From positions 1 to 61,100 of the IMG/VR virus record IMGVR_UViG_3300021962_000107: DNA of 61,100 bases; one strand, written 5' to 3'. Below, one piece after another: positions 1 to 61,100 of the stretch. The notes under the pieces are model-generated. The model did not search any database. It was not told the origin of the DNA and worked only from the letters and a program-made list of their open reading frames with translations. The DNA comes from a virus. A program made the translations under genes and the position numbers. Position 1 is the first letter of the stretch; each line of letters starts with the position of its first letter.

Positions 1-2780
1 TTGGATATGTAGTAAAGGCTCATGCATCTTCTGGAGAAATCTTTGTTAATATTCAAAATGGTTATGAATTAAATGAACTTCACGGAGTTTTAATAAATGG
101 AGTATCTGATAATCAAGCATTGGTATATAATTCTTCTGCAAGTTTATGGTATAACGAATCAATTGTAAATTCTTTACAAGGTACTGAAAATGAAATTAAT
201 GTTTCCGCATCCACTGGAAATATAACCATTGGCATTCCAGATTCTCCACTTTTTATAACTCCAAACATTGGGGCAGCAACAGCAACATCTATTAATGGAA
301 CCACTATTCCAACATCTGCAAGTTTAGCTACAACAGAAGATTTATATTACTATTTAACTTCTGCGTCTGCTGCTTTATTATATCAACCAATAAGTGTAAG
401 ACTTTTTAATTTAACTGCTTTAGAAAATGTTGAAGGATTTTTAAGAACAGATGGAGGCTTGGGATGGGGTATAGATACTGCAGAATATTTAACAACTGGA
501 AATGCTTCCTCAACCTATTTAACTCAACTAGACGCTTCAGATCTATATCTTACTCAGATTGATGCAGAAAATACTTATTTGACACCAGTAACTAGTGCCT
601 CAATATATCAACCACTAGACGATGACCTAACTGCTATCGCAGCACTTTCTGGATCTTCAGGATTTTTAAAGAAAACACTTACAAACACTTGGACACTTGA
701 TACAAATACATATATAACTACATATGATGCTGGAATAACTTATCAACCAATTGGAAATTATGCAACTATTAGTGGGGCAGAAACTCTAACAAATAAAACC
801 ATGAGCTCTGCATTTGTTAATGATGTTTTAACATTTGATGATGGTGCAAATTCAAGCACTATTGATGTTGCTGGAGATAATCTTACAATTAATGCATATG
901 ATGATCTGTATCTAACTACTACAATTGGAGACATTGTATTACAACCAGATCATTTTGTAAAAATATATGATGAATATGTTGCTACACAAGAATGGGTGGG
1001 TTTTCAAAACTATTTAACACAGTCTAGTGCTTCTACTACATATCAACCAATTGGAAGTTATTCTACAACTTCCCATAATCATACGTTAGACAGTCTTTCA
1101 AATGTTGTAATTACTGGAACTCCTGCAGATGGACAGGCAATTGTTTGGGATACGGCTACTTCAAAGTGGGTAAACGAAACAGTTTCTGGTGGTGGTGGAG
1201 CATCATATCCTGATCAAACTGGAAATGATGGAAAGTTTTTACAAACAAATAGTGGAAGCGTATCTTGGCAAAATGTTGACTTTACAGGATATTTAACAGA
1301 ATCATCTGCGTCTACAACATATTTAACTCAGGCTTCTGCTTCTTCAACATACCAACCTGTTGGAAGCTATTTGACATCAGAATCAGACACCCTTGAAACT
1401 GTTACTGACAGAGGTGCATCTTCTACAAATGCTATTACAATTACAAATGCCACAGCAGCTTCTTCTCCAACAACTGGAGCACTTATTGTTACAGGTGGTG
1501 TAGGAATTGGTGAAGATCTATATGTAAATAATGATGTTCATATTGGTGGAGATATACATATTACAGGATCTATTAGTGGATCTTTAACATATGTAAATGT
1601 AAGTGATTTAGTTGTTACAGATCCTTTAATTTATCTTGCTGAAAGCAATCCTAATGATTCTGTAGACATTGGTATTTTTGGTGCATTAAATCATAGCTCT
1701 TCAGCATATTATCATACTGGACTTATTAGAGATGCCTCAGATTCTGGAAAGTGGAAACTGGCTTCAAATCTTTTAGATCCAATAAACAATATTATTGATT
1801 TTACAGGTGCAACATTTGATACATTAAAAATTGGAGCACTTGAAGTAACAGATGCCTCAACAACAAGAACAAATCTTGGTCTTGCTATTGGAACAGATGT
1901 TCAGGCTTATAATTCTACACTTGCAGCAGTCGCAGGTGGAACATATACTGGTGATGATAGTATCACAACTGTTGGAACTATTACAGTTGGAACATGGAAT
2001 GGTTCAACTATTGGATATGCCTATGGTGGAACTGGATTAACAACTCTTGGAGCTGCTGGTCAAGTTCTCAAGGTTAATTCTGGAGCAACTGCTCTAGAAT
2101 GGGGATCAGCAGGACCATCCTTTACAGACTCTGCAGGTCTTGCATCTATAATTTCAGATGAAACTGGAACTGGATCTCTTGTATTTGCAGATACTCCAAC
2201 TTTAATTACACCAAATATTGGAGTTGCTACAGCAACATCTATCAATGGAACAACCATTCCATCCTCTGTAACACTAACAAAAACTTCTGATAATCTATCA
2301 GTATTTGCCAGTACAACTTCTGCAGAGTTAGCATCTATAATTACAAATGAAACTGGCTCTGGCTCTTTAGTATTTTCAAATTCTCCTACACTAGTAACCC
2401 CAAATATTGGAGCAGCAACTGGAACTTCTTTAACTACAACTGGTAATGTAATTAGTCATACTGATATTTTAACTCCAACATTTGTAACAAACTCTTATAC
2501 CTTGACAATAGGAGACGATGGTGACATATTAATGTTAAATAATTCAACTACTGCTGGAAACCTTTTAATTCCAACAGATGCTTCTGTTAATTTTCCAATT
2601 GGAACACAAATTACTATTGTTCAGCAGGGAACTGGTCTAATCACTGTATCTGCAGTAACTCCAGCAACAACCACATTAAATTCAACTCCTGGAGCTAAAC
2701 TAAGAGCACAATGGTCTTCTGCTTCATTAATAAAGACTGCAGCAAATACTTGGCTGCTAGTGGGAGATCTAACGGTATAA
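1..2780 (+). CDS. Tail fibre / receptor-binding protein, 5' truncated by window edge
   Basis: The reading frame is open from the first complete codon at position 3, so the gene starts upstream; 925 residues are visible. It is Ser/Thr/Ala-rich, low in charge and full of fibre-type repeats: TPNIGAATATSINGTT-like units occur near both ends and again near the C-terminus, ETLTNKT and TGGVGIGEDLYV-like segments sit in the middle, and a Gly-Gly-Gly-Gly hinge lies near 1190-1200. A unit at 81-170 (HGVLINGVSDNQALVYN) resembles a later one at 1096-1185 (NVVITGTPADGQAIVWD), showing an internal duplication. The C-terminal part from about 2505 (DGDILMLNN onward) looks like the beta-rich tip found on many marine and freshwater phage fibres. 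Family repeats are known from phage tail fibres; host-receptor binding is inferred. Confidence 0.85.
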   Translation, partial: GYVVKAHASSGEIFVNIQNGYELNELHGVLINGVSDNQALVYNSSASLWYNESIVNSLQGTENEINVSASTGNITIGIPDSPLFITPNIGAATATSINGTTIPTSASLATTEDLYYYLTSASAALLYQPISVRLFNLTALENVEGFLRTDGGLGWGIDTAEYLTTGNASSTYLTQLDASDLYLTQIDAENTYLTPVTSASIYQPLDDDLTAIAALSGSSGFLKKTLTNTWTLDTNTYITTYDAGITYQPIGNYATISGAETLTNKTMSSAFVNDVLTFDDGANSSTIDVAGDNLTINAYDDLYLTTTIGDIVLQPDHFVKIYDEYVATQEWVGFQNYLTQSSASTTYQPIGSYSTTSHNHTLDSLSNVVITGTPADGQAIVWDTATSKWVNETVSGGGGASYPDQTGNDGKFLQTNSGSVSWQNVDFTGYLTESSASTTYLTQASASSTYQPVGSYLTSESDTLETVTDRGASSTNAITITNATAASSPTTGALIVTGGVGIGEDLYVNNDVHIGGDIHITGSISGSLTYVNVSDLVVTDPLIYLAESNPNDSVDIGIFGALNHSSSAYYHTGLIRDASDSGKWKLASNLLDPINNIIDFTGATFDTLKIGALEVTDASTTRTNLGLAIGTDVQAYNSTLAAVAGGTYTGDDSITTVGTITVGTWNGSTIGYAYGGTGLTTLGAAGQVLKVNSGATALEWGSAGPSFTDSAGLASIISDETGTGSLVFADTPTLITPNIGVATATSINGTTIPSSVTLTKTSDNLSVFASTTSAELASIITNETGSGSLVFSNSPTLVTPNIGAATGTSLTTTGNVISHTDILTPTFVTNSYTLTIGDDGDILMLNNSTTAGNLLIPTDASVNFPIGTQITIVQQGTGLITVSAVTPATTTLNSTPGAKLRAQWSSASLIKTAANTWLLVGDLTV

Positions 2781-2781
2781 T
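2776..2781 (+). promoter_or_regulatory. -10 box for probable leaderless transcript of the Cys-rich fibre gene
   Basis: TATAAT overlaps the stop codon of the upstream fibre gene and ends six bases before ATG 2788. No Shine-Dalgarno lies between them, so transcription would start at or next to the start codon. No convincing -35 at 17 nt was found. Confidence 0.45.
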
Positions 2782-2787
2782 ATAATT

Positions 2788-3825
2788 ATGAACATTATTG
2801 GGTCAGTTGCATCTGCAACAAGAAAAATATTTAGAGATACTTTTAATAGGGCAAATCAGACTGGAATTGGTACATCATCTGATGGATCAACCTGGAATAT
2901 AATTAGAGGATCTTTTAATATTACTACAAACAAAGCTGATGGTCAAACTCCTTCAAATTATCCAACTGCTACAGTAGATATGCCAAAAGATACAGTAACG
3001 ATTAGTTTAAGCGGTGTTACTCAAGGATCTACCGCAGCCCTATGGGTTACAGATAGTGGAAACTGGTTTGGCGTTGGAATTGATCAAGAAACAATTTCAT
3101 GTAATTGTCAAACCTGTTCAACACCAGGAAATTGTAATGCCACTAACTATGTTTGCAATGTAGCAAATTATCCTTGTAACGCTACGAACTTTTCTTGTAC
3201 AACTTGGAGTCGTGTCTGCAACTCATCAAGTTATTTTTGTGATGTTGTTGGAAATAGATTCTGTAGAGGGTATACAAGTCCTTGTAATGCTATGAGTACC
3301 CCGTTTAGTCCATGTACTGCATGGTCTAGAGTTTGTAGTAGTGGATATAATACTGGAAACTGTAACTCTACAAACTCTATGACAACGTGTAATGCATACA
3401 CTAGTCCATGTAATGCAGGAAACTATCCATGTTCTACATGGTCTACAGTATGTAATTCAGCTTCATATCCATGTGCTGCATATAATGCAACAACTTTCTA
3501 TAGTTGTAATTGTCAAACTTGTTATCCTCAATATATTAGATTTATTAGATCTGCTTCTAATACAGTAACAGAACTGACTAACTGGTTGGTGGCTAGTGTT
3601 GTTCAATCTTTTAAAGTTATTATATCTTCTATAAATCCAGCAAAAACATCAGCAACAGCAACTATAAAGCCATATTCAGACACCAACCTATCTACACAAA
3701 TTGGATCAGATTTAACATATACTCCAACTGGGGTTGCAATTAATGCAAAATATGGTATAATGGTAAAACCTTCAAGTTATTCTCAAGGAACAACTATTGA
3801 TGAAATATCAATAGAAACAAATTAA
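2788..3825 (+). CDS. Fibre-like protein with a 22-cysteine heptad insert
   Basis: 345 residues. Residues 15-100 (FRDTFNRANQTG, then alternating beta strands) and 250-345 look like two halves of one beta-sandwich/LamG-type virion domain. Between them residues 105-245 hold 22 cysteines. The block opens and closes with the same SCNCQTC motif (104-110 and 239-245), and inside it most Cys are exactly seven residues apart (116, 123, 130, 137, 144, 151; 159, 166; 176, 183; 201, 208, 215, 222, 229), with recurring YPCNA, TSPCNA and TWSRVC pieces. Such regular Cys suggests a disulfide or metal-bound rod inserted in a loop. Start ATG has no Shine-Dalgarno and follows a TATAAT by six bases. Virion role is inferred from neighbours; function of the insert is unknown. 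Confidence 0.8.
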   Translation: MNIIGSVASATRKIFRDTFNRANQTGIGTSSDGSTWNIIRGSFNITTNKADGQTPSNYPTATVDMPKDTVTISLSGVTQGSTAALWVTDSGNWFGVGIDQETISCNCQTCSTPGNCNATNYVCNVANYPCNATNFSCTTWSRVCNSSSYFCDVVGNRFCRGYTSPCNAMSTPFSPCTAWSRVCSSGYNTGNCNSTNSMTTCNAYTSPCNAGNYPCSTWSTVCNSASYPCAAYNATTFYSCNCQTCYPQYIRFIRSASNTVTELTNWLVASVVQSFKVIISSINPAKTSATATIKPYSDTNLSTQIGSDLTYTPTGVAINAKYGIMVKPSSYSQGTTIDEISIETN

Positions 3826-3835
3826 AGGAGATATA

Positions 3836-4090
3836 GTGTCAGACGAGCAAACTCTACCAGAAATTCCAGATTTAGTAGCTCCACAGTTTGAAGTGTCTCC
3901 ACATCCATATGATATTGCATTAATTGTTGATGATACTGTTTTTCAAATAATGAATGTTGATGGACAACAGGCAGCACAATTCATGTCTCAACCAAAATTT
4001 GTAAGAATTCTTCCTGGAGACTATGTTAAAATTGGATGGAAATATATTGACGGAAGCTTTGTTTATCCAAGCGAAGCTGAGGGATACTAG
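3836..4090 (+). CDS. Small phage structural/assembly-type protein, copy 1 of duplicated pair
   Basis: 84 residues from GTG 3836, preceded by AAAGGAG. The second half contains IVDDTVFQIM, a run to SQPKFV and the ending IGWKYIDGSFV. The same order (ILDDEVQEIM, SQPLIV, IGWSYVDGKF) recurs in the 4814-5134 protein, so the two are paralogues. GW-x-Y-x-DG-x-F endings are common in small phage tail or fibre-associated proteins (XkdW or fibre-assembly type), but no catalytic motif is visible. It sits directly before the first DUF6065-like gene, and the pair small gene plus large gene is repeated downstream. Function unknown; a partner of the following protein is inferred only from the conserved pairing. 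Confidence 0.75.
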   Translation: MSDEQTLPEIPDLVAPQFEVSPHPYDIALIVDDTVFQIMNVDGQQAAQFMSQPKFVRILPGDYVKIGWKYIDGSFVYPSEAEGY

Positions 4091-4103
4091 ATAGGGTCTA
4101 GCT

Positions 4104-4814
4104 TTGAAGCTAATACACTTTGTATGTGCGGAATCAATGGATATTGGAAAACCGCAACCAATTAAAAAATTTATTCCAGATTGGTACAAAAAAGCAGAAA
4201 CTCATTATGTTTCTGATGAGGACGACATATCTGTTGAAAATGGAGAGCAAAAAAAGACTGCAGGTTTAAAAACATGTGTTCCATTTTTAGACGCAATGGT
4301 ATCTGGATATGCACTTGTAGTTCCATTTGATATATATGTTGGAAGAACTGAAAATGGAGATCTTGATATAAAATGGAATGCTCCACAAGGATGGGAAAAT
4401 TTTATTGAAGAAAGACCAAAGCAGTCTGGATCTACTATGCCAAGACCAGCAGGACATGCTCCAAATCATCTAGTTTGGTCAGGTAGATGGGGTATAAAAG
4501 TTCCTAGAGGATATAGCGTATTAGTTACTCATCCATTAAATAGACAAGATTTGCCTTTTACAACTTCTTCTGCAATAATGGATAGTGATAAGTTTTTTGG
4601 AAATGGAAATATTCCATTTTTTATCAAAGAAGACTTTGTAGGAGTAATAGAAAAAAATACTCCTTTTGCTCAAATAATTCCAATTAAAAGAAAAAAGTGG
4701 AAAATGGTTCACAATGATGCACTGGTATATGACATATCAAGGCAAAGTCATAGAATTAGAGAAAAAGAAGGAATGTACAAAAAGAAATATTGGACTAGAA
4801 AGGACTACTCTTAA
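4104..4814 (+). CDS. DUF6065-like protein of unknown function, copy 1
   Basis: 236 residues from TTG 4104; the start is chosen because the resulting N-terminus (KLIHFVCAESMDI, then IPDWYKKAE) aligns with the paralogue at 5124 (KIKFISCMPEIDI, then VPEWYRRLP). Shared landmarks are a CVPFLDAMVSGY segment, P-x-GYSVLVTHPLNRQDLPF, a DSDKFF loop, NTPFAQIIPIKR and the ending WTRKDYS. The order of these blocks matches the 7810 DUF6065 protein (CVPMNVANSYGW; LPFTFTFNYKF; QPLFTFFPIER), which suggests one superfamily. No known active site is recognisable. Overlaps the next gene by one base (TAATG). Confidence 0.75.
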   Translation: MKLIHFVCAESMDIGKPQPIKKFIPDWYKKAETHYVSDEDDISVENGEQKKTAGLKTCVPFLDAMVSGYALVVPFDIYVGRTENGDLDIKWNAPQGWENFIEERPKQSGSTMPRPAGHAPNHLVWSGRWGIKVPRGYSVLVTHPLNRQDLPFTTSSAIMDSDKFFGNGNIPFFIKEDFVGVIEKNTPFAQIIPIKRKKWKMVHNDALVYDISRQSHRIREKEGMYKKKYWTRKDYS

Positions 4815-5134
4815 TGGCAAAAAATCACAATCATGAAAATGGTATAAGAGTTTTAACAACAAGAGAGATGATTAATGACTTTTTTACTAGAAGAAAAAAG
4901 TATAAAAATAAGATATCCTTAGATTCTAGTGCAATGCCACCACCTCCTCCAAGCTCTAAAATAAATTATTTAGCAATTATTTTAGATGATGAAGTGCAAG
5001 AGATAATGAGAGCACAAAATAGGTTGGCAGCACTATTACTAAGTCAGCCATTGATTGTAGAATTTGATCCAGAAGAAATTCAGCCAAATATTGGTTGGAG
5101 CTACGTTGATGGAAAATTCTATAATGAAGAGTAA
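4814..5134 (+). CDS. Small protein with PPPPP linker, copy 2 of duplicated pair
   Basis: 106 residues, ATG overlapping the previous TAA. An N-terminal charged segment (MINDFFTRRKKYKNK) and an AMPPPPPSSK linker precede the domain shared with the 3836 protein (ILDDEVQEIM, LLSQPLIVEF, IGWSYVDGKF). It is therefore a paralogue with an added N-terminal arm. It overlaps the following DUF6065-like gene by 11 bases, as expected for translational coupling. Function unknown; structural or assembly role inferred. Confidence 0.75.
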   Translation: MAKNHNHENGIRVLTTREMINDFFTRRKKYKNKISLDSSAMPPPPPSSKINYLAIILDDEVQEIMRAQNRLAALLLSQPLIVEFDPEEIQPNIGWSYVDGKFYNEE

Positions 5135-5789
5135 TAAAAAAATTAAATTTATATCTTGTATGCCAGAAATAGATATACCACATCCATATCCAGCAAGTAA
5201 GCTAGTTCCAGAATGGTATAGAAGACTTCCTGGTGCTTCAAATAAGGTTGAGACAGTAAAGAAATGTATTCCAATACTAGACGCACTAACTTCTGGGTAC
5301 ATGATAACTTTGCCAGTAGATGTTCATTTTAATCAAGAAGAAAAAAGTTTTTGGTACGACTCTCCATTTCAGATTAATTCTGACCACTATGTTTCACAAA
5401 CACAGGGAGTTGATATAGGTAAAGAATTTGATGAGCAACCACATAAATGGATTAATCAGTGGTTAATTGAAACTCCAAAAGGGTATAGTTGTTTATTTAT
5501 ACATCCATTAAATAGAATGGACCTTCCATTTAGATCCTTTACTGGAATTGTAGATACAGACAAACATCCAATTGCCATAAACTTTCCTTTTGTTATGAAA
5601 AAAGATTTTTCTGGAGTAATTCCAGCAGGTACTCCAATTATACAGATTATCCCATTTAAAAGAGATGACTGGTCTATGGATGTAATTGATGACAGACCTT
5701 TTAAAGAACATCCAGAGGCACATGAAGTAGAAAATCCACCGTTCAACTGGTATAAAAGAAAATGGTGGACAAGAAAGGTATATTCTTAA
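5124..5789 (+). CDS. DUF6065-like protein of unknown function, copy 2
   Basis: 221 residues from ATG 5124. A longer frame exists upstream, but it would overlap the preceding gene by over 60 bases; ATG 5124 has a GGAAAA purine run eight bases before it and gives an N-terminus matching the 4104 paralogue. Landmarks: VPEWYRRLP (about 25-33), a CIPILDALTSGY block, FIHPLNRMDLPF, a VDTDKHP loop, GTPIIQIIPFKR and the terminal RKWWTRKVYS. The two paralogues share overall architecture and near-identical C-terminal tails but have diverged elsewhere, so the duplication is not recent. No catalytic motif recognised. TAATG overlap with the glycosyltransferase gene that follows. Confidence 0.78.
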   Translation: MKSNKKIKFISCMPEIDIPHPYPASKLVPEWYRRLPGASNKVETVKKCIPILDALTSGYMITLPVDVHFNQEEKSFWYDSPFQINSDHYVSQTQGVDIGKEFDEQPHKWINQWLIETPKGYSCLFIHPLNRMDLPFRSFTGIVDTDKHPIAINFPFVMKKDFSGVIPAGTPIIQIIPFKRDDWSMDVIDDRPFKEHPEAHEVENPPFNWYKRKWWTRKVYS

Positions 5790-6754
5790 TGGAAACAATC
5801 TATGTTGGAATACCATCAATGGTTGATACCGAAACAGCTGCCACTATTAGGAATGCTATAGAATATGCAGAGTTTCCAGAAAGAGTTTTTATTGGAGTTT
5901 CTTTTAAAGATTTAAATAAAAAAGAATATAAAAAAGTTTTAGATTTAAAAAAAGAATATCCAAACATAACTGTAGAGTTTATAAAACTTAAAAAAAGAGA
6001 TGTATCTCAATATGGAACTGGAGATGGTAGATATAGAGCACAAAAACTATACTCTGGTCAAGATTATATGCTTCAGGTAGATTCTCATACATATTTTGAT
6101 AAAAACTGGGATTCTTATTTAATAAAATCATTTAAAGAATTTAAAAGTGAGACTGGAATAGAAAAATTTGTACTTACATCATACATACCATATTATTCAT
6201 ACGCTCCACATAGAGTTAGACACTCAGGAGATCTATACCTTCCAAGGTATCCACATCTACTTGTAGACCAGTTTTTCCTAGGCTATTTACCTAAATGGGA
6301 TGACACAACAATTCCAAAAGAAAAAAACTTACCTAAATTTTTACCATGTGTAAAATTTAACGGAGCCTTCGCATTTGGAGACAAAAATTTTATCAACAAT
6401 ACTGGAGTTTTTAAGGATGCAATATTTTACGATGAGGAATTAATTCAAAGTATAAATTTAGTTGGAAATGGATTTGCTTTAGTTTTTCTAAATGTTACAG
6501 ATTTTCCAATAGCACATCTATACTCTGCAGACATTAATAAGTTTGGTGGCAAAAGAACATACTTTGGAGATCTTTTAAGCTTAAGAAAACAAAAGGAAGT
6601 GGCAGATAAAGCCGTATCAAATTATTTAAACTTTATATCAAATCCAGAAAATAAAGAACGTGTTAAAAAATATGAAAAATATGCTAAAATGGATTCTAGG
6701 CGTGGAGCCCTTTTTAATAACTATATACCTAAAAAATTTATTGTGGAGGATTAA
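5789..6754 (+). CDS. GlcNAc-type glycosyltransferase (PF11397-like, GT-A)
   Basis: 321 residues from ATG 5789 (TAATG overlap; an upstream in-frame ATG lies inside the previous gene and is rejected). The N-terminus IYVGIPSMVD, the RVFIGVSF strand, a RYRAQKLYSGQDYMLQVDSH segment with the DxD-equivalent D98-S99-H100, and WDSYLI are the signature order of the GlcNAc-transferase family related to Skp1 hydroxyproline GlcNAc transferase. Members move GlcNAc from UDP-GlcNAc to an acceptor; the acceptor here could be a virion protein or host glycan. It lies among other sugar genes and fibre genes, so fibre or surface glycosylation is a reasonable inference. Confidence 0.8.
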   Translation: METIYVGIPSMVDTETAATIRNAIEYAEFPERVFIGVSFKDLNKKEYKKVLDLKKEYPNITVEFIKLKKRDVSQYGTGDGRYRAQKLYSGQDYMLQVDSHTYFDKNWDSYLIKSFKEFKSETGIEKFVLTSYIPYYSYAPHRVRHSGDLYLPRYPHLLVDQFFLGYLPKWDDTTIPKEKNLPKFLPCVKFNGAFAFGDKNFINNTGVFKDAIFYDEELIQSINLVGNGFALVFLNVTDFPIAHLYSADINKFGGKRTYFGDLLSLRKQKEVADKAVSNYLNFISNPENKERVKKYEKYAKMDSRRGALFNNYIPKKFIVED

Positions 6755-6755
6755 T

Positions 6756-7067
6756 ATGGACAATGTACCAGATATTCCAGAACTGGTATACCCAAAAGTT
6801 GTAGAGGAAAAAAACTCAGATGCAAAAAGACCCGTCAGACCATGGGATATATTTAATAAAAATGTTGAAAAAGTAGCAGAAAATGTTCAAAAAGAAAGAA
6901 TGTCAACATGCTTGCAATGTCCTAGATTAATTAAGGCTACAAGGCAATGTAAAGAATGTGGATGCTTTATGGATGCAAAGACTAGGCTTTTTGATGCAGA
7001 ATGTCCATTAGGAAAATGGAGTCAGATAAAAGTTAGCAGAGATCAGTTTGATTATAAGAACGGATAA
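6756..7067 (+). CDS. Small zinc-ribbon protein (DUF6171-like)
   Basis: 103 residues from ATG 6756 with GGAGG ten bases upstream; a longer in-frame ATG at 6660 lies inside the glycosyltransferase gene and is rejected. The C-terminal half has a Cys pattern CLQCP, then QCKECGCFMDAKTRL, then AECPLGKW. That KECGCFM...KTRL...CPLGKW series is the signature I associate with DUF6171 phage proteins, which probably bind zinc. The first 45 residues are Pro/Lys/Glu-rich and probably disordered. Function unknown. Confidence 0.75.
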   Translation: MDNVPDIPELVYPKVVEEKNSDAKRPVRPWDIFNKNVEKVAENVQKERMSTCLQCPRLIKATRQCKECGCFMDAKTRLFDAECPLGKWSQIKVSRDQFDYKNG

Positions 7068-7069
7068 TA

Positions 7070-7810
7070 ATGCCTGAAATAAGTATCGTAACTGGTAATG
7101 CAACCAACATGTCTTTTATTAATAGCTCCTCTGTTGATTTAATTATTGCCGCACCCCCATTTATTTATAAAAGTCCAGAAATATATGGAGGAGATCCAAA
7201 AAAACAAATAAACTTTAATCATAATAAAATGTTAAATCTTCTTATTAAAAGTACTAAAGAGATGGAAAGAGTTTTAAAGCTAACAGGAAGTATATGGATT
7301 GAAATATCTCCAGAAGATGACTTAATGCATAGATATATTTCAAAAGTATTAAAAAAAACTAATTTAAAACATGTTGATACAATTATTCATAAAATATCAG
7401 AAGATGAATATAAGTCAAAAAATGATGAATTTATTTATAAAGATTGGTATTTATGGTTTCATCTTGTAAAAGATTCTGATGCATTCTATAAAAATCCATT
7501 TAAAATAAAAAAATTTAGAGACCCATTATGGGAGTTGAAAAATACAAATAAAGATGATATAATTGACAAAACTTTAAGACTAAATTATCCAAATATTCCT
7601 AATTACACTGTTATTAAAGATATACCAGAAAGGCTTATCGAAATGTACACTAAACAAGGTGGTCTAGTTTTAGATCCATTTGGAGGAAGTGGAACGGTTG
7701 CTTCTGTGGCTTATAATTTAAATAGAAATGCCATAAGTGTTGATATATCTGAGGATCAAACAGAGATAGCAAAAAGAAGACTAGAATTAACGAAAAGTAT
7801 TGATAAGTGA
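7070..7810 (+). CDS. DNA methyltransferase-like protein (N4/N6 class) with variant motif IV
   Basis: 246 residues. The C-terminal half carries the SAM-binding signature LDPFGGSGTVASVA followed by a strand ending in VDIS, typical of the PF01555 N4-cytosine/N6-adenine methylase family. Near the N-terminus (25-31) the motif IV equivalent reads IIAAPPF, where active members have D/N/S-P-P-Y/F; Ala replaces the catalytic polar residue. A classic target-recognition domain is short (about 100-170). It may protect phage DNA, be altered in chemistry, or be inactive. It overlaps the following gene by one base if that gene begins at ATG 7810. Located in the accessory cassette rather than the replication block. 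Confidence 0.78.
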   Translation: MPEISIVTGNATNMSFINSSSVDLIIAAPPFIYKSPEIYGGDPKKQINFNHNKMLNLLIKSTKEMERVLKLTGSIWIEISPEDDLMHRYISKVLKKTNLKHVDTIIHKISEDEYKSKNDEFIYKDWYLWFHLVKDSDAFYKNPFKIKKFRDPLWELKNTNKDDIIDKTLRLNYPNIPNYTVIKDIPERLIEMYTKQGGLVLDPFGGSGTVASVAYNLNRNAISVDISEDQTEIAKRRLELTKSIDK

Positions 7811-8535
7811 TGTTTAATAAAAAATACATAGAAATTAATAGACTTTCTGAAACTCCAGTATTTGAAGTAATTCCAGGAAAAGTAAAAAGAAAATGGATGG
7901 ATAAAACAGAAGGAAATGCCTATAAGTGTGTTCCAATGAATGTTGCAAATTCTTATGGGTGGACTGTTTTATCTCCTTTAGAATTTTCTGCAACTTGGGA
8001 TGGTGGGAATGCAAAACATTCTCTTCAAGTTGATTTGCCAGCAAATAGTCCATTTAGATTTGCAGCATCTGAGTTTGGTCATGGAATTTTATCTATTGTT
8101 CCAGATTTTATAGTTAGAACATCAAAGAATGTTTCTTTATATGTAAGGGGAGTTCCAAATCAACTTGCTATAGGTCTACAGCCATTTGATGGCATAATTG
8201 AAACAGATTGGCTACCTTTTACTTTTACATTTAATTATAAGTTTATTAAATCTGGAAGGTTAACAATTAAAAAAGATCAACCACTTTTTACATTTTTTCC
8301 AATAGAAAGAGGATATATAGAAAATTTTGAAACTAGAGACATAAATGTTTATGATGATAAAGAGTTTTATGAAGATTATTTAAAATACTCAGACCTAAGA
8401 GAGGATCAAAACTCTGGCAAAGATAGTAAAAATGGTGGTGCATATTTAAAAGGTAAGTTATACGATAAAGAGTTTGAAATAGAAAATCATATAAAAAAGG
8501 TTAGCCTTTCAGAGTTTAAAAAGAAGGAAAAATAG
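7810..8535 (+). CDS. DUF6065 family protein
   Basis: 241 residues from ATG 7810 (TGATG overlap; a GTG one codon upstream is possible). The segment RKWMDKTEGNAYKCVPMNVA followed by NSYGWTVLSP, then SATWDGG, FGHGILSI, a long beta-rich middle and DQPLFTFFPIERGY is the order seen in DUF6065 proteins of bacteria and phages. It appears to be a distant relative of the two tandem proteins at 4104 and 5124, which keep the same succession of blocks but not the WDGG. No biochemical role is established for the family as far as I know. The C-terminal 60 residues are charged and partly low-complexity. Confidence 0.78.
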   Translation: MFNKKYIEINRLSETPVFEVIPGKVKRKWMDKTEGNAYKCVPMNVANSYGWTVLSPLEFSATWDGGNAKHSLQVDLPANSPFRFAASEFGHGILSIVPDFIVRTSKNVSLYVRGVPNQLAIGLQPFDGIIETDWLPFTFTFNYKFIKSGRLTIKKDQPLFTFFPIERGYIENFETRDINVYDDKEFYEDYLKYSDLREDQNSGKDSKNGGAYLKGKLYDKEFEIENHIKKVSLSEFKKKEK

Positions 8536-9443
8536 TGTCAAAATATCTTATAACTGGTGGTCCAGGGTCTCTTGGAAAAGAAATTTGTAAACAACTTTTA
8601 AACTTTTCAGATACTGAAGAAATTACAATGTTTTCTAGAAATGAAACAAAGCAGTTTGAATCCTCTATGGATATAAATGATAGAAGAGTTAAATATATTA
8701 TTGGAGACATTAAAAATTTTAATTCTTTATTTAATGCAATGAATGGAGTTGATTTTGTATTTCATGCTGCAGCATTAAAACACATAGATTTAGCAGAAAA
8801 GTCACCAGATGAAACCATTAATGTAAATGTTGTTGGAACAAATAATGTAGTAAATGCAGCTATTCAAAATAATGTAAAAAAAGTTTTACTAATTTCTACT
8901 GATAAGGCTTGTATACCAACCAGTATATATGGCGTAAGTAAGCTGCTATCTGAAAAAAATATAATATTATCAAATAATATATCTGATACAAAGTTTTCTG
9001 TAGTAAGATTTGGAAATTTAATTGGAAGTAACGGATCTATTTTCCAAAAATGGAAGATAATGAAGGATAGTGGTCAAAGGATATCCGTTACAGATAAAGA
9101 TATGACAAGACTTTTTATTAGAAGCTCAGATGCTGCTTCTTGGGCAATTAAATTTTTGTTAATAATGAATGGTAGCGAAATTTTTGTCCCTAAGATGAAA
9201 AGTGCAAACATTTATGAAATTGCCAAGTCCTTTATTGATGAGTCAAGAATAGATATAGTTGGAACTAGACCTGGAGAAAAGTTAGATGAAGATATTCTAT
9301 CTAGTTTAGAGCTTGGATCTGTTGACGATCTTGGAGATTTTTATATTTTAAATAATGATAATAAAGTTGGAAACTTTTCATATAATAGTAGTACTAATAA
9401 ATACTGGTATTCTGGAAAAGAAATAAAAGATTTTTTTAATTAG
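8535..9443 (+). CDS. CapD/FlaA1-like sugar-nucleotide epimerase/dehydratase (extended SDR)
   Basis: 302 residues from GTG 8535 (TAGTG overlap). Rossmann signature GGPGSLG at 8-14, FHAAALKHIDLAEKSP at about 76-91, catalytic STDKA at 121-125 and Y132-GVS-K136 match the polysaccharide biosynthesis PF02719 family (UDP-GlcNAc inverting 4,6-dehydratases and UDP-GlcNAc epimerases). The product would be a modified UDP-HexNAc, a plausible donor for the glycosyltransferases in the same cassette. At 302 residues it is the soluble short form without the membrane anchor of full FlaA1/CapD. Substrate cannot be fixed from sequence. Confidence 0.85.
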   Translation: MSKYLITGGPGSLGKEICKQLLNFSDTEEITMFSRNETKQFESSMDINDRRVKYIIGDIKNFNSLFNAMNGVDFVFHAAALKHIDLAEKSPDETINVNVVGTNNVVNAAIQNNVKKVLLISTDKACIPTSIYGVSKLLSEKNIILSNNISDTKFSVVRFGNLIGSNGSIFQKWKIMKDSGQRISVTDKDMTRLFIRSSDAASWAIKFLLIMNGSEIFVPKMKSANIYEIAKSFIDESRIDIVGTRPGEKLDEDILSSLELGSVDDLGDFYILNNDNKVGNFSYNSSTNKYWYSGKEIKDFFN

Positions 9444-9452
9444 GAGGTATAA

Positions 9453-9578
9453 GTGATTAATAGAAAAATTTCAATTGTTAATACATGTAATTTATGCTTA
9501 GAGGCTATTTCTAGATTTATAAAAAAGGATTCAAAAAAGAATCAAAATTGTAAATGTAAACAGTGCAAGTGTAGGTAG
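9453..9578 (+). CDS. Cys-rich microprotein
   Basis: 41 residues from GTG 9453 with a strong AGGAGG Shine-Dalgarno at 9442-9447. Six cysteines are arranged C12-x2-C15 and C33-x-C35-x2-C38-x-C40, separated by a basic helix-like stretch (RFIKKDSKK). This suggests a small zinc-binding or redox module. It fills the space between the SDR gene and the phosphatase gene exactly, which with the ideal ribosome site argues that it is translated. Function unknown. Confidence 0.65.
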   Translation: MINRKISIVNTCNLCLEAISRFIKKDSKKNQNCKCKQCKCR

Positions 9579-9584
9579 AGCATT

Positions 9585-9995
9585 GTGAATGAAATAATTT
9601 TAGTTGATATTGATGGAACTGTTGCACATAGATCTAATAGAGGTCCGTATGAATATGATAAAGTTGGATCAGACATTCCAGATAAAAATATTATAGATAT
9701 TCTACAATGTTTTTGGAAGTCTAGTAAGACATTAATTTTTGTTACTGGTCGTGAAGACTCTTGCTATGAAGAAACTTATGAGTGGCTTGTTGACAACTGT
9801 CCGCCATTTTCAAAACTATATATGCGTAAATCTGGAGATTATCGTAGTGATTCAGAAGTTAAAAAAGAAATATATGATCTTTATATAAAAGATAAGTTCA
9901 ACGTTTTATGCGTTATTGATGATCGTCAATCAGTCGTTGATATGTGGAGAAGCATAGGCTTAAAATGTTTACAAGTTGATTATGGAAACTTTTGA
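9585..9995 (+). CDS. HAD phosphatase of the polynucleotide kinase 3'-phosphatase type
   Basis: 136 residues from GTG 9585. HAD motif I is DIDGT (D8, D10, T12), motif II is VTGRE (53-57), a conserved Lys follows in SEVKKE, and motif III/IV is IDDRQSVVDMW (111-121). The LYMRKSGDYRSDSEVKKEIY stretch and DDR-x2-VV-x-MWR ending match the C-terminal phosphatase domain of T4-type Pnk. It is a stand-alone phosphatase without the kinase domain. Likely substrates are 3'-phosphate or 2',3'-cyclic ends of nucleic acid, but sugar phosphates cannot be excluded given the glycan neighbours. Overlaps the next gene by one base. Confidence 0.8.
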   Translation: MNEIILVDIDGTVAHRSNRGPYEYDKVGSDIPDKNIIDILQCFWKSSKTLIFVTGREDSCYEETYEWLVDNCPPFSKLYMRKSGDYRSDSEVKKEIYDLYIKDKFNVLCVIDDRQSVVDMWRSIGLKCLQVDYGNF

Positions 9996-10705
9996 TGAAT
10001 AAGCAAAAGAAAATACATCATTTCTATCATATAGGATCTTCTGGACAATGGCTTCAGCCATTATCAGAACATATTCATGCTTTAAAAAGATATGGTCTTT
10101 TAGATAGATTGGATAGTATAAATTTTGGAATTATTGGTTTAAGTGATAATAGAGAAGAGGTAAAAAAATTTTTGTCTAATGAATTAAATGAATTTAATAT
10201 TGTTGCAGAGGCTGATAGTGGATGGGAGCAGGTAACTCTTAAACCCTTATATGAGTTTTCATTAAAAAATGATGGCTATATATTTTATGCTCATACAAAA
10301 TCTTCCAACAATCATAACGTTTTTGGAGCAAAGCATAGAAGATCTATGACATATTTTAATGTTGTAAAATGGAAAGATTGTGTGGATAAGTTAGATGAAG
10401 GATACACCTTAGCTGGAGTTCATTATTGTCAAATGTATCTAATTAAGGATGCTTATGGAAACGAACTAGATATTCCAGGAGAAACTCAGTGGAAAAATAT
10501 AAAAGATCATGATGGGTTTTATTTAGGTAATTTTTGGTGGGTAACAACTGATGGAATAAAGAGTTTAAAAGAGTGTGCTAATAACTATAGACAGGATGCT
10601 GAGTTTTGGATAGCCCAAATAAAGTTAGATAATAAGATAGCCTATGATTTTTATCCACATCAAGTACTTACAGAGCATGAAGACAAGTTTATAACTAAAT
10701 GGTAA
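9995..10705 (+). CDS. Putative glycosyltransferase (HTK-motif family)
   Basis: 236 residues from ATG 9995 (TGATG overlap). Features include IHHFYHIGSSGQW at the N-terminus, a YIFYAHTKSS segment at about residue 90, KWKDCVDKLDEGYTLAGVHY in the middle and FYLGNFWWVTTDGIKSL near 170-190. This order (YxHTKg, W-x-x-C, GNFWW) is characteristic of a family of phage and bacterial capsule-type glycosyltransferases. Closing gene of the sugar cassette. Donor and acceptor unknown. Confidence 0.65.
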   Translation: MNKQKKIHHFYHIGSSGQWLQPLSEHIHALKRYGLLDRLDSINFGIIGLSDNREEVKKFLSNELNEFNIVAEADSGWEQVTLKPLYEFSLKNDGYIFYAHTKSSNNHNVFGAKHRRSMTYFNVVKWKDCVDKLDEGYTLAGVHYCQMYLIKDAYGNELDIPGETQWKNIKDHDGFYLGNFWWVTTDGIKSLKECANNYRQDAEFWIAQIKLDNKIAYDFYPHQVLTEHEDKFITKW

Positions 10706-10738
10706 AAGGCTAACTATTTATGGAAAATATACTAAACA

Positions 10739-10747
10739 TGGTATAAT
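10739..10747 (+). promoter_or_regulatory. Extended -10 promoter (TGGTATAAT) for the fibre operon
   Basis: TGG-TATAAT sits in the 60-base gap before 10766, with a weak TTATGG 18 bases upstream. Transcription would begin about 10754, leaving a short leader with a GAAAGGTG ribosome site. Confidence 0.6.
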
Positions 10748-10765
10748 ATTGAAAGGTGATTAATA

Positions 10766-11146
10766 ATGGCATTTCCAGGCACATATAATTTTAACTACTA
10801 TGCTGGTGACACTTTTGAGTTTTTTGTATATCCAAAGAATTCCTCTGGTGGAGTTTTTGATAATCTTTCCGAATATACTCCACTTTTTGTAATTGCTACA
10901 GCAAGAGGATCTGCTTCTGCGTCTGTAATTTCTTCACTTGAGCCTACTGAATTATTGACTACAGTAGAAGATGGAGACCATGTTTCTTGTACAATTCTTC
11001 CAGATGGTGGTAGACAGTTAACTAATGCTACATATTTTTATGATTTAGAAATTGAAAATACAAGTGCATCATCTTCATCTTTTGGAAAAGTCTTTACTCT
11101 TTTAACTGGAACAATCACAGTTACACAAGATGTGGCGGTAACGTAA
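10766..11146 (+). CDS. Baseplate/fibre protein with BppU-like N-terminal domain
   Basis: 126 residues. The sequence YNFNYYAGDTFEFFVYPKNS, then a strand-turn pattern through YFYDLEIEN to LLTGTITVTQDV, resembles the Ig-like domain found at the N-terminus of BppU and many Gram-positive phage fibre proteins that handle the attachment to the tail tip. It is first in a four-gene run of fibre proteins (10766-13264) behind its own promoter. Structural role inferred from fold pattern and neighbours. Confidence 0.7.
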   Translation: MAFPGTYNFNYYAGDTFEFFVYPKNSSGGVFDNLSEYTPLFVIATARGSASASVISSLEPTELLTTVEDGDHVSCTILPDGGRQLTNATYFYDLEIENTSASSSSFGKVFTLLTGTITVTQDVAVT

Positions 11147-11147
11147 T

Positions 11148-11732
11148 ATGGCAATAGATACTATTATATCTAATGATGAATTAGTTGTAGTTGGACCACC
11201 TGCCTCAGTATCTGTAAGTGTTGACATTGGTCCACAAGGAGAAAGAGGATCACAGTTTTTTACTGGAGTAGGACCTCCATCAGAAAATTCTTCAATTTTA
11301 ACAAGTGCGAAAATAAATGATTTATATATAAATAGAAGACTTGATGGTGGAAAATATGGAGTTGTCTATAAGCTAGATGCAATCCCTGGTGGATCTATTT
11401 GGCAAGAAGTTTTAAAGTTTCAGCCACTGGCTTATAGTGTTCAAAAAATAATTAATTTTTCTGCAGGTTCTGGATCAACTTCAATAGCTTTGGCAGACTT
11501 TTACTCTAGTGCTCCAGAAGGATTAGACCCAAATAGTATCTTAGTTCAGGCAACGGCAGAATTAAATAATCCAGCATTTATATCTATATCAGATAAATCA
11601 ATTACTGAAATATCTTCAACAAAAACATTTATTATACAGCTAAAGGGTGCAGAATTGTCTTCAGGTACAGTATCTCTATTATCTTCTTCTGCAATCCCTG
11701 TAAACCTTTTTATAACAGCAGGAGTTGCATAG
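11148..11732 (+). CDS. Fibre protein with a short collagen-like GPQGERG motif
   Basis: 194 residues. After SVSVDIGPQGERGS (about 25-38) come YGVVYKLD and WQEVLKFQP strands typical of fibre head domains, then a beta-rich C-terminal half ending in hydrophobic strands. The single collagen-like turn resembles those that start triple-helix or trimer segments in phage fibres. Sits between two other fibre genes with one- to three-base spacing. Virion receptor-binding role inferred. Confidence 0.65.
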   Translation: MAIDTIISNDELVVVGPPASVSVSVDIGPQGERGSQFFTGVGPPSENSSILTSAKINDLYINRRLDGGKYGVVYKLDAIPGGSIWQEVLKFQPLAYSVQKIINFSAGSGSTSIALADFYSSAPEGLDPNSILVQATAELNNPAFISISDKSITEISSTKTFIIQLKGAELSSGTVSLLSSSAIPVNLFITAGVA

Positions 11733-11735
11733 TTT

Positions 11736-12440
11736 ATGGCACAATTAATTAGTTCTTCTAAAAATTTTTCAGCCCCAGCTTTTAACACCTATGTTCCACA
11801 GCTTTCTGATAATGCAGATATTCAAAATGCTTTTGAATTATTCTACTATGGAAATTTTGAAACTGGAAATACCTATGATACTACTAATAGTATTTATGCA
11901 AATCTTTTAAGTTTTGATACAAGAATTGATAGTGCTGAAAATAATATTTCTGGACATATAGGTGCATCAGAAGCACACGATGCTACTGGTGGCATAGTCG
12001 GTGTTACTAAAGCACAGACATTAACAAATAAAACTTTAACACTTCCTAAGATTAATGAAAATGTTGAACTTACTGCTACAGCAACAGAGCTTAATGTTCT
12101 TGATGGAATTACCTCTAGCACAGCAGAATTAAATATTCTTGACGGAGTTACTTCTAGTGCTGCAGAACTTAATATCCTTGATGGTGTAACTGCGTCTACT
12201 GCAGAATTAAATATCCTTGATGGTGTAACTACGTCTACTGCAGAACTTAATGTTCTTTATGGAGTAACTGCTACTACTTCTGAAATTAATTATTTAAGTG
12301 GAGTTACTTCTGCTATTCAAACTCAAATTAATTTAAAACCAACTTTAAGGTATGAAGGCTCTATTGTAAATAGAAATATTTTTGTTCAAGCAGCACAGCC
12401 TACAGCAGTAAATGTTGGCGATATTTGGTTTGACTTCTAG
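11736..12440 (+). CDS. Fibre protein with TAELNILDGVT repeats
   Basis: 234 residues. An N-terminal attachment part (to about 90) is followed by KAQTLTNKTL, a motif shared with the first gene of the window, and then six 13-residue units from 114 to 191 with consensus SSTAELNILDGVT. A final domain ends with VGDIWFDF. The TAELN-x-LDGVT repeat is well known in fibre proteins of environmental phages and forms a beta-helical or triple-stranded shaft. Change in repeat number would alter fibre length. Confidence 0.8.
   Translation: MAQLISSSKNFSAPAFNTYVPQLSDNADIQNAFELFYYGNFETGNTYDTTNSIYANLLSFDTRIDSAENNISGHIGASEAHDATGGIVGVTKAQTLTNKTLTLPKINENVELTATATELNVLDGITSSTAELNILDGVTSSAAELNILDGVTASTAELNILDGVTTSTAELNVLYGVTATTSEINYLSGVTSAIQTQINLKPTLRYEGSIVNRNIFVQAAQPTAVNVGDIWFDF
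12075..12308 (+). repeat. Six 39-bp coding repeats (13-residue fibre units)
   Basis: Tandem units encode T-A-E-L-N-x-L-D-G-V-T variants. The middle three are close to identical at DNA level, the outer ones are more diverged. Confidence 0.85.
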
Positions 12441-12448
12441 GATATAGT

Positions 12449-13264
12449 ATGGCTATTCAATGGGGATCCTGGGTATACGCTGGTGGAAACGGTATGCGTA
12501 TTGGTCTGGATATATCCTGGTCAGCTGTTGATTCAGGATCATCTAGTACAACTGCAACAATAGCTGTTTGGACTCAAAATCAGTATAACTATGCTGATGC
12601 TCAAACAATTACATATGGTGGCTCATTATCTGGAACAACAAACTATACAAATAATGGTGCTACTGGAACTAGCACACAAAGAGCAACAAAAACTTATACT
12701 CACACATATGGCTCAAACCCTGCAACATTTACTTTTTCTGCAACACTTTCTGGTCTATACAATGGTGGAAATCCAAGTGTTTCAGTTTCCAGTACTACTC
12801 CAACTAGACCTGCTCCACCACCTCCACCACCTCCTCCACCTCCTCCGCCTCCTCCACCTCCTCCTCCAATATTTGCTCCATCTGCACCACAGTCATTTGC
12901 TGCAAATACTAACACTTTTGGACAAATAGGTCTTTCATGGTCAGCACCAGCTAGTAATGGCGGTTCTGCTGTAACTAGTTATGTGCTTCGTAATGGCACA
13001 ACTGTGTTACAAAATAGCTTATCCACATCTTATACTCATACAGGTCTATCTCCAGATACGGATTATTCCTATACAGTTACTGCTGCCAATGCTGTTGGTG
13101 AAGGAGCTGCAGCATCTCTAACAGCTAGAACTCTTGGAGGAATTGTAAAAGTATGGAATGGTACACAATATGTAACAGCTATTCCAAAAGTGTGGAATGG
13201 ATCATCATGGGTCAATGCTCAGGCAAGAGTTTGGAATGGAACAGAATGGAAATATGGAATTTAA
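12449..13264 (+). CDS. Fibre protein: beta domain, polyproline linker, fibronectin III, VWNG repeats
   Basis: 271 residues. Residues 1-120 form a beta-rich domain; about 18 consecutive prolines follow near 125-143; residues 145-228 are a fibronectin type III domain (PQSFAANTN, W-S-x-P, TSYTHTGLSPDTDYSYTVTA, ending ARTLGG); the C-terminus has three copies of a VWNG-x-x-(Y/W) unit. FnIII modules are common on phage tail and fibre proteins and bind surface carbohydrate weakly. The polyproline rod separates the anchoring and binding parts. Last gene of this fibre operon. Confidence 0.8.
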   Translation: MAIQWGSWVYAGGNGMRIGLDISWSAVDSGSSSTTATIAVWTQNQYNYADAQTITYGGSLSGTTNYTNNGATGTSTQRATKTYTHTYGSNPATFTFSATLSGLYNGGNPSVSVSSTTPTRPAPPPPPPPPPPPPPPPPPPIFAPSAPQSFAANTNTFGQIGLSWSAPASNGGSAVTSYVLRNGTTVLQNSLSTSYTHTGLSPDTDYSYTVTAANAVGEGAAASLTARTLGGIVKVWNGTQYVTAIPKVWNGSSWVNAQARVWNGTEWKYGI

Positions 13265-13267
13265 TAT

Positions 13268-13296
13268 TTGACAATACAGATTCTATAAGATATAAT
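13268..13296 (+). promoter_or_regulatory. Perfect consensus sigma-70-type promoter before the holin gene
   Basis: TTGACA (13268-13273), a 17-base spacer and TATAAT (13291-13296) match the housekeeping consensus exactly. It lies in the 63-base gap after the fibre operon and points at the gene starting 13328, which has an AGGAG ribosome site. Such a promoter is expected to be read efficiently by unmodified host polymerase. Confidence 0.85.
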
Positions 13297-13327
13297 TTTA
13301 CAAAGTACTATAGATAGGAGAAAAAAT

Positions 13328-13633
13328 ATGGTACTCAATTTAACAAAATCACAAAAAGAAATGTTGCAATCTTATGGTCGTTCATTTCTAGGTGCAGCTA
13401 TTGCACTATATATGGCAGGTAATACAGATCCTTATACATATATCTATGCCTTAGTAGCTGCATTTGCTCCAGTTGCAATTAGATTCTTTAATAAGAATGA
13501 TATTGCTTTTGGAAAAGTTAATGGAAATTCTTCAGCAGATGAAGTTGCAACAGAAGTTGTTGCAGCAGTAAAGAAAGTTGCTAAAAAGGCTCCAGCTAAG
13601 AAGTCCTCATCAAAAAAAACTGATACAAAGTAA
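13328..13633 (+). CDS. Putative holin with histone-like basic tail
   Basis: 101 residues with two likely membrane segments (about 18-32, FLGAAIALYMAG; and 36-54, YIYALVAAFAPVAIRFF), followed by NKNDIAFGKV and a Lys/Ala-rich tail (KKVAKKAPAKKSSSKK). The segment P-V-A-I-R-F-F-N-x-N-D-x-A-F-G matches the second helix and exit of actinophage r1t-like holins. Holins form membrane lesions to time lysis. The long H1-like cationic tail is unusual and could touch DNA or the membrane. No clear endolysin is adjacent. Confidence 0.65.
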   Translation: MVLNLTKSQKEMLQSYGRSFLGAAIALYMAGNTDPYTYIYALVAAFAPVAIRFFNKNDIAFGKVNGNSSADEVATEVVAAVKKVAKKAPAKKSSSKKTDTK

Positions 13634-13635
13634 GA

Positions 13636-13641
13636 TATACT
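13636..13641 (+). promoter_or_regulatory. -10 box for probable leaderless glycosyltransferase mRNA
   Basis: TATACT ends five bases before ATG 13647, with no Shine-Dalgarno between. The spacing puts the predicted transcript start at the start codon. Confidence 0.4.
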
Positions 13642-13646
13642 AAACC

Positions 13647-14738
13647 ATGCCATCTCCAACAATTGCTTTTTTAACCTACGACTGGTCATTCGGTGTAAAA
13701 CCATTACAACCAAATGGCTGTGGTTGGTACAGATGCTATCTACCAATGAAGCAGTTGAAGGAGCATGGCTGGGAAAGTGGAATAGGTCTTCCAGGATTTA
13801 GTCCAGAACATGCCTTTGGAATTTTATTGCCAGAAGAAAAGGCAATTCATGGATGGGACATTATCGTATTAAAGTTAATCATGCTTGAAAGGTTTGTTGA
13901 CCATGTTAAGAGAGCAAAAGAACTTGGTCAAAAAATTGTTGTTGATATTGATGATCATATGGAAGGTCTTGAAGAAACTAACCTTGCCTATAAAACAACT
14001 CATCCAGATTCAAATCCAAAAAATAACAGAGAGCACTATGTTGCTATTATGGATCAGGCAGATGCTTTAATTACTTCTACCCCATTTTTATATGATTTTT
14101 ATAAAGAAAAATATCCAGAAAAACCAATCTTTATGGTAAGAAATGGCATAGACATTGAAAGATGGAATATGAGAAAAGATCATAAAGGATGGCTACCTAC
14201 TTTTGGATGGGTTGGTGCAACACCTTGGAGATCTGGAGATTTAGAAACCCTTAATCCATTCTTTGGTGAATTCTTAAAACAAAAACATTTAAAGTTTCAT
14301 CATGCAGGAAATATTATTAATGCTCCAACTGCTGCTCAGCAAATTGGAATAGATAAAAGACTTTGTACTGTAGAGCCTATGAAGACAATGTTAGGAGTTC
14401 CAGAACTTTATAGAAAAATGGATGTTGGAATTGTTCCTCTAAGAAATGTTCCATTTAATCATGCTAAGTCATATCTAAAAGGTTTAGAAAATGCAGCAGC
14501 AGGAATTCCTTTTATTGCATCTGGAGGACTTCCAGAATATCAGCTATTTGCTGATGAGGGCGTTGGAAGAATAGCAAACACACCTGATGAATGGATTGGT
14601 CATATGACAGAACTTTTAAATCCAAAAGTAAGACTTGAAGAAAGAATGAAAAATCGTGAAATCATATCTGAAAAATTCTCTATGAAGCAAAGAGGGTATG
14701 ATTGGGACGAAGTGTTCAGAAAAATTCTTGCACTATAA
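13647..14738 (+). CDS. GT-B glycosyltransferase (GT4-like)
   Basis: 363 residues. The N-terminal half has the early GT-B layout (NGCGWYRCYLPMKQLKEHG), a VVDIDDH segment near residue 92 and ALITSTPFLYDFY; the second half has VRNGIDIERW, FGWVGATPWRSGDL, DVGIVPLRNVPFNHAKSYLKGLENAAAGIPFIAS, a typical nucleotide-sugar donor site of family 4-like enzymes. It is a soluble enzyme without membrane segments. It lies next to the holin and not in the main sugar cassette, and appears to have its own leaderless promoter. Acceptor unknown; phage or host glycan modification is inferred. Confidence 0.82.
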   Translation: MPSPTIAFLTYDWSFGVKPLQPNGCGWYRCYLPMKQLKEHGWESGIGLPGFSPEHAFGILLPEEKAIHGWDIIVLKLIMLERFVDHVKRAKELGQKIVVDIDDHMEGLEETNLAYKTTHPDSNPKNNREHYVAIMDQADALITSTPFLYDFYKEKYPEKPIFMVRNGIDIERWNMRKDHKGWLPTFGWVGATPWRSGDLETLNPFFGEFLKQKHLKFHHAGNIINAPTAAQQIGIDKRLCTVEPMKTMLGVPELYRKMDVGIVPLRNVPFNHAKSYLKGLENAAAGIPFIASGGLPEYQLFADEGVGRIANTPDEWIGHMTELLNPKVRLEERMKNREIISEKFSMKQRGYDWDEVFRKILAL

Positions 14739-14739
14739 T
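14734..14739 (+). promoter_or_regulatory. -10 box for probable leaderless mRNA of the 14746 gene
   Basis: TATAAT covers the stop codon of the glycosyltransferase gene and ends six bases before ATG 14746; no Shine-Dalgarno is present. Confidence 0.45.
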
Positions 14740-14745
14740 ATATGT

Positions 14746-15276
14746 ATGGCTAAACTATTTATTAAAAGTGACGAATATTCAGAACCAGTTAAAACTTTTT
14801 TAAAAAAATATATTAGGCAAAATACTCCTTATAACTTAGCAGTTCACGAACAGAATGCTGACATATGCATTAGTTTATTTATCCCAGAATATCCAGCAGA
14901 AGAAAGATTTAATGCATATTTTTATAACAATACTGAGGGCATGGAAGATCTTGCAAATAAGATTTACTACCAATGTTCAAAGGCAGATATTAAAACAAGA
15001 CCAGTCTCTAAAAGGTCTCTTCCAAGAGAAGAGTATGAATTAGATTTTAAATGTCCTACTTTAATTATTAATTTAACAAATGATTCAAAAGAAATTGATG
15101 AAGAAGTTTATGCACTTGTTATTGGTCAAGGTATTGTTTCTTATTTAAATCCTGGAACTGTGTTTGATACTTTTTCTGTAAAAGATAAAATTAAAAAGCC
15201 AGGGGATAAAAGTTTTGTCAATAGAAAATATATTCAAGAGCCAACAAGCAATACTAGACTGCTTTTTAAGAAGTAG
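14746..15276 (+). CDS. Unknown protein, faintly like a degenerate Amidase_3 fold
   Basis: 176 residues from ATG 14746; an upstream in-frame start at 14698 lies within the glycosyltransferase gene. The stretch NADICISLFIPE, LANKIYYQC, KCPTLIINLTNDSKEIDEE and YALVIGQGIVSYL follows the order of strands in Amidase_3 (aDlfiSiHaN, LA..I, P.vLvE.GF.sN, gI..yl), but the zinc-binding His and Glu residues of that family are missing. It could be a non-catalytic relative of a lysin or an unrelated protein. Near the holin, so a link to lysis is possible but unproven. Convergent with the reverse-strand gene, with 11 bases of overlap. Confidence 0.7.
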   Translation: MAKLFIKSDEYSEPVKTFLKKYIRQNTPYNLAVHEQNADICISLFIPEYPAEERFNAYFYNNTEGMEDLANKIYYQCSKADIKTRPVSKRSLPREEYELDFKCPTLIINLTNDSKEIDEEVYALVIGQGIVSYLNPGTVFDTFSVKDKIKKPGDKSFVNRKYIQEPTSNTRLLFKK

Positions 15277-15487
15277 CTAAAGAAATATATCCTTTAATTT
15301 TTTCTATTAAATTAACTCCTGGGTAAAAAGAAGTATGACATCCTAGACAATAAAAAAATACTTTATCATTGTTGTCAACTTTAGAAATAACAGTATCATC
15401 TGTATCAAACTTGCATTCTATTTTTTTTGCTTTATTAATTTTTACCAATTCGTTATAGTAGTTTACTTCTTGAATAGTCAACTCCAT
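15266..15487 (-). CDS. Only reverse-strand gene: small CxxC protein
   Basis: 73 residues, start at 15487 reading leftward, with a good AGGAG Shine-Dalgarno on that strand eight bases upstream. The C-terminal half has VFFYCLGCHTSFYPG (C47, C50, H51) plus C25, suggesting a metal site, followed by a helix (NLIEKIKGYIS). Similar small YCLxC proteins occur in other phages but I know no function. A TGATAAAAT extended -10 sits upstream on the same strand. The forward strand has no gene from 15277 to 15554. Independent transcription suggests a separately controlled accessory gene. Confidence 0.7.
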   Translation of the reverse strand: MELTIQEVNYYNELVKINKAKKIECKFDTDDTVISKVDNNDKVFFYCLGCHTSFYPGVNLIEKIKGYISLATS

Positions 15488-15528
15488 TTGCTTCTCCTTG
15501 AATAGTCGTGTAGAATATATCTATTACA

Positions 15529-15537
15529 ATTTTATCA
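15529..15537 (-). promoter_or_regulatory. Extended -10 (TGATAAAAT) for the reverse-strand gene
   Basis: Read on the reverse strand, TG-A-TAAAAT lies about 42 bases before the start codon at 15487. The intergenic 15488-15554 thus separates divergent genes. No clear -35 was identified, and the forward-strand promoter for the reductase gene is not certain. Confidence 0.4.
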
Positions 15538-15554
15538 GAAGGACGTGTTACTAA

Positions 15555-17495
15555 ATGTCATTTATTGACTCCAATGGATCTATAACAGACCCATACCGCA
15601 ACTTTATTCATATTTCAAGGTACGCTCGTTGGATTGAAAGCGAAAACCGTAGAGAAACCTGGCAGGAGACTGTTGATAGATACTGCAATTTCATGAAAGA
15701 TCATTTAGTATTAAATTATGGCTATAGCCCAAATGCAAAAATTTTTGATGAAGTTAGAGAAGCTATTCTAAAGCATCACATCATGCCTTCTATGAGGGCA
15801 CTGATGACCGCAGGACCTGCTTTAGAAAGAGATCATATTGCAGCATATAACTGTTCTTTTATTGCTGTAGACAGCCCTAGAGCCTTTGATGAGGCAATGT
15901 ACATTCTTATGAATGGAACTGGAGTTGGATTTAGTGTTGAGCAAAAGTATATTAACCAATTACCAGTAATTGCTGAGTCATTCTTTCAAACAAATACAAC
16001 TATTGTTGTTGATGATTCAAAACTTGGTTGGGCAAAAGCTTTCAAAGAATTAATTGCACTACTTTATCAAGGTCAAATTCCAAATTGGGATGTGTCTAAA
16101 GTTCGTCCATCAGGAGCAAGACTAAAGGTTTTTGGAGGAAGAGCTTCTGGACCAGACCCCCTTGTTGACTTATTTAAATTTACCATTGAAACATTTAAAC
16201 TTGCTGCAGGAAGAAAATTAAAGTCAATTGAGGCACATGACTTAATGTGTAAAGTAGGAGAAGTTGTTGTTGTTGGTGGTGTTCGCAGAAGTGCTTTAAT
16301 TTCACTTTCTAATCTTGATGATTTTGAAATGGCAAAGGCAAAGAGTGGTCAATGGTGGGAGGGAAATGGTCAAAGAGCTTTAGCTAATAACTCTGCTGTC
16401 TATAATTCAAAGCCAAATACTGCACAATTCCTTCGTGAATGGAGAAACTTGTACGAGTCAAAGTCAGGTGAGCGTGGCATCTATAATATGGATTCTGTTC
16501 GTAAGCATATTGATAAGTTTGGTCGTAGAGATTCTAGTCTAGTTGGTGGAACAAACCCCTGTGGAGAAATTCTTCTTCGTCCAAATGAATTTTGTAATCT
16601 TACAGAAGTTGTTATTGAAGCATCTGATACAAAAGAAACACTTCTTGAAAAAGTACGCCTTGCTACAATTCTTGGAACTTGGCAGTCAACTTTGACAAAC
16701 TTTAAGTACATCAGAAAGACCTGGAAAGACAACTGTGAAGAAGAAAGGCTTCTTGGAGTATCTTTGACAGGTATTTATGGAAATAAAATTACCGCTACAA
16801 ATGGAAAAGCTTTAGAAGCACTTCTTGATGAAATGAGAGATCTATCTGTTTCAGTAAATGATAAAGAGGCTAAATCTTTAAATATTAATCCTTCAGTATC
16901 AATTACTTGTGTAAAGCCTTCAGGAACGGTCTCACAGCTCACAGGAGTATCCTCTGGTATTCATCCATGGTATTCAGAATATTATGTAAGAAGTGTTAGA
17001 GCAGACAATAAAGACCCTCTTACACAGTTCCTAAAAGACTCTGGAATTCCATTTGAACCAGATGTTATGAAGCCAGAAGCTACAACAGTTTTCTACTTTC
17101 CAATTAAGGCTCCAAAGAATGCAGTTCTTACAAAAGATTTAAGTGCAATTGATCATCTTGAAATGTGGAAAACTTATAGAACTCATTGGACAGAGCATAA
17201 TCCAAGTGTTACTATTAATGTTGAAGAAGATGAGTGGATGCGTGTTGGTGCTTGGGTATTTGATAACTTTGATTCAATTGGTGGAGTATCATTTTTACCA
17301 GCAGTTGAGCATTCTTATAAACAGGCTCCATATCAAGAAATTTCTAAAGAAGAATACGAATCTTGGGTTAGCAAGATGCCTGACTCAATTCGTTGGGATA
17401 TGCTTTCTTTATATGAAACAACTGATGGAACAACTGGAAGCCAAGAGCTATCCTGCGTTGCAGGAGCATGTGAAATTGTAGACATTACAAGATAG
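15555..17495 (+). CDS. nrdJ: Adenosylcobalamin-dependent (class II) ribonucleotide reductase
   Basis: 646 residues. Reduces ribonucleotides to deoxyribonucleotides for phage DNA synthesis using coenzyme B12. The N-terminal AAYNCSF gives the first redox Cys (C100); NGTGVGFSVE follows; the active-site NPCGE has C336 and E338; the C-terminal redox pair is C634 and C639 in SCVAGAC. Length and absence of an ATP-cone plus the RALMTAG and GGVRRSALISLS blocks fit the monomeric triphosphate reductase type. The enzyme needs neither oxygen nor a small subunit. It stands between the lysis region and structural genes, away from the replication block. Arg codons are largely CGT, suggesting strong expression. 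Confidence 0.93.
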   Translation: MSFIDSNGSITDPYRNFIHISRYARWIESENRRETWQETVDRYCNFMKDHLVLNYGYSPNAKIFDEVREAILKHHIMPSMRALMTAGPALERDHIAAYNCSFIAVDSPRAFDEAMYILMNGTGVGFSVEQKYINQLPVIAESFFQTNTTIVVDDSKLGWAKAFKELIALLYQGQIPNWDVSKVRPSGARLKVFGGRASGPDPLVDLFKFTIETFKLAAGRKLKSIEAHDLMCKVGEVVVVGGVRRSALISLSNLDDFEMAKAKSGQWWEGNGQRALANNSAVYNSKPNTAQFLREWRNLYESKSGERGIYNMDSVRKHIDKFGRRDSSLVGGTNPCGEILLRPNEFCNLTEVVIEASDTKETLLEKVRLATILGTWQSTLTNFKYIRKTWKDNCEEERLLGVSLTGIYGNKITATNGKALEALLDEMRDLSVSVNDKEAKSLNINPSVSITCVKPSGTVSQLTGVSSGIHPWYSEYYVRSVRADNKDPLTQFLKDSGIPFEPDVMKPEATTVFYFPIKAPKNAVLTKDLSAIDHLEMWKTYRTHWTEHNPSVTINVEEDEWMRVGAWVFDNFDSIGGVSFLPAVEHSYKQAPYQEISKEEYESWVSKMPDSIRWDMLSLYETTDGTTGSQELSCVAGACEIVDITR

Positions 17496-17501
17496 TCTCT
17501 A

Positions 17502-17510
17502 TGATAAAAT
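17502..17510 (+). promoter_or_regulatory. Extended -10 (TGATAAAAT) before the LamG fibre gene
   Basis: TG-A-TAAAAT lies in the 31-base gap between the reductase and the 17527 gene; an AGAGG ribosome site follows before ATG 17527. Confidence 0.45.
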
Positions 17511-17526
17511 AGACTAGAGGTAATCT

Positions 17527-20500
17527 ATGTCCTACACACGTTCAAATCTTTATGCTTCAAGAATATATGCTGAGCATCCTATTGCTTTGTGGGCTATGGA
17601 TGAGCCAAATTATTTTGTTTCTTTAATTTCTCAAGAAGAAAAAGGGATTACTACATCAAATTGGAATTTTCTTAACGCAACTAGTTCTTCTGCACCTTTT
17701 ACTTTATCAGGATATCCTTTTGATGACCTAAATGTAAACAAAATATATTTAACCTCAGCATCTAGTTCTCCAGTAGAATATATGGTATCTTTATCTTCTT
17801 CAATATCTTATCTAGAATTTGATGCAAATAAAGGAAGTGTTTCTATTTCTAGCTATGTTTATATACCAGAACAGACTCAAATTTTACATGCAGATATTGG
17901 ATTTATAGTTAATGGTGAAGAGTTATATACTAGACATTCTTACTTAAATTTTAATACTTGGGAAAATATATCTCACACAAGCACAACCTCTTCTAATGGA
18001 TTTACTCCTTTTATAAGAATAATTTTTGATCAAGACATAGCAGCAACTGAATCACAAAGCTCTTTATATTTTAATGGAGTATCTGTAGGACAGTGGTCAG
18101 AACCATATACGTCAGTAAGCACTGGAATCCCTTGGAATGAGCTGGCAACATTGTCAGGAAGCATATCCTCTTTAATAGATTTTAATGGCAGCATACAGTG
18201 TACAACTCTTGATTCTTATGGATATAACGAATCTGACAATGGATATGTACTCTCTCTGAACAATTCTTTACTTGCAGAGCTTAGTGGAACTCCAATGGTT
18301 TATGGTTCAAGTGGAAATATTAAACTTAACAAAAATGTTTTTCAAACAGGAACCTCATCTTCAGCTTATGCAGAGTATGTAACAAATACAGGATCAACTG
18401 TATATCTTACAGAGCAGCAATACAAAAAGTTTCCATCTTTAGTTTTTCCAGGTAAAGGATTTTTAAATCAATTTGGATATAACAAAACTTTAACCACAGA
18501 GTTCTGGCTAAGAATTAGTCCAGAGGAAACTTCTCAAACAAGAATTTTTGGACCTCTATCATCTGATGATGGCATATACATTGATAAAGACTTTATAAAA
18601 TTAAATGTTGGAAAGTATAGTAAGTCATACTTTATTGGAAAATGGTATAGACCAATGCTTGTGCATTTTTGTCAGAGTCCAAATGAAATATTCTTAATGA
18701 TTAATGGAGAAAAGGTTATATCAATTCCAATAGATTCTTTAAGCATTAGTACATTTACGCCAGCAGACGAAGACCTTTTAGGATTTTATACAGATGATAA
18801 AATTTACCTACACGAGATAGATTCGTTTTCGATATTTCCTTATGTTGTTGCAGAACAAGTTGCAAAGAAAAGATATGTTTTTGGTCAAGGAGTCCAGGAA
18901 CAAGAGAACATTGTTGGAGCACTTAATGGAAACCTTTCTTATGTAGATTTTCCATTTTCTGGATATAGCTCTACAATTAAATATCCAGATAGAACAAGAT
19001 GGGAAGATGGATTTTATAATAACATAGTTGCAAATAGTCAAGGTATTTCTTTACCAGAATATGAATTACCAGAAGTAATTTTTAACAACAATACCTCTTT
19101 GTCTAGTGTTGAAAAATCCTTAGTAAGCTCAGGATTCTATGAAGACAACTACTCTGTTCAAAATGAAGATTATCCTTTTATTGTAATGGATCCAACTGGA
19201 TACTATATAGGAAACGGATCTTATGGAACTATTTATTTTTCAAAATTAAACCAGACAAATTATCAAACAAGATCTATTCACTCTATATTAAAGTCTTCAG
19301 GAGATGTTTCAACTAGACAATCTTTACTTTATATAGCAAATAGTACACAAAATAATATTTTTGAGGTAGCAATTGAATCTGGAAGTATTAAATATCTTTA
19401 TAACGATGTTTTACTAGAATCTTCACCTATTTCAGCTAGTTCATATTTTGCAGTGGGCATTGACTTTAATAAAATTGAGCAATCCTACCACTCCACCATT
19501 GGATCATTCTTTTCAAGACCAGAAAGCTTATCTTTAAATTTTGCAGGAAATCAAGAAGATGTATTTTTAGGTAAAATATTTTCTTTAACAATCAATAATG
19601 ATTTCTTTACAGATAAAGATGGTAGTCAAATATTTAATTCTTCAGGGATAGCAATTAAAAACTTTAATAGCGAACTATATGACTATATTGGATCTTATAC
19701 ACTTGTTCCAAAGTCTTCAAATTCTGAGATTATTTTAGATGTTGCCGTATCTGGATACTGGGAAAACTCTATCCCACTGTCTTATTTTGGAAAGTATATA
19801 ACACAGTCTAATGGAGAACTAAAGTATGACCTAGATATTCTTCAGTTTAACATTGATACTCCAAGTTCTATATTCTCAAAGTTCAATCAAGAATCTTCAG
19901 ATTATCAAGAAACTTTATCTACAAAAGTTTTTGTAACACTTCAAAATATTATTGAAATTGGTCAAACAGTTTATACTCAGTTTACAAATACAGAGCTTGT
20001 TGGAATGAATAGGGTGCTAGATTTAGGATCAATAATTTCTTCAGATGATACAAAATATAAAATTAACGATGGGACTATAATCTATCCACCAAAAGACATT
20101 TCTGGGTTTATAAATTACTATATTACTTTACATATTGAAATTTCTTCTAGAGGAACAAGAACAGAAAATGTAAAAATTAAAAACATGTCTTTGTCCTCAC
20201 TATCTTTTGATGAAGGAGAGTTTTTCTCAATCAATACTCCTGCTATAGGAAAATTTTATCCAATAGTAAAAAATGAAGATCAGTATGTATATAAAAGAAA
20301 GATACCTGTAGTAATTGATACAGAATCTTCTCCATACTTATATTTGTCAGGAAATTCTGGAATAGAGGTATTGCCAGAAGTTGATGAAAACCTAGTAAAG
20401 GGTATTTCTGTTCCAATAAATCAAACTTTAAAATCTGATCAAACTATTGTTGGAATGCAAATGTTTTTGATGTATAACGAATCAAACTTATTTTTTGAAA

Positions 20501-21087
20501 GAAAAAAGATAGGAAAGATATTTAACTCAGATATATCTTTTGATATTGTTCTAGTTCCTGAAGAAGATGGAAAAAGAGCTTTCTTTAAAATATTTAATAC
20601 ACAAACTGGTCAGCAGCTAAAAAACACCAAATTCTTTTTAAATGGAGTATTAGTGAGTCAGGTAGTTATACAGCCACTATCTTGGAACTATATAGTTATG
20701 TCATTTGAAATAGAGCCAGGAGAAACTCAACATCCAATCTACCTTAATGGATCTATTGGTCAAATAGAAATTTATTCAGGAGTAAAGGTTGATAATGTTG
20801 CAAGTTTTGCAAAACTGGATGTTCTTGAGCAACCCTTAGTTGTATATGATAGATGGAATGATGTTGATGATTTTAATTGGCAATATTGGTCAGCTTCATC
20901 TTCCTGGCTTAGAGCATTAAATGAAAACCCACTTGGCGTTACTATTCTTTCTTTAGATGGTCAAGAAATATTTAATACATATTCTGGTCTTTCTTCAGGT
21001 ATTGGAAACGATGATAGCATAGTTAATGTTACTTTTGACTCTGTTGTTATATTAAATGACGCAGACTGGGACACTTATTTGGTTTAA
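17527..21087 (+). CDS. Large minor tail / fibre protein with LamG-like domains
   Basis: 1186 residues, almost entirely beta-rich and Ser/Asn/Ile-rich. The N-terminus (SRIYAEHPIALWAMDE) is the typical opening of concanavalin/LamG-type phage proteins. A first LamG-like domain covers about 300-430 (TTEFWLRISPEE, IGKWYRPMLVHF, FLMINGEKV), a second about 600-720 (IHSILKSS, FLGKIFSLTIN), and a third about 970-1100 (LFFERKKIGKIF, LSWNYIVMSFEIEPGE). Such domains bind carbohydrate. It is separated from the other tail genes by the head region. No enzymatic motif was seen. Role as adhesin or long tail fibre is inferred. Confidence 0.78.
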   Translation: MSYTRSNLYASRIYAEHPIALWAMDEPNYFVSLISQEEKGITTSNWNFLNATSSSAPFTLSGYPFDDLNVNKIYLTSASSSPVEYMVSLSSSISYLEFDANKGSVSISSYVYIPEQTQILHADIGFIVNGEELYTRHSYLNFNTWENISHTSTTSSNGFTPFIRIIFDQDIAATESQSSLYFNGVSVGQWSEPYTSVSTGIPWNELATLSGSISSLIDFNGSIQCTTLDSYGYNESDNGYVLSLNNSLLAELSGTPMVYGSSGNIKLNKNVFQTGTSSSAYAEYVTNTGSTVYLTEQQYKKFPSLVFPGKGFLNQFGYNKTLTTEFWLRISPEETSQTRIFGPLSSDDGIYIDKDFIKLNVGKYSKSYFIGKWYRPMLVHFCQSPNEIFLMINGEKVISIPIDSLSISTFTPADEDLLGFYTDDKIYLHEIDSFSIFPYVVAEQVAKKRYVFGQGVQEQENIVGALNGNLSYVDFPFSGYSSTIKYPDRTRWEDGFYNNIVANSQGISLPEYELPEVIFNNNTSLSSVEKSLVSSGFYEDNYSVQNEDYPFIVMDPTGYYIGNGSYGTIYFSKLNQTNYQTRSIHSILKSSGDVSTRQSLLYIANSTQNNIFEVAIESGSIKYLYNDVLLESSPISASSYFAVGIDFNKIEQSYHSTIGSFFSRPESLSLNFAGNQEDVFLGKIFSLTINNDFFTDKDGSQIFNSSGIAIKNFNSELYDYIGSYTLVPKSSNSEIILDVAVSGYWENSIPLSYFGKYITQSNGELKYDLDILQFNIDTPSSIFSKFNQESSDYQETLSTKVFVTLQNIIEIGQTVYTQFTNTELVGMNRVLDLGSIISSDDTKYKINDGTIIYPPKDISGFINYYITLHIEISSRGTRTENVKIKNMSLSSLSFDEGEFFSINTPAIGKFYPIVKNEDQYVYKRKIPVVIDTESSPYLYLSGNSGIEVLPEVDENLVKGISVPINQTLKSDQTIVGMQMFLMYNESNLFFERKKIGKIFNSDISFDIVLVPEEDGKRAFFKIFNTQTGQQLKNTKFFLNGVLVSQVVIQPLSWNYIVMSFEIEPGETQHPIYLNGSIGQIEIYSGVKVDNVASFAKLDVLEQPLVVYDRWNDVDDFNWQYWSASSSWLRALNENPLGVTILSLDGQEIFNTYSGLSSGIGNDDSIVNVTFDSVVILNDADWDTYLV

Positions 21088-21098
21088 GTGATAATTTA

Positions 21099-21107
21099 TG
21101 GTACAAT
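21099..21107 (+). promoter_or_regulatory. Extended -10 (TGGTACAAT), probable leaderless start of the head operon
   Basis: TG-G-TACAAT ends six bases before ATG 21114. No ribosome site is present in the short gap, so the head operon transcript probably begins at the start codon. Confidence 0.55.
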
Positions 21108-21113
21108 GATGTC

Positions 21114-21485
21114 ATGGATTATATAGAAGGCTTACAAAAAATGCCAAACAAGCCAAAAGTAAAGGTAGTAGAGAATACTTCTGAATATGGTTTATATGTT
21201 TGGAAAATGGAAACTGGTAAAATATTTGGTGATGGAAATGGAAGTTTTATGAACATTCCTGCCAGAAAATATGATATTGGTGCGATTAATAGAATTACAC
21301 AGGCTGCAGCCCACTACGGTGCTGGTCCTGGAAAGGCAGTATTTATGCCAGGAGTAACAAGAGTTACAGAAGAAGAAAACTCTGTTCAGATTGATAGAAT
21401 GAAGCAGGGATATATTCCAGATGAATTTGATACTGGAGCTTTCATAGATGCTGCAAAGGGGCTGAAAAAGCATGGAGATGACTGA
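21114..21485 (+). CDS. Unknown head-region protein upstream of portal
   Basis: 123 residues. Notable pieces are YGLYVWKMETGKIFGDGNG, NIPARKYD, RITQAAAHYGAGPGKAVFMPG and a C-terminal charged helix. The pattern is that of a compact alpha/beta protein; I do not recognise the family. It begins the head gene block and overlaps the portal gene by 14 bases, so it is probably translated in step with portal and may be a virion or packaging accessory. Start ATG sits at the predicted transcript 5' end. Confidence 0.72.
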   Translation: MDYIEGLQKMPNKPKVKVVENTSEYGLYVWKMETGKIFGDGNGSFMNIPARKYDIGAINRITQAAAHYGAGPGKAVFMPGVTRVTEEENSVQIDRMKQGYIPDEFDTGAFIDAAKGLKKHGDD

Positions 21486-23028
21486 AACTATTGCAAGACT
21501 AGATAACTTAGATAAGAATAAGCCTTCTGCAAATAAAAGTGATGATTTCTTACTTGAAGCAGATATAGTAAAAAGCTTCGATGGAATTGATGCAAACTTT
21601 AAAAGAAGAATAACTAGAATGAGCAAAGCTTACACTGGTCAAGATGGTGCTAAGTCAAAGCAGTTATTTCCAGAACAAGACATTACAACAGCCTACGGTC
21701 TTTTTGACGTAGTTCTTCCACCTTACAACCTTGATGAACTTGCATTCTTCTTTGATAACTCCTTTGCAAACCATGCTGCAATTAATGCCAAGGTTGCAAA
21801 TACAGTAGGTCTTGGATATAACTTTATTATGTCTGATATTGTTAAAGCAAGAATTGAAGAGATTGAAGATGTTAATCAAAGAGTTAGAGCACAAAGAAAA
21901 GTTGAAAGGGCAAAGAGTGAGCTAACTGCTTGGTTAGAAGAATTGAACGATGAAGATACTTTTACCCATGTTCTTGAAAAAGCTATGACAGATTACGAAG
22001 CAACTGGAAATGGCTATATTGAAATTGGTAGAAAAAATACTGGAGAGATTGGTTACATTGGTCATATTCCAGCAACGACTGTTCGTGTAAGAAGACTTCG
22101 TGATGGGTATATTCAAATTGTAAATCAAAGAGTAGTCTATTTTAAAAACTTCCAAGATAAGAAAACAGTAAATCCTGTTACTACAGATCCAAGACCAAAC
22201 GAATTGATTCATATTAAAAAGTACAGTCCAAAGAATACCTATTATGGTGTTCCAGATGTAGTGTCTGCAGCAACTTCTGTTGTTGGAGATCAACTTGCTG
22301 CAAGATACAATATTGATTACTTTGAAAACAAGGCTGTGCCAAGATACATTGTTACTCTAAAAGGTGCAAAGCTTTCCTCTGATGCAGAAGATAAGTTATT
22401 TAGATTCCTACAGTCTGGTCTTCGTGGACAAAATCATAGAACTCTTTATATCCCACTTCCTGGTGATGCTGCAGATAACAAGGTTGAGTTTAAGATGGAG
22501 CCAGTTGAAAATGGTATTCAGGAAGGATCGTTTGATAAGTATAGAACTTCAAATGTTCACGACATCCTTATGGCTCATCAAGTTCCTATTTCTAAAGTTG
22601 GATCAGATCCTGGTAGCTCAATTGCCTCTGCTCTTGTTTCAGACAGAACATTCAAAGAGCAGGTTGCAAGACCATCACAAAAGAATTTGGAAAAAACAAT
22701 TAATAAGCTTATTAAGGAAAAGACAGATATTCTGTTACTAAAGTTTAATGAGCTAACTCTTACAGATGAAAACACTCAGAGTCAGATTGATGAAAGATAT
22801 CTAAGAGCACAAGTTGTTGTTCCAAATGATATTAGACCAAGATTAGGATTACCAGTAATTCCGCAAGGAGATACTCCAGTAGTTATGACCCCTCAACAAC
22901 GTGCAGAGCAAAATGCTCAAATGGCTGGAACAAGACAAAGAGATCAACAAAGAACCAACGAAGCATCTGATTCAACTTCTACCACAACAGGAAGAAATCC
23001 TGGTGGAGAAGGAAGATCAGTGTTATAA
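21472..23028 (+). CDS. Portal protein (PBSX family)
   Basis: 518 residues from ATG 21472; ATG 21478 two codons in is an alternative. The segment LPPYNLDELAFFFDNSFANHAAINAKVANTVGLGYNF order, TDYEATGNGYIEIGR, GYIGHIPATTVR, LIHIKKYSPKNTYYGVPDV and DILMAHQVPISKVG identifies the PBSX-type portal of Gram-positive phages. Twelve copies form the ring through which DNA is packaged and to which the neck attaches. The C-terminal 50 residues are Gln/Thr/Ser-rich and disordered. Followed by a 48-base gap with two TATAAT boxes. Confidence 0.92.
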   Translation: MEMTETIARLDNLDKNKPSANKSDDFLLEADIVKSFDGIDANFKRRITRMSKAYTGQDGAKSKQLFPEQDITTAYGLFDVVLPPYNLDELAFFFDNSFANHAAINAKVANTVGLGYNFIMSDIVKARIEEIEDVNQRVRAQRKVERAKSELTAWLEELNDEDTFTHVLEKAMTDYEATGNGYIEIGRKNTGEIGYIGHIPATTVRVRRLRDGYIQIVNQRVVYFKNFQDKKTVNPVTTDPRPNELIHIKKYSPKNTYYGVPDVVSAATSVVGDQLAARYNIDYFENKAVPRYIVTLKGAKLSSDAEDKLFRFLQSGLRGQNHRTLYIPLPGDAADNKVEFKMEPVENGIQEGSFDKYRTSNVHDILMAHQVPISKVGSDPGSSIASALVSDRTFKEQVARPSQKNLEKTINKLIKEKTDILLLKFNELTLTDENTQSQIDERYLRAQVVVPNDIRPRLGLPVIPQGDTPVVMTPQQRAEQNAQMAGTRQRDQQRTNEASDSTSTTTGRNPGGEGRSVL

Positions 23029-23067
23029 TATAACAATATTATAAACATATAAAAATACATATATAAT
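23021..23067 (+). promoter_or_regulatory. Two possible promoters before the protease/scaffold gene
   Basis: TG-T-TATAAT (23021-23029) overlaps the portal stop region, and a second TATAAT (23062-23067) lies nine bases before ATG 23077 with an AGGA between. Either could start a capsid-assembly transcript. Confidence 0.4.
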
Positions 23068-23076
23068 AGGAATAAG

Positions 23077-24474
23077 ATGTCTGCTTTAAACAAGGCTTAT
23101 TGGACTTCGGACAACGATGATATCAAGTTGTCTATGCCAATCGCCAAAATAGATGAAGAGCGTAGAACCGTTTCTGGGTTTGCTACGCTTGATAATATTG
23201 ATAAGCAAGCTGATATTGTTCCTACAGATGTCAGCATTAAAGCTTTTGAAACGTTTCGTGGAAATTTAAGAGAGATGCATCAGCCTATTGCAGTTGGCAA
23301 GGTAGTAAATTTTAGACAAGAAAAGTTTTTTGACAAAAGCACAGACAAGATTTATAATGGTGTTTATGTAGATGCATATATTTCTAAAGGTGCACAAGAT
23401 ACTTGGGAAAAAGTTCTTGATGGAACTTTAACAGGATTTTCAATTGGTGGAGTAATCAAGGAAGCAGAAAATTCCTGGGATGAAAATGTTGAAAAGACAA
23501 TTAGAATTGTAAAAGATTATGAACTTCATGAACTATCTTTGGTAGATAATCCAGCAAATCAATTTGCAAATGTTGTGTCTATTCAGAAGATTAACAAAGA
23601 TGATCAAATAGATGGTATAATTACAAAAGCAGATATTGAAAATGTCTACTGGTGTGAGAATGACGGTCTTGTCAGACTCTCAGAAGTTGAAGATTCAAGC
23701 TGCCCTTCATGTGAAGTTAGCATGAAGAATATTGGTTTCGTAGAGACAAAGGATACAGAAAAGGCTATGATGGTTAAATCACTTTTAAACAAGTTCATTG
23801 GTTCTTCAGACTTGTCAAAATCTAATGATGTTTCCGAAACCCCAGAGACTTCAGGCGAAACGTCTGAAACAGCGATTGACAATAATGCGTCAATTGTAAA
23901 AAACAATATAGAGGAGGAGAACAACGTGTCAGAAGAAAATACAGTAGTAGAAGAGACCGTTGAAGAAGTTGCAACTGAAGAAGTTGTTGCTGAAACTCCT
24001 GCCGAAGAAACCGTAGAAAAGTCAGTTGACGCAGTTGACGCTGTTGAGGAAACAGTAGTTAAGTCTGCTGATCCAGAAGAAGCACCTGCAGAAGATGTTG
24101 CAGACGAAGATGCTTCCGATGACGTTGAAGTTGAAAAGTCTGTTGCTGAAGCTAGTGCAACTGATTCTGAGCTTGTAAAAGCTGTTGACGAAATTAAGGT
24201 TTCAGTAACAGAGGCAGTGAGTGAACTTGTTTCAACAATTAAGTCACTAAATGAAGAGATTGCAGACCTTAAGAAAGGTCACGCCACAGTAGCAGAAGAA
24301 GTTGCTGGAGTAAGAGGCAGTCTTGAAGAGTTTGGAAAGCGTGTAGATGGTCTAGAAGACGAAACCGCTGTCCGCAAGTCTGGCGATCTTGGCGGGATCG
24401 TTCAGGGAACAAAAATACAAAAAGGGTCTATGTGGGGTGGACGTTTCCTAAATTCCGCTGACCTATATCATTAA
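23077..24474 (+). CDS. Prohead maturation protease (XkdF/S78-like) fused to scaffold
   Basis: 465 residues. Residues 1-175 are an XkdF-type serine protease: RTVSGFATLDN, REMHQP with candidate His68, LTGFSIGG with candidate Ser122, and YELHELSLVDNPAN near 148-161. A small Cys module follows (about C192, C212, C215). From about 250 the chain is acidic, Glu/Val/Ala-rich and coiled-coil-like, ending in a short basic patch, as for capsid scaffolds. The protease would remove the scaffold and process the capsid during maturation. An internal in-frame start at 23926 can make the scaffold alone (separate entry). Confidence 0.88.
   Translation: MSALNKAYWTSDNDDIKLSMPIAKIDEERRTVSGFATLDNIDKQADIVPTDVSIKAFETFRGNLREMHQPIAVGKVVNFRQEKFFDKSTDKIYNGVYVDAYISKGAQDTWEKVLDGTLTGFSIGGVIKEAENSWDENVEKTIRIVKDYELHELSLVDNPANQFANVVSIQKINKDDQIDGIITKADIENVYWCENDGLVRLSEVEDSSCPSCEVSMKNIGFVETKDTEKAMMVKSLLNKFIGSSDLSKSNDVSETPETSGETSETAIDNNASIVKNNIEEENNVSEENTVVEETVEEVATEEVVAETPAEETVEKSVDAVDAVEETVVKSADPEEAPAEDVADEDASDDVEVEKSVAEASATDSELVKAVDEIKVSVTEAVSELVSTIKSLNEEIADLKKGHATVAEEVAGVRGSLEEFGKRVDGLEDETAVRKSGDLGGIVQGTKIQKGSMWGGRFLNSADLYH
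23911..23917 (+). promoter_or_regulatory. Strong internal Shine-Dalgarno inside the protease gene
   Basis: GAGGAGG is followed eight bases later by GTG 23926 in the same frame. The coded Glu-Glu-Glu-Asn-Asn uses GAG and AAC codons, although neighbouring Glu and Asn are mostly GAA and AAT, suggesting selection for the ribosome site. Confidence 0.7.
23926..24474 (+). CDS. Predicted internal-start capsid scaffold
   Basis: 182 residues from GTG 23926, in frame with the protease and sharing its C-terminus. It comprises the acidic repeat-like stretch (EETVEE, AEETVEKS, DAVEE), a predicted coiled coil (ELVSTIKSLNEEIADLKKG, about residues 90-115) and a basic tail. This nested arrangement is the one known for lambda C/Nu3, where the scaffold is made in excess of the protease. 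Evidence is the strong Shine-Dalgarno and local codon change; expression itself is inferred. Confidence 0.6.
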   Translation: MSEENTVVEETVEEVATEEVVAETPAEETVEKSVDAVDAVEETVVKSADPEEAPAEDVADEDASDDVEVEKSVAEASATDSELVKAVDEIKVSVTEAVSELVSTIKSLNEEIADLKKGHATVAEEVAGVRGSLEEFGKRVDGLEDETAVRKSGDLGGIVQGTKIQKGSMWGGRFLNSADLYH

Positions 24475-24498
24475 GAGAAACTGGAGGTGAAATAAAAA

Positions 24499-25494
24499 AT
24501 GACAGAAAACAATGAAATTTTAGAAAAGGCTGCTGCTGCTGGAACAATTGCGTCTGGTGGCATTGGTGGAGTATCTACTCCAGCAGCTGGAATTCTTGAC
24601 AATACTAACCCAGTTGGTGATCTAGTGTCTGATGGCGGTATTTTGCAGCCTGAACAGTCACGTCAGTTTATTGAGTATATCTTTGAACAGCAGGTACTAG
24701 CACAAGATGGTCGTAGAGTCACGATGAGAGCTAACACAACTGAGCTTGAAAAGATGAATGTTGGAGAGCGTGTAATCCGTGCAGCAGCCCAGGCTGATGC
24801 AACCTACACAAATGCTGACGTTCAGTTTACCAAGGTATCACTAACCACCAAGAAGATTCGTCTTGACTGGGAAGTATCTAGCGAAGCTCTTGAAGATAAT
24901 ATCGAAGGTGCAGGTCTTGAGGATCACTTGGTCCGTACAATGACCCGTGCATTTGCAAACGATCTTGAAGATCTAGCTATCAATGGTACAGGAACTGGTA
25001 CAAACAGCTTCCTTAACATCCTTGAAGGCTTCGTTTCAATCGAAGCTGATGGTAACTCAGCAGCATATGGTACAACTATTGAAGACTTGCAGGGACTTGT
25101 TCTTGCAATGCCTCGTAAGTACCGTGGCTCTCGTTCGAACATGAAGTTCTATGCAGATACCGAAACCGTTGCTTCAATTATCAATGGTCTTGGTTCTTCA
25201 GGTAACTTGAATTCAGAGCGTATTGTTGAGCGTGTAATTGATGGAGCTGCTCCGCAGACCCTTGGTTCACCAATTCAGTACCGTGTTCTAGGTCTTCCAT
25301 TAGTTGAAGTTCCTTTGATGCCAGCTGGTTATGTATCACTTACATTCCCAGAAAACCGCATTTGGGGCTTCCAGAGAGACGTAACAGTACACCGTGAATT
25401 CAAGCCAAAGAAGGACACTGTAGAATATACAGTATTCCTACGCTTTGGTGTTGCAATCGAAGAAACCGATGCAGTAGCATTCATGCAAGACTAA
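24499..25494 (+). CDS. Major capsid protein (HK97 fold)
   Basis: 331 residues with an ideal GGAGGTG ribosome site. After a flexible N-terminal arm come QSRQFIEYIFEQQVL, NTTELEKMNVGERV, TKKIRLDWEVSSEALEDN and a long helix region LVRTMTRAFANDLEDLAINGTG, then P-domain and C-terminal strands (GFQRDVTVHREFKPKKDTVEYTVFLRFG in sections). This is the usual order of HK97-type capsid proteins in Gram-positive phages. Arg is mainly CGT/CGC and Asn mainly AAC, unlike most of the window, as expected for the most abundant product. A terminator hairpin follows. Confidence 0.93.
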   Translation: MTENNEILEKAAAAGTIASGGIGGVSTPAAGILDNTNPVGDLVSDGGILQPEQSRQFIEYIFEQQVLAQDGRRVTMRANTTELEKMNVGERVIRAAAQADATYTNADVQFTKVSLTTKKIRLDWEVSSEALEDNIEGAGLEDHLVRTMTRAFANDLEDLAINGTGTGTNSFLNILEGFVSIEADGNSAAYGTTIEDLQGLVLAMPRKYRGSRSNMKFYADTETVASIINGLGSSGNLNSERIVERVIDGAAPQTLGSPIQYRVLGLPLVEVPLMPAGYVSLTFPENRIWGFQRDVTVHREFKPKKDTVEYTVFLRFGVAIEETDAVAFMQD

Positions 25495-25510
25495 TTATAG
25501 TCAGTATTGG

Positions 25511-25536
25511 AGGGGAGGCATTAATTTGTCTCCCCT
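25511..25536 (+). terminator. Hairpin after the capsid gene
   Basis: AGGGGAG (25511-25517) pairs with CTCCCCT (25530-25536) across a 12-base loop. The following bases are T-rich but interrupted. It ends the capsid unit, and a new promoter follows at 25552. Confidence 0.75.
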
Positions 25537-25551
25537 TCATCTATTTATGAA

Positions 25552-25560
25552 TGATATAAT
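25552..25560 (+). promoter_or_regulatory. Extended -10 (TGATATAAT) for the connector genes
   Basis: TG-A-TATAAT ends 14 bases before ATG 25575, with no Shine-Dalgarno; the predicted leader is about eight bases or less. Confidence 0.6.
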
Positions 25561-25574
25561 AATATAGATGTATT

Positions 25575-25766
25575 ATGACAAAAGTTAAAGATAATCTTGT
25601 TTGTTTATTTGTAGAAAATGCAAGTGTCTATGAAAAAACTCTTGGTAAACTTAATAAAGGTTATAACGTTGTAAGTAAAGAAGATGCTGATATATGGGTT
25701 AGTAAGTTCCCCAAAATTAGAGTCACATCTCCAGAGGAGGTAGCCGAAGTTTTCGGTGTTAAATAA
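25575..25766 (+). CDS. Small protein between capsid and connector
   Basis: 63 residues with the core LNKGYNVVSKEDADIW and KFPKIRVTSPEEVAEVFGVK. Similar short proteins with a YxxLSKEDA and PEEVA ending follow the capsid gene in other Gram-positive phages, where their function is not known. First gene behind the TGATATAAT promoter and overlapping the connector gene by one base. No Shine-Dalgarno is visible, in line with a very short leader. Confidence 0.72.
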   Translation: MTKVKDNLVCLFVENASVYEKTLGKLNKGYNVVSKEDADIWVSKFPKIRVTSPEEVAEVFGVK

Positions 25767-26638
25767 TGGAAGTTTTAAGAATTAATGGGAGCGTCCCAAC
25801 AGTTTCGTTTTCAGACCTTGTTCCAAGTGGAACTTATACAATTGAATACTCTGACCTTTTGACAGATGAAACTTTCTCAGCAAGTGCAACCGCAAATGGC
25901 TCTGGAGATATTAATTTTACACTTGATAGTAAATATATTTCATATGATGCAAATTTAGAAGCAAGAGTTCTTGACACATATGATGAAGAAGTTATTGTTA
26001 CAAATATTGATATTTTAAGACCATACTGTGATATATACAGCTTAGCAACAGAGATGGGAAAAACAGTTGCCCAAGTAAAAGAAATGGAAAGAATTGCAAG
26101 ATATATTGTAGATTCTGAAACATTTGGCGGATTTAAGTTTGTAAGAAAAGAAAAAGAAGTAGTTGGAATGGGATCTGACTATTTAGTTATTGATGAAAAG
26201 ATTTACAAGCTTTATAAGTTATATGAAAACCTTGAGCTTGTTTATGATGCTAATTCACAGAATAATGATCAAGAGTTTGAAATATCTAAAGATAAAACTT
26301 CAATTGTTTTAACCCAGACAGAAACAAATAGGGTTAACTACAATAGAGTTTGGAGAGACAGATATTTAGATGTAGATTTTGCAGACGGATTTGAATACCT
26401 TGTTGATGCAGATTTTGGATGGAAGGTAATTCCTCAAGATATTCAAGAAGCAACAAGATTGCTTATAGGGGATATATCAAGTGATAATATGAGATATATA
26501 AATAAGTACATTGAGTCTTTTGATAATGACGATTTTAAAATTAAGTTTGCAAAAAATTTCAATGCATCTACTGGAAATTTGGTAGTAGACAGAATTCTAC
26601 AAAAGTATAAGAATAACATCCGTCTTGGGGTGTTATAA
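25766..26638 (+). CDS. Head-tail adaptor (connector) protein
   Basis: 290 residues, TAATG overlaps on both sides. An N-terminal Ig-like/beta part (1-90, SGTYTIEYSD) precedes ILRPYCDIYSLATEMGK and a helical middle (VKEMERIARYIVDSETFGGF), then YKLYKLYENL and a C-terminal helical domain (PQDIQEATRLLIGDI). Helical gp6/gp15-type adaptors dock under the portal. The N-terminal beta domain is an addition to the usual adaptor. Position right after the capsid and before the stopper supports the call. Confidence 0.75.
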   Translation: MEVLRINGSVPTVSFSDLVPSGTYTIEYSDLLTDETFSASATANGSGDINFTLDSKYISYDANLEARVLDTYDEEVIVTNIDILRPYCDIYSLATEMGKTVAQVKEMERIARYIVDSETFGGFKFVRKEKEVVGMGSDYLVIDEKIYKLYKLYENLELVYDANSQNNDQEFEISKDKTSIVLTQTETNRVNYNRVWRDRYLDVDFADGFEYLVDADFGWKVIPQDIQEATRLLIGDISSDNMRYINKYIESFDNDDFKIKFAKNFNASTGNLVVDRILQKYKNNIRLGVL

Positions 26639-27111
26639 TGCTTTTTAATTCATCCCTTGATGATATTCTTTACCCAATGACTGCTGACATTTACTATGCA
26701 GTAGAAACACAGTCTGAATATGGAAACATGACTAGAACTTGGCAATTTGATAGAACTGTAAATTGTTCAGCAATCACTGCTACTTCTGGAGAACTAACTG
26801 CAGAACTTAGGGTAAAAGATAAATTTTTAGACTATAATTCTTCTGTATTCTTTAGAACTAATCAGGACATTAGAAAAAGCTCTTCTGGAAAGTACTATCC
26901 AATAACAGCAACTGCAGTCACAAATATGAGAGATCCAAATGGGGATCCAGTCTGGATTAATACAGAAAATCTTAAAACAAAAGCTGAAACTGTTAAAACA
27001 AAGTATGAAGTTAAAACAATTATTCCAAGATTTGATATGTTCCATAATATTGGCATGTATACTGTATTTCTTAATCGTTCAGCTAACCAAAAGTGGGATA
27101 TACCAGAATGA
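26638..27111 (+). CDS. Head closure (stopper) protein
   Basis: 157 residues. Opening LDDILYPMTADIYY, then TRTWQFDRTVNCSAI, a strand-rich middle and ITNTENLK-type segment are in keeping with small SPP1 gp16/lambda FII-type stoppers, which seal the portal channel and join the tail. Call rests mostly on order between adaptor and tail-completion genes. Coupled to both neighbours by TAATG and ATGA overlaps. Confidence 0.65.
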   Translation: MLFNSSLDDILYPMTADIYYAVETQSEYGNMTRTWQFDRTVNCSAITATSGELTAELRVKDKFLDYNSSVFFRTNQDIRKSSSGKYYPITATAVTNMRDPNGDPVWINTENLKTKAETVKTKYEVKTIIPRFDMFHNIGMYTVFLNRSANQKWDIPE

Positions 27112-27800
27112 TAAGAGCAAGAATTAAAGGTGACAATGTTGTAAAAATGCTTAGAAACTCTGTTGAGTATTCAAGTGCATTCGCTACAGAATTAAAAAGA
27201 AATCAAGATACTTTAAATAAAAAACTTGGAGAAGAGTCAATTGATGCTTTTTATGATTATCTTGATAGTCTTGCGAGATCTCATCCAGGAATGCTTCATC
27301 ACGTCTATGAGTGGGGGGAAGTTGGAAACCCTATGGAAAGACTGTTTGATTTAACAATGTCTGTTAATAAAACATCTGCAGTTATAGATGCTGAGTTTTT
27401 AGAGTCCAGAGTTCCTTCTCCAACATCTACAGAACCATTTTATGACAAGGCAGAAATAATGGAAGATGGAAGAACTGTTACAATTAACCAAGTAGAAGCA
27501 AAAGCACTATTTTTTGAATCAGATGGAGAAGAATTTTTTAGAAGTGGTCCAATAGTTATTGCCAATCCTGGTGGAGAGGCAACAAGAGGATCTTTCTTAA
27601 AAGCATTTGATGAATTTTATGGATCATATTTTACAGAAGTTCATTTAAAAGCAATTAGATTTTATCAGTATTTTCAAAATCCAAAAGTTTTTGAAAAATA
27701 TTTTGCTTCTGCAACAAAGGGTGGGGCTTCTGCAAAAGGTAAAAAAGCTGCACTATCATGGATAATGAATGCACCAGGAGGTAGCTATGGTGGTATATAG
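27108..27800 (+). CDS. HK97 gp10-like neck / tail completion protein
   Basis: 230 residues from ATG 27108 (ATGA overlap; an ATG at 27093 lies in the previous gene). The chain begins with the RARIKGDNVVKMLRN segment of gp10-like proteins, continues with an alpha/beta core (HVYEWGEVGNPMERLFDL, then a conserved SGPIVIANPGG) and has a helical C-terminus. Such proteins line the neck between stopper and tail terminator. Overlaps the next gene by 14 bases. Confidence 0.7.
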   Translation: MIRARIKGDNVVKMLRNSVEYSSAFATELKRNQDTLNKKLGEESIDAFYDYLDSLARSHPGMLHHVYEWGEVGNPMERLFDLTMSVNKTSAVIDAEFLESRVPSPTSTEPFYDKAEIMEDGRTVTINQVEAKALFFESDGEEFFRSGPIVIANPGGEATRGSFLKAFDEFYGSYFTEVHLKAIRFYQYFQNPKVFEKYFASATKGGASAKGKKAALSWIMNAPGGSYGGI

Positions 27801-28368
27801 ACCAGAAAATATTATTAACCTATATGTTTGGGAACAGTTCAAAACTCATGCCCCAGCATTCTATAACCTTTATGGTCCAACTTCTGGTGGTCCAGATATC
27901 GTTCCTTTCTTTCCTGCTCCAGCAAACAATCTTCCAACTGCTGTAATTGATAATGATTTGCCATATGTTATGTTTGATAAGTTTAGTAGAGTCCGTGGAG
28001 GCTATAAATATTTCTACCCTATCAAGACTGACCAAATGAGATATACAATCGTTGGTGGCTCTCTGTACGACATTAATAGGAACCAGCAGGATAGGTATGC
28101 AACTACTATAAACCTTACAAGTCTTATTCAAAGCATTTTAGACAGGGAAGACGATGCTGCAAGAGATATTAATGAATTTACCAAGACTCTTCCAGATTAT
28201 AACAATCCTAACTATCCAGAATTAAGCAAATATTACTTTCACTGTGTAAATGTTTATCAGTCTGGATTCACAGATACTCAGCAAGATGTCTCTGATTTTA
28301 TGGAATATAACCCTACAAGAGACCTTATTATTAAATATGACTATCATTCTAAACAGTTTAATGAGTAA
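27787..28368 (+). CDS. Tail terminator-like protein
   Basis: 193 residues from ATG 27787, chosen because CAGGAGG lies nine bases upstream; the longer frame from 27769 lacks a ribosome site. The order NLYVWEQFKTHAP, LPYVMFDKFSRV, YFYPIKTDQMRYTIVG and CVNVYQ-type strands with helices in between fits the small alpha/beta ring proteins that cap the tail tube. Position directly before the tail tube gene agrees. Homology by eye is weak. Confidence 0.65.
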   Translation: MVVYRPENIINLYVWEQFKTHAPAFYNLYGPTSGGPDIVPFFPAPANNLPTAVIDNDLPYVMFDKFSRVRGGYKYFYPIKTDQMRYTIVGGSLYDINRNQQDRYATTINLTSLIQSILDREDDAARDINEFTKTLPDYNNPNYPELSKYYFHCVNVYQSGFTDTQQDVSDFMEYNPTRDLIIKYDYHSKQFNE

Positions 28369-28447
28369 TAAAAACTAGATGTATACTTAGATTAGGAAAC
28401 GCCAATACCCTATAAATTTTAAGACTAAAAGTGAGGTGTAAAAAAAT

Positions 28448-29119
28448 ATGGCTACTCGTGGAAATTCCAATCAAATTATCGTAGGTGCAGCCCAGCTCTT
28501 CGTTTCGAAGCAGGGTCCACTAGAATACAACTCTGTTGTAGACGAATATGTATTCGGCAGTGCTTCAGTATCAGGTATTCCAGCATTCGTTGCAGGAACA
28601 CTTTATGCAGACACAGTTGAAGCAGCTACCACAAACTGGAGAAACGTAGGCTACACCATGAATGGTTTGGAAGTACAATTCCAACCAGATTTTGGTGAAG
28701 TACAGGTTGATCAGCTTCTTGACGTTGCTAAACTTTACAAGCAAGGTATGCAGGTGAACATGGTTACAGCATTTGCTGAAGCTACACTTGAAAATCTTGT
28801 TGTTGCAGTTGCAACTGCGGATTCTAACTTCAATGATGCAGATCCAGATGAAGTAACACTTAACCTCTCAGCAGGTGATCTAGGTGAAGTTCCTTTGGAA
28901 CGTGCACTTATCGCTGTTGGTCCAGGTTCTGGCGATCCTAGTGCAACTGGTGCAGATCAGGTTGAGCGTGTCTATGTTGCACACCGTGCTCTATCTATTG
29001 ATAGTGTAACTGTGTCAGCAAAGCGTGATACTCCTTCTATGTACGAAGTATCATTCCGTTTGCTTCCAACTGCTAATGGCTCATACGGTAAGATTGTTGA
29101 CCGTGTAAAGGGTGCATAA
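28448..29119 (+). CDS. Major tail tube protein
   Basis: 223 residues. NQIIVGAAQLFVSKQGP at the N-terminus, NWRNVGYTMNGLEVQFQPDFGEVQVDQ region, and TVSAKRDTPSMYEVSFRLLPTANGS at the C-terminus are typical of siphovirus tube subunits with two beta sheets and a long loop. CGT arginine and C-ending codons indicate strong expression. The gene has a GAGGTG ribosome site and is followed by a terminator. The 79-base gap before it holds a TATACT (28382-28387) that may be a promoter. Confidence 0.88.
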   Translation: MATRGNSNQIIVGAAQLFVSKQGPLEYNSVVDEYVFGSASVSGIPAFVAGTLYADTVEAATTNWRNVGYTMNGLEVQFQPDFGEVQVDQLLDVAKLYKQGMQVNMVTAFAEATLENLVVAVATADSNFNDADPDEVTLNLSAGDLGEVPLERALIAVGPGSGDPSATGADQVERVYVAHRALSIDSVTVSAKRDTPSMYEVSFRLLPTANGSYGKIVDRVKGA

Positions 29120-29144
29120 CCTAATATAATTAAATAATAGAAGC

Positions 29145-29174
29145 TACCCACTCTCATTAATTTGGGGGTGGGTA
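29145..29174 (+). terminator. Hairpin after the tail tube gene
   Basis: TACCCAC (29145-29151) pairs with GTGGGTA (29168-29174), followed by a T-rich tract (ATTTCTTTTAT). A typical intrinsic terminator separating tube from chaperone and tape-measure genes. Confidence 0.8.
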
Positions 29175-29197
29175 ATTTCTTTTATAAAGGGCTTTTA

Positions 29198-29206
29198 TGC
29201 TATAAT
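29198..29206 (+). promoter_or_regulatory. Extended -10 (TGCTATAAT) for the tail assembly genes
   Basis: TG-C-TATAAT follows the terminator and precedes an AGGAGG ribosome site and ATG 29232. Confidence 0.65.
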
Positions 29207-29231
29207 TGAATATATTCTACAGGAGGAATAA

Positions 29232-29567
29232 ATGGCAACTAGTGTATATGAAGTTGTAGAAGTAGAGCTATTAGACGGCTCTACTATTTCTATGAAACCA
29301 CTAAAAATCTCTTTACTTAGAGAGTTTATGAAAGAGTTTCAAAAAATTGGTGATCCAAAGATTGCAGAAGATAATATTAAATCTATGGATTTATTGCTAA
29401 GCTGTGCAACTATTGCAATGAAGCAATATAGTCCAGAACTAGCAACTAAGGAACAGTTAGAAGAAATCATGGATCTTCCAACTGTATATAAGGTAATCGA
29501 AGTGGCTGCAGGGATTAAGTTGAACGACCCAAACGCACTGGCAGCGGCTCTAGTTGGGACGAACTAG
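29232..29567 (+). CDS. Tail assembly chaperone, G-type short product
   Basis: 111 residues. VYEVVEVELLDGSTISMKPLKISLLREFMKEFQ and a helical rest ending LAAALVGTN give the compact form of a gpG-type chaperone, which coats the tape-measure protein during tail assembly. AGGAGG ribosome site. A slippery heptamer C_CCA_AAC at 29528-29534 lets some ribosomes shift to the -1 frame and make the longer GT product. Position directly before the tape-measure gene is the invariant place for this pair. Confidence 0.88.
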   Translation: MATSVYEVVEVELLDGSTISMKPLKISLLREFMKEFQKIGDPKIAEDNIKSMDLLLSCATIAMKQYSPELATKEQLEEIMDLPTVYKVIEVAAGIKLNDPNALAAALVGTN

Positions 29568-29899
29568 ATCTTGCTGAGTTAGAATCAAGAGTATTTCTTC
29601 TGGGATTCTGGAAGAATTATTCTGAAATGGAGGAAAGTATATCAATGCCTGAACTAGTAGCAATACTAGAAGCTAAGAATGAGCAAGACTACGAGCATAA
29701 AAAATTCTTGGCTGCATTACAAGGTGTTAATATAGATTCTTCTTCGTCCGAAAATAAGTGGGAAGAGATAAAGGCTAGAGCTTTTAGCAATGGTGCTACA
29801 TCTAATCCTAACGACATCCTTGCCTTGCAAGGTGCTGCAGCTAAAAGAGCTGGATTTGGCATTGGACAAGGTTTGGATTACGAGGTGATTACTGAATAA
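29232..29899 (+). CDS. Tail assembly chaperone GT fusion (by -1 frameshift)
   Basis: Join 29232-29534 and 29534-29899, 222 residues: 101 from the G frame plus 121 from the -1 frame. The second part starts RTGSGSSWDELDLAELES and contains FLLGFWKNYSEMEES and ILALQGAAAKRAGFG. An ATG at 29627 is in frame but has no ribosome site at proper distance that would suggest separate translation, and coding potential extends upstream of it. GT binds tape measure and recruits tube subunits. The stop overlaps the tape-measure ATG by one base. Confidence 0.82.
29528..29534 (+). promoter_or_regulatory. Programmed -1 frameshift site CCCAAAC
   Basis: The heptamer is read as C CCA AAC in the chaperone frame, fitting X XXY YYZ. 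After slippage the -1 frame continues without stop to 29899, while the last stop in that frame upstream is at 29516. This is the only canonical slippery heptamer I found in the 29519-29567 overlap. Confidence 0.8.
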
Positions 29900-32800
29900 T
29901 GGCTGAGGTCGCAAAAGGCATTATTGATATTGAGATTAACACAGGTAGTGCTGCGTCTCAACTTCAATCTCTTCAAGCACAGATTAATGCTTTTAACCTT
30001 GCCCTTAATAAAAGTAACAAGGCACAAGGAACTTTTGCTGCTGAATATTCCAAAGAATTGCAAAATGCGATTAATAAAACTGGACTATTTACGGCAGAGA
30101 CCATTAGGCTATCAACTGCTGCTGCCACTTTAGATAAAACTTTGTCCAAGGGTAAAACAACTCTTGGGCAATTTTTTAGTGCAAAATTTAATAAAGATAG
30201 TGCGATTGCAGCAGAAACAATGGCACTTGCTGCAGAACGTGCTAAGAGACTTCAAACACAATTTATAGCAACCTCTGGTGCTGCAAATGGTTTTCAAGAA
30301 GCAATAGCAGTTAGACCACTTGCTGCATTTTCTTCAGAAGCAGCAGTCGCTGCTCAAAGAACTCAAATTCTTTCTAATATGTTTAAGCAAGGAACTACAC
30401 AGCTTGTTAATTTTGGTAAGAACGTTCAGTGGGCTGGTCGTCAGCTTATGGTTGGTTTTACAGTACCTCTTACAATTTTTGGATCAGTTGCTGGAAAAAC
30501 TTTTATGGACCTTGAAAAACAGGCTGTTGCTTTTAAAAAGGTGTATGGTGACATTTTTACAACTCCAGCAGAATTAGATAAAAATTTAGAAGCTGTAAAA
30601 GGTTTAGCTGCTGAATATACAAAATATGGCATTGCTGTAAAAGACACAATTGGACTTGCTGCTCAGGCTGCTGCTGCTGGTAGACAAAATGCTGACTTAA
30701 CAGATGCTGTTTCACAAGCAACAAGACTTGCAACGCTTGGTCAAATGGATCAAAATGCAGCACTTGAAACAACAATATCTTTGCAGTCTGCATTTAGATT
30801 ATCTGGTAAAGATCTTGCAGATACTATTAACTTTTTAAATATGGTTGAAAATCAAACTGTTGTATCTTTGCAAGATATTGCTGCTGCTATTCCTCGTGTA
30901 GCCCCAGTTATTCAAGGTCTTGGTGGTAACGTAAAAGACTTAACAGTATTTCTTGCAGCAATGCAAGAAGGTGGTGTAGATGCTGCTGAAGGTGCTAATG
31001 CTTTAAAGTCTGGTCTTGCATCTTTAATTAATCCAACAAAACAGGCTACAGAAATGTTGTCTGGAATGGGAATAAATCTTCAATCTATTATTGAAGCAAA
31101 TAAGGGAGACCTTATGGGAACTGTTAGATCTTTTGCACAAGCCCTATCCTCACTTGATCAATTTTCAAGACAACAGGCATTAGAACAAGTGTTTGGTAAA
31201 TTCCAGTATGCAAAACTTGGTGCACTATTTGACAATATCTCTAGAAAAGGATCACAAGCACAACAAGTTATTGAAACAATGGGGTACTCTACAGAACAAC
31301 TTGGTGCAACTGCAGATAAAGAATTAAAAACAATTGAAGAATCTTTTGGTGTGCAATTAACTGGAGCAGTAGAAAGATTTAAATTAGCAATTGCTCCTAT
31401 TGGTCAATTATTTGTTCAACTTGCAATTCCAGTTGTTAATTTTATTACAAAAATTGTTGAAGGATTTAATGGTCTTACAGAAGGTCAAAAGAAATTTACT
31501 GCTATTGCTGCAGTAATTGTTGGCGTTGTAGTTCCTGCAGTAACCATGCTTACTGGTTTATTCTTAAACCTTGTTGGAACTCTTGCAAAAATGACACAAG
31601 GAATGGCACTATTTAGCAAAGGATTTATCACTGGTGGTCCAATTGGAGCATTTAAAGCACTAACTCAAAGTTCCAAATATTTAAGTCTTTCTGAAATGGA
31701 TGCAGCTATGGCTGCTCAACAACTTTCAGGTGCAAGTCAAGTTTTAAATGCAACTCTTATTGAACAAGTTGGAACAGCAAATGCAGCAGCAGCAGCTATT
31801 GCTAATTTAACAAAGGCATATAGTGCAATGGCTGCAACACAAGGTGCTGCAGGAGGACTACCATCGTTTGGAGTTGCTAGTGCTGCTGGAACTAATGCTG
31901 CAAAGGGTGTTAAGACTGGTGGAATTAGAATAAGGGGATTAAGAAGAAATACTGGTGGTGGAGTTCCTGGTGTAGGAAACACAGATACAGTTCCAGCAAT
32001 GCTTACTCCTGGTGAGTTTGTTGTAAACAAAAAAGCTACTAGTCAAAACCTTGGACTTTTAAAAGCTATTAATAATGGTGGAATTCAAAAATTTAGTCAG
32101 GGTGGAAATGTTTTAGATGAGATTGCTGCTGTAAGAGCTATAGGATTTGGTGCTACTGGATCTATTCCTTCAATAAGAAGAAATCCTGCTCAAAGAGCCG
32201 TATCTATTGGTGGAATGTTTTCTGAATTTGCTAGATCTCTTATGGTAGCAAGACTTAATCAAAGATCAGGTTTTGGAGGATTTAGAAGGGTTAATCTTAG
32301 AGGAAGGTCTGCAAGTGGAAGAATTTCTGGATCTTCAAATACATCATATTCTGGAACACAGGGAGGATCAGGATATAAGCCATATACTGCTTCAAGAATT
32401 GAAAATATAATTGACTCTTCTTTTGATGAATATGGTGGTGCAGCTGCAAGAAGCCAGCTCGTATCTGGACTAACAAGGCAAGAGGGACAAAGATCTTCGT
32501 CATTAGTTTTTGGACATGCAGTTACTCCAGAATTTTTATCATCAACACAGGGCATTGGTGCACAATTTGGAACTAGAGGAAGTTATCCTAGAGCAAATGT
32601 TTCACAGCTTAGAGGAAGAATTTTTGGAACTAGTGCAAGAGATGTTAGCTCTGATGCACTACTAGATATACTTCCATCAACTGGTGCAGTAATTCCACAA
32701 AGGTTTAATAGTCAATTAGGAAGAGGCTCTGGAGCACCAGCACAAGGATTTGGAAAAGCTGAGTGGTTTCATGAAATTGAATTAATTGAATTTTTAAAAC

Positions 32801-35800
32801 AAAGAGGAGTTCCAGCACAAAATATAGTAAAAGCAGCAAAAAGAGCTGCAGAATTAAAAAATAGATTTTTTAGAAATTATAATGGAAATATTGATGAACA
32901 AACTTGGGGAAGAATTCAAAATGCAGCAGAAAGACAAGCAATTCTACAGTTAAATTCTGGAGGATCTGTTCCAGGAACTGGCAATAGAGATACAGTTCCA
33001 GCCATGCTTACTCCAGGAGAATTTGTTGTAAATAAAAAAGCAGCTAGTCAAAATCAAGGAATTCTTGAAATGATGAATGGTGGAAAAGTTAAAGGATACG
33101 AAGATGGTGGACAGGTCGTAGCAGGAAGAGGTTCAAGAATTTTATCAAGAGCAAAAGGTGTTGCTGGAGGTCTTGGAATTTCCAGTATGGCAGGTTCTGC
33201 ATTAGGTTATGCAGTTGGCGGAAATACAGGAGCTTTAATTGGATCTATTATTGGACCAATGTTGGCAAAGCCAGCAAAACTGGTTGGACTACAACTTTTA
33301 AAACTTGGAGTGCCAGTTCTTTCAGCCACTGCAGGATTTGCCCTTGCAGGATTTGCAATATATAAATTAAATAAAAGTTTAAATGATGCACAAAAGTCTG
33401 GAGCAAAGTTGTCAGACGCTATGTATGGATCTGCGGAAAAAACAAAAGCTATGGGTGAAGCTTTTGGAAGAGAAAGTTATGCACAAGCCTCTAGAAGAAT
33501 GGCTGTTGAAAAAGCTGGTGGTCAAGAAATAACACAGGAAGCACAAGCAGCTTCTAGTGAATTTTTGAAAACAGATGCAGCTACTCAAATGAAAAAAGAT
33601 TTAGAACTTGTTAAAAAATCTGGAGAAGATGTTGCATTAGCTTTAAGAAATCAACTTGCTTCATCAATTATAGCTGGAGTAATTAGTCCAGAAGAGGCAA
33701 AGGCAATTGCTATAGACATGGGCAAGGAGCTAAAGGATCAAAAGTTAGCAGTTAATGTTGCTGGACAACTAAGCTCTTTACTTGGTCCTAATGGAGAAAA
33801 GCTTTTAACAGATCCTACTGGAATTGTAATTGCTATAACTCCTCAGATTGATAAAAACAAAGTTAAAAATGATGCACAAGATGCATACAATGAATTAAAT
33901 CCTTTACAAGCATTTGGTCAATTCTTTAAAGGTGGAAAAGAAGAGTTTATAAGAAATTTCTCAATAGAGACAATATCTTCTCAAAATGCTTCAGCATTAG
34001 CTAAAGAAGCAGAAGCAAGAGCAATGCTTAATGCACAAGTTCAAGAAGGTACAATAACTCTTGAGCAATATATCAAAGCTGTTGGAAGTCTTGGAGAAGC
34101 TTCTAAATCAAGTCAAAAAGCAGTTGCTGATGCAAATGCTCAGGCTTTAGGCTTTGCAGATGTAGCAGCAATGAACTCTGCTGCAAATAGAATGTCTGAT
34201 CGTCAAAAACAGTTGGATACAAATACTGGTGCAAATGGACAGACTTTAACTGTAGAACAAAGAAACCAGCTATTAAATGAAGGATCTCAAGACATTGCAG
34301 GAAAACAAGCACTAGAATCTGCAAACAAAATAAAGGAACAGCTTAGAACAATCTTACTAGAGTCTGGATATGAAGATGCAGCAGCACAGTCAATAATTAA
34401 CGGTGTAGAGCAAGGATTAGCTTCTGGTAGAGTAGGAGATGCTGCTGGACTTTTTGCAAAAGTAATATCTGGAGAGTTAAGAGCTACAGATGTTGAAATG
34501 GTTGCAAGGCTTAAGCTAGAGGGTAATCTTGATCAAGCAGGTCTTGATGATTTAATTGCTAAAATTGATATATTAAGAACTGACCCAGAAGTTGATTTAA
34601 AATTTAATTTTAATAGTACTAATACTTCTAAAGATATTAATGATATATTTGCACTATATGATAAACTTCAAAAAACTCCAGATATTACAAAGAAAATGTT
34701 TGCTGAAGATAAATATACATCTGTATTCAAGCAATTTGGAATTGATTATAATAAAATAGCAGCACTACCTGATTTAGAACAAGCAATTGTAACAACAAAT
34801 CTTCAAAGATATGTAGATTATAGGGCAATAATTGTTAAGGATAGAGCTACAGATCCAGGTGAAGTTGCAAGAGATTTAAGAATTTTAGAGGACACCCTTG
34901 GTAAAAATATTAGAAGTACTTTTGGTACAAATTCTGGAGTAGATAAGCAACAAGATTTTTCAGGTTTTGGATCAGGTTCTGGAGGCGGTAGTGGAAAAGC
35001 TAATGAACTTAAGAAAATGCTTATGGAAAGATTTAGGCTTCAAGAAATGCTTATTGATAAAGAAGCAGAAGGTTTTAATAATAGAGTTAAACAATTAAAT
35101 AGAGAAATTGAGCTAGAAGAAAGACAGGTTTCTTTAAGACAAAAAGCACTTGACGATCTTTCTAAAAAAGAAGAAGAAGTAAATAAGGCTTATGACTTAA
35201 GAGTAGAAGCACTAGACAAGGTTTCAGAATCAAATTCAAGAATATCTGAACAACAAAGAGCAGCGACTGATTTAGCCTCTGCTCTTGCTTCTGGAGATAT
35301 TGCTGGAGCAGCAAATATTACTAGTGAAATGCAGCAACAGTCTGCACAATACCAGATTGAAGATGCTAGAGCAGCACTTGAAGAACAAAGACAAAAAGCT
35401 TTAGAGTCATTAACAATTTCTGTAAATGGTCAATTAATGACAAGAAAAGATATTGAATTCCAAATAGAAACAATTCAAAATAGAATTTATGATAAAGGGT
35501 TATTGGTTCAAGGACTTCAGGATAAACTTCTAGTTTTAGAAGATAAAAAACTAGCAGTTGCAAAAGAACGTGAAAAGGTTGAAACTAGACTATATCTTTT
35601 AGAACAAAGAAAAGCTATATTAGATTTAACAAAGGGTAAGGGCGGAAAACTTAATAAGAGTGAGTTAGCACTTCTTGCAGAATATAAATCAGCATATAAT
35701 CAAATTGCAGATATGTACAATGCATCTAATCCTGGAGCACAGGTAAAAAAGGTAAACTATGGCGGAACAATAAGAAAGATGGCTTTTGGTGGAATTGCAT

Positions 35801-36213
35801 ACAAGGGATCAAATGAACCAGCTCCAGCACTAAGAATGAATTATGGAAGCATCGTTCCAGGAATTGGAATGACGGATAAAGTTCCAGCTTTGTTAACCCC
35901 TGGAGAATTTGTTGTTAGAAAGCGTGTTGCAGATAAGAACAAGCCTCTACTAGAAGCTTTAAATAGTCAAGTATTTCCTGGAATAGGAAAGGGTATGTCT
36001 GCTCCAACATATTCTATTCCACAAAGTTCTGTATCAAATATGCCAATTAACAATACAACTCTTAACTCAACCTCTTCACCAATGTATAATAGTACATATA
36101 ACGTAAATGTAAATGTATCTGGAACTAATGCATCTCCAGATGATATTGCAAATGTAGTTATGGCAAAACTTTCTCAGCAAAATAGAGGGACTTTAAGGAG
36201 TAGTAGATATTAA
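29899..36213 (+). CDS. Tape measure protein
   Basis: 2104 residues. The N-terminal third contains the TP901-type tape measure domain (GKTFMDLEKQAVAFKKVYGD, LAAQAAAAGRQNADLTDAVSQATRLATLGQM, AAMQEGGVDAAEGANALKSGL). Hydrophobic segments lie near 510-560 and 1095-1160. Three copies of a PG-x-G-x-x-D-x-VPA-x-LTPGEFVV motif sit near 687, 1022 and 1984. A long coiled-coil region covers about 1690-1860. At roughly 0.15 nm per residue a tail near 300 nm is expected. Residues about 740-1015, between the first two motifs, look like an inserted Arg/Ser-rich domain. Confidence 0.95.
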   Translation: MAEVAKGIIDIEINTGSAASQLQSLQAQINAFNLALNKSNKAQGTFAAEYSKELQNAINKTGLFTAETIRLSTAAATLDKTLSKGKTTLGQFFSAKFNKDSAIAAETMALAAERAKRLQTQFIATSGAANGFQEAIAVRPLAAFSSEAAVAAQRTQILSNMFKQGTTQLVNFGKNVQWAGRQLMVGFTVPLTIFGSVAGKTFMDLEKQAVAFKKVYGDIFTTPAELDKNLEAVKGLAAEYTKYGIAVKDTIGLAAQAAAAGRQNADLTDAVSQATRLATLGQMDQNAALETTISLQSAFRLSGKDLADTINFLNMVENQTVVSLQDIAAAIPRVAPVIQGLGGNVKDLTVFLAAMQEGGVDAAEGANALKSGLASLINPTKQATEMLSGMGINLQSIIEANKGDLMGTVRSFAQALSSLDQFSRQQALEQVFGKFQYAKLGALFDNISRKGSQAQQVIETMGYSTEQLGATADKELKTIEESFGVQLTGAVERFKLAIAPIGQLFVQLAIPVVNFITKIVEGFNGLTEGQKKFTAIAAVIVGVVVPAVTMLTGLFLNLVGTLAKMTQGMALFSKGFITGGPIGAFKALTQSSKYLSLSEMDAAMAAQQLSGASQVLNATLIEQVGTANAAAAAIANLTKAYSAMAATQGAAGGLPSFGVASAAGTNAAKGVKTGGIRIRGLRRNTGGGVPGVGNTDTVPAMLTPGEFVVNKKATSQNLGLLKAINNGGIQKFSQGGNVLDEIAAVRAIGFGATGSIPSIRRNPAQRAVSIGGMFSEFARSLMVARLNQRSGFGGFRRVNLRGRSASGRISGSSNTSYSGTQGGSGYKPYTASRIENIIDSSFDEYGGAAARSQLVSGLTRQEGQRSSSLVFGHAVTPEFLSSTQGIGAQFGTRGSYPRANVSQLRGRIFGTSARDVSSDALLDILPSTGAVIPQRFNSQLGRGSGAPAQGFGKAEWFHEIELIEFLKQRGVPAQNIVKAAKRAAELKNRFFRNYNGNIDEQTWGRIQNAAERQAILQLNSGGSVPGTGNRDTVPAMLTPGEFVVNKKAASQNQGILEMMNGGKVKGYEDGGQVVAGRGSRILSRAKGVAGGLGISSMAGSALGYAVGGNTGALIGSIIGPMLAKPAKLVGLQLLKLGVPVLSATAGFALAGFAIYKLNKSLNDAQKSGAKLSDAMYGSAEKTKAMGEAFGRESYAQASRRMAVEKAGGQEITQEAQAASSEFLKTDAATQMKKDLELVKKSGEDVALALRNQLASSIIAGVISPEEAKAIAIDMGKELKDQKLAVNVAGQLSSLLGPNGEKLLTDPTGIVIAITPQIDKNKVKNDAQDAYNELNPLQAFGQFFKGGKEEFIRNFSIETISSQNASALAKEAEARAMLNAQVQEGTITLEQYIKAVGSLGEASKSSQKAVADANAQALGFADVAAMNSAANRMSDRQKQLDTNTGANGQTLTVEQRNQLLNEGSQDIAGKQALESANKIKEQLRTILLESGYEDAAAQSIINGVEQGLASGRVGDAAGLFAKVISGELRATDVEMVARLKLEGNLDQAGLDDLIAKIDILRTDPEVDLKFNFNSTNTSKDINDIFALYDKLQKTPDITKKMFAEDKYTSVFKQFGIDYNKIAALPDLEQAIVTTNLQRYVDYRAIIVKDRATDPGEVARDLRILEDTLGKNIRSTFGTNSGVDKQQDFSGFGSGSGGGSGKANELKKMLMERFRLQEMLIDKEAEGFNNRVKQLNREIELEERQVSLRQKALDDLSKKEEEVNKAYDLRVEALDKVSESNSRISEQQRAATDLASALASGDIAGAANITSEMQQQSAQYQIEDARAALEEQRQKALESLTISVNGQLMTRKDIEFQIETIQNRIYDKGLLVQGLQDKLLVLEDKKLAVAKEREKVETRLYLLEQRKAILDLTKGKGGKLNKSELALLAEYKSAYNQIADMYNASNPGAQVKKVNYGGTIRKMAFGGIAYKGSNEPAPALRMNYGSIVPGIGMTDKVPALLTPGEFVVRKRVADKNKPLLEALNSQVFPGIGKGMSAPTYSIPQSSVSNMPINNTTLNSTSSPMYNSTYNVNVNVSGTNASPDDIANVVMAKLSQQNRGTLRSSRY

Positions 36214-36800
36214 TGGTTAGTAGTGCATATTTAAGTGCTAGAAAAAAGTGGATAAGACCACAAGCAATTGTTTTCTCTAATAACTCTGGAGGAATTTTGG
36301 ATGGTGTCCCACAAATTTCTGGAACTGAAAGAGAAGACTTTATTATTCTTTCTGATCACAATAGAAGTGAAATTTCATTTAATACTAATAGACTTGAGAA
36401 TAGAAAAAGAATGGTAAATGGTCATATGCGTTCTTATCATATTGCAGATAAAATGAACATATCTTTTTCTTACAATCTACTCCCTTCAAGATCTTTTGAT
36501 GGAGATCCAGAATTTAACAGCAATGGTGTTGCAACAATATCAGGTCTGTCAGAATATACAGCAGATGGTGGTGCTGGTGGTGCAGAATTGTTAGATTGGT
36601 ATAGTTCTAACCCTGGCTCTTTTTATGTATTTTTATCTTATGACAAACCACAAAACTTTTCTGTGGGTATTTATGATAAACTTGACAAATATTCAGATGT
36701 CCTAGAAGTTTTTATCTCAAACTTTAGCTATAATGTTGTAAAAAGAGGTGGAACTAACCACGACCTTTGGGATATTTCTATTTCTCTTGAGGAAGTATAA
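36213..36800 (+). CDS. Distal tail (Dit-like) / minor tail protein
   Basis: 195 residues, TAATG overlaps on both sides. RKKWIRPQAIVFSNN, LSDHNRSEISFNTNRLENRKRMVNGHMRSYH-type pieces and a beta-rich C-terminus ending in YNVVKRGGTNHDLWDISISLEEV are similar in layout to the short protein found after the tape measure in actinophages and other long-tailed phages. It would start the tail tip and connect tube to hub. Family assignment by position and pattern only. Confidence 0.65.
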   Translation: MVSSAYLSARKKWIRPQAIVFSNNSGGILDGVPQISGTEREDFIILSDHNRSEISFNTNRLENRKRMVNGHMRSYHIADKMNISFSYNLLPSRSFDGDPEFNSNGVATISGLSEYTADGGAGGAELLDWYSSNPGSFYVFLSYDKPQNFSVGIYDKLDKYSDVLEVFISNFSYNVVKRGGTNHDLWDISISLEEV

Positions 36801-39800
36801 TGTTTTCAGATAGTGACCTAATAAATCATCTTCAAACAAAAAATAGTATTGATGTTGATTCTTTAATTATTGCTGAGTGGAATCAAAATGATTTACTTAA
36901 TCTACAGGATTATGGAAATTATAGATATAGACCAGACAGTGCAAGTGTTGTTTTTAGAACTCTTTATCCAGAATATGATTCTCAGGATAGTGCAAACGTT
37001 TACACCAATGCTTTAGAGTCAACAACTATTTCTCAATATAGAACAGATGATCCAAACGATCCATTAACTTTTATTAAAACAGAAACTAGTAGAGAGCTTT
37101 ACTATTCATTAAAAGATTGTATAAAACCATTCAGACCAAGGTCTGGTATAAATAAGATTCTATACTTTGGAGAATCTAATGTTAACAATACAAAGTTTGT
37201 TGACAGTATTAGATCTGGAAAAAGACCAAGATACTACTTTTCTTCAAGATTTGATAAATTTAAGTATTGGAATTCTTATAGAAAAGAATCTGGACAAGAG
37301 TTTGGAATATCAAGTACTGCATCAACAGCCTTTGTTCAGGGGGATGTTTCATATAAAATAGAAGATTGTGCCCCTTTTGTTGTTTACAAAAATGACGTTG
37401 CAGCTAACAGAATAGTTGTAAAAATGCAAACCAATCTAGCAGACCCATCAGCAGTTGGAATAAATGGAGAATTTTTGGTTCCTGGAAGAATCAGAAGTAA
37501 TAATAATTTATTTATAGATCCACTTCAAGATGTAACAAAATCATCTGTTCCAAAAAGATGGAAAATTCAATATCTTGATTCAAATAATAACTGGATAAAT
37601 GCTATATCTTTTAATGAAACTTCAACAAGAAAAGATGGTTCAAGGATTGTCCCTTGGGATGGTCATGTAGAAATTTATTATGGTATAAAAATACCTGAAG
37701 CATTTAAGACAAATTTTCATCTATATGGATATTTAGATACAGTTGATCAGCTACCAGATGCAATTTATATAAATAGAAATATTGTAAGTGGAGACGCATA
37801 TATAGTTGGAAGTTCAACAACACAACCAGGAACTTTATATATTTGGAATGAAGGTGATCAAGAATGGACTACACATGCTGTAGAGTATGGATTTTCACTA
37901 TTAGAAGATGATGATACAAAAAGAGTTGGACTAATTAAAAAAATACTAAATCCAGACTACTTTGTCACTGAAGGTGCTAATACATATAGAGATTTTGTTT
38001 TTATTAAGGGAATTAGGGTTGTTGTAGAAACCATGTATGCTCCAAACAAACCATTTGATTTAATTGAATTATCTCCAAGACTAAAAGTTGATATAACAGA
38101 CTATGTTTTAGACTATGAAATAAATAAAAATCTCATGGCAACAGATTTTGGATTACCAGTTGGTGGGCTAGTAGCTTCTACAGGTGGGATTAATTTATCA
38201 AATCATGATGGTGTATTTACAGAATTAAATACATTTAACACAGCCACTAAGACTGGAAGTATAATTGCAAATAATCTTAAGCCACAAATAAAATTTGATT
38301 TTTACGAATCTGTATTAGATGTAAATGGATATGATAAGTTTATTCCATTAAAAACTTTTTATTCAGAAAATGCTGCAATTGCAACAAGTGGTATGCAAGA
38401 TGTTTCCTTAAATTTAAGAGATGCATATTTTATTTTAGAATCAAATAATGCTGCTCCAATATTTTTACAAAACTGTACCTTGACTATGGCAGTTGCACTT
38501 CTTTTAGACAATATTGGTTTTAGTAATTATGTGTTTAAGAGTATTAATACTGCAAATGATCCAGTAGTTCCATTCTTCTTTATTGAGCCAGACGCTTCAG
38601 TTGCAGAAGTATTACAAAGACTTGCACAGGCAACTCAGACAGCAATGTTCTTTGATGAATATAATAACTTTGTAGTTATGCCAAAAGAATATTTAATGCC
38701 AGACATTTCAGTAAGAGATGATAACTCTGCTATTTCTGAAAGACTTACAACACTCTATGGACAAAAGACTGGAAATATTGTTCCAAATATTGAAGCCGTT
38801 GGAGGATTTGAAACAAAAATTTTAAATGATGGAAAAATTAACTATACAACAAGATATATTCAAAGAGAAGTTTCAAGACTAGAACAGGCAAGTTTAAGTT
38901 TAAATGAAAGAACCTATGGATATAAGAGTGCAATTCTTTGGGAGCTTGGAGATCAAAAAGAGCTAAGAACTATAAATCAACCAACAGCAGACGTAGGGTA
39001 TGCACTTGGAGCAGTCCCACTTGGAACCAGTCTTGGAAGTGTTGTCCCATATGTAGAAAATTATGAGATTAAAAATAATACAATAGATGTTGGAGAAAGT
39101 GCTTTTTGGCTTCCAAGATTCCAGGGATACTTGTATGCAAATGGAGAAATTATCAGATATGATGCACAAGAATATCACGTTACTGCTACTGGAAATGTTT
39201 GGATTTCAAGTAATAATGAATATCAAAAATACTTTTCAAAACTTCCATTTAATGGAAAAATGATTCTTACTGGAAACCTTAGAATTTATACAGAACCATA
39301 TTATGAAAATGCTTCAGGTGCAAACTTTGAAGGTATAGAAGAAAATGTTAGATATAAAAATGGTCCAGTAAAAACTCATGGTAGAGGACAGTTTGGAACA
39401 ACCATAACAAGTCATTCTGCAGGTCTAAATCCATACTGGGAAAATGTTGACAATAGGCAGTCTTTTAGAATGGACTCAAGTAAAATTTTTGATACAAAGC
39501 CATTAGAATTATTGCCAAAGCCTCCAGTATCAGGATCTACACTAGGATCACCGCTTGGAAATGATACAGTTTCTAGAGATCAGTCTTCTATAACTAGCAA
39601 AATTGCTAACTTTATGAAAAAATCTACAAGAACGGAAGGATTTTCTAGCTATAGACAGCAAGATGTTGCAGGAATTCAATCCTCTGCTTTAATTTTTAAT
39701 GGACCATATCCAGTTCCATCATTTACAGGGGGGTCTTCACCAACTGATTTAGTTAACTATGTTTATAAAGATTTAGATACAGACTATAGACATGTTGGAA

Positions 39801-41290
39801 CTAGAATGAGAATTCTTGGAAAGCAAAAAGATGATAAGACTCAATCTGCACTAAACTCTATTGAGTTTTATAAGGTAAATATTCCTGGTGCAAACTCAAA
39901 TATTACAGAGCTTTCTGGAGGCTCTGGAGGAATTGGGTACATGATTGATCCAGCAACAAATTCTGGATACTATCTTGAAATAGCTTCTCTTTCCTCAGAT
40001 GTATTATCTTATTTTGGTTCAGATAGAACTCTGTATACTGTAAGTGGAAGCACTGTTACTGCTTCTACAGTTTCTGCTTCTACCACCTTTACAGATGTTA
40101 TTGAAAATATAATACTTTATAAAGTTGAAAAAACTCCTTACTTATCTCCAGAACCTGGAAAAGAAAACATTGCAGTTCCTAGAAAACTATGGGGATCTCT
40201 TGCAAGAATTCTTGTTGATGAAGGCAAGTTTATTGGATCTGATAGATTAACTTCTCAAGAAATTCCAGTTTATGATTTAGCACTAGATGTAGAAAGATCT
40301 CCAGATGGTTCTAGAATAGATTTCTCAATATATTTAAATAATAAATTAATTGGAAAAGTAAGTGATACAAGTCCTTTAAACATGCCACAGTCTGGACTAA
40401 AGGCAGGACTATTTACAAGAGGTTCAAGTAAGTGTATGTTTGAAAACATATATGCTTTAAAAAATAAAGTAGAAAATGATCCACCAATAAGTGAGAAGCT
40501 TAGCGAGGATATTTCTGCTGAATCTTTGAGAAAATATTCTGTTCCATCTTTTGTTCAAAAAACATTCCTGTCTTCTATTGGAACTGAAACAAGACCAACT
40601 GTAGATTTTTACTTTGAAGAATTTGGAACAATATTAAGAGAATGTGCATATTTTAATATTAAATATGATCAAGCCTATCCAGCCTTAATTGCAAAACTTG
40701 TTCCCCCATTCACTACTGAAAAATCATACCAGATATCTGGATTTTTGCCAGGATCTTATGGTGCTGAGTTTTTAATATTTAATACTACAGACAAGGCTAT
40801 TGATCTTAGTGAAAGTTCTACAAATAGAATTATGATTCAAGGAATTACTTTTACTCAAAATATCTCTAATGTGTTAACAGTAGATGACTACTTTAAAGAA
40901 TTATCAAACTTCTCTGACCCAGTTCTTACAAGTAATAACCTAATTGTTTCTCCAGGAAGGTCCGAAAAGATTTATGATAATATTAAAAATAGCAGGGCTA
41001 TTTATGGGAATAAATCATTTTCTTTAGATTCTGTATATATTCAAAATGAAGATTCTGCAAAAGATATTATGAAGTGGATTTTAGATAAAACAATTAGACC
41101 AAGAAAAGTATTTGAATTAGACACATTTGGAACGCCACATGTACAGCTTGGAGATATTATTAAAATTAACTTTGATTTACCAGAAGGTGTTAAAATGGTA
41201 GATGAAAATAAAAAATTTGTTGTAATATCTGCCCAGTATGGAAGATCTTCTTCAAATGTTAAAAGCCAATTAAGGATTATGGAGGTTTAA
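36800..41290 (+). CDS. Tail tip hub / large minor tail protein
   Basis: 1496 residues. The central part (VAEVLQRLAQATQTAMFFDEYNNFVVMP, near 600-635) and the C-terminus (FELDTFGTPHVQLGDIIKINFDLPEG, near 1437-1460, followed by FVVISAQYG) are typical of baseplate hub proteins of siphoviruses that form the tail-tip ring. A LamG-like insert (LALDVERSPDGSRIDFSIYLNNKLIGKV) is near 1155-1185, suggesting carbohydrate contact. Overlaps the Dit-like gene by one base. It is the largest tail-tip protein and probably anchors the fibres encoded downstream. Confidence 0.78.
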   Translation: MFSDSDLINHLQTKNSIDVDSLIIAEWNQNDLLNLQDYGNYRYRPDSASVVFRTLYPEYDSQDSANVYTNALESTTISQYRTDDPNDPLTFIKTETSRELYYSLKDCIKPFRPRSGINKILYFGESNVNNTKFVDSIRSGKRPRYYFSSRFDKFKYWNSYRKESGQEFGISSTASTAFVQGDVSYKIEDCAPFVVYKNDVAANRIVVKMQTNLADPSAVGINGEFLVPGRIRSNNNLFIDPLQDVTKSSVPKRWKIQYLDSNNNWINAISFNETSTRKDGSRIVPWDGHVEIYYGIKIPEAFKTNFHLYGYLDTVDQLPDAIYINRNIVSGDAYIVGSSTTQPGTLYIWNEGDQEWTTHAVEYGFSLLEDDDTKRVGLIKKILNPDYFVTEGANTYRDFVFIKGIRVVVETMYAPNKPFDLIELSPRLKVDITDYVLDYEINKNLMATDFGLPVGGLVASTGGINLSNHDGVFTELNTFNTATKTGSIIANNLKPQIKFDFYESVLDVNGYDKFIPLKTFYSENAAIATSGMQDVSLNLRDAYFILESNNAAPIFLQNCTLTMAVALLLDNIGFSNYVFKSINTANDPVVPFFFIEPDASVAEVLQRLAQATQTAMFFDEYNNFVVMPKEYLMPDISVRDDNSAISERLTTLYGQKTGNIVPNIEAVGGFETKILNDGKINYTTRYIQREVSRLEQASLSLNERTYGYKSAILWELGDQKELRTINQPTADVGYALGAVPLGTSLGSVVPYVENYEIKNNTIDVGESAFWLPRFQGYLYANGEIIRYDAQEYHVTATGNVWISSNNEYQKYFSKLPFNGKMILTGNLRIYTEPYYENASGANFEGIEENVRYKNGPVKTHGRGQFGTTITSHSAGLNPYWENVDNRQSFRMDSSKIFDTKPLELLPKPPVSGSTLGSPLGNDTVSRDQSSITSKIANFMKKSTRTEGFSSYRQQDVAGIQSSALIFNGPYPVPSFTGGSSPTDLVNYVYKDLDTDYRHVGTRMRILGKQKDDKTQSALNSIEFYKVNIPGANSNITELSGGSGGIGYMIDPATNSGYYLEIASLSSDVLSYFGSDRTLYTVSGSTVTASTVSASTTFTDVIENIILYKVEKTPYLSPEPGKENIAVPRKLWGSLARILVDEGKFIGSDRLTSQEIPVYDLALDVERSPDGSRIDFSIYLNNKLIGKVSDTSPLNMPQSGLKAGLFTRGSSKCMFENIYALKNKVENDPPISEKLSEDISAESLRKYSVPSFVQKTFLSSIGTETRPTVDFYFEEFGTILRECAYFNIKYDQAYPALIAKLVPPFTTEKSYQISGFLPGSYGAEFLIFNTTDKAIDLSESSTNRIMIQGITFTQNISNVLTVDDYFKELSNFSDPVLTSNNLIVSPGRSEKIYDNIKNSRAIYGNKSFSLDSVYIQNEDSAKDIMKWILDKTIRPRKVFELDTFGTPHVQLGDIIKINFDLPEGVKMVDENKKFVVISAQYGRSSSNVKSQLRIMEV

Positions 41291-41291
41291 A

Positions 41292-42275
41292 ATGCCAGGC
41301 GAAAATTCAGGTCCAGCAGGAGCGGCAAATACTAGGAGAACTTCTCCTCCACCACCACCTCCACCAAGGAAAAGTCCACCCCCTCCACCTCCTCCTCCAC
41401 CAAGGAAGACACCTCCGCCACCACCGCCACCACCCCCACCGCCTCCACCAAGAAGCGACTCCGTTCAAGCAGCACAAGCTGCTGCAAGACTTGCCTCTCC
41501 ACCACCTCCTCCAAGAAGCGACTCCGTTCAAGCAGCACAAGCTGCTGCAAAGGCTTCTGCACAAGTTACGGCAGAAGCAGCAAAGTATGCTGAAGCTGGA
41601 CCAAACTTTAAAGGAGCTGGAGTAACTCCATATTTAGATAAAAATGGAAATGTAACACCAATAAGTACTAGCTCAGGACCATCAAAAACACCTCCACCAC
41701 CTCCAGCAGTGGATGATTTTGTAGAAGTTCTTAAAATAATGGATCCAACCCCAGAGCCACCAATGACAATTATGCCAGTTCCTGACTCTGTTGTAAAAAT
41801 TGCAACAAGAAATGTTACAGATATTTCTTCATTAGTTCCACAATTTGATCCAGAATATATTAAGAAAATATTGTTTGAAAATCTTTCTGCAATAGAGTTA
41901 TCAATAGTTGAAAGACACGATACAATTGAGGGAATTAATCAAAGGTATTCTATTATTTCTAACCTTTCTGAAATAAGAGAAAAATATGATGTAGCTAAAC
42001 AATTAACTGTTATGGACAAGTTTAAGCCACTAACAAAAATTTTTACTATTAATATTGAAGATAAAATTCCTCAAGAAGACTATCTTGTATTAGAAGGTCT
42101 TGACTCTACCTATCAATACCTTGATCAAAATAATAATATAGTTACTCGTGAAAAGGGGTATTATTATATTGACACTAATGGAGACCTTGTTATAGAGTTA
42201 ATAAACTTAGAAAAAAACCAGGAAGTAGAGATTTTGATAGACACAAATGGTACAATATATAGGATGGAATCATGA
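41292..42275 (+). CDS. Polyproline-rich tail protein
   Basis: 327 residues with a GGAGG ribosome site. The N-terminal 140 residues contain at least five proline runs (up to 13 prolines) separated by short basic or Ala/Gln-rich pieces, including two copies of PPPPPRSDSVQAAQAAA. The remaining part is a compact alpha/beta domain (DPEYIKKILFENLSAIELSIVERHDT, then YYYIDTNGDLVIELINLEKNQEVEILID in pieces). A polyproline rod may act as a stiff arm from the tail tip. Proline codons are mixed, which lowers DNA slippage. Overlaps the next gene by four bases. Confidence 0.75.
   Translation: MPGENSGPAGAANTRRTSPPPPPPPRKSPPPPPPPPPRKTPPPPPPPPPPPPPRSDSVQAAQAAARLASPPPPPRSDSVQAAQAAAKASAQVTAEAAKYAEAGPNFKGAGVTPYLDKNGNVTPISTSSGPSKTPPPPPAVDDFVEVLKIMDPTPEPPMTIMPVPDSVVKIATRNVTDISSLVPQFDPEYIKKILFENLSAIELSIVERHDTIEGINQRYSIISNLSEIREKYDVAKQLTVMDKFKPLTKIFTINIEDKIPQEDYLVLEGLDSTYQYLDQNNNIVTREKGYYYIDTNGDLVIELINLEKNQEVEILIDTNGTIYRMES
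41448..41550 (+). repeat. Perfect 40-bp direct repeat in the polyproline gene
   Basis: The 40 bases at 41448-41487 are repeated without change at 41511-41550, 63 bases apart, in the same frame. They encode the RSDSVQAAQAAA piece. Perfect identity suggests a recent duplication or gene conversion. Confidence 0.85.
42248..42256 (+). promoter_or_regulatory. Possible internal promoter (TGGTACAAT)
   Basis: TG-G-TACAAT near the end of the polyproline gene precedes AGGATGG and ATG 42272. It may give the following genes an extra transcript, although the genes also overlap and are probably co-transcribed. Confidence 0.35.
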
Positions 42276-43426
42276 TTACAACAAATGGAAAAAATATCGT
42301 AGCCAAGTATCTTTTAAACCAGGCTCCAGAATTTGCAAGTCATATTGCAATTGGAGTTGGTGGACAGGCTATATCAACCTCTTCTTCAGTGAGTTTTTCC
42401 AGTGATGCAAGCTCCTTGGGTTTTGAAGTTGCGAGAGTACCAGTTTTATCAAAAGGTCTTTTAAAAGAATTTGATCCACAAACAAATCAATATGTTGAAA
42501 AAATTGTTTTTAAAGCAGAACTTCCAATTGAGCAAAGATTTCAGATTACTGAAATAGGTCTTTATCCAGCAGAAAAAAACATTGTTGCTGGAAATTTTGA
42601 TAGTAGAATTATTTCAACTTTTAGTAACTCAGAGCCTTGGGCATATTCTAATAATTCAAATGACTCTGGAACAGTTTTATACATTGGACCAGTCCCAATT
42701 GATCCAACGAATGTTGGAGATATTGGCATTACAGAACCAGGATGGGATGACTTTATTTTTATAAATAGCAATTCGCCTATTTTTGAATACTCAGATAGAA
42801 TTAATAGAGGGGAGCAGCCAAGATATTTAAACAGGAGCTTGTCTGTTTCTGGTAGCACGTCCGTAGTTTCTGGAGTTTCTGCAAGTTCTTCTTTAATTGA
42901 CGTTTCTAGTAGTGCCTCTTATTATGTTGAAAATAATTCTATTAGTTTAAATTTAGGAAAAAATCTACCAAGTGATGAGGTAAAATTAGCATTTTCATTA
43001 GTTAGTCTTGCTAGAGAAGAAATCAATCCAAGTAATATAAAGATAAGGCTAGAGCTTTTAAATAATTCTGGAGTAAACTCTCCAAAGGCATATGTAAACA
43101 TGTCGCTAACCAATCAAGATATAGCCTCAAAGAGATATCAGATTATTACAAAAACCCTATCTGACTTTACTACCACAGAGAACTTCTCATGGTCCTCAAT
43201 ATCTGGTATAAGAATTTACACATGTATTCATAATAGCTCTAATGTTCCAACTGGAGAACACTTTATATTTTATGATGGAATAAGATTTGAAAATGTATCT
43301 AGTTACAATCCTTTATATTCTTTAGTTGCTGCTGAATATATTAGAACACTAGATGAAAATCCAATTTTAAAGAAAGAAAATTCAACGAGTTATGTAGAGT
43401 ATAGGTTTGGCGTAGGAGTTTCCTAA
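42272..43426 (+). CDS. Tail fibre protein
   Basis: 384 residues, ATGA overlap. The opening ITTNGKNIVAKYLLNQAPEFASHIAIGVGG and QRFQITEIGLYP correspond to the N-terminal attachment domain of tail-collar type fibres. A middle beta sandwich (VKLAFSLVSLAREEINPSNIKIRLELL region) and the C-terminus ASSSYVEYRFGVG-like end look like a carbohydrate-binding module. Receptor binding is inferred from its place in the tail-tip block. Confidence 0.7.
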   Translation: MITTNGKNIVAKYLLNQAPEFASHIAIGVGGQAISTSSSVSFSSDASSLGFEVARVPVLSKGLLKEFDPQTNQYVEKIVFKAELPIEQRFQITEIGLYPAEKNIVAGNFDSRIISTFSNSEPWAYSNNSNDSGTVLYIGPVPIDPTNVGDIGITEPGWDDFIFINSNSPIFEYSDRINRGEQPRYLNRSLSVSGSTSVVSGVSASSSLIDVSSSASYYVENNSISLNLGKNLPSDEVKLAFSLVSLAREEINPSNIKIRLELLNNSGVNSPKAYVNMSLTNQDIASKRYQIITKTLSDFTTTENFSWSSISGIRIYTCIHNSSNVPTGEHFIFYDGIRFENVSSYNPLYSLVAAEYIRTLDENPILKKENSTSYVEYRFGVGVS

Positions 43427-44004
43427 TGGCAGAGATTAGAATTCCTGTAGAAAAGTTACCACCACCAGATAAAAATGGAGATCATGCGTTCCAGTTTAGA
43501 ATTATATCTGTGGATAAAAACCAGTGGTCAGCTTGGTCTCAACTTTATATTATAAAAAGTATTGGTCAGTATAGACCTGTTGAGTCAGATGTAACTGCAA
43601 TTATTGCTACTGAAGAAGTTACTATAACATGGGATACTCCAACAATATATAACTATAATTCTGCTTCTATTACAAGTGCATCAATTGCACATAATCATTC
43701 TCAAAACTTTAAACAGCATCCAACAGATATCTTTGTTCAGTGGGGATCAGGCTCTGCCATGGGAAATTTTGAATATCATGAAAGATCAGAAGATGATTCA
43801 ACAAGTATCTTAATGCCAGCATCTTCTGCATCAGTTAGAGTTGTTGGAATTGTAGCATTAAAAGATGTTCCTAGACCGTATACCTTTGAATCAGCATCAG
43901 CTTATCAAATAAGGCTAGACAATTACTTAGGAATTTCTGGGTCCGTTCAAGGAGTCTACGACTTGTTTAAAGTTTTTGATACAGAAGTAGTATCGTTAAC
44001 CTGA
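43426..44004 (+). CDS. Tail tip protein with FnIII-like fold
   Basis: 192 residues, TAATG overlap. IRIPVEKLPPPDKNGDHAFQFRIISVDKNQWSAWSQLY, TITWDTPTIYNY and SSASVRVVGIVALKDVPR follow the strand pattern of a fibronectin III or Ig domain. There is a His cluster (HNHSQN) in the middle. Probably a tail-tip decoration or fibre connector; no stronger identification is possible. Confidence 0.65.
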   Translation: MAEIRIPVEKLPPPDKNGDHAFQFRIISVDKNQWSAWSQLYIIKSIGQYRPVESDVTAIIATEEVTITWDTPTIYNYNSASITSASIAHNHSQNFKQHPTDIFVQWGSGSAMGNFEYHERSEDDSTSILMPASSASVRVVGIVALKDVPRPYTFESASAYQIRLDNYLGISGSVQGVYDLFKVFDTEVVSLT

Positions 44005-44010
44005 TATAAT
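44002..44010 (+). promoter_or_regulatory. Extended -10 (TGATATAAT) before 44026
   Basis: TG-A-TATAAT overlaps the stop region of the preceding gene and precedes an AGGAG ribosome site and ATG 44026. Confidence 0.6.
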
Positions 44011-44025
44011 TAAGTAGGAGAAAAA

Positions 44026-44460
44026 ATGGCACAAATTGAAACACCAGATAGAGGTCAACCACTTGACATATCGTATATATATAGAGTTGTTAATGAAATT
44101 AATAACATTTCGCAAGTAATTGGAAAAGGTATTTCAAAAATTAAATATAGAGATACCAATACGCCTTCACAGCCTAGAACTGGAGACTTAGCTTTTTATG
44201 CAGAAACTCTAAAAATTGTTGATGCAAACCTTTCCGTACAGCCAAATGCTCCAGCAACATTTGATTTTTCTGGTATTTTTAAGACTGCTCCAGTCGTGGT
44301 TTGCTCAGTAACTGCTGTTACTGGTGTATCAAATCTGTATGCAGTTTTAGAAAAAGTAACGCAGAATGGCTGTAATGTAAACGTATTCTCTTCAGCAACT
44401 TCTGGTGCTTTCTCTGCTGACGTTTCAATTATTGCAATTGGCGAAAGAATTGTATCTTAG
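44026..44460 (+). CDS. Small virion-type protein with beta-rich C-terminal domain
   Basis: 144 residues. An N-terminal helix (LDISYIYRVVNEINNISQVIGKG) could trimerise; the C-terminal 80 residues (TFDFSGIFKTAPVVVCSVTAV, VLEKVTQNGCNVNVFS) have the strand pattern of H-type lectin-like fibre tips. It has its own promoter and a good ribosome site, so is probably made in quantity. Structural role is inferred; it ends the tail block. Confidence 0.65.
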   Translation: MAQIETPDRGQPLDISYIYRVVNEINNISQVIGKGISKIKYRDTNTPSQPRTGDLAFYAETLKIVDANLSVQPNAPATFDFSGIFKTAPVVVCSVTAVTGVSNLYAVLEKVTQNGCNVNVFSSATSGAFSADVSIIAIGERIVS

Positions 44461-44469
44461 GCAGATAAA

Positions 44470-44982
44470 ATGTCACAGCCACAGGATAAGATAAATCCTT
44501 GTAAAAAGATATTCTTCTTAAACGGGGATCTAATAAAAGTATTTCATATAAATAAAAGTAGCAACATTGTTAACTTTTTTAATGTGACGCAGAATAAAGA
44601 ACAAAGTATGCTGTATTCTGATTTTAAGAAACATAGAAAAAGGGCTTATACAATAGCAAATACTGCAAGACTTTTAAACAGATCAAGGGTTCAGTTTCAA
44701 AGAATTATTGCAAAGGGCTTGATTCCTGAGCCAATAGGTGATAGTATTGGTGGAGAAAGAGGTTTTCAAATTAATGCCTATTATTCTGAAGATCATATTT
44801 TTGAAATTAGGGAAATTATGACAACTATTCATGGTGGTAGACCAAGAAAAGATGGAAGAGTTACCCCAAGAAACGTACTAACAGAGCAAGATTTGCGTTC
44901 CAGAATGGGAGATGCTATAATGCTTTATACGAAGACAAAGGATGGGCGTTTCATCCCAACCTGGCAAGAAGAGACATGGTAG
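44470..44982 (+). CDS. HTH DNA-binding protein with AT-hook-like motif
   Basis: 170 residues. Residues 59-90 (AYTIANTARLLNRSRVQFQRIIAKG, in two helices) make a MerR/excisionase-type helix-turn-helix. Residues 122-130 (GGRPRKDGR) resemble an AT-hook. The gene sits exactly at the border between structural and replication genes, on the replication side, with its own weak ribosome site. It may regulate the switch between gene blocks or recognise the origin; both are inference. Confidence 0.7.
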   Translation: MSQPQDKINPCKKIFFLNGDLIKVFHINKSSNIVNFFNVTQNKEQSMLYSDFKKHRKRAYTIANTARLLNRSRVQFQRIIAKGLIPEPIGDSIGGERGFQINAYYSEDHIFEIREIMTTIHGGRPRKDGRVTPRNVLTEQDLRSRMGDAIMLYTKTKDGRFIPTWQEETW

Positions 44983-44992
44983 GAGACCAAAT

Positions 44993-45196
44993 ATGTCAGA
45001 AACAACAAATGTTTCAGTAACACTTGGATATACACTTAATTTAGGAAATTTCCAAAGTCTTAGAATTGATTTAGGAATTACAGATTTTGTTCGTAATGGA
45101 GAGAATACAGATCAGGCACTTGATAGGGTATACCAGTTTGTAGAAAATAAAGTAATTGAAAAAGTAGAAGAAGCTAAAAAAGAATTAGAGGACTAG
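44993..45196 (+). CDS. Small phage protein of replication block
   Basis: 67 residues from ATG 44993 with AGGAG upstream; a longer frame from 44942 lies in the HTH gene. The sequence VSVTLGYTLNLGNFQSLRIDLGITDFV, then a DQALDRVYQFVENKVIEKVEEAKKEL helix, is a pattern common in actinophage replication regions, of unknown function. TAGTG overlap with the following gene. Confidence 0.72.
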   Translation: MSETTNVSVTLGYTLNLGNFQSLRIDLGITDFVRNGENTDQALDRVYQFVENKVIEKVEEAKKELED

Positions 45197-45504
45197 TGGC
45201 GGATAAGAAAGATCGCTTTGCACTAATATCTAGATATAAGAAGTTAATTAAAGAAAAAACACAAAAAGATGAAAACATTAATATACATGCCCAACAGTGG
45301 GCAGCAGATTCTTTAATTGAATCTTATGGGGTAGAAACTTGCTACGATCTAATTGAGTATTATGTTAGAGTGTCTGCATCTCCAACTTGGAAATGGTTTG
45401 CAAATAATGCAGATAAGGTGTATGATTCTAAAAGGTTAAAAGAAGAAGACGATGCAACAAGAGTGTTGCTAAGAGAACAAGCAAGGGAATGGCTAAATAA
45501 GTAA
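45196..45504 (+). CDS. Small protein before DnaB, possible helicase accessory
   Basis: 102 residues from GTG 45196. ISRYKKLIKEKTQKDENIN, HAQQWAADSLIESYG and WKWFANNADKVYDSKRL are typical of a short helical protein that precedes DnaB in some actinophage-like genomes. A helicase loader or primosome accessory would fit the location, but no motif proves this. TAATG overlap with dnaB. Confidence 0.65.
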   Translation: MADKKDRFALISRYKKLIKEKTQKDENINIHAQQWAADSLIESYGVETCYDLIEYYVRVSASPTWKWFANNADKVYDSKRLKEEDDATRVLLREQAREWLNK

Positions 45505-46724
45505 TGGTTGATTTGGAAGCAAAAGTACTGTCTGCTGTATTGAACGATAAGCAGATACATGTTCTTTTTCAAGCAAATCCAGATAGTCTATTTAGAACTC
45601 ACAAGGACGTTTGGGATTTTGTAAAAAATTACTATGAGCAAAATTCTAGTGTACCAACACAGTCATTACTTGTAGAAAAGTTTAGAGACTTCCAGCCAGT
45701 TGGAGAAATTGGGTCAACAAAGCATCACTTAGAAGAGCTTAGAACAAAGTATCTTGAAGATAACTTAAGAAATGTTTTAATGTCAAGTGCAAAGCAATTA
45801 AATGATAATCAACCAGTAGAAGCTTTAAACACAATTATTTCTAAGACATCTGATCTTAAAAGAATTAGTGCAGATGTAAGAGACATTGATGCAACAGATA
45901 TTGAAGATGCTGCTGCACACTTCATACATATTAAAGAATTAAGTGAAAGAGGTATTCATGGTGTTAGAACGAATCTTGCAGGTTTTGATAACTACTTACC
46001 TGGTGGTATTACTCCTGGTCAATTTGGCATTCTTCTTGCTTACCCTGCCATTGGTAAGTCTTGGCTCGCTATTTTTATGGCTGTACAAGCGTGGAAAGCT
46101 GGAAAAGTACCGCTAGTAGTATCTCTTGAAATGACAGAAAAAGAAGTTAGAAACCGTGTCTATACAATTATGGCAGAGGGATATTTTTCCCATCGCAAAC
46201 TAAGTGCAGGTACAGTTGATATTGAAGGTTTTGAAAATTGGGCTAAGCAGCATTTAAAAGACAAGCCACCATTTTATATTATTTCTAACGATGGTCTTGG
46301 AGAAGTAACCCCTTCTGTTGTTAGGGGAAAAATAGATCAGTATTCTCCAGATGTAGTATTCATTGACTACATTCAGCTTATGAATTCTAATCAAGGAAAT
46401 GATAATGAAGTTGTTAAGATTAAAAATATCTCAAGAGAATTAAAAGTACTTGCAATTTCTTCACAGGTTCCAGTTATTGCTATTGCTTCTGCAACACCAG
46501 ATGATGCAACAGATATGAATAGCGTTCCATCTCTTGGTCAAGTTGCTTGGTCTAAGCAGTTAGCTTACGATGCTGACTGGGTTTTAGCTCTTGGTCGTGC
46601 AACAGGTAGTACAATTCTTGAATGTATATTTAGAAAAAATAGGCATGGCTTCTGTGGAGAATTTATGGTAGATATTGATTTTGACTCTGGTCGCTTTATT
46701 TATAAGGATTTTGAATCAAGTTAG
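45504..46724 (+). CDS. dnaB: DnaB-type replicative helicase
   Basis: 406 residues. An N-terminal helical domain (DLEAKVLSAVLND) is followed by the RecA-like ATPase with GGITPGQFGILLAYPAIGKSW. Walker A is A179-Y-P-A-I-G-K185-S186, where the first Gly of the usual GxxxxGK is Ala. Walker B is VVFIDYIQLM near 282-291. It unwinds DNA ahead of the fork with DnaG and DnaE. The N-terminal domain is shorter than in bacterial DnaB. Follows an accessory gene and precedes primase. Confidence 0.9.
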   Translation: MVDLEAKVLSAVLNDKQIHVLFQANPDSLFRTHKDVWDFVKNYYEQNSSVPTQSLLVEKFRDFQPVGEIGSTKHHLEELRTKYLEDNLRNVLMSSAKQLNDNQPVEALNTIISKTSDLKRISADVRDIDATDIEDAAAHFIHIKELSERGIHGVRTNLAGFDNYLPGGITPGQFGILLAYPAIGKSWLAIFMAVQAWKAGKVPLVVSLEMTEKEVRNRVYTIMAEGYFSHRKLSAGTVDIEGFENWAKQHLKDKPPFYIISNDGLGEVTPSVVRGKIDQYSPDVVFIDYIQLMNSNQGNDNEVVKIKNISRELKVLAISSQVPVIAIASATPDDATDMNSVPSLGQVAWSKQLAYDADWVLALGRATGSTILECIFRKNRHGFCGEFMVDIDFDSGRFIYKDFESS

Positions 46725-46734
46725 TTAATTCCAT

Positions 46735-46743
46735 TGATATAAT
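46735..46743 (+). promoter_or_regulatory. Extended -10 (TGATATAAT), probable leaderless start
   Basis: TG-A-TATAAT ends seven bases before ATG 46751 with no ribosome site between, implying a leaderless or nearly leaderless transcript. Confidence 0.6.
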
Positions 46744-46750
46744 TGATGGT

Positions 46751-47062
46751 ATGTACGCTCATAAGTCAATAAAAAGATTTAGCCTTGATGGTGAAATTTA
46801 TGACGATGCTCACATCGTAAGACTAAAAGAGCAGTATACCTCTATGATAATTGCTGGAATGAGGTCTGATGGATATGTTCCAAGGTATGATATTGACACA
46901 GACTTTACATTAAGTTATAATGGAAGAACCTTTAATTTTGAAATATCAATTTATGGTGTTTATGTAGGAAAGAGAACGGCAGAGTGTATAGAGGGAATAG
47001 ACAAAAACAAACCAGTGATGGCTTCTTCTACTCAGAAGATCAAGTCAGAAGAAGTTTGTTAG
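46751..47062 (+). CDS. Unknown protein upstream of primase
   Basis: 103 residues. Segments SIKRFSLDGEIYDDAHIVRLKEQYTSMIIAGMRSDGYVPRYD and FTLSYNGRTFNFEISIYGVYVG suggest a compact alpha/beta protein that I do not recognise. ATG 46751 directly follows an extended -10 box. The end overlaps the assumed primase start by about 80 bases in another frame. Function unknown; replication accessory by location. Confidence 0.7.
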   Translation: MYAHKSIKRFSLDGEIYDDAHIVRLKEQYTSMIIAGMRSDGYVPRYDIDTDFTLSYNGRTFNFEISIYGVYVGKRTAECIEGIDKNKPVMASSTQKIKSEEVC

Positions 47063-47937
47063 CAGCAGGAATTGATGTCGTCTACGAAGTAGAATCTGAT
47101 TTTATAATCTTCTGCCCTTATCATAATAATTATAGATCACCTGCTGCAGAAATATCAAAAGAAAGCGGATTATTTTATTGCTTTGGATGCCAAGAATCTC
47201 ATTCTTTAATTGAAGTAATAATGCATGTAACAAAGCGTTCGTATTTTGAGTCTGCAAGACTAGTTGACTCTAAATCAGATAATCATAATTTTATAGAGGC
47301 TCTTGAGACAAAGCTTGATAAGAAACCAGAGTTTATAGAATTTGATTCTAGTCTTATTAAAAAGTTAAATCAGGCAGCATTAAACTCACAAAGAGCTGCC
47401 CAATACTATCTTGGTAGAGGAATTACAAAAGACAGTGTTGAGAGGTATCTACTTGGATACTCTGAAAATCAAGATATGGTTACAATCCCAGTACACTCTC
47501 CTGATGGTATGTGCTTGGGGTTTGTAGGTAGATCTGTAGAAGGCAAAGAGTTTAAGAATACTCCAGGACTTCCAAAGGCAAAAACAATGTTTAATTTATT
47601 TAGAGCAAAAAGATTTGACAAGGTATTTGTAGTTGAATCATCCTTTGATGCAATACGTCTAGAACAGGTAGGAGCACATGCTGTAGCCACATTAGGAGCA
47701 TCTGTGTCAGGTAGACAGAGGGAACTCTTAAAACAGTATTTTAATAATGTAATAGTTTTAGGAGACAACGATGATGCAGGAAAAGAAATGGCTAAAAAGC
47801 TATCCAACATTCTTGGATCAAGTGCAATAAACGCAAGTCTTCCAGAATCAGTAAAAGATGTATCAGAACTATCTGATGATGAATTAAAAAAGTTTGTATC
47901 ACAATTTGACGATCTCATAGCAAATGTGTTACAATAG
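46984..47937 (+). CDS. dnaG: DnaG-type primase
   Basis: 317 residues from GTG 46984; TTG in the QVRRSLLAAG region is an alternative later start. Zinc-binding residues C44, H47, C66, C69 (FCPYHNN and FYCFGC) form a CHC2 ribbon; the Toprim fold has E218 in VFVVESSFDAI and D261/D263 in VLGDNDDAGK. It lays down RNA primers for DnaE. It is shorter than bacterial DnaG and lacks the C-terminal helicase-interaction domain. The long overlap with the previous gene is unusual in this genome and makes the start uncertain. Confidence 0.88.
   Translation: MYRGNRQKQTSDGFFYSEDQVRRSLLAAGIDVVYEVESDFIIFCPYHNNYRSPAAEISKESGLFYCFGCQESHSLIEVIMHVTKRSYFESARLVDSKSDNHNFIEALETKLDKKPEFIEFDSSLIKKLNQAALNSQRAAQYYLGRGITKDSVERYLLGYSENQDMVTIPVHSPDGMCLGFVGRSVEGKEFKNTPGLPKAKTMFNLFRAKRFDKVFVVESSFDAIRLEQVGAHAVATLGASVSGRQRELLKQYFNNVIVLGDNDDAGKEMAKKLSNILGSSAINASLPESVKDVSELSDDELKKFVSQFDDLIANVLQ
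47906..47935 (+). promoter_or_regulatory. Strong promoter for the SSB gene
   Basis: TTGACG (47906-47911), an 18-base spacer and TG-T-TACAAT (-10 at 47930-47935) lie at the end of the primase gene. Transcription would start near 47942. Confidence 0.75.
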
Positions 47938-47944
47938 TTAAATC

Positions 47945-47978
47945 GTCCACATATAGGACAAATATTAGGAGAAATATT
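47945..47978 (+). promoter_or_regulatory. SSB leader with two small inverted repeats around the ribosome site
   Basis: GTCC (47945-47948) and GGAC (47956-47959) can pair, and AATATT (47961-47966) and AATATT (47973-47978) can pair with AGGAG in the loop. The ribosome site is thus exposed in a hairpin loop just before ATG 47979. This may be a translational operator for gp32-like autoregulation, but the stems are short and AT-rich. Confidence 0.35.
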
Positions 47979-48629
47979 ATGGCAATTGTAAAAGGGCTAA
48001 AGAATATCGAAGCAATGCTAGATAAGCCAAAGTTCGAAAATAATGGTCCACGAGTAACGTGGCTAAAACTAGAAGACAACCAGAGTGTATCCGTTCGTTT
48101 TGTTAACGAACTTGATGGAGACTCCCCAAGCTATGATGAAAAGAATGGTCTAGCTATCGTTGTATCTGAGCACACAAATCCAAAAGACTATAAGCGTAAG
48201 GCAGCATGTTCTGCTGAAAGCGAAGGTCGTTGTTTTGGTTGTGAAATGCATAGAAAAGACATGAAGGCTGGATGGAGATCACGTCTACGATTCTACATTA
48301 ATGTGCTAGTTGACGATGGTGTAAACGATCCATACATCGCTGTATGGAGCATGGGTGTAGCAAAATCTGCAACATTTGACACAATTCGTGAATATGTTCA
48401 AGACTCACAAAGTCTTTCAAACATGACATGGAAATTAAAGCGAAATGGTAAGGGAACTGAGACAACCTATATTCTAATTCCAATTAAGCAGGATGAAGAA
48501 AAGTTTGATTGGTCTAAGCATGAGATTCCAGATCTTGAAGCAGTTGTAAGAGAAGTACCTTACGCTGAACAAGAATCTTTCTATCTTGGTTTTGATAATC
48601 CAGCTGTATCTACTTCTGTAGATTGGTAA
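47979..48629 (+). CDS. gp32-like single-stranded DNA-binding protein
   Basis: 216 residues. An N-terminal lead (IVKGLKNIEAMLDKPKF) is followed by an OB-fold-like core with H65, C77, C85, C88, nearly the same spacing as the zinc ligands of T4 gp32 (His64, Cys77, Cys87, Cys90), in the segments EHTNPKD and ACSAESEGRCFGCEMH. The C-terminus has an acidic stretch and ends VDW, as expected for partner binding. Protects ssDNA at the fork. Strong promoter, GC-ending codons and terminal hairpin point to high expression. Confidence 0.82.
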   Translation: MAIVKGLKNIEAMLDKPKFENNGPRVTWLKLEDNQSVSVRFVNELDGDSPSYDEKNGLAIVVSEHTNPKDYKRKAACSAESEGRCFGCEMHRKDMKAGWRSRLRFYINVLVDDGVNDPYIAVWSMGVAKSATFDTIREYVQDSQSLSNMTWKLKRNGKGTETTYILIPIKQDEEKFDWSKHEIPDLEAVVREVPYAEQESFYLGFDNPAVSTSVDW

Positions 48630-48633
48630 TTGC

Positions 48634-48658
48634 GGTGGGGGAGAAGTACTCCCCCACC
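48634..48658 (+). terminator. Strong hairpin after the SSB gene
   Basis: GGTGGGGGAG (48634-48643), loop AAGTA and CTCCCCCACC (48649-48658) form a perfect ten-base-pair stem. There is no long T tract, so it may act as attenuator or RNA 3'-end stabiliser as well as terminator before dnaE. Confidence 0.75.
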
Positions 48659-48678
48659 CTATACAAAGAAAGGTTAAA

Positions 48679-51600
48679 ATGACTTACGTTCCACTGCACG
48701 TTCACACACACTATTCTTTAATGGACGGTGTTGCTACACCAGAAGAGTATGCAAAACGTGCTTCTGAAATTGGACTACCAGCAATTGCAGTAACTGATCA
48801 TGGCGTTTTGTCTGGTCATAGACCCATGTATAGGGCTGCTAAAAATAATGGTATTAAGCCAATTTTAGGTATTGAAGGATATATAACTGCAGATAGATTT
48901 GATAACAGAGACAAATCTGAAAGAACTGATCCTTTAGATATGGTGTATAACCACATCGTTCTTCTTGCAAAAAATGACAAAGGTTTAGAAAATTTAAATA
49001 AACTTAACGAACTTGCCTGGACTGAAGGCTACTACAAGAAGCCAAGAATTGATTTTGAAATCCTTGGAAAATACAATGAAGGTATCATCGTTTTATCAGC
49101 ATGTATGAGTGGACTTCTTGCAAAGGCAATTGAGCATAAAGAGTATGCTGCTGCTAAAAAGCATATGACTTGGTTTAAAGATAAGTTTGGTGATGATTTT
49201 TATGTAGAAGTTATGCCACATAACTCTGCTGAATTAAATAAAGAACTTCTTGAAATGGCAGACACATATGGCGTGAAGCCAGTTGTAACACCTGACTGCC
49301 ACCACTCTGATAAGAGTCAAAAGGTAATTCAAGAAATGATGTTACTTTTAAACACACATGCAAAGCTTAACAAAGAGGCAACATTTGACAAGGCTTCTAA
49401 GATTGAAGACCCTATGAAACGCCTTGACTATTTGTATGGTGAAGATAGAATGATGAGCTTTAGAACATTTGATATCCATCTTCTTTCATATGAAGAAATT
49501 AAATCTGCTATGCAACAGCAGGGCATTAAGCGTGAAGATATTTATTCAAACTCTATAGAGATTGCAAACAAGGTAGAGGAATATACAATTCATGAAAATC
49601 TAGACCTTCTTCCAATTCAAGTAAATGATCCAGATGCTGAACTACTTGCCCTGTCCTCTGCTGGATTAAAGAAAAAAGGGTTGAATACTGATCAAAGATA
49701 TGTTGCTAGGCTAAACGAAGAGCTAGATATTATTAAAAGTAAAAACTTTTCACCCTATTTTTTAGTTGTTCATAATATGCTTAACTGGGCTAAAGAGCAA
49801 GGTATTATGGTTGGTCCTGGTCGTGGCTCTGCTGCAGGTTCTTTAGTATGCTACGCACTTGGAATTACAGACATTGATCCAATTGAATATGGTCTTCTGT
49901 TTTTCCGTTTTATTAATCCAGATCGTAATGACTTTCCCGATATTGATTCAGATATTGCTGATGATAGAAGAGAAGAAGTTAAGGCATATCTAGAGCGTGA
50001 GTATAAGCATGTTGCTTCCATTGCAACCTTCTTAGAATTTAAAGACAAGGGTGTCGTAAGAGATGTTGCTAGAGCTTTTAATATACCGCTCAATGATGTT
50101 AATAAAGTTTTAAAGGGTGTGGATAGTTGGGACGATTTTACAAAGTCTGCAAACGCTCAATGGTTTAGAATGAAGTATCCTGAAATTGTTAAATATGGCG
50201 AACAGCTTCGTGGTAGAATTCGTGGTACTGGTATTCATGCTGCAGGTGTTGTTACTGCAAAAGATTCAATCTTCAAGTATGCTCCACTTGAAACACGAAT
50301 CGCACCAGGAAGTAAAGAAAGAATTCCAGTAGTTGCAGTTGACATGGAAGAGGCTGCAGAAATTGGTCTAATTAAACTTGATGTGCTTGGTCTTAAAACT
50401 TTAACAGTAATTGATCAAACTATTAAAACAATTAAAGAGCGTCATGGAAAAGATATTGATCTTAAGCAAATACCTCTAAATGATAAAAAAGTGTTTGAGA
50501 TGCTTTCTGAGGGTCGTACAAAGGGTGTTTTCCAGTGTGAAGCAACTCCTTATACAAACTTGCTTGTTAAAATGAGAGTAAGTAATTTTGATGAACTAGT
50601 TGCCTCTAATGCACTTGTTAGACCAGGTGCTATGAATACTATTGGAAAATCATATATCGCTCGTAAGCACGGTAGAGAGATGGTTGAGTACATTCATCCA
50701 TCTATGAATGAATATTTAAAAGATACATATGGATGTGTCTTATATCAGGAACAAGTTATGCAAGCTTGTGTTGTTCTTGGTGGCATGACTATGGTTGAAG
50801 CTGATAAGGTTCGTAAGATTATCGGAAAGAAAAAAGATGCTAAAGAGTTTGACATATTCAAAGATAAGTTTGTCAACAATGCAGAAAAACATATTGGCAT
50901 TAGGGCAAAAGATTTGTGGCATGACTTTGAGGCACATGCAGGATATTCCTTTAATAAGTCTCACGCTGTTGCATATTCAACATTATCTTATTGGACAGCT
51001 TGGCTAAAATATCACTATCCACTTGAGTTTATGTTTTCACTTTTAAAAAGCGAAAAAGACAGTGATACTCGTACAGAGTATTTGATTGAGTCAAAGCGTA
51101 TGGGGCTATCCCTAAAGCTTCCTCATATTAATGAATCTGATTCAGATTTTAAGATTGAAGGTAAGGGAATTAGGTTTGGTCTTGCTGCAATCAAGTGGTT
51201 ATCAGAAGGTGTTGCAAATAAGATAATTGCTGGTAGACCATTTGAATCTAAAGAGCAGTTTAAAAAATTTGCAGGACAAAAAGGTAGTGGAATTAATTCA
51301 AGAGCTGTTGAAGCACTAGACTTGATTGGTGCACTTACATTTGATGATAATCCAAGAGATGAAGTTAAGGTTAGAGAAAATCTTTACGAATACTTAAATC
51401 TTCCTGAATTAAATACAAGTGTTCCACAACACTATTATGCATACATAGATCTTGTAGAAGACTTTGATGAACAAGGAGTGTTTGTGCTGCTTGGTATTGC
51501 AAAAAATATTAAGCGTGGTAAAGGTTGGTCAAGAGTAGAGATCATGGATTCAACTGGCGTTATTGGAATATTTGATGATGAAGAGACAAAAATTGAGCCA

Positions 51601-51948
51601 GGTAGGACTTATTTAATTCTTGCAGGTGCAAATAGAATATCGGAAGCTATTCCTATTGATGAATTAAAAGATCATAAAGATAGTCCTCTTATAAAATTTT
51701 TAAATTATAAGCAGATTCCATTTGCAAATGATGAACACTTTGTGCTATCATTTACTCCAAGAGTTACTAAGGCTGGAAAAAGAATGGCTAATATGATTGT
51801 TGCAGATGCTTCAAGAGAAATGACTGCAGTTATGGTTTTCCCAACAATGTTCTCAACTGGATATATGAAATGCCAGCCTGGAAAAGTAACAAAAATAAAT
51901 TTTGGTGAAACAAAAGAAGGAACAATTACATTGAAGGAAGTATTATAA
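48679..51948 (+). CDS. dnaE: DNA polymerase III alpha subunit (DnaE-type)
   Basis: 1089 residues. The PHP domain starts with [12 protein letters not shown] (H7, H9, H11) and continues [11 protein letters not shown]-like strands; the polymerase core has [22 protein letters not shown], catalytic FPDIDSD near 419-425 and [13 protein letters not shown] near 560-575; helix-hairpin-helix and an OB-fold domain occupy the C-terminus (about 860-1070). This is a full-length replicative polymerase, so the phage replicates its DNA largely with its own enzyme. DnaE-type polymerases are known in several actinophage groups. GAAAGG ribosome site. Followed by mazG after one base. Confidence 0.95.
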   Translation: [1089 protein letters not shown]

Positions 51949-52275
51949 ATGGCTATAGTTATTGATGAATTTGCAGCAGTATTACATGCAAATGCAAGAG
52001 ATAAAGGTTTTTGGGATGAAAATAATGGAACTATTTTTTATCTAAAGCAGCTTGCAATGGTTCACTCAGAGGTGTCTGAGGTGCTTGAGGCGATACGCAA
52101 GGAGAAGGGGGATGACCAGGTAGTGGAAGAACTAGCTGACATCATTATTAGGGTCTTAGATTTATATGCTGGTTTAGTTAGAGATGGTTATACTAACTTG
52201 TCTCTTGAAGAATCTTTAAAGTCAAAAGCTCAAATAAATACAGAACGTCCTAGAATGCATGGTGTTTTAGCATGA
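51949..52275 (+). CDS. mazG: MazG-like NTP pyrophosphohydrolase
   Basis: 108 residues. The helix pair QLAMVHSEVSEVLEAIRKE and VVEELADIIIRVLDL holds the EExx(x)...ExxD metal site of the MazG/all-alpha NTP pyrophosphohydrolase family. Such phage enzymes hydrolyse (d)NTPs or lower alarmone levels. ATGA overlap with recA, so translation is coupled. Confidence 0.88.
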   Translation: MAIVIDEFAAVLHANARDKGFWDENNGTIFYLKQLAMVHSEVSEVLEAIRKEKGDDQVVEELADIIIRVLDLYAGLVRDGYTNLSLEESLKSKAQINTERPRMHGVLA

Positions 52276-53285
52276 CAAAAATAGATATAGATGATTTCTT
52301 GTCTCAACTAGATCCAAAGTTGCGTAAAAAGATTACAAGTGGAGACACTATTGAAATAAACAAGCAAAAGACACCAAGTATTAGTTTGAATAATGCACTT
52401 AAGGGTGGGTTTGGGTATGGTCGTCAGGTTCTAATTTGGGGAAATAAGTCTGCAGGAAAGTCTTCATTCTGTTTACAGATGATTGCTGATGCTCAAAAAG
52501 ATGGAAAGATTTGTGCGTGGATTGATGCAGAGGCATCCTTTGATCCAGAGTGGGCAAGAAAACTTGGTGTTGACGTTGAGCAGTTAATTTATTCAAATGC
52601 TAGAAGTATGAATGAAATGGTTGACGTTGGTGTTCAGTTAATGAAGGCTGGAGTTGATATCTTAATTGTTGACTCTATCTCTGCATTGCTTCCTGCTATC
52701 TACTTTGAAAAAGATTCAGAAGAGCTTAAGCAATTAGAAAATACTAAGCAAATTGGTGCAGAAGCAAGAGATATGACAAATGCAGTAAAGATGCTTAACT
52801 ATGCAAATAACAATGATAAGCCAACCCTTCTTGTATTGATTTCTCAACAAAGAAATAATATTGGTGCAATGTTTGCTTCTCATCAGCCAACTGGTGGTCA
52901 TGCTGTTAAGTTTTTTAGTAGCACAATTGTTAAACTTTGGTCAAGTGAATCTGACAATCAGGCAATCAAGGGAAAGATCGTTTCAGGAGATAAGATTATT
53001 GAATCCAAGATTGGTCGTGTAGTTAATTGGCACGTTGATTTTAACAAGACTGGTCCAGCTTTTGTCGCAGGGTCTTATGACTTTTACTTTGATGGAGACG
53101 GCTCTATGGGTGTAGATAAGATTGCTGATCTTGTTGATACCGCAGAATTAGTTGGGGCAATTCAAAAGGGTGGTGCTTGGTACACTGTAGGAGAAGAAAG
53201 ACTTCAGGGTAGGGCAAAGGTTATTGAATGGCTTAAAGAAGATCCAAAAAGAGTTTCAGATTTAGAGGCAAAGTTAGATGTATAA
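52272..53285 (+). CDS. recA: RecA-like recombinase
   Basis: 337 residues. Walker A is G57-NKSAG-K63-S64, Walker B VDILIVDS near 128-135, and QQRNNIGAMF with TGGHAVKFFSS equivalents of the L1/L2 DNA-binding loops. Residues DAEASFDPEWARKLGVD match the RecA core. It lacks most of the RecA C-terminal domain and has a short N-terminal helix. It likely drives recombination-dependent replication or repair together with the nearby nucleases. Overlaps the following small gene by eight bases. Confidence 0.93.
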   Translation: MTKIDIDDFLSQLDPKLRKKITSGDTIEINKQKTPSISLNNALKGGFGYGRQVLIWGNKSAGKSSFCLQMIADAQKDGKICAWIDAEASFDPEWARKLGVDVEQLIYSNARSMNEMVDVGVQLMKAGVDILIVDSISALLPAIYFEKDSEELKQLENTKQIGAEARDMTNAVKMLNYANNNDKPTLLVLISQQRNNIGAMFASHQPTGGHAVKFFSSTIVKLWSSESDNQAIKGKIVSGDKIIESKIGRVVNWHVDFNKTGPAFVAGSYDFYFDGDGSMGVDKIADLVDTAELVGAIQKGGAWYTVGEERLQGRAKVIEWLKEDPKRVSDLEAKLDV

Positions 53286-53439
53286 AGACTTCTCTGAATA
53301 TAGAGGAAAGTTTTTTTGCCACACATGTAAAGAACCTGTGTTGATTGCAAGATTTTATAAAAATACAACAATGGATTTAACGTGGCTATGCTCTAAAAAA
53401 CATTTGTCAAAAGTTAACTTTAATAGCAAGGGGTACTAA
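53278..53439 (+). CDS. Zinc-finger microprotein between recA and nuclease
   Basis: 53 residues from ATG 53278, which overlaps the end of recA. FFCHTCKEPVLIARF (C14, C17) and LTWLCSKKHLSK (C38, H42) form a four-ligand zinc ribbon pattern. Its TAA overlaps the next ATG (TAATG), so it fits perfectly between two coupled genes. Function unknown; DNA or RNA contact is likely. Confidence 0.72.
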   Translation: MYKDFSEYRGKFFCHTCKEPVLIARFYKNTTMDLTWLCSKKHLSKVNFNSKGY

Positions 53440-53738
53440 TGAGTGAGCGTTCTGAACTAAAAAGAGCAGGTCTTAAGGCTCATAAAAACTCTGGAAGAGG
53501 TGCTGTTAAGGCTGATGGCAGTGATGATTACTTTGTTGTTGATGTAAAAGAATATAGTAAATCATTCTCTATTAGTCAAGATAATTGGGCTAAGATAGTT
53601 ACAGATACTTTAAAGGTAGATAGATCAAAAAATCCAGCACTAATGCTGGTTATTGGAGAAGGTAATAAAAAAGTTAGACTTGCCGTTATTGAATGGGAAG
53701 TGTTTGAAGAATTGAGGAACAATGGAGACAACAGTTGA
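53439..53738 (+). CDS. Small PD-(D/E)xK-type nuclease / resolvase-like protein
   Basis: 99 residues. NSGRGAVKADGSDDYFVVDVKEYSKSFSIS has D26/D29/D30 and V34-D35-V36-K37, fitting the D...(D/E)xK site of small Holliday-junction or archaeal Hjc-like nucleases; a helix NWAKIVTDTLK and two strands follow (LMLVIGE, LAVIEWEVF). Its location among recombination genes supports a DNA nuclease. A RuvC-like resolvase is also present downstream, so the role may differ. Confidence 0.7.
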   Translation: MSERSELKRAGLKAHKNSGRGAVKADGSDDYFVVDVKEYSKSFSISQDNWAKIVTDTLKVDRSKNPALMLVIGEGNKKVRLAVIEWEVFEELRNNGDNS

Positions 53739-54039
53739 TTTATTAAATCAGGTAAATGGATTTAACGAAATATCTGAACACATGCAAGATGAAGAGTTGA
53801 CTCAAACTCTTGCACTTGTTGCAAAACTTATATCTAAGCCAGATGTTCCAGCATCAATTGGAGTTGAACTAATTGTAAAGTTACAAGCATATTCTGCTAA
53901 ATTTGCAATGCTCGCTTCCTGGTATACTAATGTTAAGAAAGATGAAAGAGCAAAGAAGAATATTTATTATTCTGCAAAAGAAGCGACAGATCGCTTAGTA
54001 GACGCATTGAAGTATGCAGTTAGGATTAACAATGGCTAA
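53722..54039 (+). CDS. Helical protein of unknown function
   Basis: 105 residues from ATG 53722, overlapping the nuclease gene by 17 bases. Mostly helical: NEISEHMQDEELTQTLALVAKLI, then AYSAKFAMLASWYTNVKKDERAKKNIYYSAKEATDRLVDALKYAV in segments. No motif recognised. It is translationally coupled to both neighbours, so may be a subunit or accessory of the nuclease pair. Confidence 0.72.
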   Translation: METTVDLLNQVNGFNEISEHMQDEELTQTLALVAKLISKPDVPASIGVELIVKLQAYSAKFAMLASWYTNVKKDERAKKNIYYSAKEATDRLVDALKYAVRINNG

Positions 54040-54811
54040 GAGCCTTATTAATAAGTTGGTTGAAAAGCCAAAGAAGAGTGAAGAAAGTTTAATCAATAGT
54101 CAGGAGATTGTTGATAAAATTAAAGAAGGATATGCTTTACAAAGAAAATCTTCATTTAAAAAAAGAGATAGCTTTACCCCTTCAACATTAACTTATGGTG
54201 CAGGAAAGTGTCCAAGATTTTGGTACTTGTGGTTTGAAGGAAATGAATCAGATGTAAAGACTGATTGGTACTCAGTTGCAAATATGGATAGTGGTACTGA
54301 TCGCCATGGGCGTATTGAAAAGGCTATGGAGTCTGCAGGTATTCTTGTTACTAATGAAGAACGTTTATCTTATCAGGATCCACCAATTTCAGGTAGGACT
54401 GATGCCATTATTAAATGGAATGATATGGACATTCTTACTGAAATTAAGACTCTTAATGAGGACTCTTTTCATTATTTAAATGTTAAAGGAGAAGCAAGAA
54501 AATATCATGTTGAGCAACTTCTTATCTATATGAAAATTCTTAAGAAGAGTTTTGCATTTCTTGTTTATGAGTCAAAGAATAGTCATGAACTATCTATGTT
54601 TCCTGTAAAGCTTAATGAGCATTATAAAAACTTTATAAACTATTTCTTTGATTGGATGAGAGAAGTTAAAAAGGCTTTTGATGATGGTCTTCTTCCTGAA
54701 AACCCTTATCGTTCAAACTCTAAGGTATGTAAGAGTTGTGACTTTGAAACAGTATGTCGCACAAAGCCAAAGGGTGATATTAAAATAGCACCTAGGAAAG
54801 ATCTTGAATAA
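54032..54811 (+). CDS. Cas4/RecB-like exonuclease with iron-sulfur cluster
   Basis: 259 residues from ATG 54032. Cluster cysteines are C60 (KCPRFWY) and C233, C236, C242 (VCKSCDFETVC); nuclease residues are H92, D124 (SGRTDAII), E137 and K139 (LTEIK), and Q162 (VEQLLIYM). This is the full Cas4/AddB-type PD-(D/E)xK 4Fe-4S nuclease set. Family members degrade ssDNA ends and are common near phage RecA genes. No CRISPR array is present, so it is a recombination enzyme rather than a Cas protein. Confidence 0.88.
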   Translation: MAKSLINKLVEKPKKSEESLINSQEIVDKIKEGYALQRKSSFKKRDSFTPSTLTYGAGKCPRFWYLWFEGNESDVKTDWYSVANMDSGTDRHGRIEKAMESAGILVTNEERLSYQDPPISGRTDAIIKWNDMDILTEIKTLNEDSFHYLNVKGEARKYHVEQLLIYMKILKKSFAFLVYESKNSHELSMFPVKLNEHYKNFINYFFDWMREVKKAFDDGLLPENPYRSNSKVCKSCDFETVCRTKPKGDIKIAPRKDLE

Positions 54812-55097
54812 ATTTTGTAAACTATGTGACGAACAGTTTCAGACAAATAATAAGAATCAAATTTATTGTTCTGCTGAATGTAGAAGTTCTGCAACTAAAG
54901 AAAAGATTATGCAAAGATACAAGGTTTCAAAAGCAAGGTCTCGTGCAAGTAAGTCCAGAAGGTGTGCTGGTGGATGTGGTATTGAAATTAGCATTTACAA
55001 CGATGTTGGCTTTTGCAATAATTGCATGATGAGCAAAAGAAAGCTAGACCAAACTCTTAAAGATATTAAAGGATTTTTTGACTATGAGCAAAAATAG
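54804..55097 (+). CDS. Double zinc-finger protein
   Basis: 97 residues from TTG 54804, with AGGAAAG upstream; overlap with the nuclease gene is eight bases. Two Cys modules: FCKLCDEQFQ with YCSAECR, and RRCAGGCG with GFCNNCM, separated by a basic helix (KIMQRYKVSKARSRASKSRR). Similar proteins occur in many actinophages next to RuvC-like genes; function unknown. DNA or RNA binding is likely from the basic linker. Confidence 0.78.
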   Translation: MNKFCKLCDEQFQTNNKNQIYCSAECRSSATKEKIMQRYKVSKARSRASKSRRCAGGCGIEISIYNDVGFCNNCMMSKRKLDQTLKDIKGFFDYEQK

Positions 55098-55671
55098 TTG
55101 GAAAGATATTGGCAAACCAAGTAGATTCATATCTATTGATGCCTCTTCAACATCAGTTGCTTTTGCAATTTTTGAAAACAACTGTTTAATTAAATTTGGT
55201 AAAGTAAATTTTGTTGGAAAAGATCATTATCAAAAAGCTGGGGATGCTTGTAAAAAACTCACTCCATTAATAAAAGATTTTAATGTAAAAGCAATGGTTA
55301 TTGAAAATACAATTTTTGCAAATTCTCCAAAGACATCTATGCAACTAGCCTTAGCACAGGGGGCAGTTGTTAGTGCTGCATACCTTAATGGAGTAAAAGA
55401 TATATATCCATGTGTCCCAGTTGCTTGGCAAAACTGGATTGGAAACAAGGTTTTGACAAAAGAAGAAAAAATGTCATTAAGAAAAGAAACACCTGGAAAA
55501 TCAGAATCATGGTATAAAAATAAGGAAAGAGAGTTTAGAAAGAATAGGACTATTAGACTTATTAATATAGAATTTATGACAGATGTTAGTGATAATGATG
55601 TTGCTGATGCAATCGCAATTGGCTGGTATTCAACTAATAATTGGAATAAAATAAGCAAACTTGACTTGTAG
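55084..55671 (+). CDS. RuvC-like Holliday junction resolvase
   Basis: 195 residues from ATG 55084; TTG 55078 is possible. The RNase H-like acidic residues D19 (ISIDASSTSVAFAIF), E74 (MVIENTIF) and D172/D175 (DNDVADAIAIG) are in place. It would cut branched DNA before packaging. Overlaps the zinc-finger gene by 14 bases. Confidence 0.85.
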   Translation: MSKNSWKDIGKPSRFISIDASSTSVAFAIFENNCLIKFGKVNFVGKDHYQKAGDACKKLTPLIKDFNVKAMVIENTIFANSPKTSMQLALAQGAVVSAAYLNGVKDIYPCVPVAWQNWIGNKVLTKEEKMSLRKETPGKSESWYKNKEREFRKNRTIRLINIEFMTDVSDNDVADAIAIGWYSTNNWNKISKLDL

Positions 55672-55675
55672 AGGA

Positions 55676-55681
55676 TATAAT
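55676..55681 (+). promoter_or_regulatory. -10 box for probable leaderless HTH microprotein mRNA
   Basis: TATAAT ends six bases before ATG 55688. A GAGG lies too far upstream (about 13 bases) to be a ribosome site for it. Confidence 0.45.
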
Positions 55682-55687
55682 GATAAT

Positions 55688-55840
55688 ATGAAGATGTATG
55701 CTAACGAAAATTGGTTAAGAAAAAGATTTTTAATAGATAAAAAATCACCAGAGGACATTGCAAAAGAGTGTGGAGTTTCTGTAGAAACCATATATGTCTA
55801 TCTTGGAAAATTTGGACTAAGAAAAAGTAGGAGAAAGTAA
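55688..55840 (+). CDS. HTH microprotein
   Basis: 50 residues from ATG 55688; the stop overlaps the next ATG. Residues 20-46 (PEDIAKECGVSVETIYVYLGKFG) form a clear helix-turn-helix of the resolvase/transposase or sigma region 4 type, with a very basic C-terminus (RKSRRK). Probable DNA-binding regulator of the packaging-side genes or of itself. It heads the transcript that leads to terminase. Confidence 0.75.
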   Translation: MKMYANENWLRKRFLIDKKSPEDIAKECGVSVETIYVYLGKFGLRKSRRK

Positions 55841-56175
55841 TGGCTGAATACCCAGACTATGCATTATTTAGAAATGCAAATGAAGATAAGTTTGAAAAAA
55901 TTCTTGAACTTTCTAAAACTGCTCCAGCTGGATACAACATTCTTGCTGCATGTTTAGATATTACAGAAATGCTGCTTGAAAAAAATGTAGCATATGGAAA
56001 CTCTGCACTTAATCCTATTAGAATTTTTAGTGATGCAGATGACATGGAGCAGTTAAATGTTCGCATTGATGATAAGTTAAATAGAATTAAAAATAAAAAG
56101 CTTTATGCAGGTGACAATGACGAAGATGATTTAATTGGATATCTTTTATTAAAGAAGGCTAAAAAGCGTGGCTAA
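55840..56175 (+). CDS. Phage protein resembling DUF1599-type nucleotide-modification domain
   Basis: 111 residues. LDITEMLLEKNVAYGNSALNPIRIF followed by EQLNVRIDDKLNRIKNKK is the order seen in a common phage family sometimes annotated as nucleotide modification associated domain (DUF1599-like). No catalytic role is established. TAATG overlap upstream and eight-base overlap downstream. Confidence 0.72.
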   Translation: MAEYPDYALFRNANEDKFEKILELSKTAPAGYNILAACLDITEMLLEKNVAYGNSALNPIRIFSDADDMEQLNVRIDDKLNRIKNKKLYAGDNDEDDLIGYLLLKKAKKRG

Positions 56176-56455
56176 GAAAAAGATTATTTCTAAAGATAGA
56201 TTTGAAAGAAAGTTTTCAATGATTACTGAAAGTGGTCATGAAGTAAATGAAGGCGATCTTATAAAAATTGCTGGAGAACATGGTGCTACTTTTAAGTTTA
56301 AATGTCTTGTGAAAAATCCTGCAAATGGTGTAGAATGGATAGACTGCTTTCAAATGTTTAAGGACATTTCTGGACCAACAAGGTCTTTTTATCCTGACAG
56401 AGTAAAGGCAGTAAAGAAGAGAGGTAAGCGTGTCAAGCGAAGCAGCACTAGTTAA
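56168..56455 (+). CDS. Small basic phage protein
   Basis: 95 residues from GTG 56168. DLIKIAGEHGATFKFKCLVKN, EWIDCFQMFKDISGPTRSFYPDRVK and a very basic tail (KKRGKRVKRSS) suggest an SH3-like beta barrel with a nucleic-acid-binding tail. This pattern is frequent upstream of terminase in actinophage-like genomes. Function unknown. Overlaps terS by 26 bases. Confidence 0.7.
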   Translation: MAKKKIISKDRFERKFSMITESGHEVNEGDLIKIAGEHGATFKFKCLVKNPANGVEWIDCFQMFKDISGPTRSFYPDRVKAVKKRGKRVKRSSTS

Positions 56456-56954
56456 TCATTTAGACCTTGTAAACAAGGTTGCGTCAGAGTATTTAAAAGG
56501 CTCTGATGCTTCAGAAATTTCAAAAACATTAGGAATTCCAAGAGCAAAAGTAACAGAGCTTTTGACTGACTGGAGAGTAATGGCTGCAAATAATCAAGCC
56601 ATTCATGCTCGTGCAAAAGAGGCTCTGGCAGGTGCAGATCAGCACTACTCTGCATTAATTAAAAAAGCTTATGAAGTAATTGACTCTGCAGATCAAACTG
56701 CAAACTTAACTGCAAAGACAACATCTATTAAACTTATTGCTGATATTGAAAGCAAGAGACTTGAGATGCTACAAAAAGCAGGTCTATTAGATAATCAAGA
56801 ATTAGCAGATGAACTTTTAGAAACGGAAAGAAAGCAAGAAATTCTTATTTCAATTCTAAAAGAGGTGACTTCCTCTTGTGACTCTTGTAGACCAAAAGTT
56901 TTAACTAAACTGTCTCAAGTAAATGAGGGTGGGGTTGTTGTAATTGACAATTGA
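56430..56954 (+). CDS. terS: Terminase small subunit
   Basis: 174 residues from GTG 56430. Residues 20-52 (EYLKGSDASEISKTLGIPRAKVTELLTDWR, in helices) form a winged or HTH DNA-binding domain; long helices follow (YSALIKKAYEVIDSADQTANLTAKTTSIKLIADIESKRLEML in parts). It would recognise the packaging site and load the large subunit. Identification rests on the HTH, helical layout and direct overlap with terL. Confidence 0.8.
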   Translation: MSSEAALVNHLDLVNKVASEYLKGSDASEISKTLGIPRAKVTELLTDWRVMAANNQAIHARAKEALAGADQHYSALIKKAYEVIDSADQTANLTAKTTSIKLIADIESKRLEMLQKAGLLDNQELADELLETERKQEILISILKEVTSSCDSCRPKVLTKLSQVNEGGVVVIDN

Positions 56955-58728
56955 TATTAGCGAGTTTATGGAGGCTCTTGATGAATCTCCATTCGCAGAA
57001 ACTCCAGTAGACGTAAAAACATTTGTTGAAGGCGAAAAGTATTTAAATCAACCGCCACTTTCAGAGTATCAATATACTTTAGTTGAGTGCATGAGTCAAA
57101 TCTATAAAGAAAAAGATTTGATTAGATTTATGGGTGAAGAAGCAGGTAAGCAACATTTTAAGAAGTATACAAAGAATGAAGTTATTATGCAGCTTGGAAA
57201 GGGAAGTGGAAAAGACTTTTCTTCAACAGTTGGCTGTGCATATTTAGTTTATAAACTACTGTGCTTAAAAGATCCTTCTCGTTATTTTGGTAAGCCAACA
57301 AATGATGCCATTGATATTATGAATGTTGCCATTAATGCTCAACAGGCAAAGAACGTTTTCTTCAAAGGATTTAAGACAAAGATTACTGGATCACCATGGT
57401 TTGCAGGAAAGTTTGACCCACCAAAGATTGATAGCATAGAGTTTGATAAGTCAATTACAGTTTATTCTGGACACTCTGAAAGAGAGTCTGCTGAAGGTTT
57501 AAACTTAATACTTGCAATTCTTGATGAGATATCTGGTTTTGCAATGGAGTCTGCTAGTGGAAACGATCAAGCTAAGACTGCTGACAATATTTATAAAGCG
57601 TTTCGTGGATCTGTAGACTCACGTTTTCCAGATTATGGAAAAGTTGTATTGCTATCATTCCCTCGTTTTAAGGGTGACTTTATTACAAGTAGGTATGAAG
57701 ATGTTATTGCTGAAAAAGAAACTGTTGTAAGGTCTCATGAGTTTATAATTAATCCTTTACTTTCAGAAGATGATCCAAGTAATAAATTTACTGTTGAATG
57801 GGATGAAGACATTATTAATTCATATAGGATTCCAGGAGTATTTGCTTTAAAGCGTCCAACTTGGGAAATTAATCCAACAAGAAGTATTGAAGATTTTAAA
57901 ATTGCATTTCTTACTGATATGGCTGATGCACAAATGCGTTTTGCTTGTATGCCAACAACCTCATCTGATGCATTCTTTAAGAATAGAGAAAAGCTTTCAA
58001 TGGCATTTAAAAAGACTAACCCAATTGATGTTTCTAAAAGAATTGAAGAATCTTTTACTCCAGATCCAGAAACAACTTACTATGTTCACGCTGATCTTGC
58101 ACAAAAGCATGACAAGTGTGCTGTTTCAATTGCACATGTTGATAAGTGGGTAAGTGTTCAATCTTTTAATAACTATGAACAGATTGTTCCATTTATTGTT
58201 GTAGATGCAATTGTTTATTGGGAGCCTAAAAAAGAAGGTCCAGTAGATTTGTCAGAAGTAAAAAACTGGATTATTAATTTAAGAAGGCTTGGCTTTAATC
58301 TAGGACTTGTTACCTTTGACCGCTGGAATTCTTTTGACATTCAAAGAGATTTGACAAGTGTTGGAATTAAAACAGAAACTCTCTCAGTAGCTAAGAAACA
58401 TTATGAAGACCTTTCTATGCTTATTTATGAAGAAAGAGTTGTTTTACCTCAAATAGATTTATTACTTGAAGAAATGCAAGAATTAAGAATTATGAGTAAT
58501 AATAGAGTAGACCACCCTAGAAAGAAGTCTAAGGACTTGGCTGATGCTATGTGTGGATCTGTTTACAATGCAATCAGTCATACAAGAAGAGAAAAAATTC
58601 AGGAAGTAGAAGTTCATACATACGAGTCTCGTTCAAAGATTGACAAAGAAGACAAAAACGTGATAAACTCTAAACCTGAGATGACAGAAGATATCAAAAG
58701 ATATCTGGAAAATTTTAATTTAATTTAG
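56944..58728 (+). CDS. terL: Terminase large subunit
   Basis: 594 residues from TTG 56944; ATG 56968 is an alternative. Walker A is G85-KGSG-K90-D in MQLGKGSGKDF, Walker B with catalytic acid is LILAILDEI near 188-196. The RNase H-like nuclease domain has VHADLAQKHDKCAVSIAH, LVTFDRWNS and KSKDLADAMCGSV. It pumps DNA into proheads and cuts the concatemer. The gene is far from portal, which suggests that the genome ends or a permuted circle separate them. Confidence 0.93.
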   Translation: MTIDISEFMEALDESPFAETPVDVKTFVEGEKYLNQPPLSEYQYTLVECMSQIYKEKDLIRFMGEEAGKQHFKKYTKNEVIMQLGKGSGKDFSSTVGCAYLVYKLLCLKDPSRYFGKPTNDAIDIMNVAINAQQAKNVFFKGFKTKITGSPWFAGKFDPPKIDSIEFDKSITVYSGHSERESAEGLNLILAILDEISGFAMESASGNDQAKTADNIYKAFRGSVDSRFPDYGKVVLLSFPRFKGDFITSRYEDVIAEKETVVRSHEFIINPLLSEDDPSNKFTVEWDEDIINSYRIPGVFALKRPTWEINPTRSIEDFKIAFLTDMADAQMRFACMPTTSSDAFFKNREKLSMAFKKTNPIDVSKRIEESFTPDPETTYYVHADLAQKHDKCAVSIAHVDKWVSVQSFNNYEQIVPFIVVDAIVYWEPKKEGPVDLSEVKNWIINLRRLGFNLGLVTFDRWNSFDIQRDLTSVGIKTETLSVAKKHYEDLSMLIYEERVVLPQIDLLLEEMQELRIMSNNRVDHPRKKSKDLADAMCGSVYNAISHTRREKIQEVEVHTYESRSKIDKEDKNVINSKPEMTEDIKRYLENFNLI

Positions 58729-58743
58729 TAGAAATGGAAAATA

Positions 58744-59757
58744 ATGAGTAAGAGAGTTCTTTTAACAGGTGCAAGTGGTTTTGTTGGAAGCCATGTACTA
58801 AGGCACTTATTAGTAAACACAGACTGGTTTATAGTTTGTCCAACAACATTTACACACAAAGGTCTAACTGATAGAATCAATGTTGCATGTGATGATTTTC
58901 CAGATGCATATAGCAGAATTAAAGTAATTAAGACAGACTTAACTGCACCAATTTCTCCAGTAACAGCACACGCATTTGGAAAAATTGATTACGTTTTAAA
59001 TGTTGCTAGTGAAAGCCATGTTGATAGAAGTATTGAAGAACCAACCCCATTCATTTTGAATAATGTTTCTTTGATCTGTAACTTGCTTGATTGGGCAAGA
59101 ATTGCAAAGCCAGAAAAGTTTTTGCATATCTCAACAGATGAAGTCTATGGTCCTGCACCAAAGGGACATGCTCATAAGGAATGGGTAGATCAATACTTCC
59201 CAAGCAATCCTTATTCTGCATCAAAGGCAGCACAAGAAAGTATCGCATTCTCATACTGGAGAACTTATGGAATTCCAATTGCTATTACTAATACTATGAA
59301 TATTATTGGCGAAACTCAGGATACAGAAAAGTTTATGCCAATGGTAATTAAAAAGGTTTTGAATGGAGACACTATGAAAATTCATGCATCTCCAGAAGGT
59401 GAGATTGGAAGTCGTTTTTATTTACATGCTCGTAATCAAGCAGACGGTCTTCTTCACGTCCTTAAGCAACACTTTCCACTTTATGGAGAGTCAGACGTAC
59501 CAGAAAAGTTTCACATTGTTGGTGAAAGAGAAGTTGATAATTTAGAAATGGCTCAAATGATTGCTTCAGCAGTAGGAAAGCCACTACGTTATGAATTAGA
59601 AGACTTCCATTCTTCACGCCCAGGACATGATTTAAGATATGCATTAGATGGTAAGAAGATATCTGATACAGGTTGGACAGCCCCTATGCCATTAGAAGAA
59701 TCTATTAGAAAGACTGTTGAGTGGACTCTTAAGCATCCAGAATGGCTAAACTTGTGA
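58744..59757 (+). CDS. RmlB-like NDP-sugar 4,6-dehydratase (extended SDR)
   Basis: 337 residues. Rossmann GASGFVG at 9-15, VASESHVDRSIEEP at 88-100, STDEVYG at 130-136 and Y157-SAS-K161 match dTDP-glucose 4,6-dehydratase; the Asp-Glu pair in TDE is the dehydratase mark. Product would be a 4-keto-6-deoxy sugar nucleotide. RmlA, RmlC and RmlD partners are not seen in the window. With the CapD-like gene and three glycosyltransferases it extends the phage sugar chemistry. Overlaps the next gene by 16 bases. Confidence 0.88.
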   Translation: MSKRVLLTGASGFVGSHVLRHLLVNTDWFIVCPTTFTHKGLTDRINVACDDFPDAYSRIKVIKTDLTAPISPVTAHAFGKIDYVLNVASESHVDRSIEEPTPFILNNVSLICNLLDWARIAKPEKFLHISTDEVYGPAPKGHAHKEWVDQYFPSNPYSASKAAQESIAFSYWRTYGIPIAITNTMNIIGETQDTEKFMPMVIKKVLNGDTMKIHASPEGEIGSRFYLHARNQADGLLHVLKQHFPLYGESDVPEKFHIVGEREVDNLEMAQMIASAVGKPLRYELEDFHSSRPGHDLRYALDGKKISDTGWTAPMPLEESIRKTVEWTLKHPEWLNL

Positions 59758-60785
59758 GAGAATATTTAGCACAAAACGATATTTGTTTTGATGACATCCT
59801 AATGGTTCCACAGTATTCAGAAGTTGTTAGTAGAAGCTCTGTTGATTTAAAGATGCCAATTGGTGGATACTCTTGGTTAGATTTTCCAGTCGTTGCATCC
59901 CCAATGGATACAGTATGTGAAAAAGATATGGCTATTGCTTTAGCAGAGTCTGGTGGAATTGGAATTATTCATAGATTCATGTCTGCAAAAAGCCAGATAA
60001 GAATGGTTGAAGAAGTTTTTAACCACAATGACCTTGAGCTTCCTGTAGGAGCAGCACTATCTAGCACTTTTATTGAAGAGCATGTAGAAAATCTTATTAA
60101 TGCAGGAGCCTCTATGCTTTTAATTGATACTGCAAATGGTCATAGTAAAATGGCTATTGATGCAGTTACAAGGTTAAAAAACATTGTTGGAGAATACATT
60201 CATGTTATGGCTGGAAATATTTCCACAGTAGAAGGATATGTAGCTCTTGATGTTGCTGGTGCAGACTCTGTTAGAGTTGGCATTGGTGGTGGTAGCATGT
60301 GCACTACAAGAATAGTTTCTGGACATGGCATTCCAACACTATCTTCAATTATAAATGTCCGAGAAGCAAAAGATAAATTTAACTTAAATGCTGGAATCAT
60401 AGCAGATGGTGGAATTAGAAATACTGGAGATATGGTAAAGGCTTTTGCTGCAGGAGCAGATGCTGTAATGCTAGGATCAATGTTAGCAGGTACTGAAGAA
60501 GCTCCTGGAGATTTATATTTTGAAGGGGATAAGAAATTTAAATCTTTTAGAGGCATGGCTAGTAAAGAAGCTAATAAAGATAGAGATATTGCAGTTGCAG
60601 AAGGAATTTCTACAAGGATACCTTACAAGGGTCCTGTAAGTGATATTATTAAAGATATTAAAGGAGGACTTGGAAGTGGATGTTCATACTCTGGGGTTGA
60701 TTTTTTAATGCACCTTTATGAAAATTCAATGTATACTAAAGTTTCCCCCTTATCAGTAAAGGAGTCTTTACCACATGGAAGATAA
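59742..60785 (+). CDS. IMP dehydrogenase / GMP reductase family enzyme without CBS domains
   Basis: 347 residues from ATG 59742. FPVVASPMDTVCEKDMA near 48-63, MAGNISTVEG near 156-165, and GIGGGSMCTTR with catalytic C187 show the IMPDH/GMPR barrel; IIADGGIRNTGDMVKAFAAGADAVMLGS is the phosphate site. CBS domains of bacterial IMPDH are absent. By sequence IMPDH seems likelier than GMP reductase but the two are hard to tell apart. It would raise the guanine nucleotide pool or feed base or sugar modification. Overlaps the last gene by 11 bases. Confidence 0.85.
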   Translation: MAKLVREYLAQNDICFDDILMVPQYSEVVSRSSVDLKMPIGGYSWLDFPVVASPMDTVCEKDMAIALAESGGIGIIHRFMSAKSQIRMVEEVFNHNDLELPVGAALSSTFIEEHVENLINAGASMLLIDTANGHSKMAIDAVTRLKNIVGEYIHVMAGNISTVEGYVALDVAGADSVRVGIGGGSMCTTRIVSGHGIPTLSSIINVREAKDKFNLNAGIIADGGIRNTGDMVKAFAAGADAVMLGSMLAGTEEAPGDLYFEGDKKFKSFRGMASKEANKDRDIAVAEGISTRIPYKGPVSDIIKDIKGGLGSGCSYSGVDFLMHLYENSMYTKVSPLSVKESLPHGR

Positions 60786-61100
60786 TGACGATATCTCTGA
60801 ACAAGAACTCTCTGAAGTAATAGAATATCTTATTGAAGTAGGAGCTATGGAAATCATGGGGTATGACTCTATCTCTGATCAGTTTACCTATAAAGTTACT
60901 CCAAAATGTAAAGAGATTTATCCAGAACTTTATTATGCACATTACGAGGCTGTTGGGGAAATGGCTAGTCAGTTATGGATGAAAGATGTTATTGACATTG
61001 TTTTTACTGAAGGTCAAACAATTGTTGGCGTAACTCCAGAACAAGTTGACTATATTAGAGAAAATATGCTTACTTTTTCTGATGATGAAAGATTCTTTCT
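60775..61100 (+). CDS. Unknown acidic protein, truncated by window edge
   Basis: 108 residues visible from ATG 60775, with no stop before the window end. The sequence is acidic: SEQELSEVIEYLIEVGAMEIMGYDSISDQFTYKV region, then CKEIYPELYYAHYEAVGEMASQLW. The first 45 residues resemble a small winged-helix-like module (helix, then hydrophobic strands). No family recognised. Coupled to the IMPDH-like gene by overlap. Confidence 0.7.
   Translation, partial: MEDNDDISEQELSEVIEYLIEVGAMEIMGYDSISDQFTYKVTPKCKEIYPELYYAHYEAVGEMASQLWMKDVIDIVFTEGQTIVGVTPEQVDYIRENMLTFSDDERFF

What the first reader, a model, noticed from the sequence alone, without database searches (positions are those of the whole stretch)
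2788..3825. Fibre protein with a 22-Cys insert of heptad periodicity between two SCNCQTC motifs
Seen: residues 105-245 have Cys at 116, 123, 130, 137, 144, 151, then 159, 166, 176, 183, 191, 201, 208, 215, 222, 229, most steps being exactly seven, and identical SCNCQTC pieces at each end. The flanks look like two halves of one beta sandwich. Inference: the insert is a disulfide- or metal-stabilised rod or loop exposed on the virion. Heptad Cys with intervening Asn/Thr/Pro is not a fold I recognise.
Basis: partly seen in the sequence, partly recalled or inferred. Interest (0 to 1): 0.72.

Follow-up and report, generated by a model that had tools for sequence, protein, structure and literature searches.

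The report
Disulfide-zipped hairpin in phage lectin protein
An uncharacterised virus protein carries a long cysteine-studded loop whose two halves mirror each other across 65 distinct relatives, which strongly implies a hairpin zipped shut by up to 23 nested disulfide bridges, a structure not described at this scale.

Summary
In detail: window 2788-3825 encodes 345 aa with 22 Cys between two SCNCQTC motifs, and 11 of 21 steps are seven. The heptad is only a local variant. In 90 distinct relatives (IMG/VR) the same lectin-like beta-sandwich is split at one turn by an insert with periods of 4-13, by a Cys-free Tyr version, or by almost no insert. The Cys number is even in 65 of 65 Cys-bearing inserts (other residues about half). 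The Cys spacings are mirror-symmetric about the insert's centre (arm 1 versus reversed arm 2, r=0.70; parallel order 0.17). Gains and losses occur in pairs at mirrored positions, and in one virus type the gene is cut at the predicted tip, leaving 10 Cys on each half. This means nested pairing, Cys i with Cys n+1-i: one long two-arm hairpin with cross-arm disulfides (11 rungs here, up to 23 in relatives). Half-counts are often odd, which argues against within-arm pairs and Cys4 metal sites. The lectin-like base, its place after a fibre gene, and fast evolution and swapping of the insert suggest a receptor-binding projection. Pairing is strongly supported by sequence; disulfides, shape and function are inferred.

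The parts
2788..3096 (+). N-terminal half of lectin-like beta-sandwich (residues 1-103)
   Evidence: AlphaFold2 pLDDT mostly 80-93; conserved in relatives, WVTDSGNW near the end
3097..3522 (+). Cys-rich insert (residues 104-245), proposed two-arm hairpin with 11 nested disulfides 105-245,107-242,110-240,116-229,123-222,130-215,137-208,144-201,151-192,159-183,166-176
   Evidence: Parity, mirror spacing and covariation across relatives
3100..3285 (+). Arm 1, Cys105-Cys166
3286..3312 (+). Proposed hairpin tip NAMSTPFSP (residues 167-175)
   Evidence: Centre of the mirror symmetry; the gene is split at the equivalent place in L032/L034
3313..3522 (+). Arm 2, Cys176-Cys245
3523..3822 (+). C-terminal half of beta-sandwich (residues 246-345), starting YPQYIRFIRS
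   Evidence: AlphaFold2 pLDDT 75-94; conserved
120..2780 (+). Upstream fibre-like gene, 886 aa; a long Cys-poor fibre or structural gene precedes the hairpin gene in most lineages checked
   Evidence: PHROG 6002 virion structural protein, E 4.5e-6; neighbourhoods of 19 loci
4104..4814 (+). Downstream conserved neighbour, phrog_7084, unknown function; a second copy lies at 5109-5789
   Evidence: E 2.4e-37 and 3e-46; similar gene order in most loci examined

Best explanation
The protein is a lectin-like beta-sandwich of a tailed phage whose one beta-turn has been extended into a very long antiparallel two-arm hairpin. Cysteine i of the outgoing arm faces cysteine n+1-i of the returning arm, and the two form a disulfide: 11 rungs here, 4 to 23 in relatives. 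Between rungs, segments of complementary type face each other (for example YP-type against W/YS-type in this clade), so register is probably set by the pairing and then locked by oxidation, perhaps after lysis. The rod stands out from the sandwich, most likely on a tail fibre, and its exposed, fast-changing segments are the likely host-contact surface. Shown by sequence: nested pairing, even parity, coordinated change of both arms. Inferred: actual disulfides, exact fold, virion position, receptor binding.
For: Cys count even in 65/65 distinct inserts while other residues are even in about half; with one vote per lineage at 60% flank identity, 28 lineages, P=3.7e-9. Mirror spacing: Fisher P about 1e-24 over 28 lineages, 3e-12 after removing the three outermost spacings at each end; Spearman 0.70 against shuffle maximum 0.45 and parallel order 0.17. 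Examples: L052 2,3,5,12,11,34,7,18,7 versus 3,2,10,11,12,35,8,18,7; L046 5,5,6,5,48,8 on both arms; L038 9x5 versus 11x5 and its relative L080 9x4 versus 11x4; L019 24/27 against 36/39 in L047; L013 has one extra Cys per arm at mirrored places. L032/L034: gene split at the centre, 10 Cys on each half, spacings 2,3,21,3,5,3,6,3,15 versus 3,2,22,2,7,2,8,2,12. Unit content covaries across arms (r=0.35, P=0.004; r=0.75, P=0.005). AlphaFold extends the sandwich into strands at the insert's base, 103-112 and 236-245; likewise in L027. Half-counts odd in 37/65 argue against within-arm pairs. DNA inverted repeats cannot explain it: the reverse complement of a Cys codon is not a Cys codon.
Against: No disulfide or structure has been measured. 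In about a third of lineages the mirror test is not significant alone (L027, L117, L191, L192, L197 and others), partly because uniform spacing gives the test little power. Lineages share ancestry, so combined P values are optimistic. The bacterial cytoplasm is usually reducing. No proteomics shows the protein in virions.
Confidence: 0.8

Rival explanations
1. Heptad solenoid or rod with local disulfides between neighbouring Cys within one arm.
For: Lag-7 periodicity in the window clade; Cys-stabilised 12-residue solenoids exist in insect antifreeze proteins (own knowledge).
Against: Other lineages have many other periods or none. Half-counts are odd in 37 of 65 inserts. Spacing mirrors across the centre rather than repeating in parallel order. 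The split gene divides 10+10 at the centre.
Confidence: 0.05
2. Metal-binding rod (Zn or Fe held by Cys of two rungs).
For: CxC and CxxC motifs are common at the base.
Against: Only 28 of 65 totals are divisible by four; His and acidic partners are rare (His 0.1%, Asp 1.4% in the sampled inserts); Cys-free forms exist.
Confidence: 0.03
3. Disordered Cys-rich adhesive loop with no fixed pairing.
For: Low complexity; pLDDT about 25.
Against: Even parity in all 65, mirrored spacing and covariation need fixed pairing.
Confidence: 0.02
4. Hairpin pairing is right, but the disulfides join two neighbouring subunits in a domain-swapped oligomer rather than the two arms of one chain.
For: Phage fibres are usually oligomeric (own knowledge); the split form L032/L034 shows that two chains could serve; nested spacing does not separate the two cases.
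Against: The AlphaFold monomer already has strands at both ends of the base of the insert within one chain; the insert starts and ends at one turn of one sandwich.
Confidence: 0.1

Closest known systems
Cystine-ladder beta-hairpin peptides (theta-defensins, protegrins, gomesin)
   Same: Antiparallel hairpin closed by disulfides; theta-defensins have three bonds in 18 residues (PMC13001179)
   Different: Here 4-23 rungs, arms of up to about 200 residues, spans between rungs from 1 to about 50 residues, built into a phage protein, cationic residues rare; no homology found
Bovine ultralong CDR H3 (stalk and knob)
   Same: A turn of a beta-sandwich drawn out into a beta-ribbon stalk, Cys-rich and varied (PMC5994613)
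   Different: There the disulfides are in the knob and the stalk is not a ladder; vertebrate antibody, no homology
Mycobacteriophage Douge central fibre gp20 and TM4 gp23 receptor-binding domain
   Same: Same general lectin-like sandwich by fold comparison (8zdp E 1.2e-3, prob 1.00; 9n6a E 0.26, prob 0.91); Douge domains bind the host surface (PMC13033339)
   Different: No Cys-rich insert is mentioned in the passages read; 7-9% identity
Uncharacterized proteins of uncultured Caudovirales (A0A6J7WYT9 and others in BFVD)
   Same: Evident relatives, E down to 9e-23
   Different: Without any description; their inserts were not compared here

Membership tests
Cystine-ladder hairpin (works like) | Even number of Cys with nested i to n+1-i arrangement | tested here: met
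   65/65 even; mirror spacing
Cystine-ladder hairpin (works like) | Disulfides actually formed | not testable with these tools
   Needs mass spectrometry or a structure
Cystine-ladder hairpin (works like) | Two antiparallel beta strands | tested here: inconclusive
   Strands predicted only at the base, 103-112 and 236-245; rest pLDDT about 25
Theta-defensin/protegrin family | Sequence homology, short cationic peptide | tested here: not met
   No Pfam hit for the insert or whole protein; insert poor in Lys and Arg
L-type lectin-like / phage carbohydrate-binding sandwich | Sandwich fold shared with solved members | tested here: met
   Foldseek to Douge gp20 (E 1.2e-3, prob 1.00), VIP36 (E 0.055), TM4 gp23; marginal E-values, model includes the unfolded insert
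L-type lectin-like / phage carbohydrate-binding sandwich | Glycan binding | not testable with these tools
   Needs a binding assay
Phage tail fibre / receptor-binding protein | Position in tail-fibre gene block | tested here: met
   Follows a fibre or structural gene in the window and most lineages
Phage tail fibre / receptor-binding protein | Present in virions and needed for adsorption | not testable with these tools
   Uncultured viruses
Diversity-generating retroelement target | Linked reverse transcriptase and template repeat | not tested
   No dedicated search; the mosaic changes point to recombination instead
Metallothionein-like or Zn ribbon | Cys in sets of four per metal site | tested here: not met
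   37/65 totals are not multiples of four

The most novel reading that the evidence does not exclude
A new class of protein fibre: a heterotypic two-strand zipper in which unlike repeat units face each other rung by rung, held by cross-arm disulfides or, in a Cys-free branch, by aromatic residues (7-residue units opposite 6-residue units), which lengthens and shortens by paired gain or loss of units in both arms and serves as an exchangeable receptor-binding rod of phages.
Probability: 0.4. Interest if true: 0.92.

Novelty: new variant of a known kind. Interest (0 to 1): 0.82.

Why it matters
It would be a protein architecture in which long-range pairing can be read directly from sequence, much as RNA stems are read from covariation, and which AlphaFold2 did not resolve here. 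It would give phages a covalently locked, extensible projection on a probably glycan-binding base, raise the question of how two distant arms change together, and offer a template for designed disulfide rods. It also gives a testable role to a viral protein family with no annotation.

Tried and rejected
Pfam, PHROGs and PDB sequence searches of the whole protein, of the alignment and (Pfam, PDB) of the insert alone found no family. tblastn against cultured phages with the window protein, with consensus flanks and with L192 found nothing; an insertless relative gave one marginal hit. Two genome-collection scans found no relative. AlphaFold could not fold the insert with 19 or 11 aligned sequences. 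Heptad solenoid, local disulfides, metal sites and DNA inverted repeats were considered and rejected on parity, half-count, spacing and codon grounds. Literature searches found no description of this; most subscription papers are not held. The P/non-P and 6/7 mirror pattern of Cys-free inserts was looked at only informally. One script stopped with an error in its last part (alternative-centre test); its earlier results stand and were repeated. Alternative centres were ranked for 21 lineages there: the true centre came first in 10 and second in 5.

Full report
Observation. The ORF at 2788-3825 is real, 345 aa, with 22 Cys confined to residues 105-245 and SCNCQTC at both ends. Eleven Cys pairs lie seven apart, more than shuffles of the insert give at any lag (P about 5e-5). 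The window is the whole 61,100-base virus record.

Family. No annotated family, solved structure by sequence, or cultured phage matched. Viral-contig scans gave relatives. After locating both flanks with profiles built from the alignment, 90 distinct proteins remain: 65 with Cys-bearing inserts, 22 with long Cys-free inserts and 3 with almost no insert, 9 aa. The flanks are one beta-sandwich: AlphaFold2 pLDDT mostly 80-94, with Foldseek matches to the central fibre gp20 of mycobacteriophage Douge (E 1.2e-3, prob 1.00), to L-type lectins VIP36 and ERGIC-53 and to the TM4 gp23 receptor-binding domain, all with marginal E-values. The Douge domains related to carbohydrate-binding folds bind the host surface (PMC13033339). 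The best viral model matches are uncharacterised proteins of uncultured phages. The insert sits where the three short relatives have a turn.

The real regularity. The heptad belongs to the window's clade. Other lineages have Cys steps of 4-5 (L192), 5 (L045), 8-10 (L014), 9 facing 11 (L038), 11-13 (L056, L098) or mixed. Two features hold throughout. First, the Cys number is even in 65 of 65 distinct inserts, whereas each of twelve other residue types is even in 26-40 of 65; with one vote per lineage at 60% flank identity (28 lineages) P is 3.7e-9. Second, the list of Cys spacings reads nearly the same from both ends. Arm 1 against reversed arm 2 correlates at 0.70 over 242 rungs; within-lineage shuffles reach 0.45 at most and the parallel order gives 0.17. 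Nineteen of 28 lineages are individually below 0.05, and the signal survives removal of the conserved base motif. Arm 1 matches its own arm 2 better than any other lineage's arm 2 in 16 of 26 tests.

Covariation. Relatives differ in both arms together: L080 has one 9-residue and one 11-residue unit fewer than L038; L047 has 36/39 where L019 has 24/27, and one more Cys per arm; L015 has 13/18 where L018 has 22/27; L013 has one more Cys in each arm than L011, at mirrored places; L031, L033 and L052 vary one long span (46, 46, 34) with its mirror (49, 50, 35). Within the window clade, facing heptads change as pairs: NAASYP with NAY[GS][ST]V, VANYA with [AV]YAWT, GDYP with TWAFN, and L005 combines them consistently. 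Between L007 and L008 the SPSYP and YYYA units have exchanged arms. Unit similarity on one arm predicts that on the other (r=0.35, P=0.004; r=0.75, P=0.005). In L151, 46 Cys form 23 rungs, with a run of ATYSTVPGN-type units facing a run of NATNAAAYP-type units.

Split gene. In two contigs (L032, L034) the gene is cut in the insert: a stop, a short gap of about 17 bases, then an ATG. Each half carries 10 Cys and their spacings mirror (P about 0.001). The cut lies at the predicted tip, 3 and 4 residues from the innermost Cys. The halves are read as they stand.

Interpretation. Mirror symmetry with even parity is what a nested antiparallel hairpin with Cys i bonded to Cys n+1-i gives. Within-arm pairs would need an even number of Cys per arm, but 37 of 65 half-counts are odd; four-Cys metal sites would need multiples of four, but 37 of 65 are not. 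An inverted DNA repeat cannot create it, because the reverse complement of a Cys codon codes for other residues. AlphaFold continues the sandwich as strands into the base of both arms (103-112 and 236-245 here; 117-126 and 212-222 in L027) and gives up beyond it. Disulfide formation itself, and whether the arms are plain beta strands, are not shown; rungs of 9 facing 11 residues suggest bulged or looped rungs.

Cys-free branch. L060, L169, L067 and others have aromatic repeats of 7 residues facing repeats of 6, and then the reverse nearer the tip in the clearest cases. This was inspected, not formally tested, but suggests that pairing does not need disulfides.

Function. The gene follows a fibre or structural gene in the window and most lineages; phrog_7084 genes follow in the window and similar proteins follow in most loci. 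Within the window clade the insert evolves faster in amino acids than the flanks (dN 0.13-0.23 for the window protein against five relatives, versus 0.04-0.08 in flanks), and it moves between backgrounds: L003 and L004 have 99% identical inserts in 89-90% identical flanks, while L002 and L003 have nearly identical flanks and 79% identical inserts at DNA level. With the lectin-like base, this favours a receptor-contact projection. It is inference; no virion or binding data exist.

Limits. Lineages are related, so combined P values overstate certainty. Some lineages (L027, L117, L191, L192, L197) do not pass the mirror test alone. Model coordinates could not be inspected, so cross-strand distances were not measured.

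Noticed in passing
L032 3962-5016; L034 3908-5007: The hairpin gene is split into two ORFs at the predicted tip in two different contigs, 10 Cys on each half.
   Followed up: yes
L118 2953-5019, L119, L121, L122: Nearly insertless relatives; those read in full (L118, L119, L122) instead carry a long C-terminal part rich in Cys and poly-proline.
   Followed up: partly
L017/L018 (same contig) and L055 2218-5236: Two copies of the hairpin gene (paralogues) in one virus.
   Followed up: no
window 4104-4814 and 5109-5789: Two copies of phrog_7084 (unknown function) next to the hairpin gene; the first has relatives in 50 tailed-virus records, nearly all of haloarchaea (HF2 and others). 7807-8535 is DUF6065, weakly related.
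   Followed up: partly
window 12449-13264 and 41292-42275: Two proteins with long poly-proline runs, the first with tail-protein PHROG matches.
   Followed up: no
window 9585-9995: PNKP-type phosphatase domain (PF25109, E 9.7e-48) near the fibre block.
   Followed up: no
L003 and L004: Nearly identical inserts in diverged flanks: the insert appears to be exchanged by recombination.
   Followed up: partly
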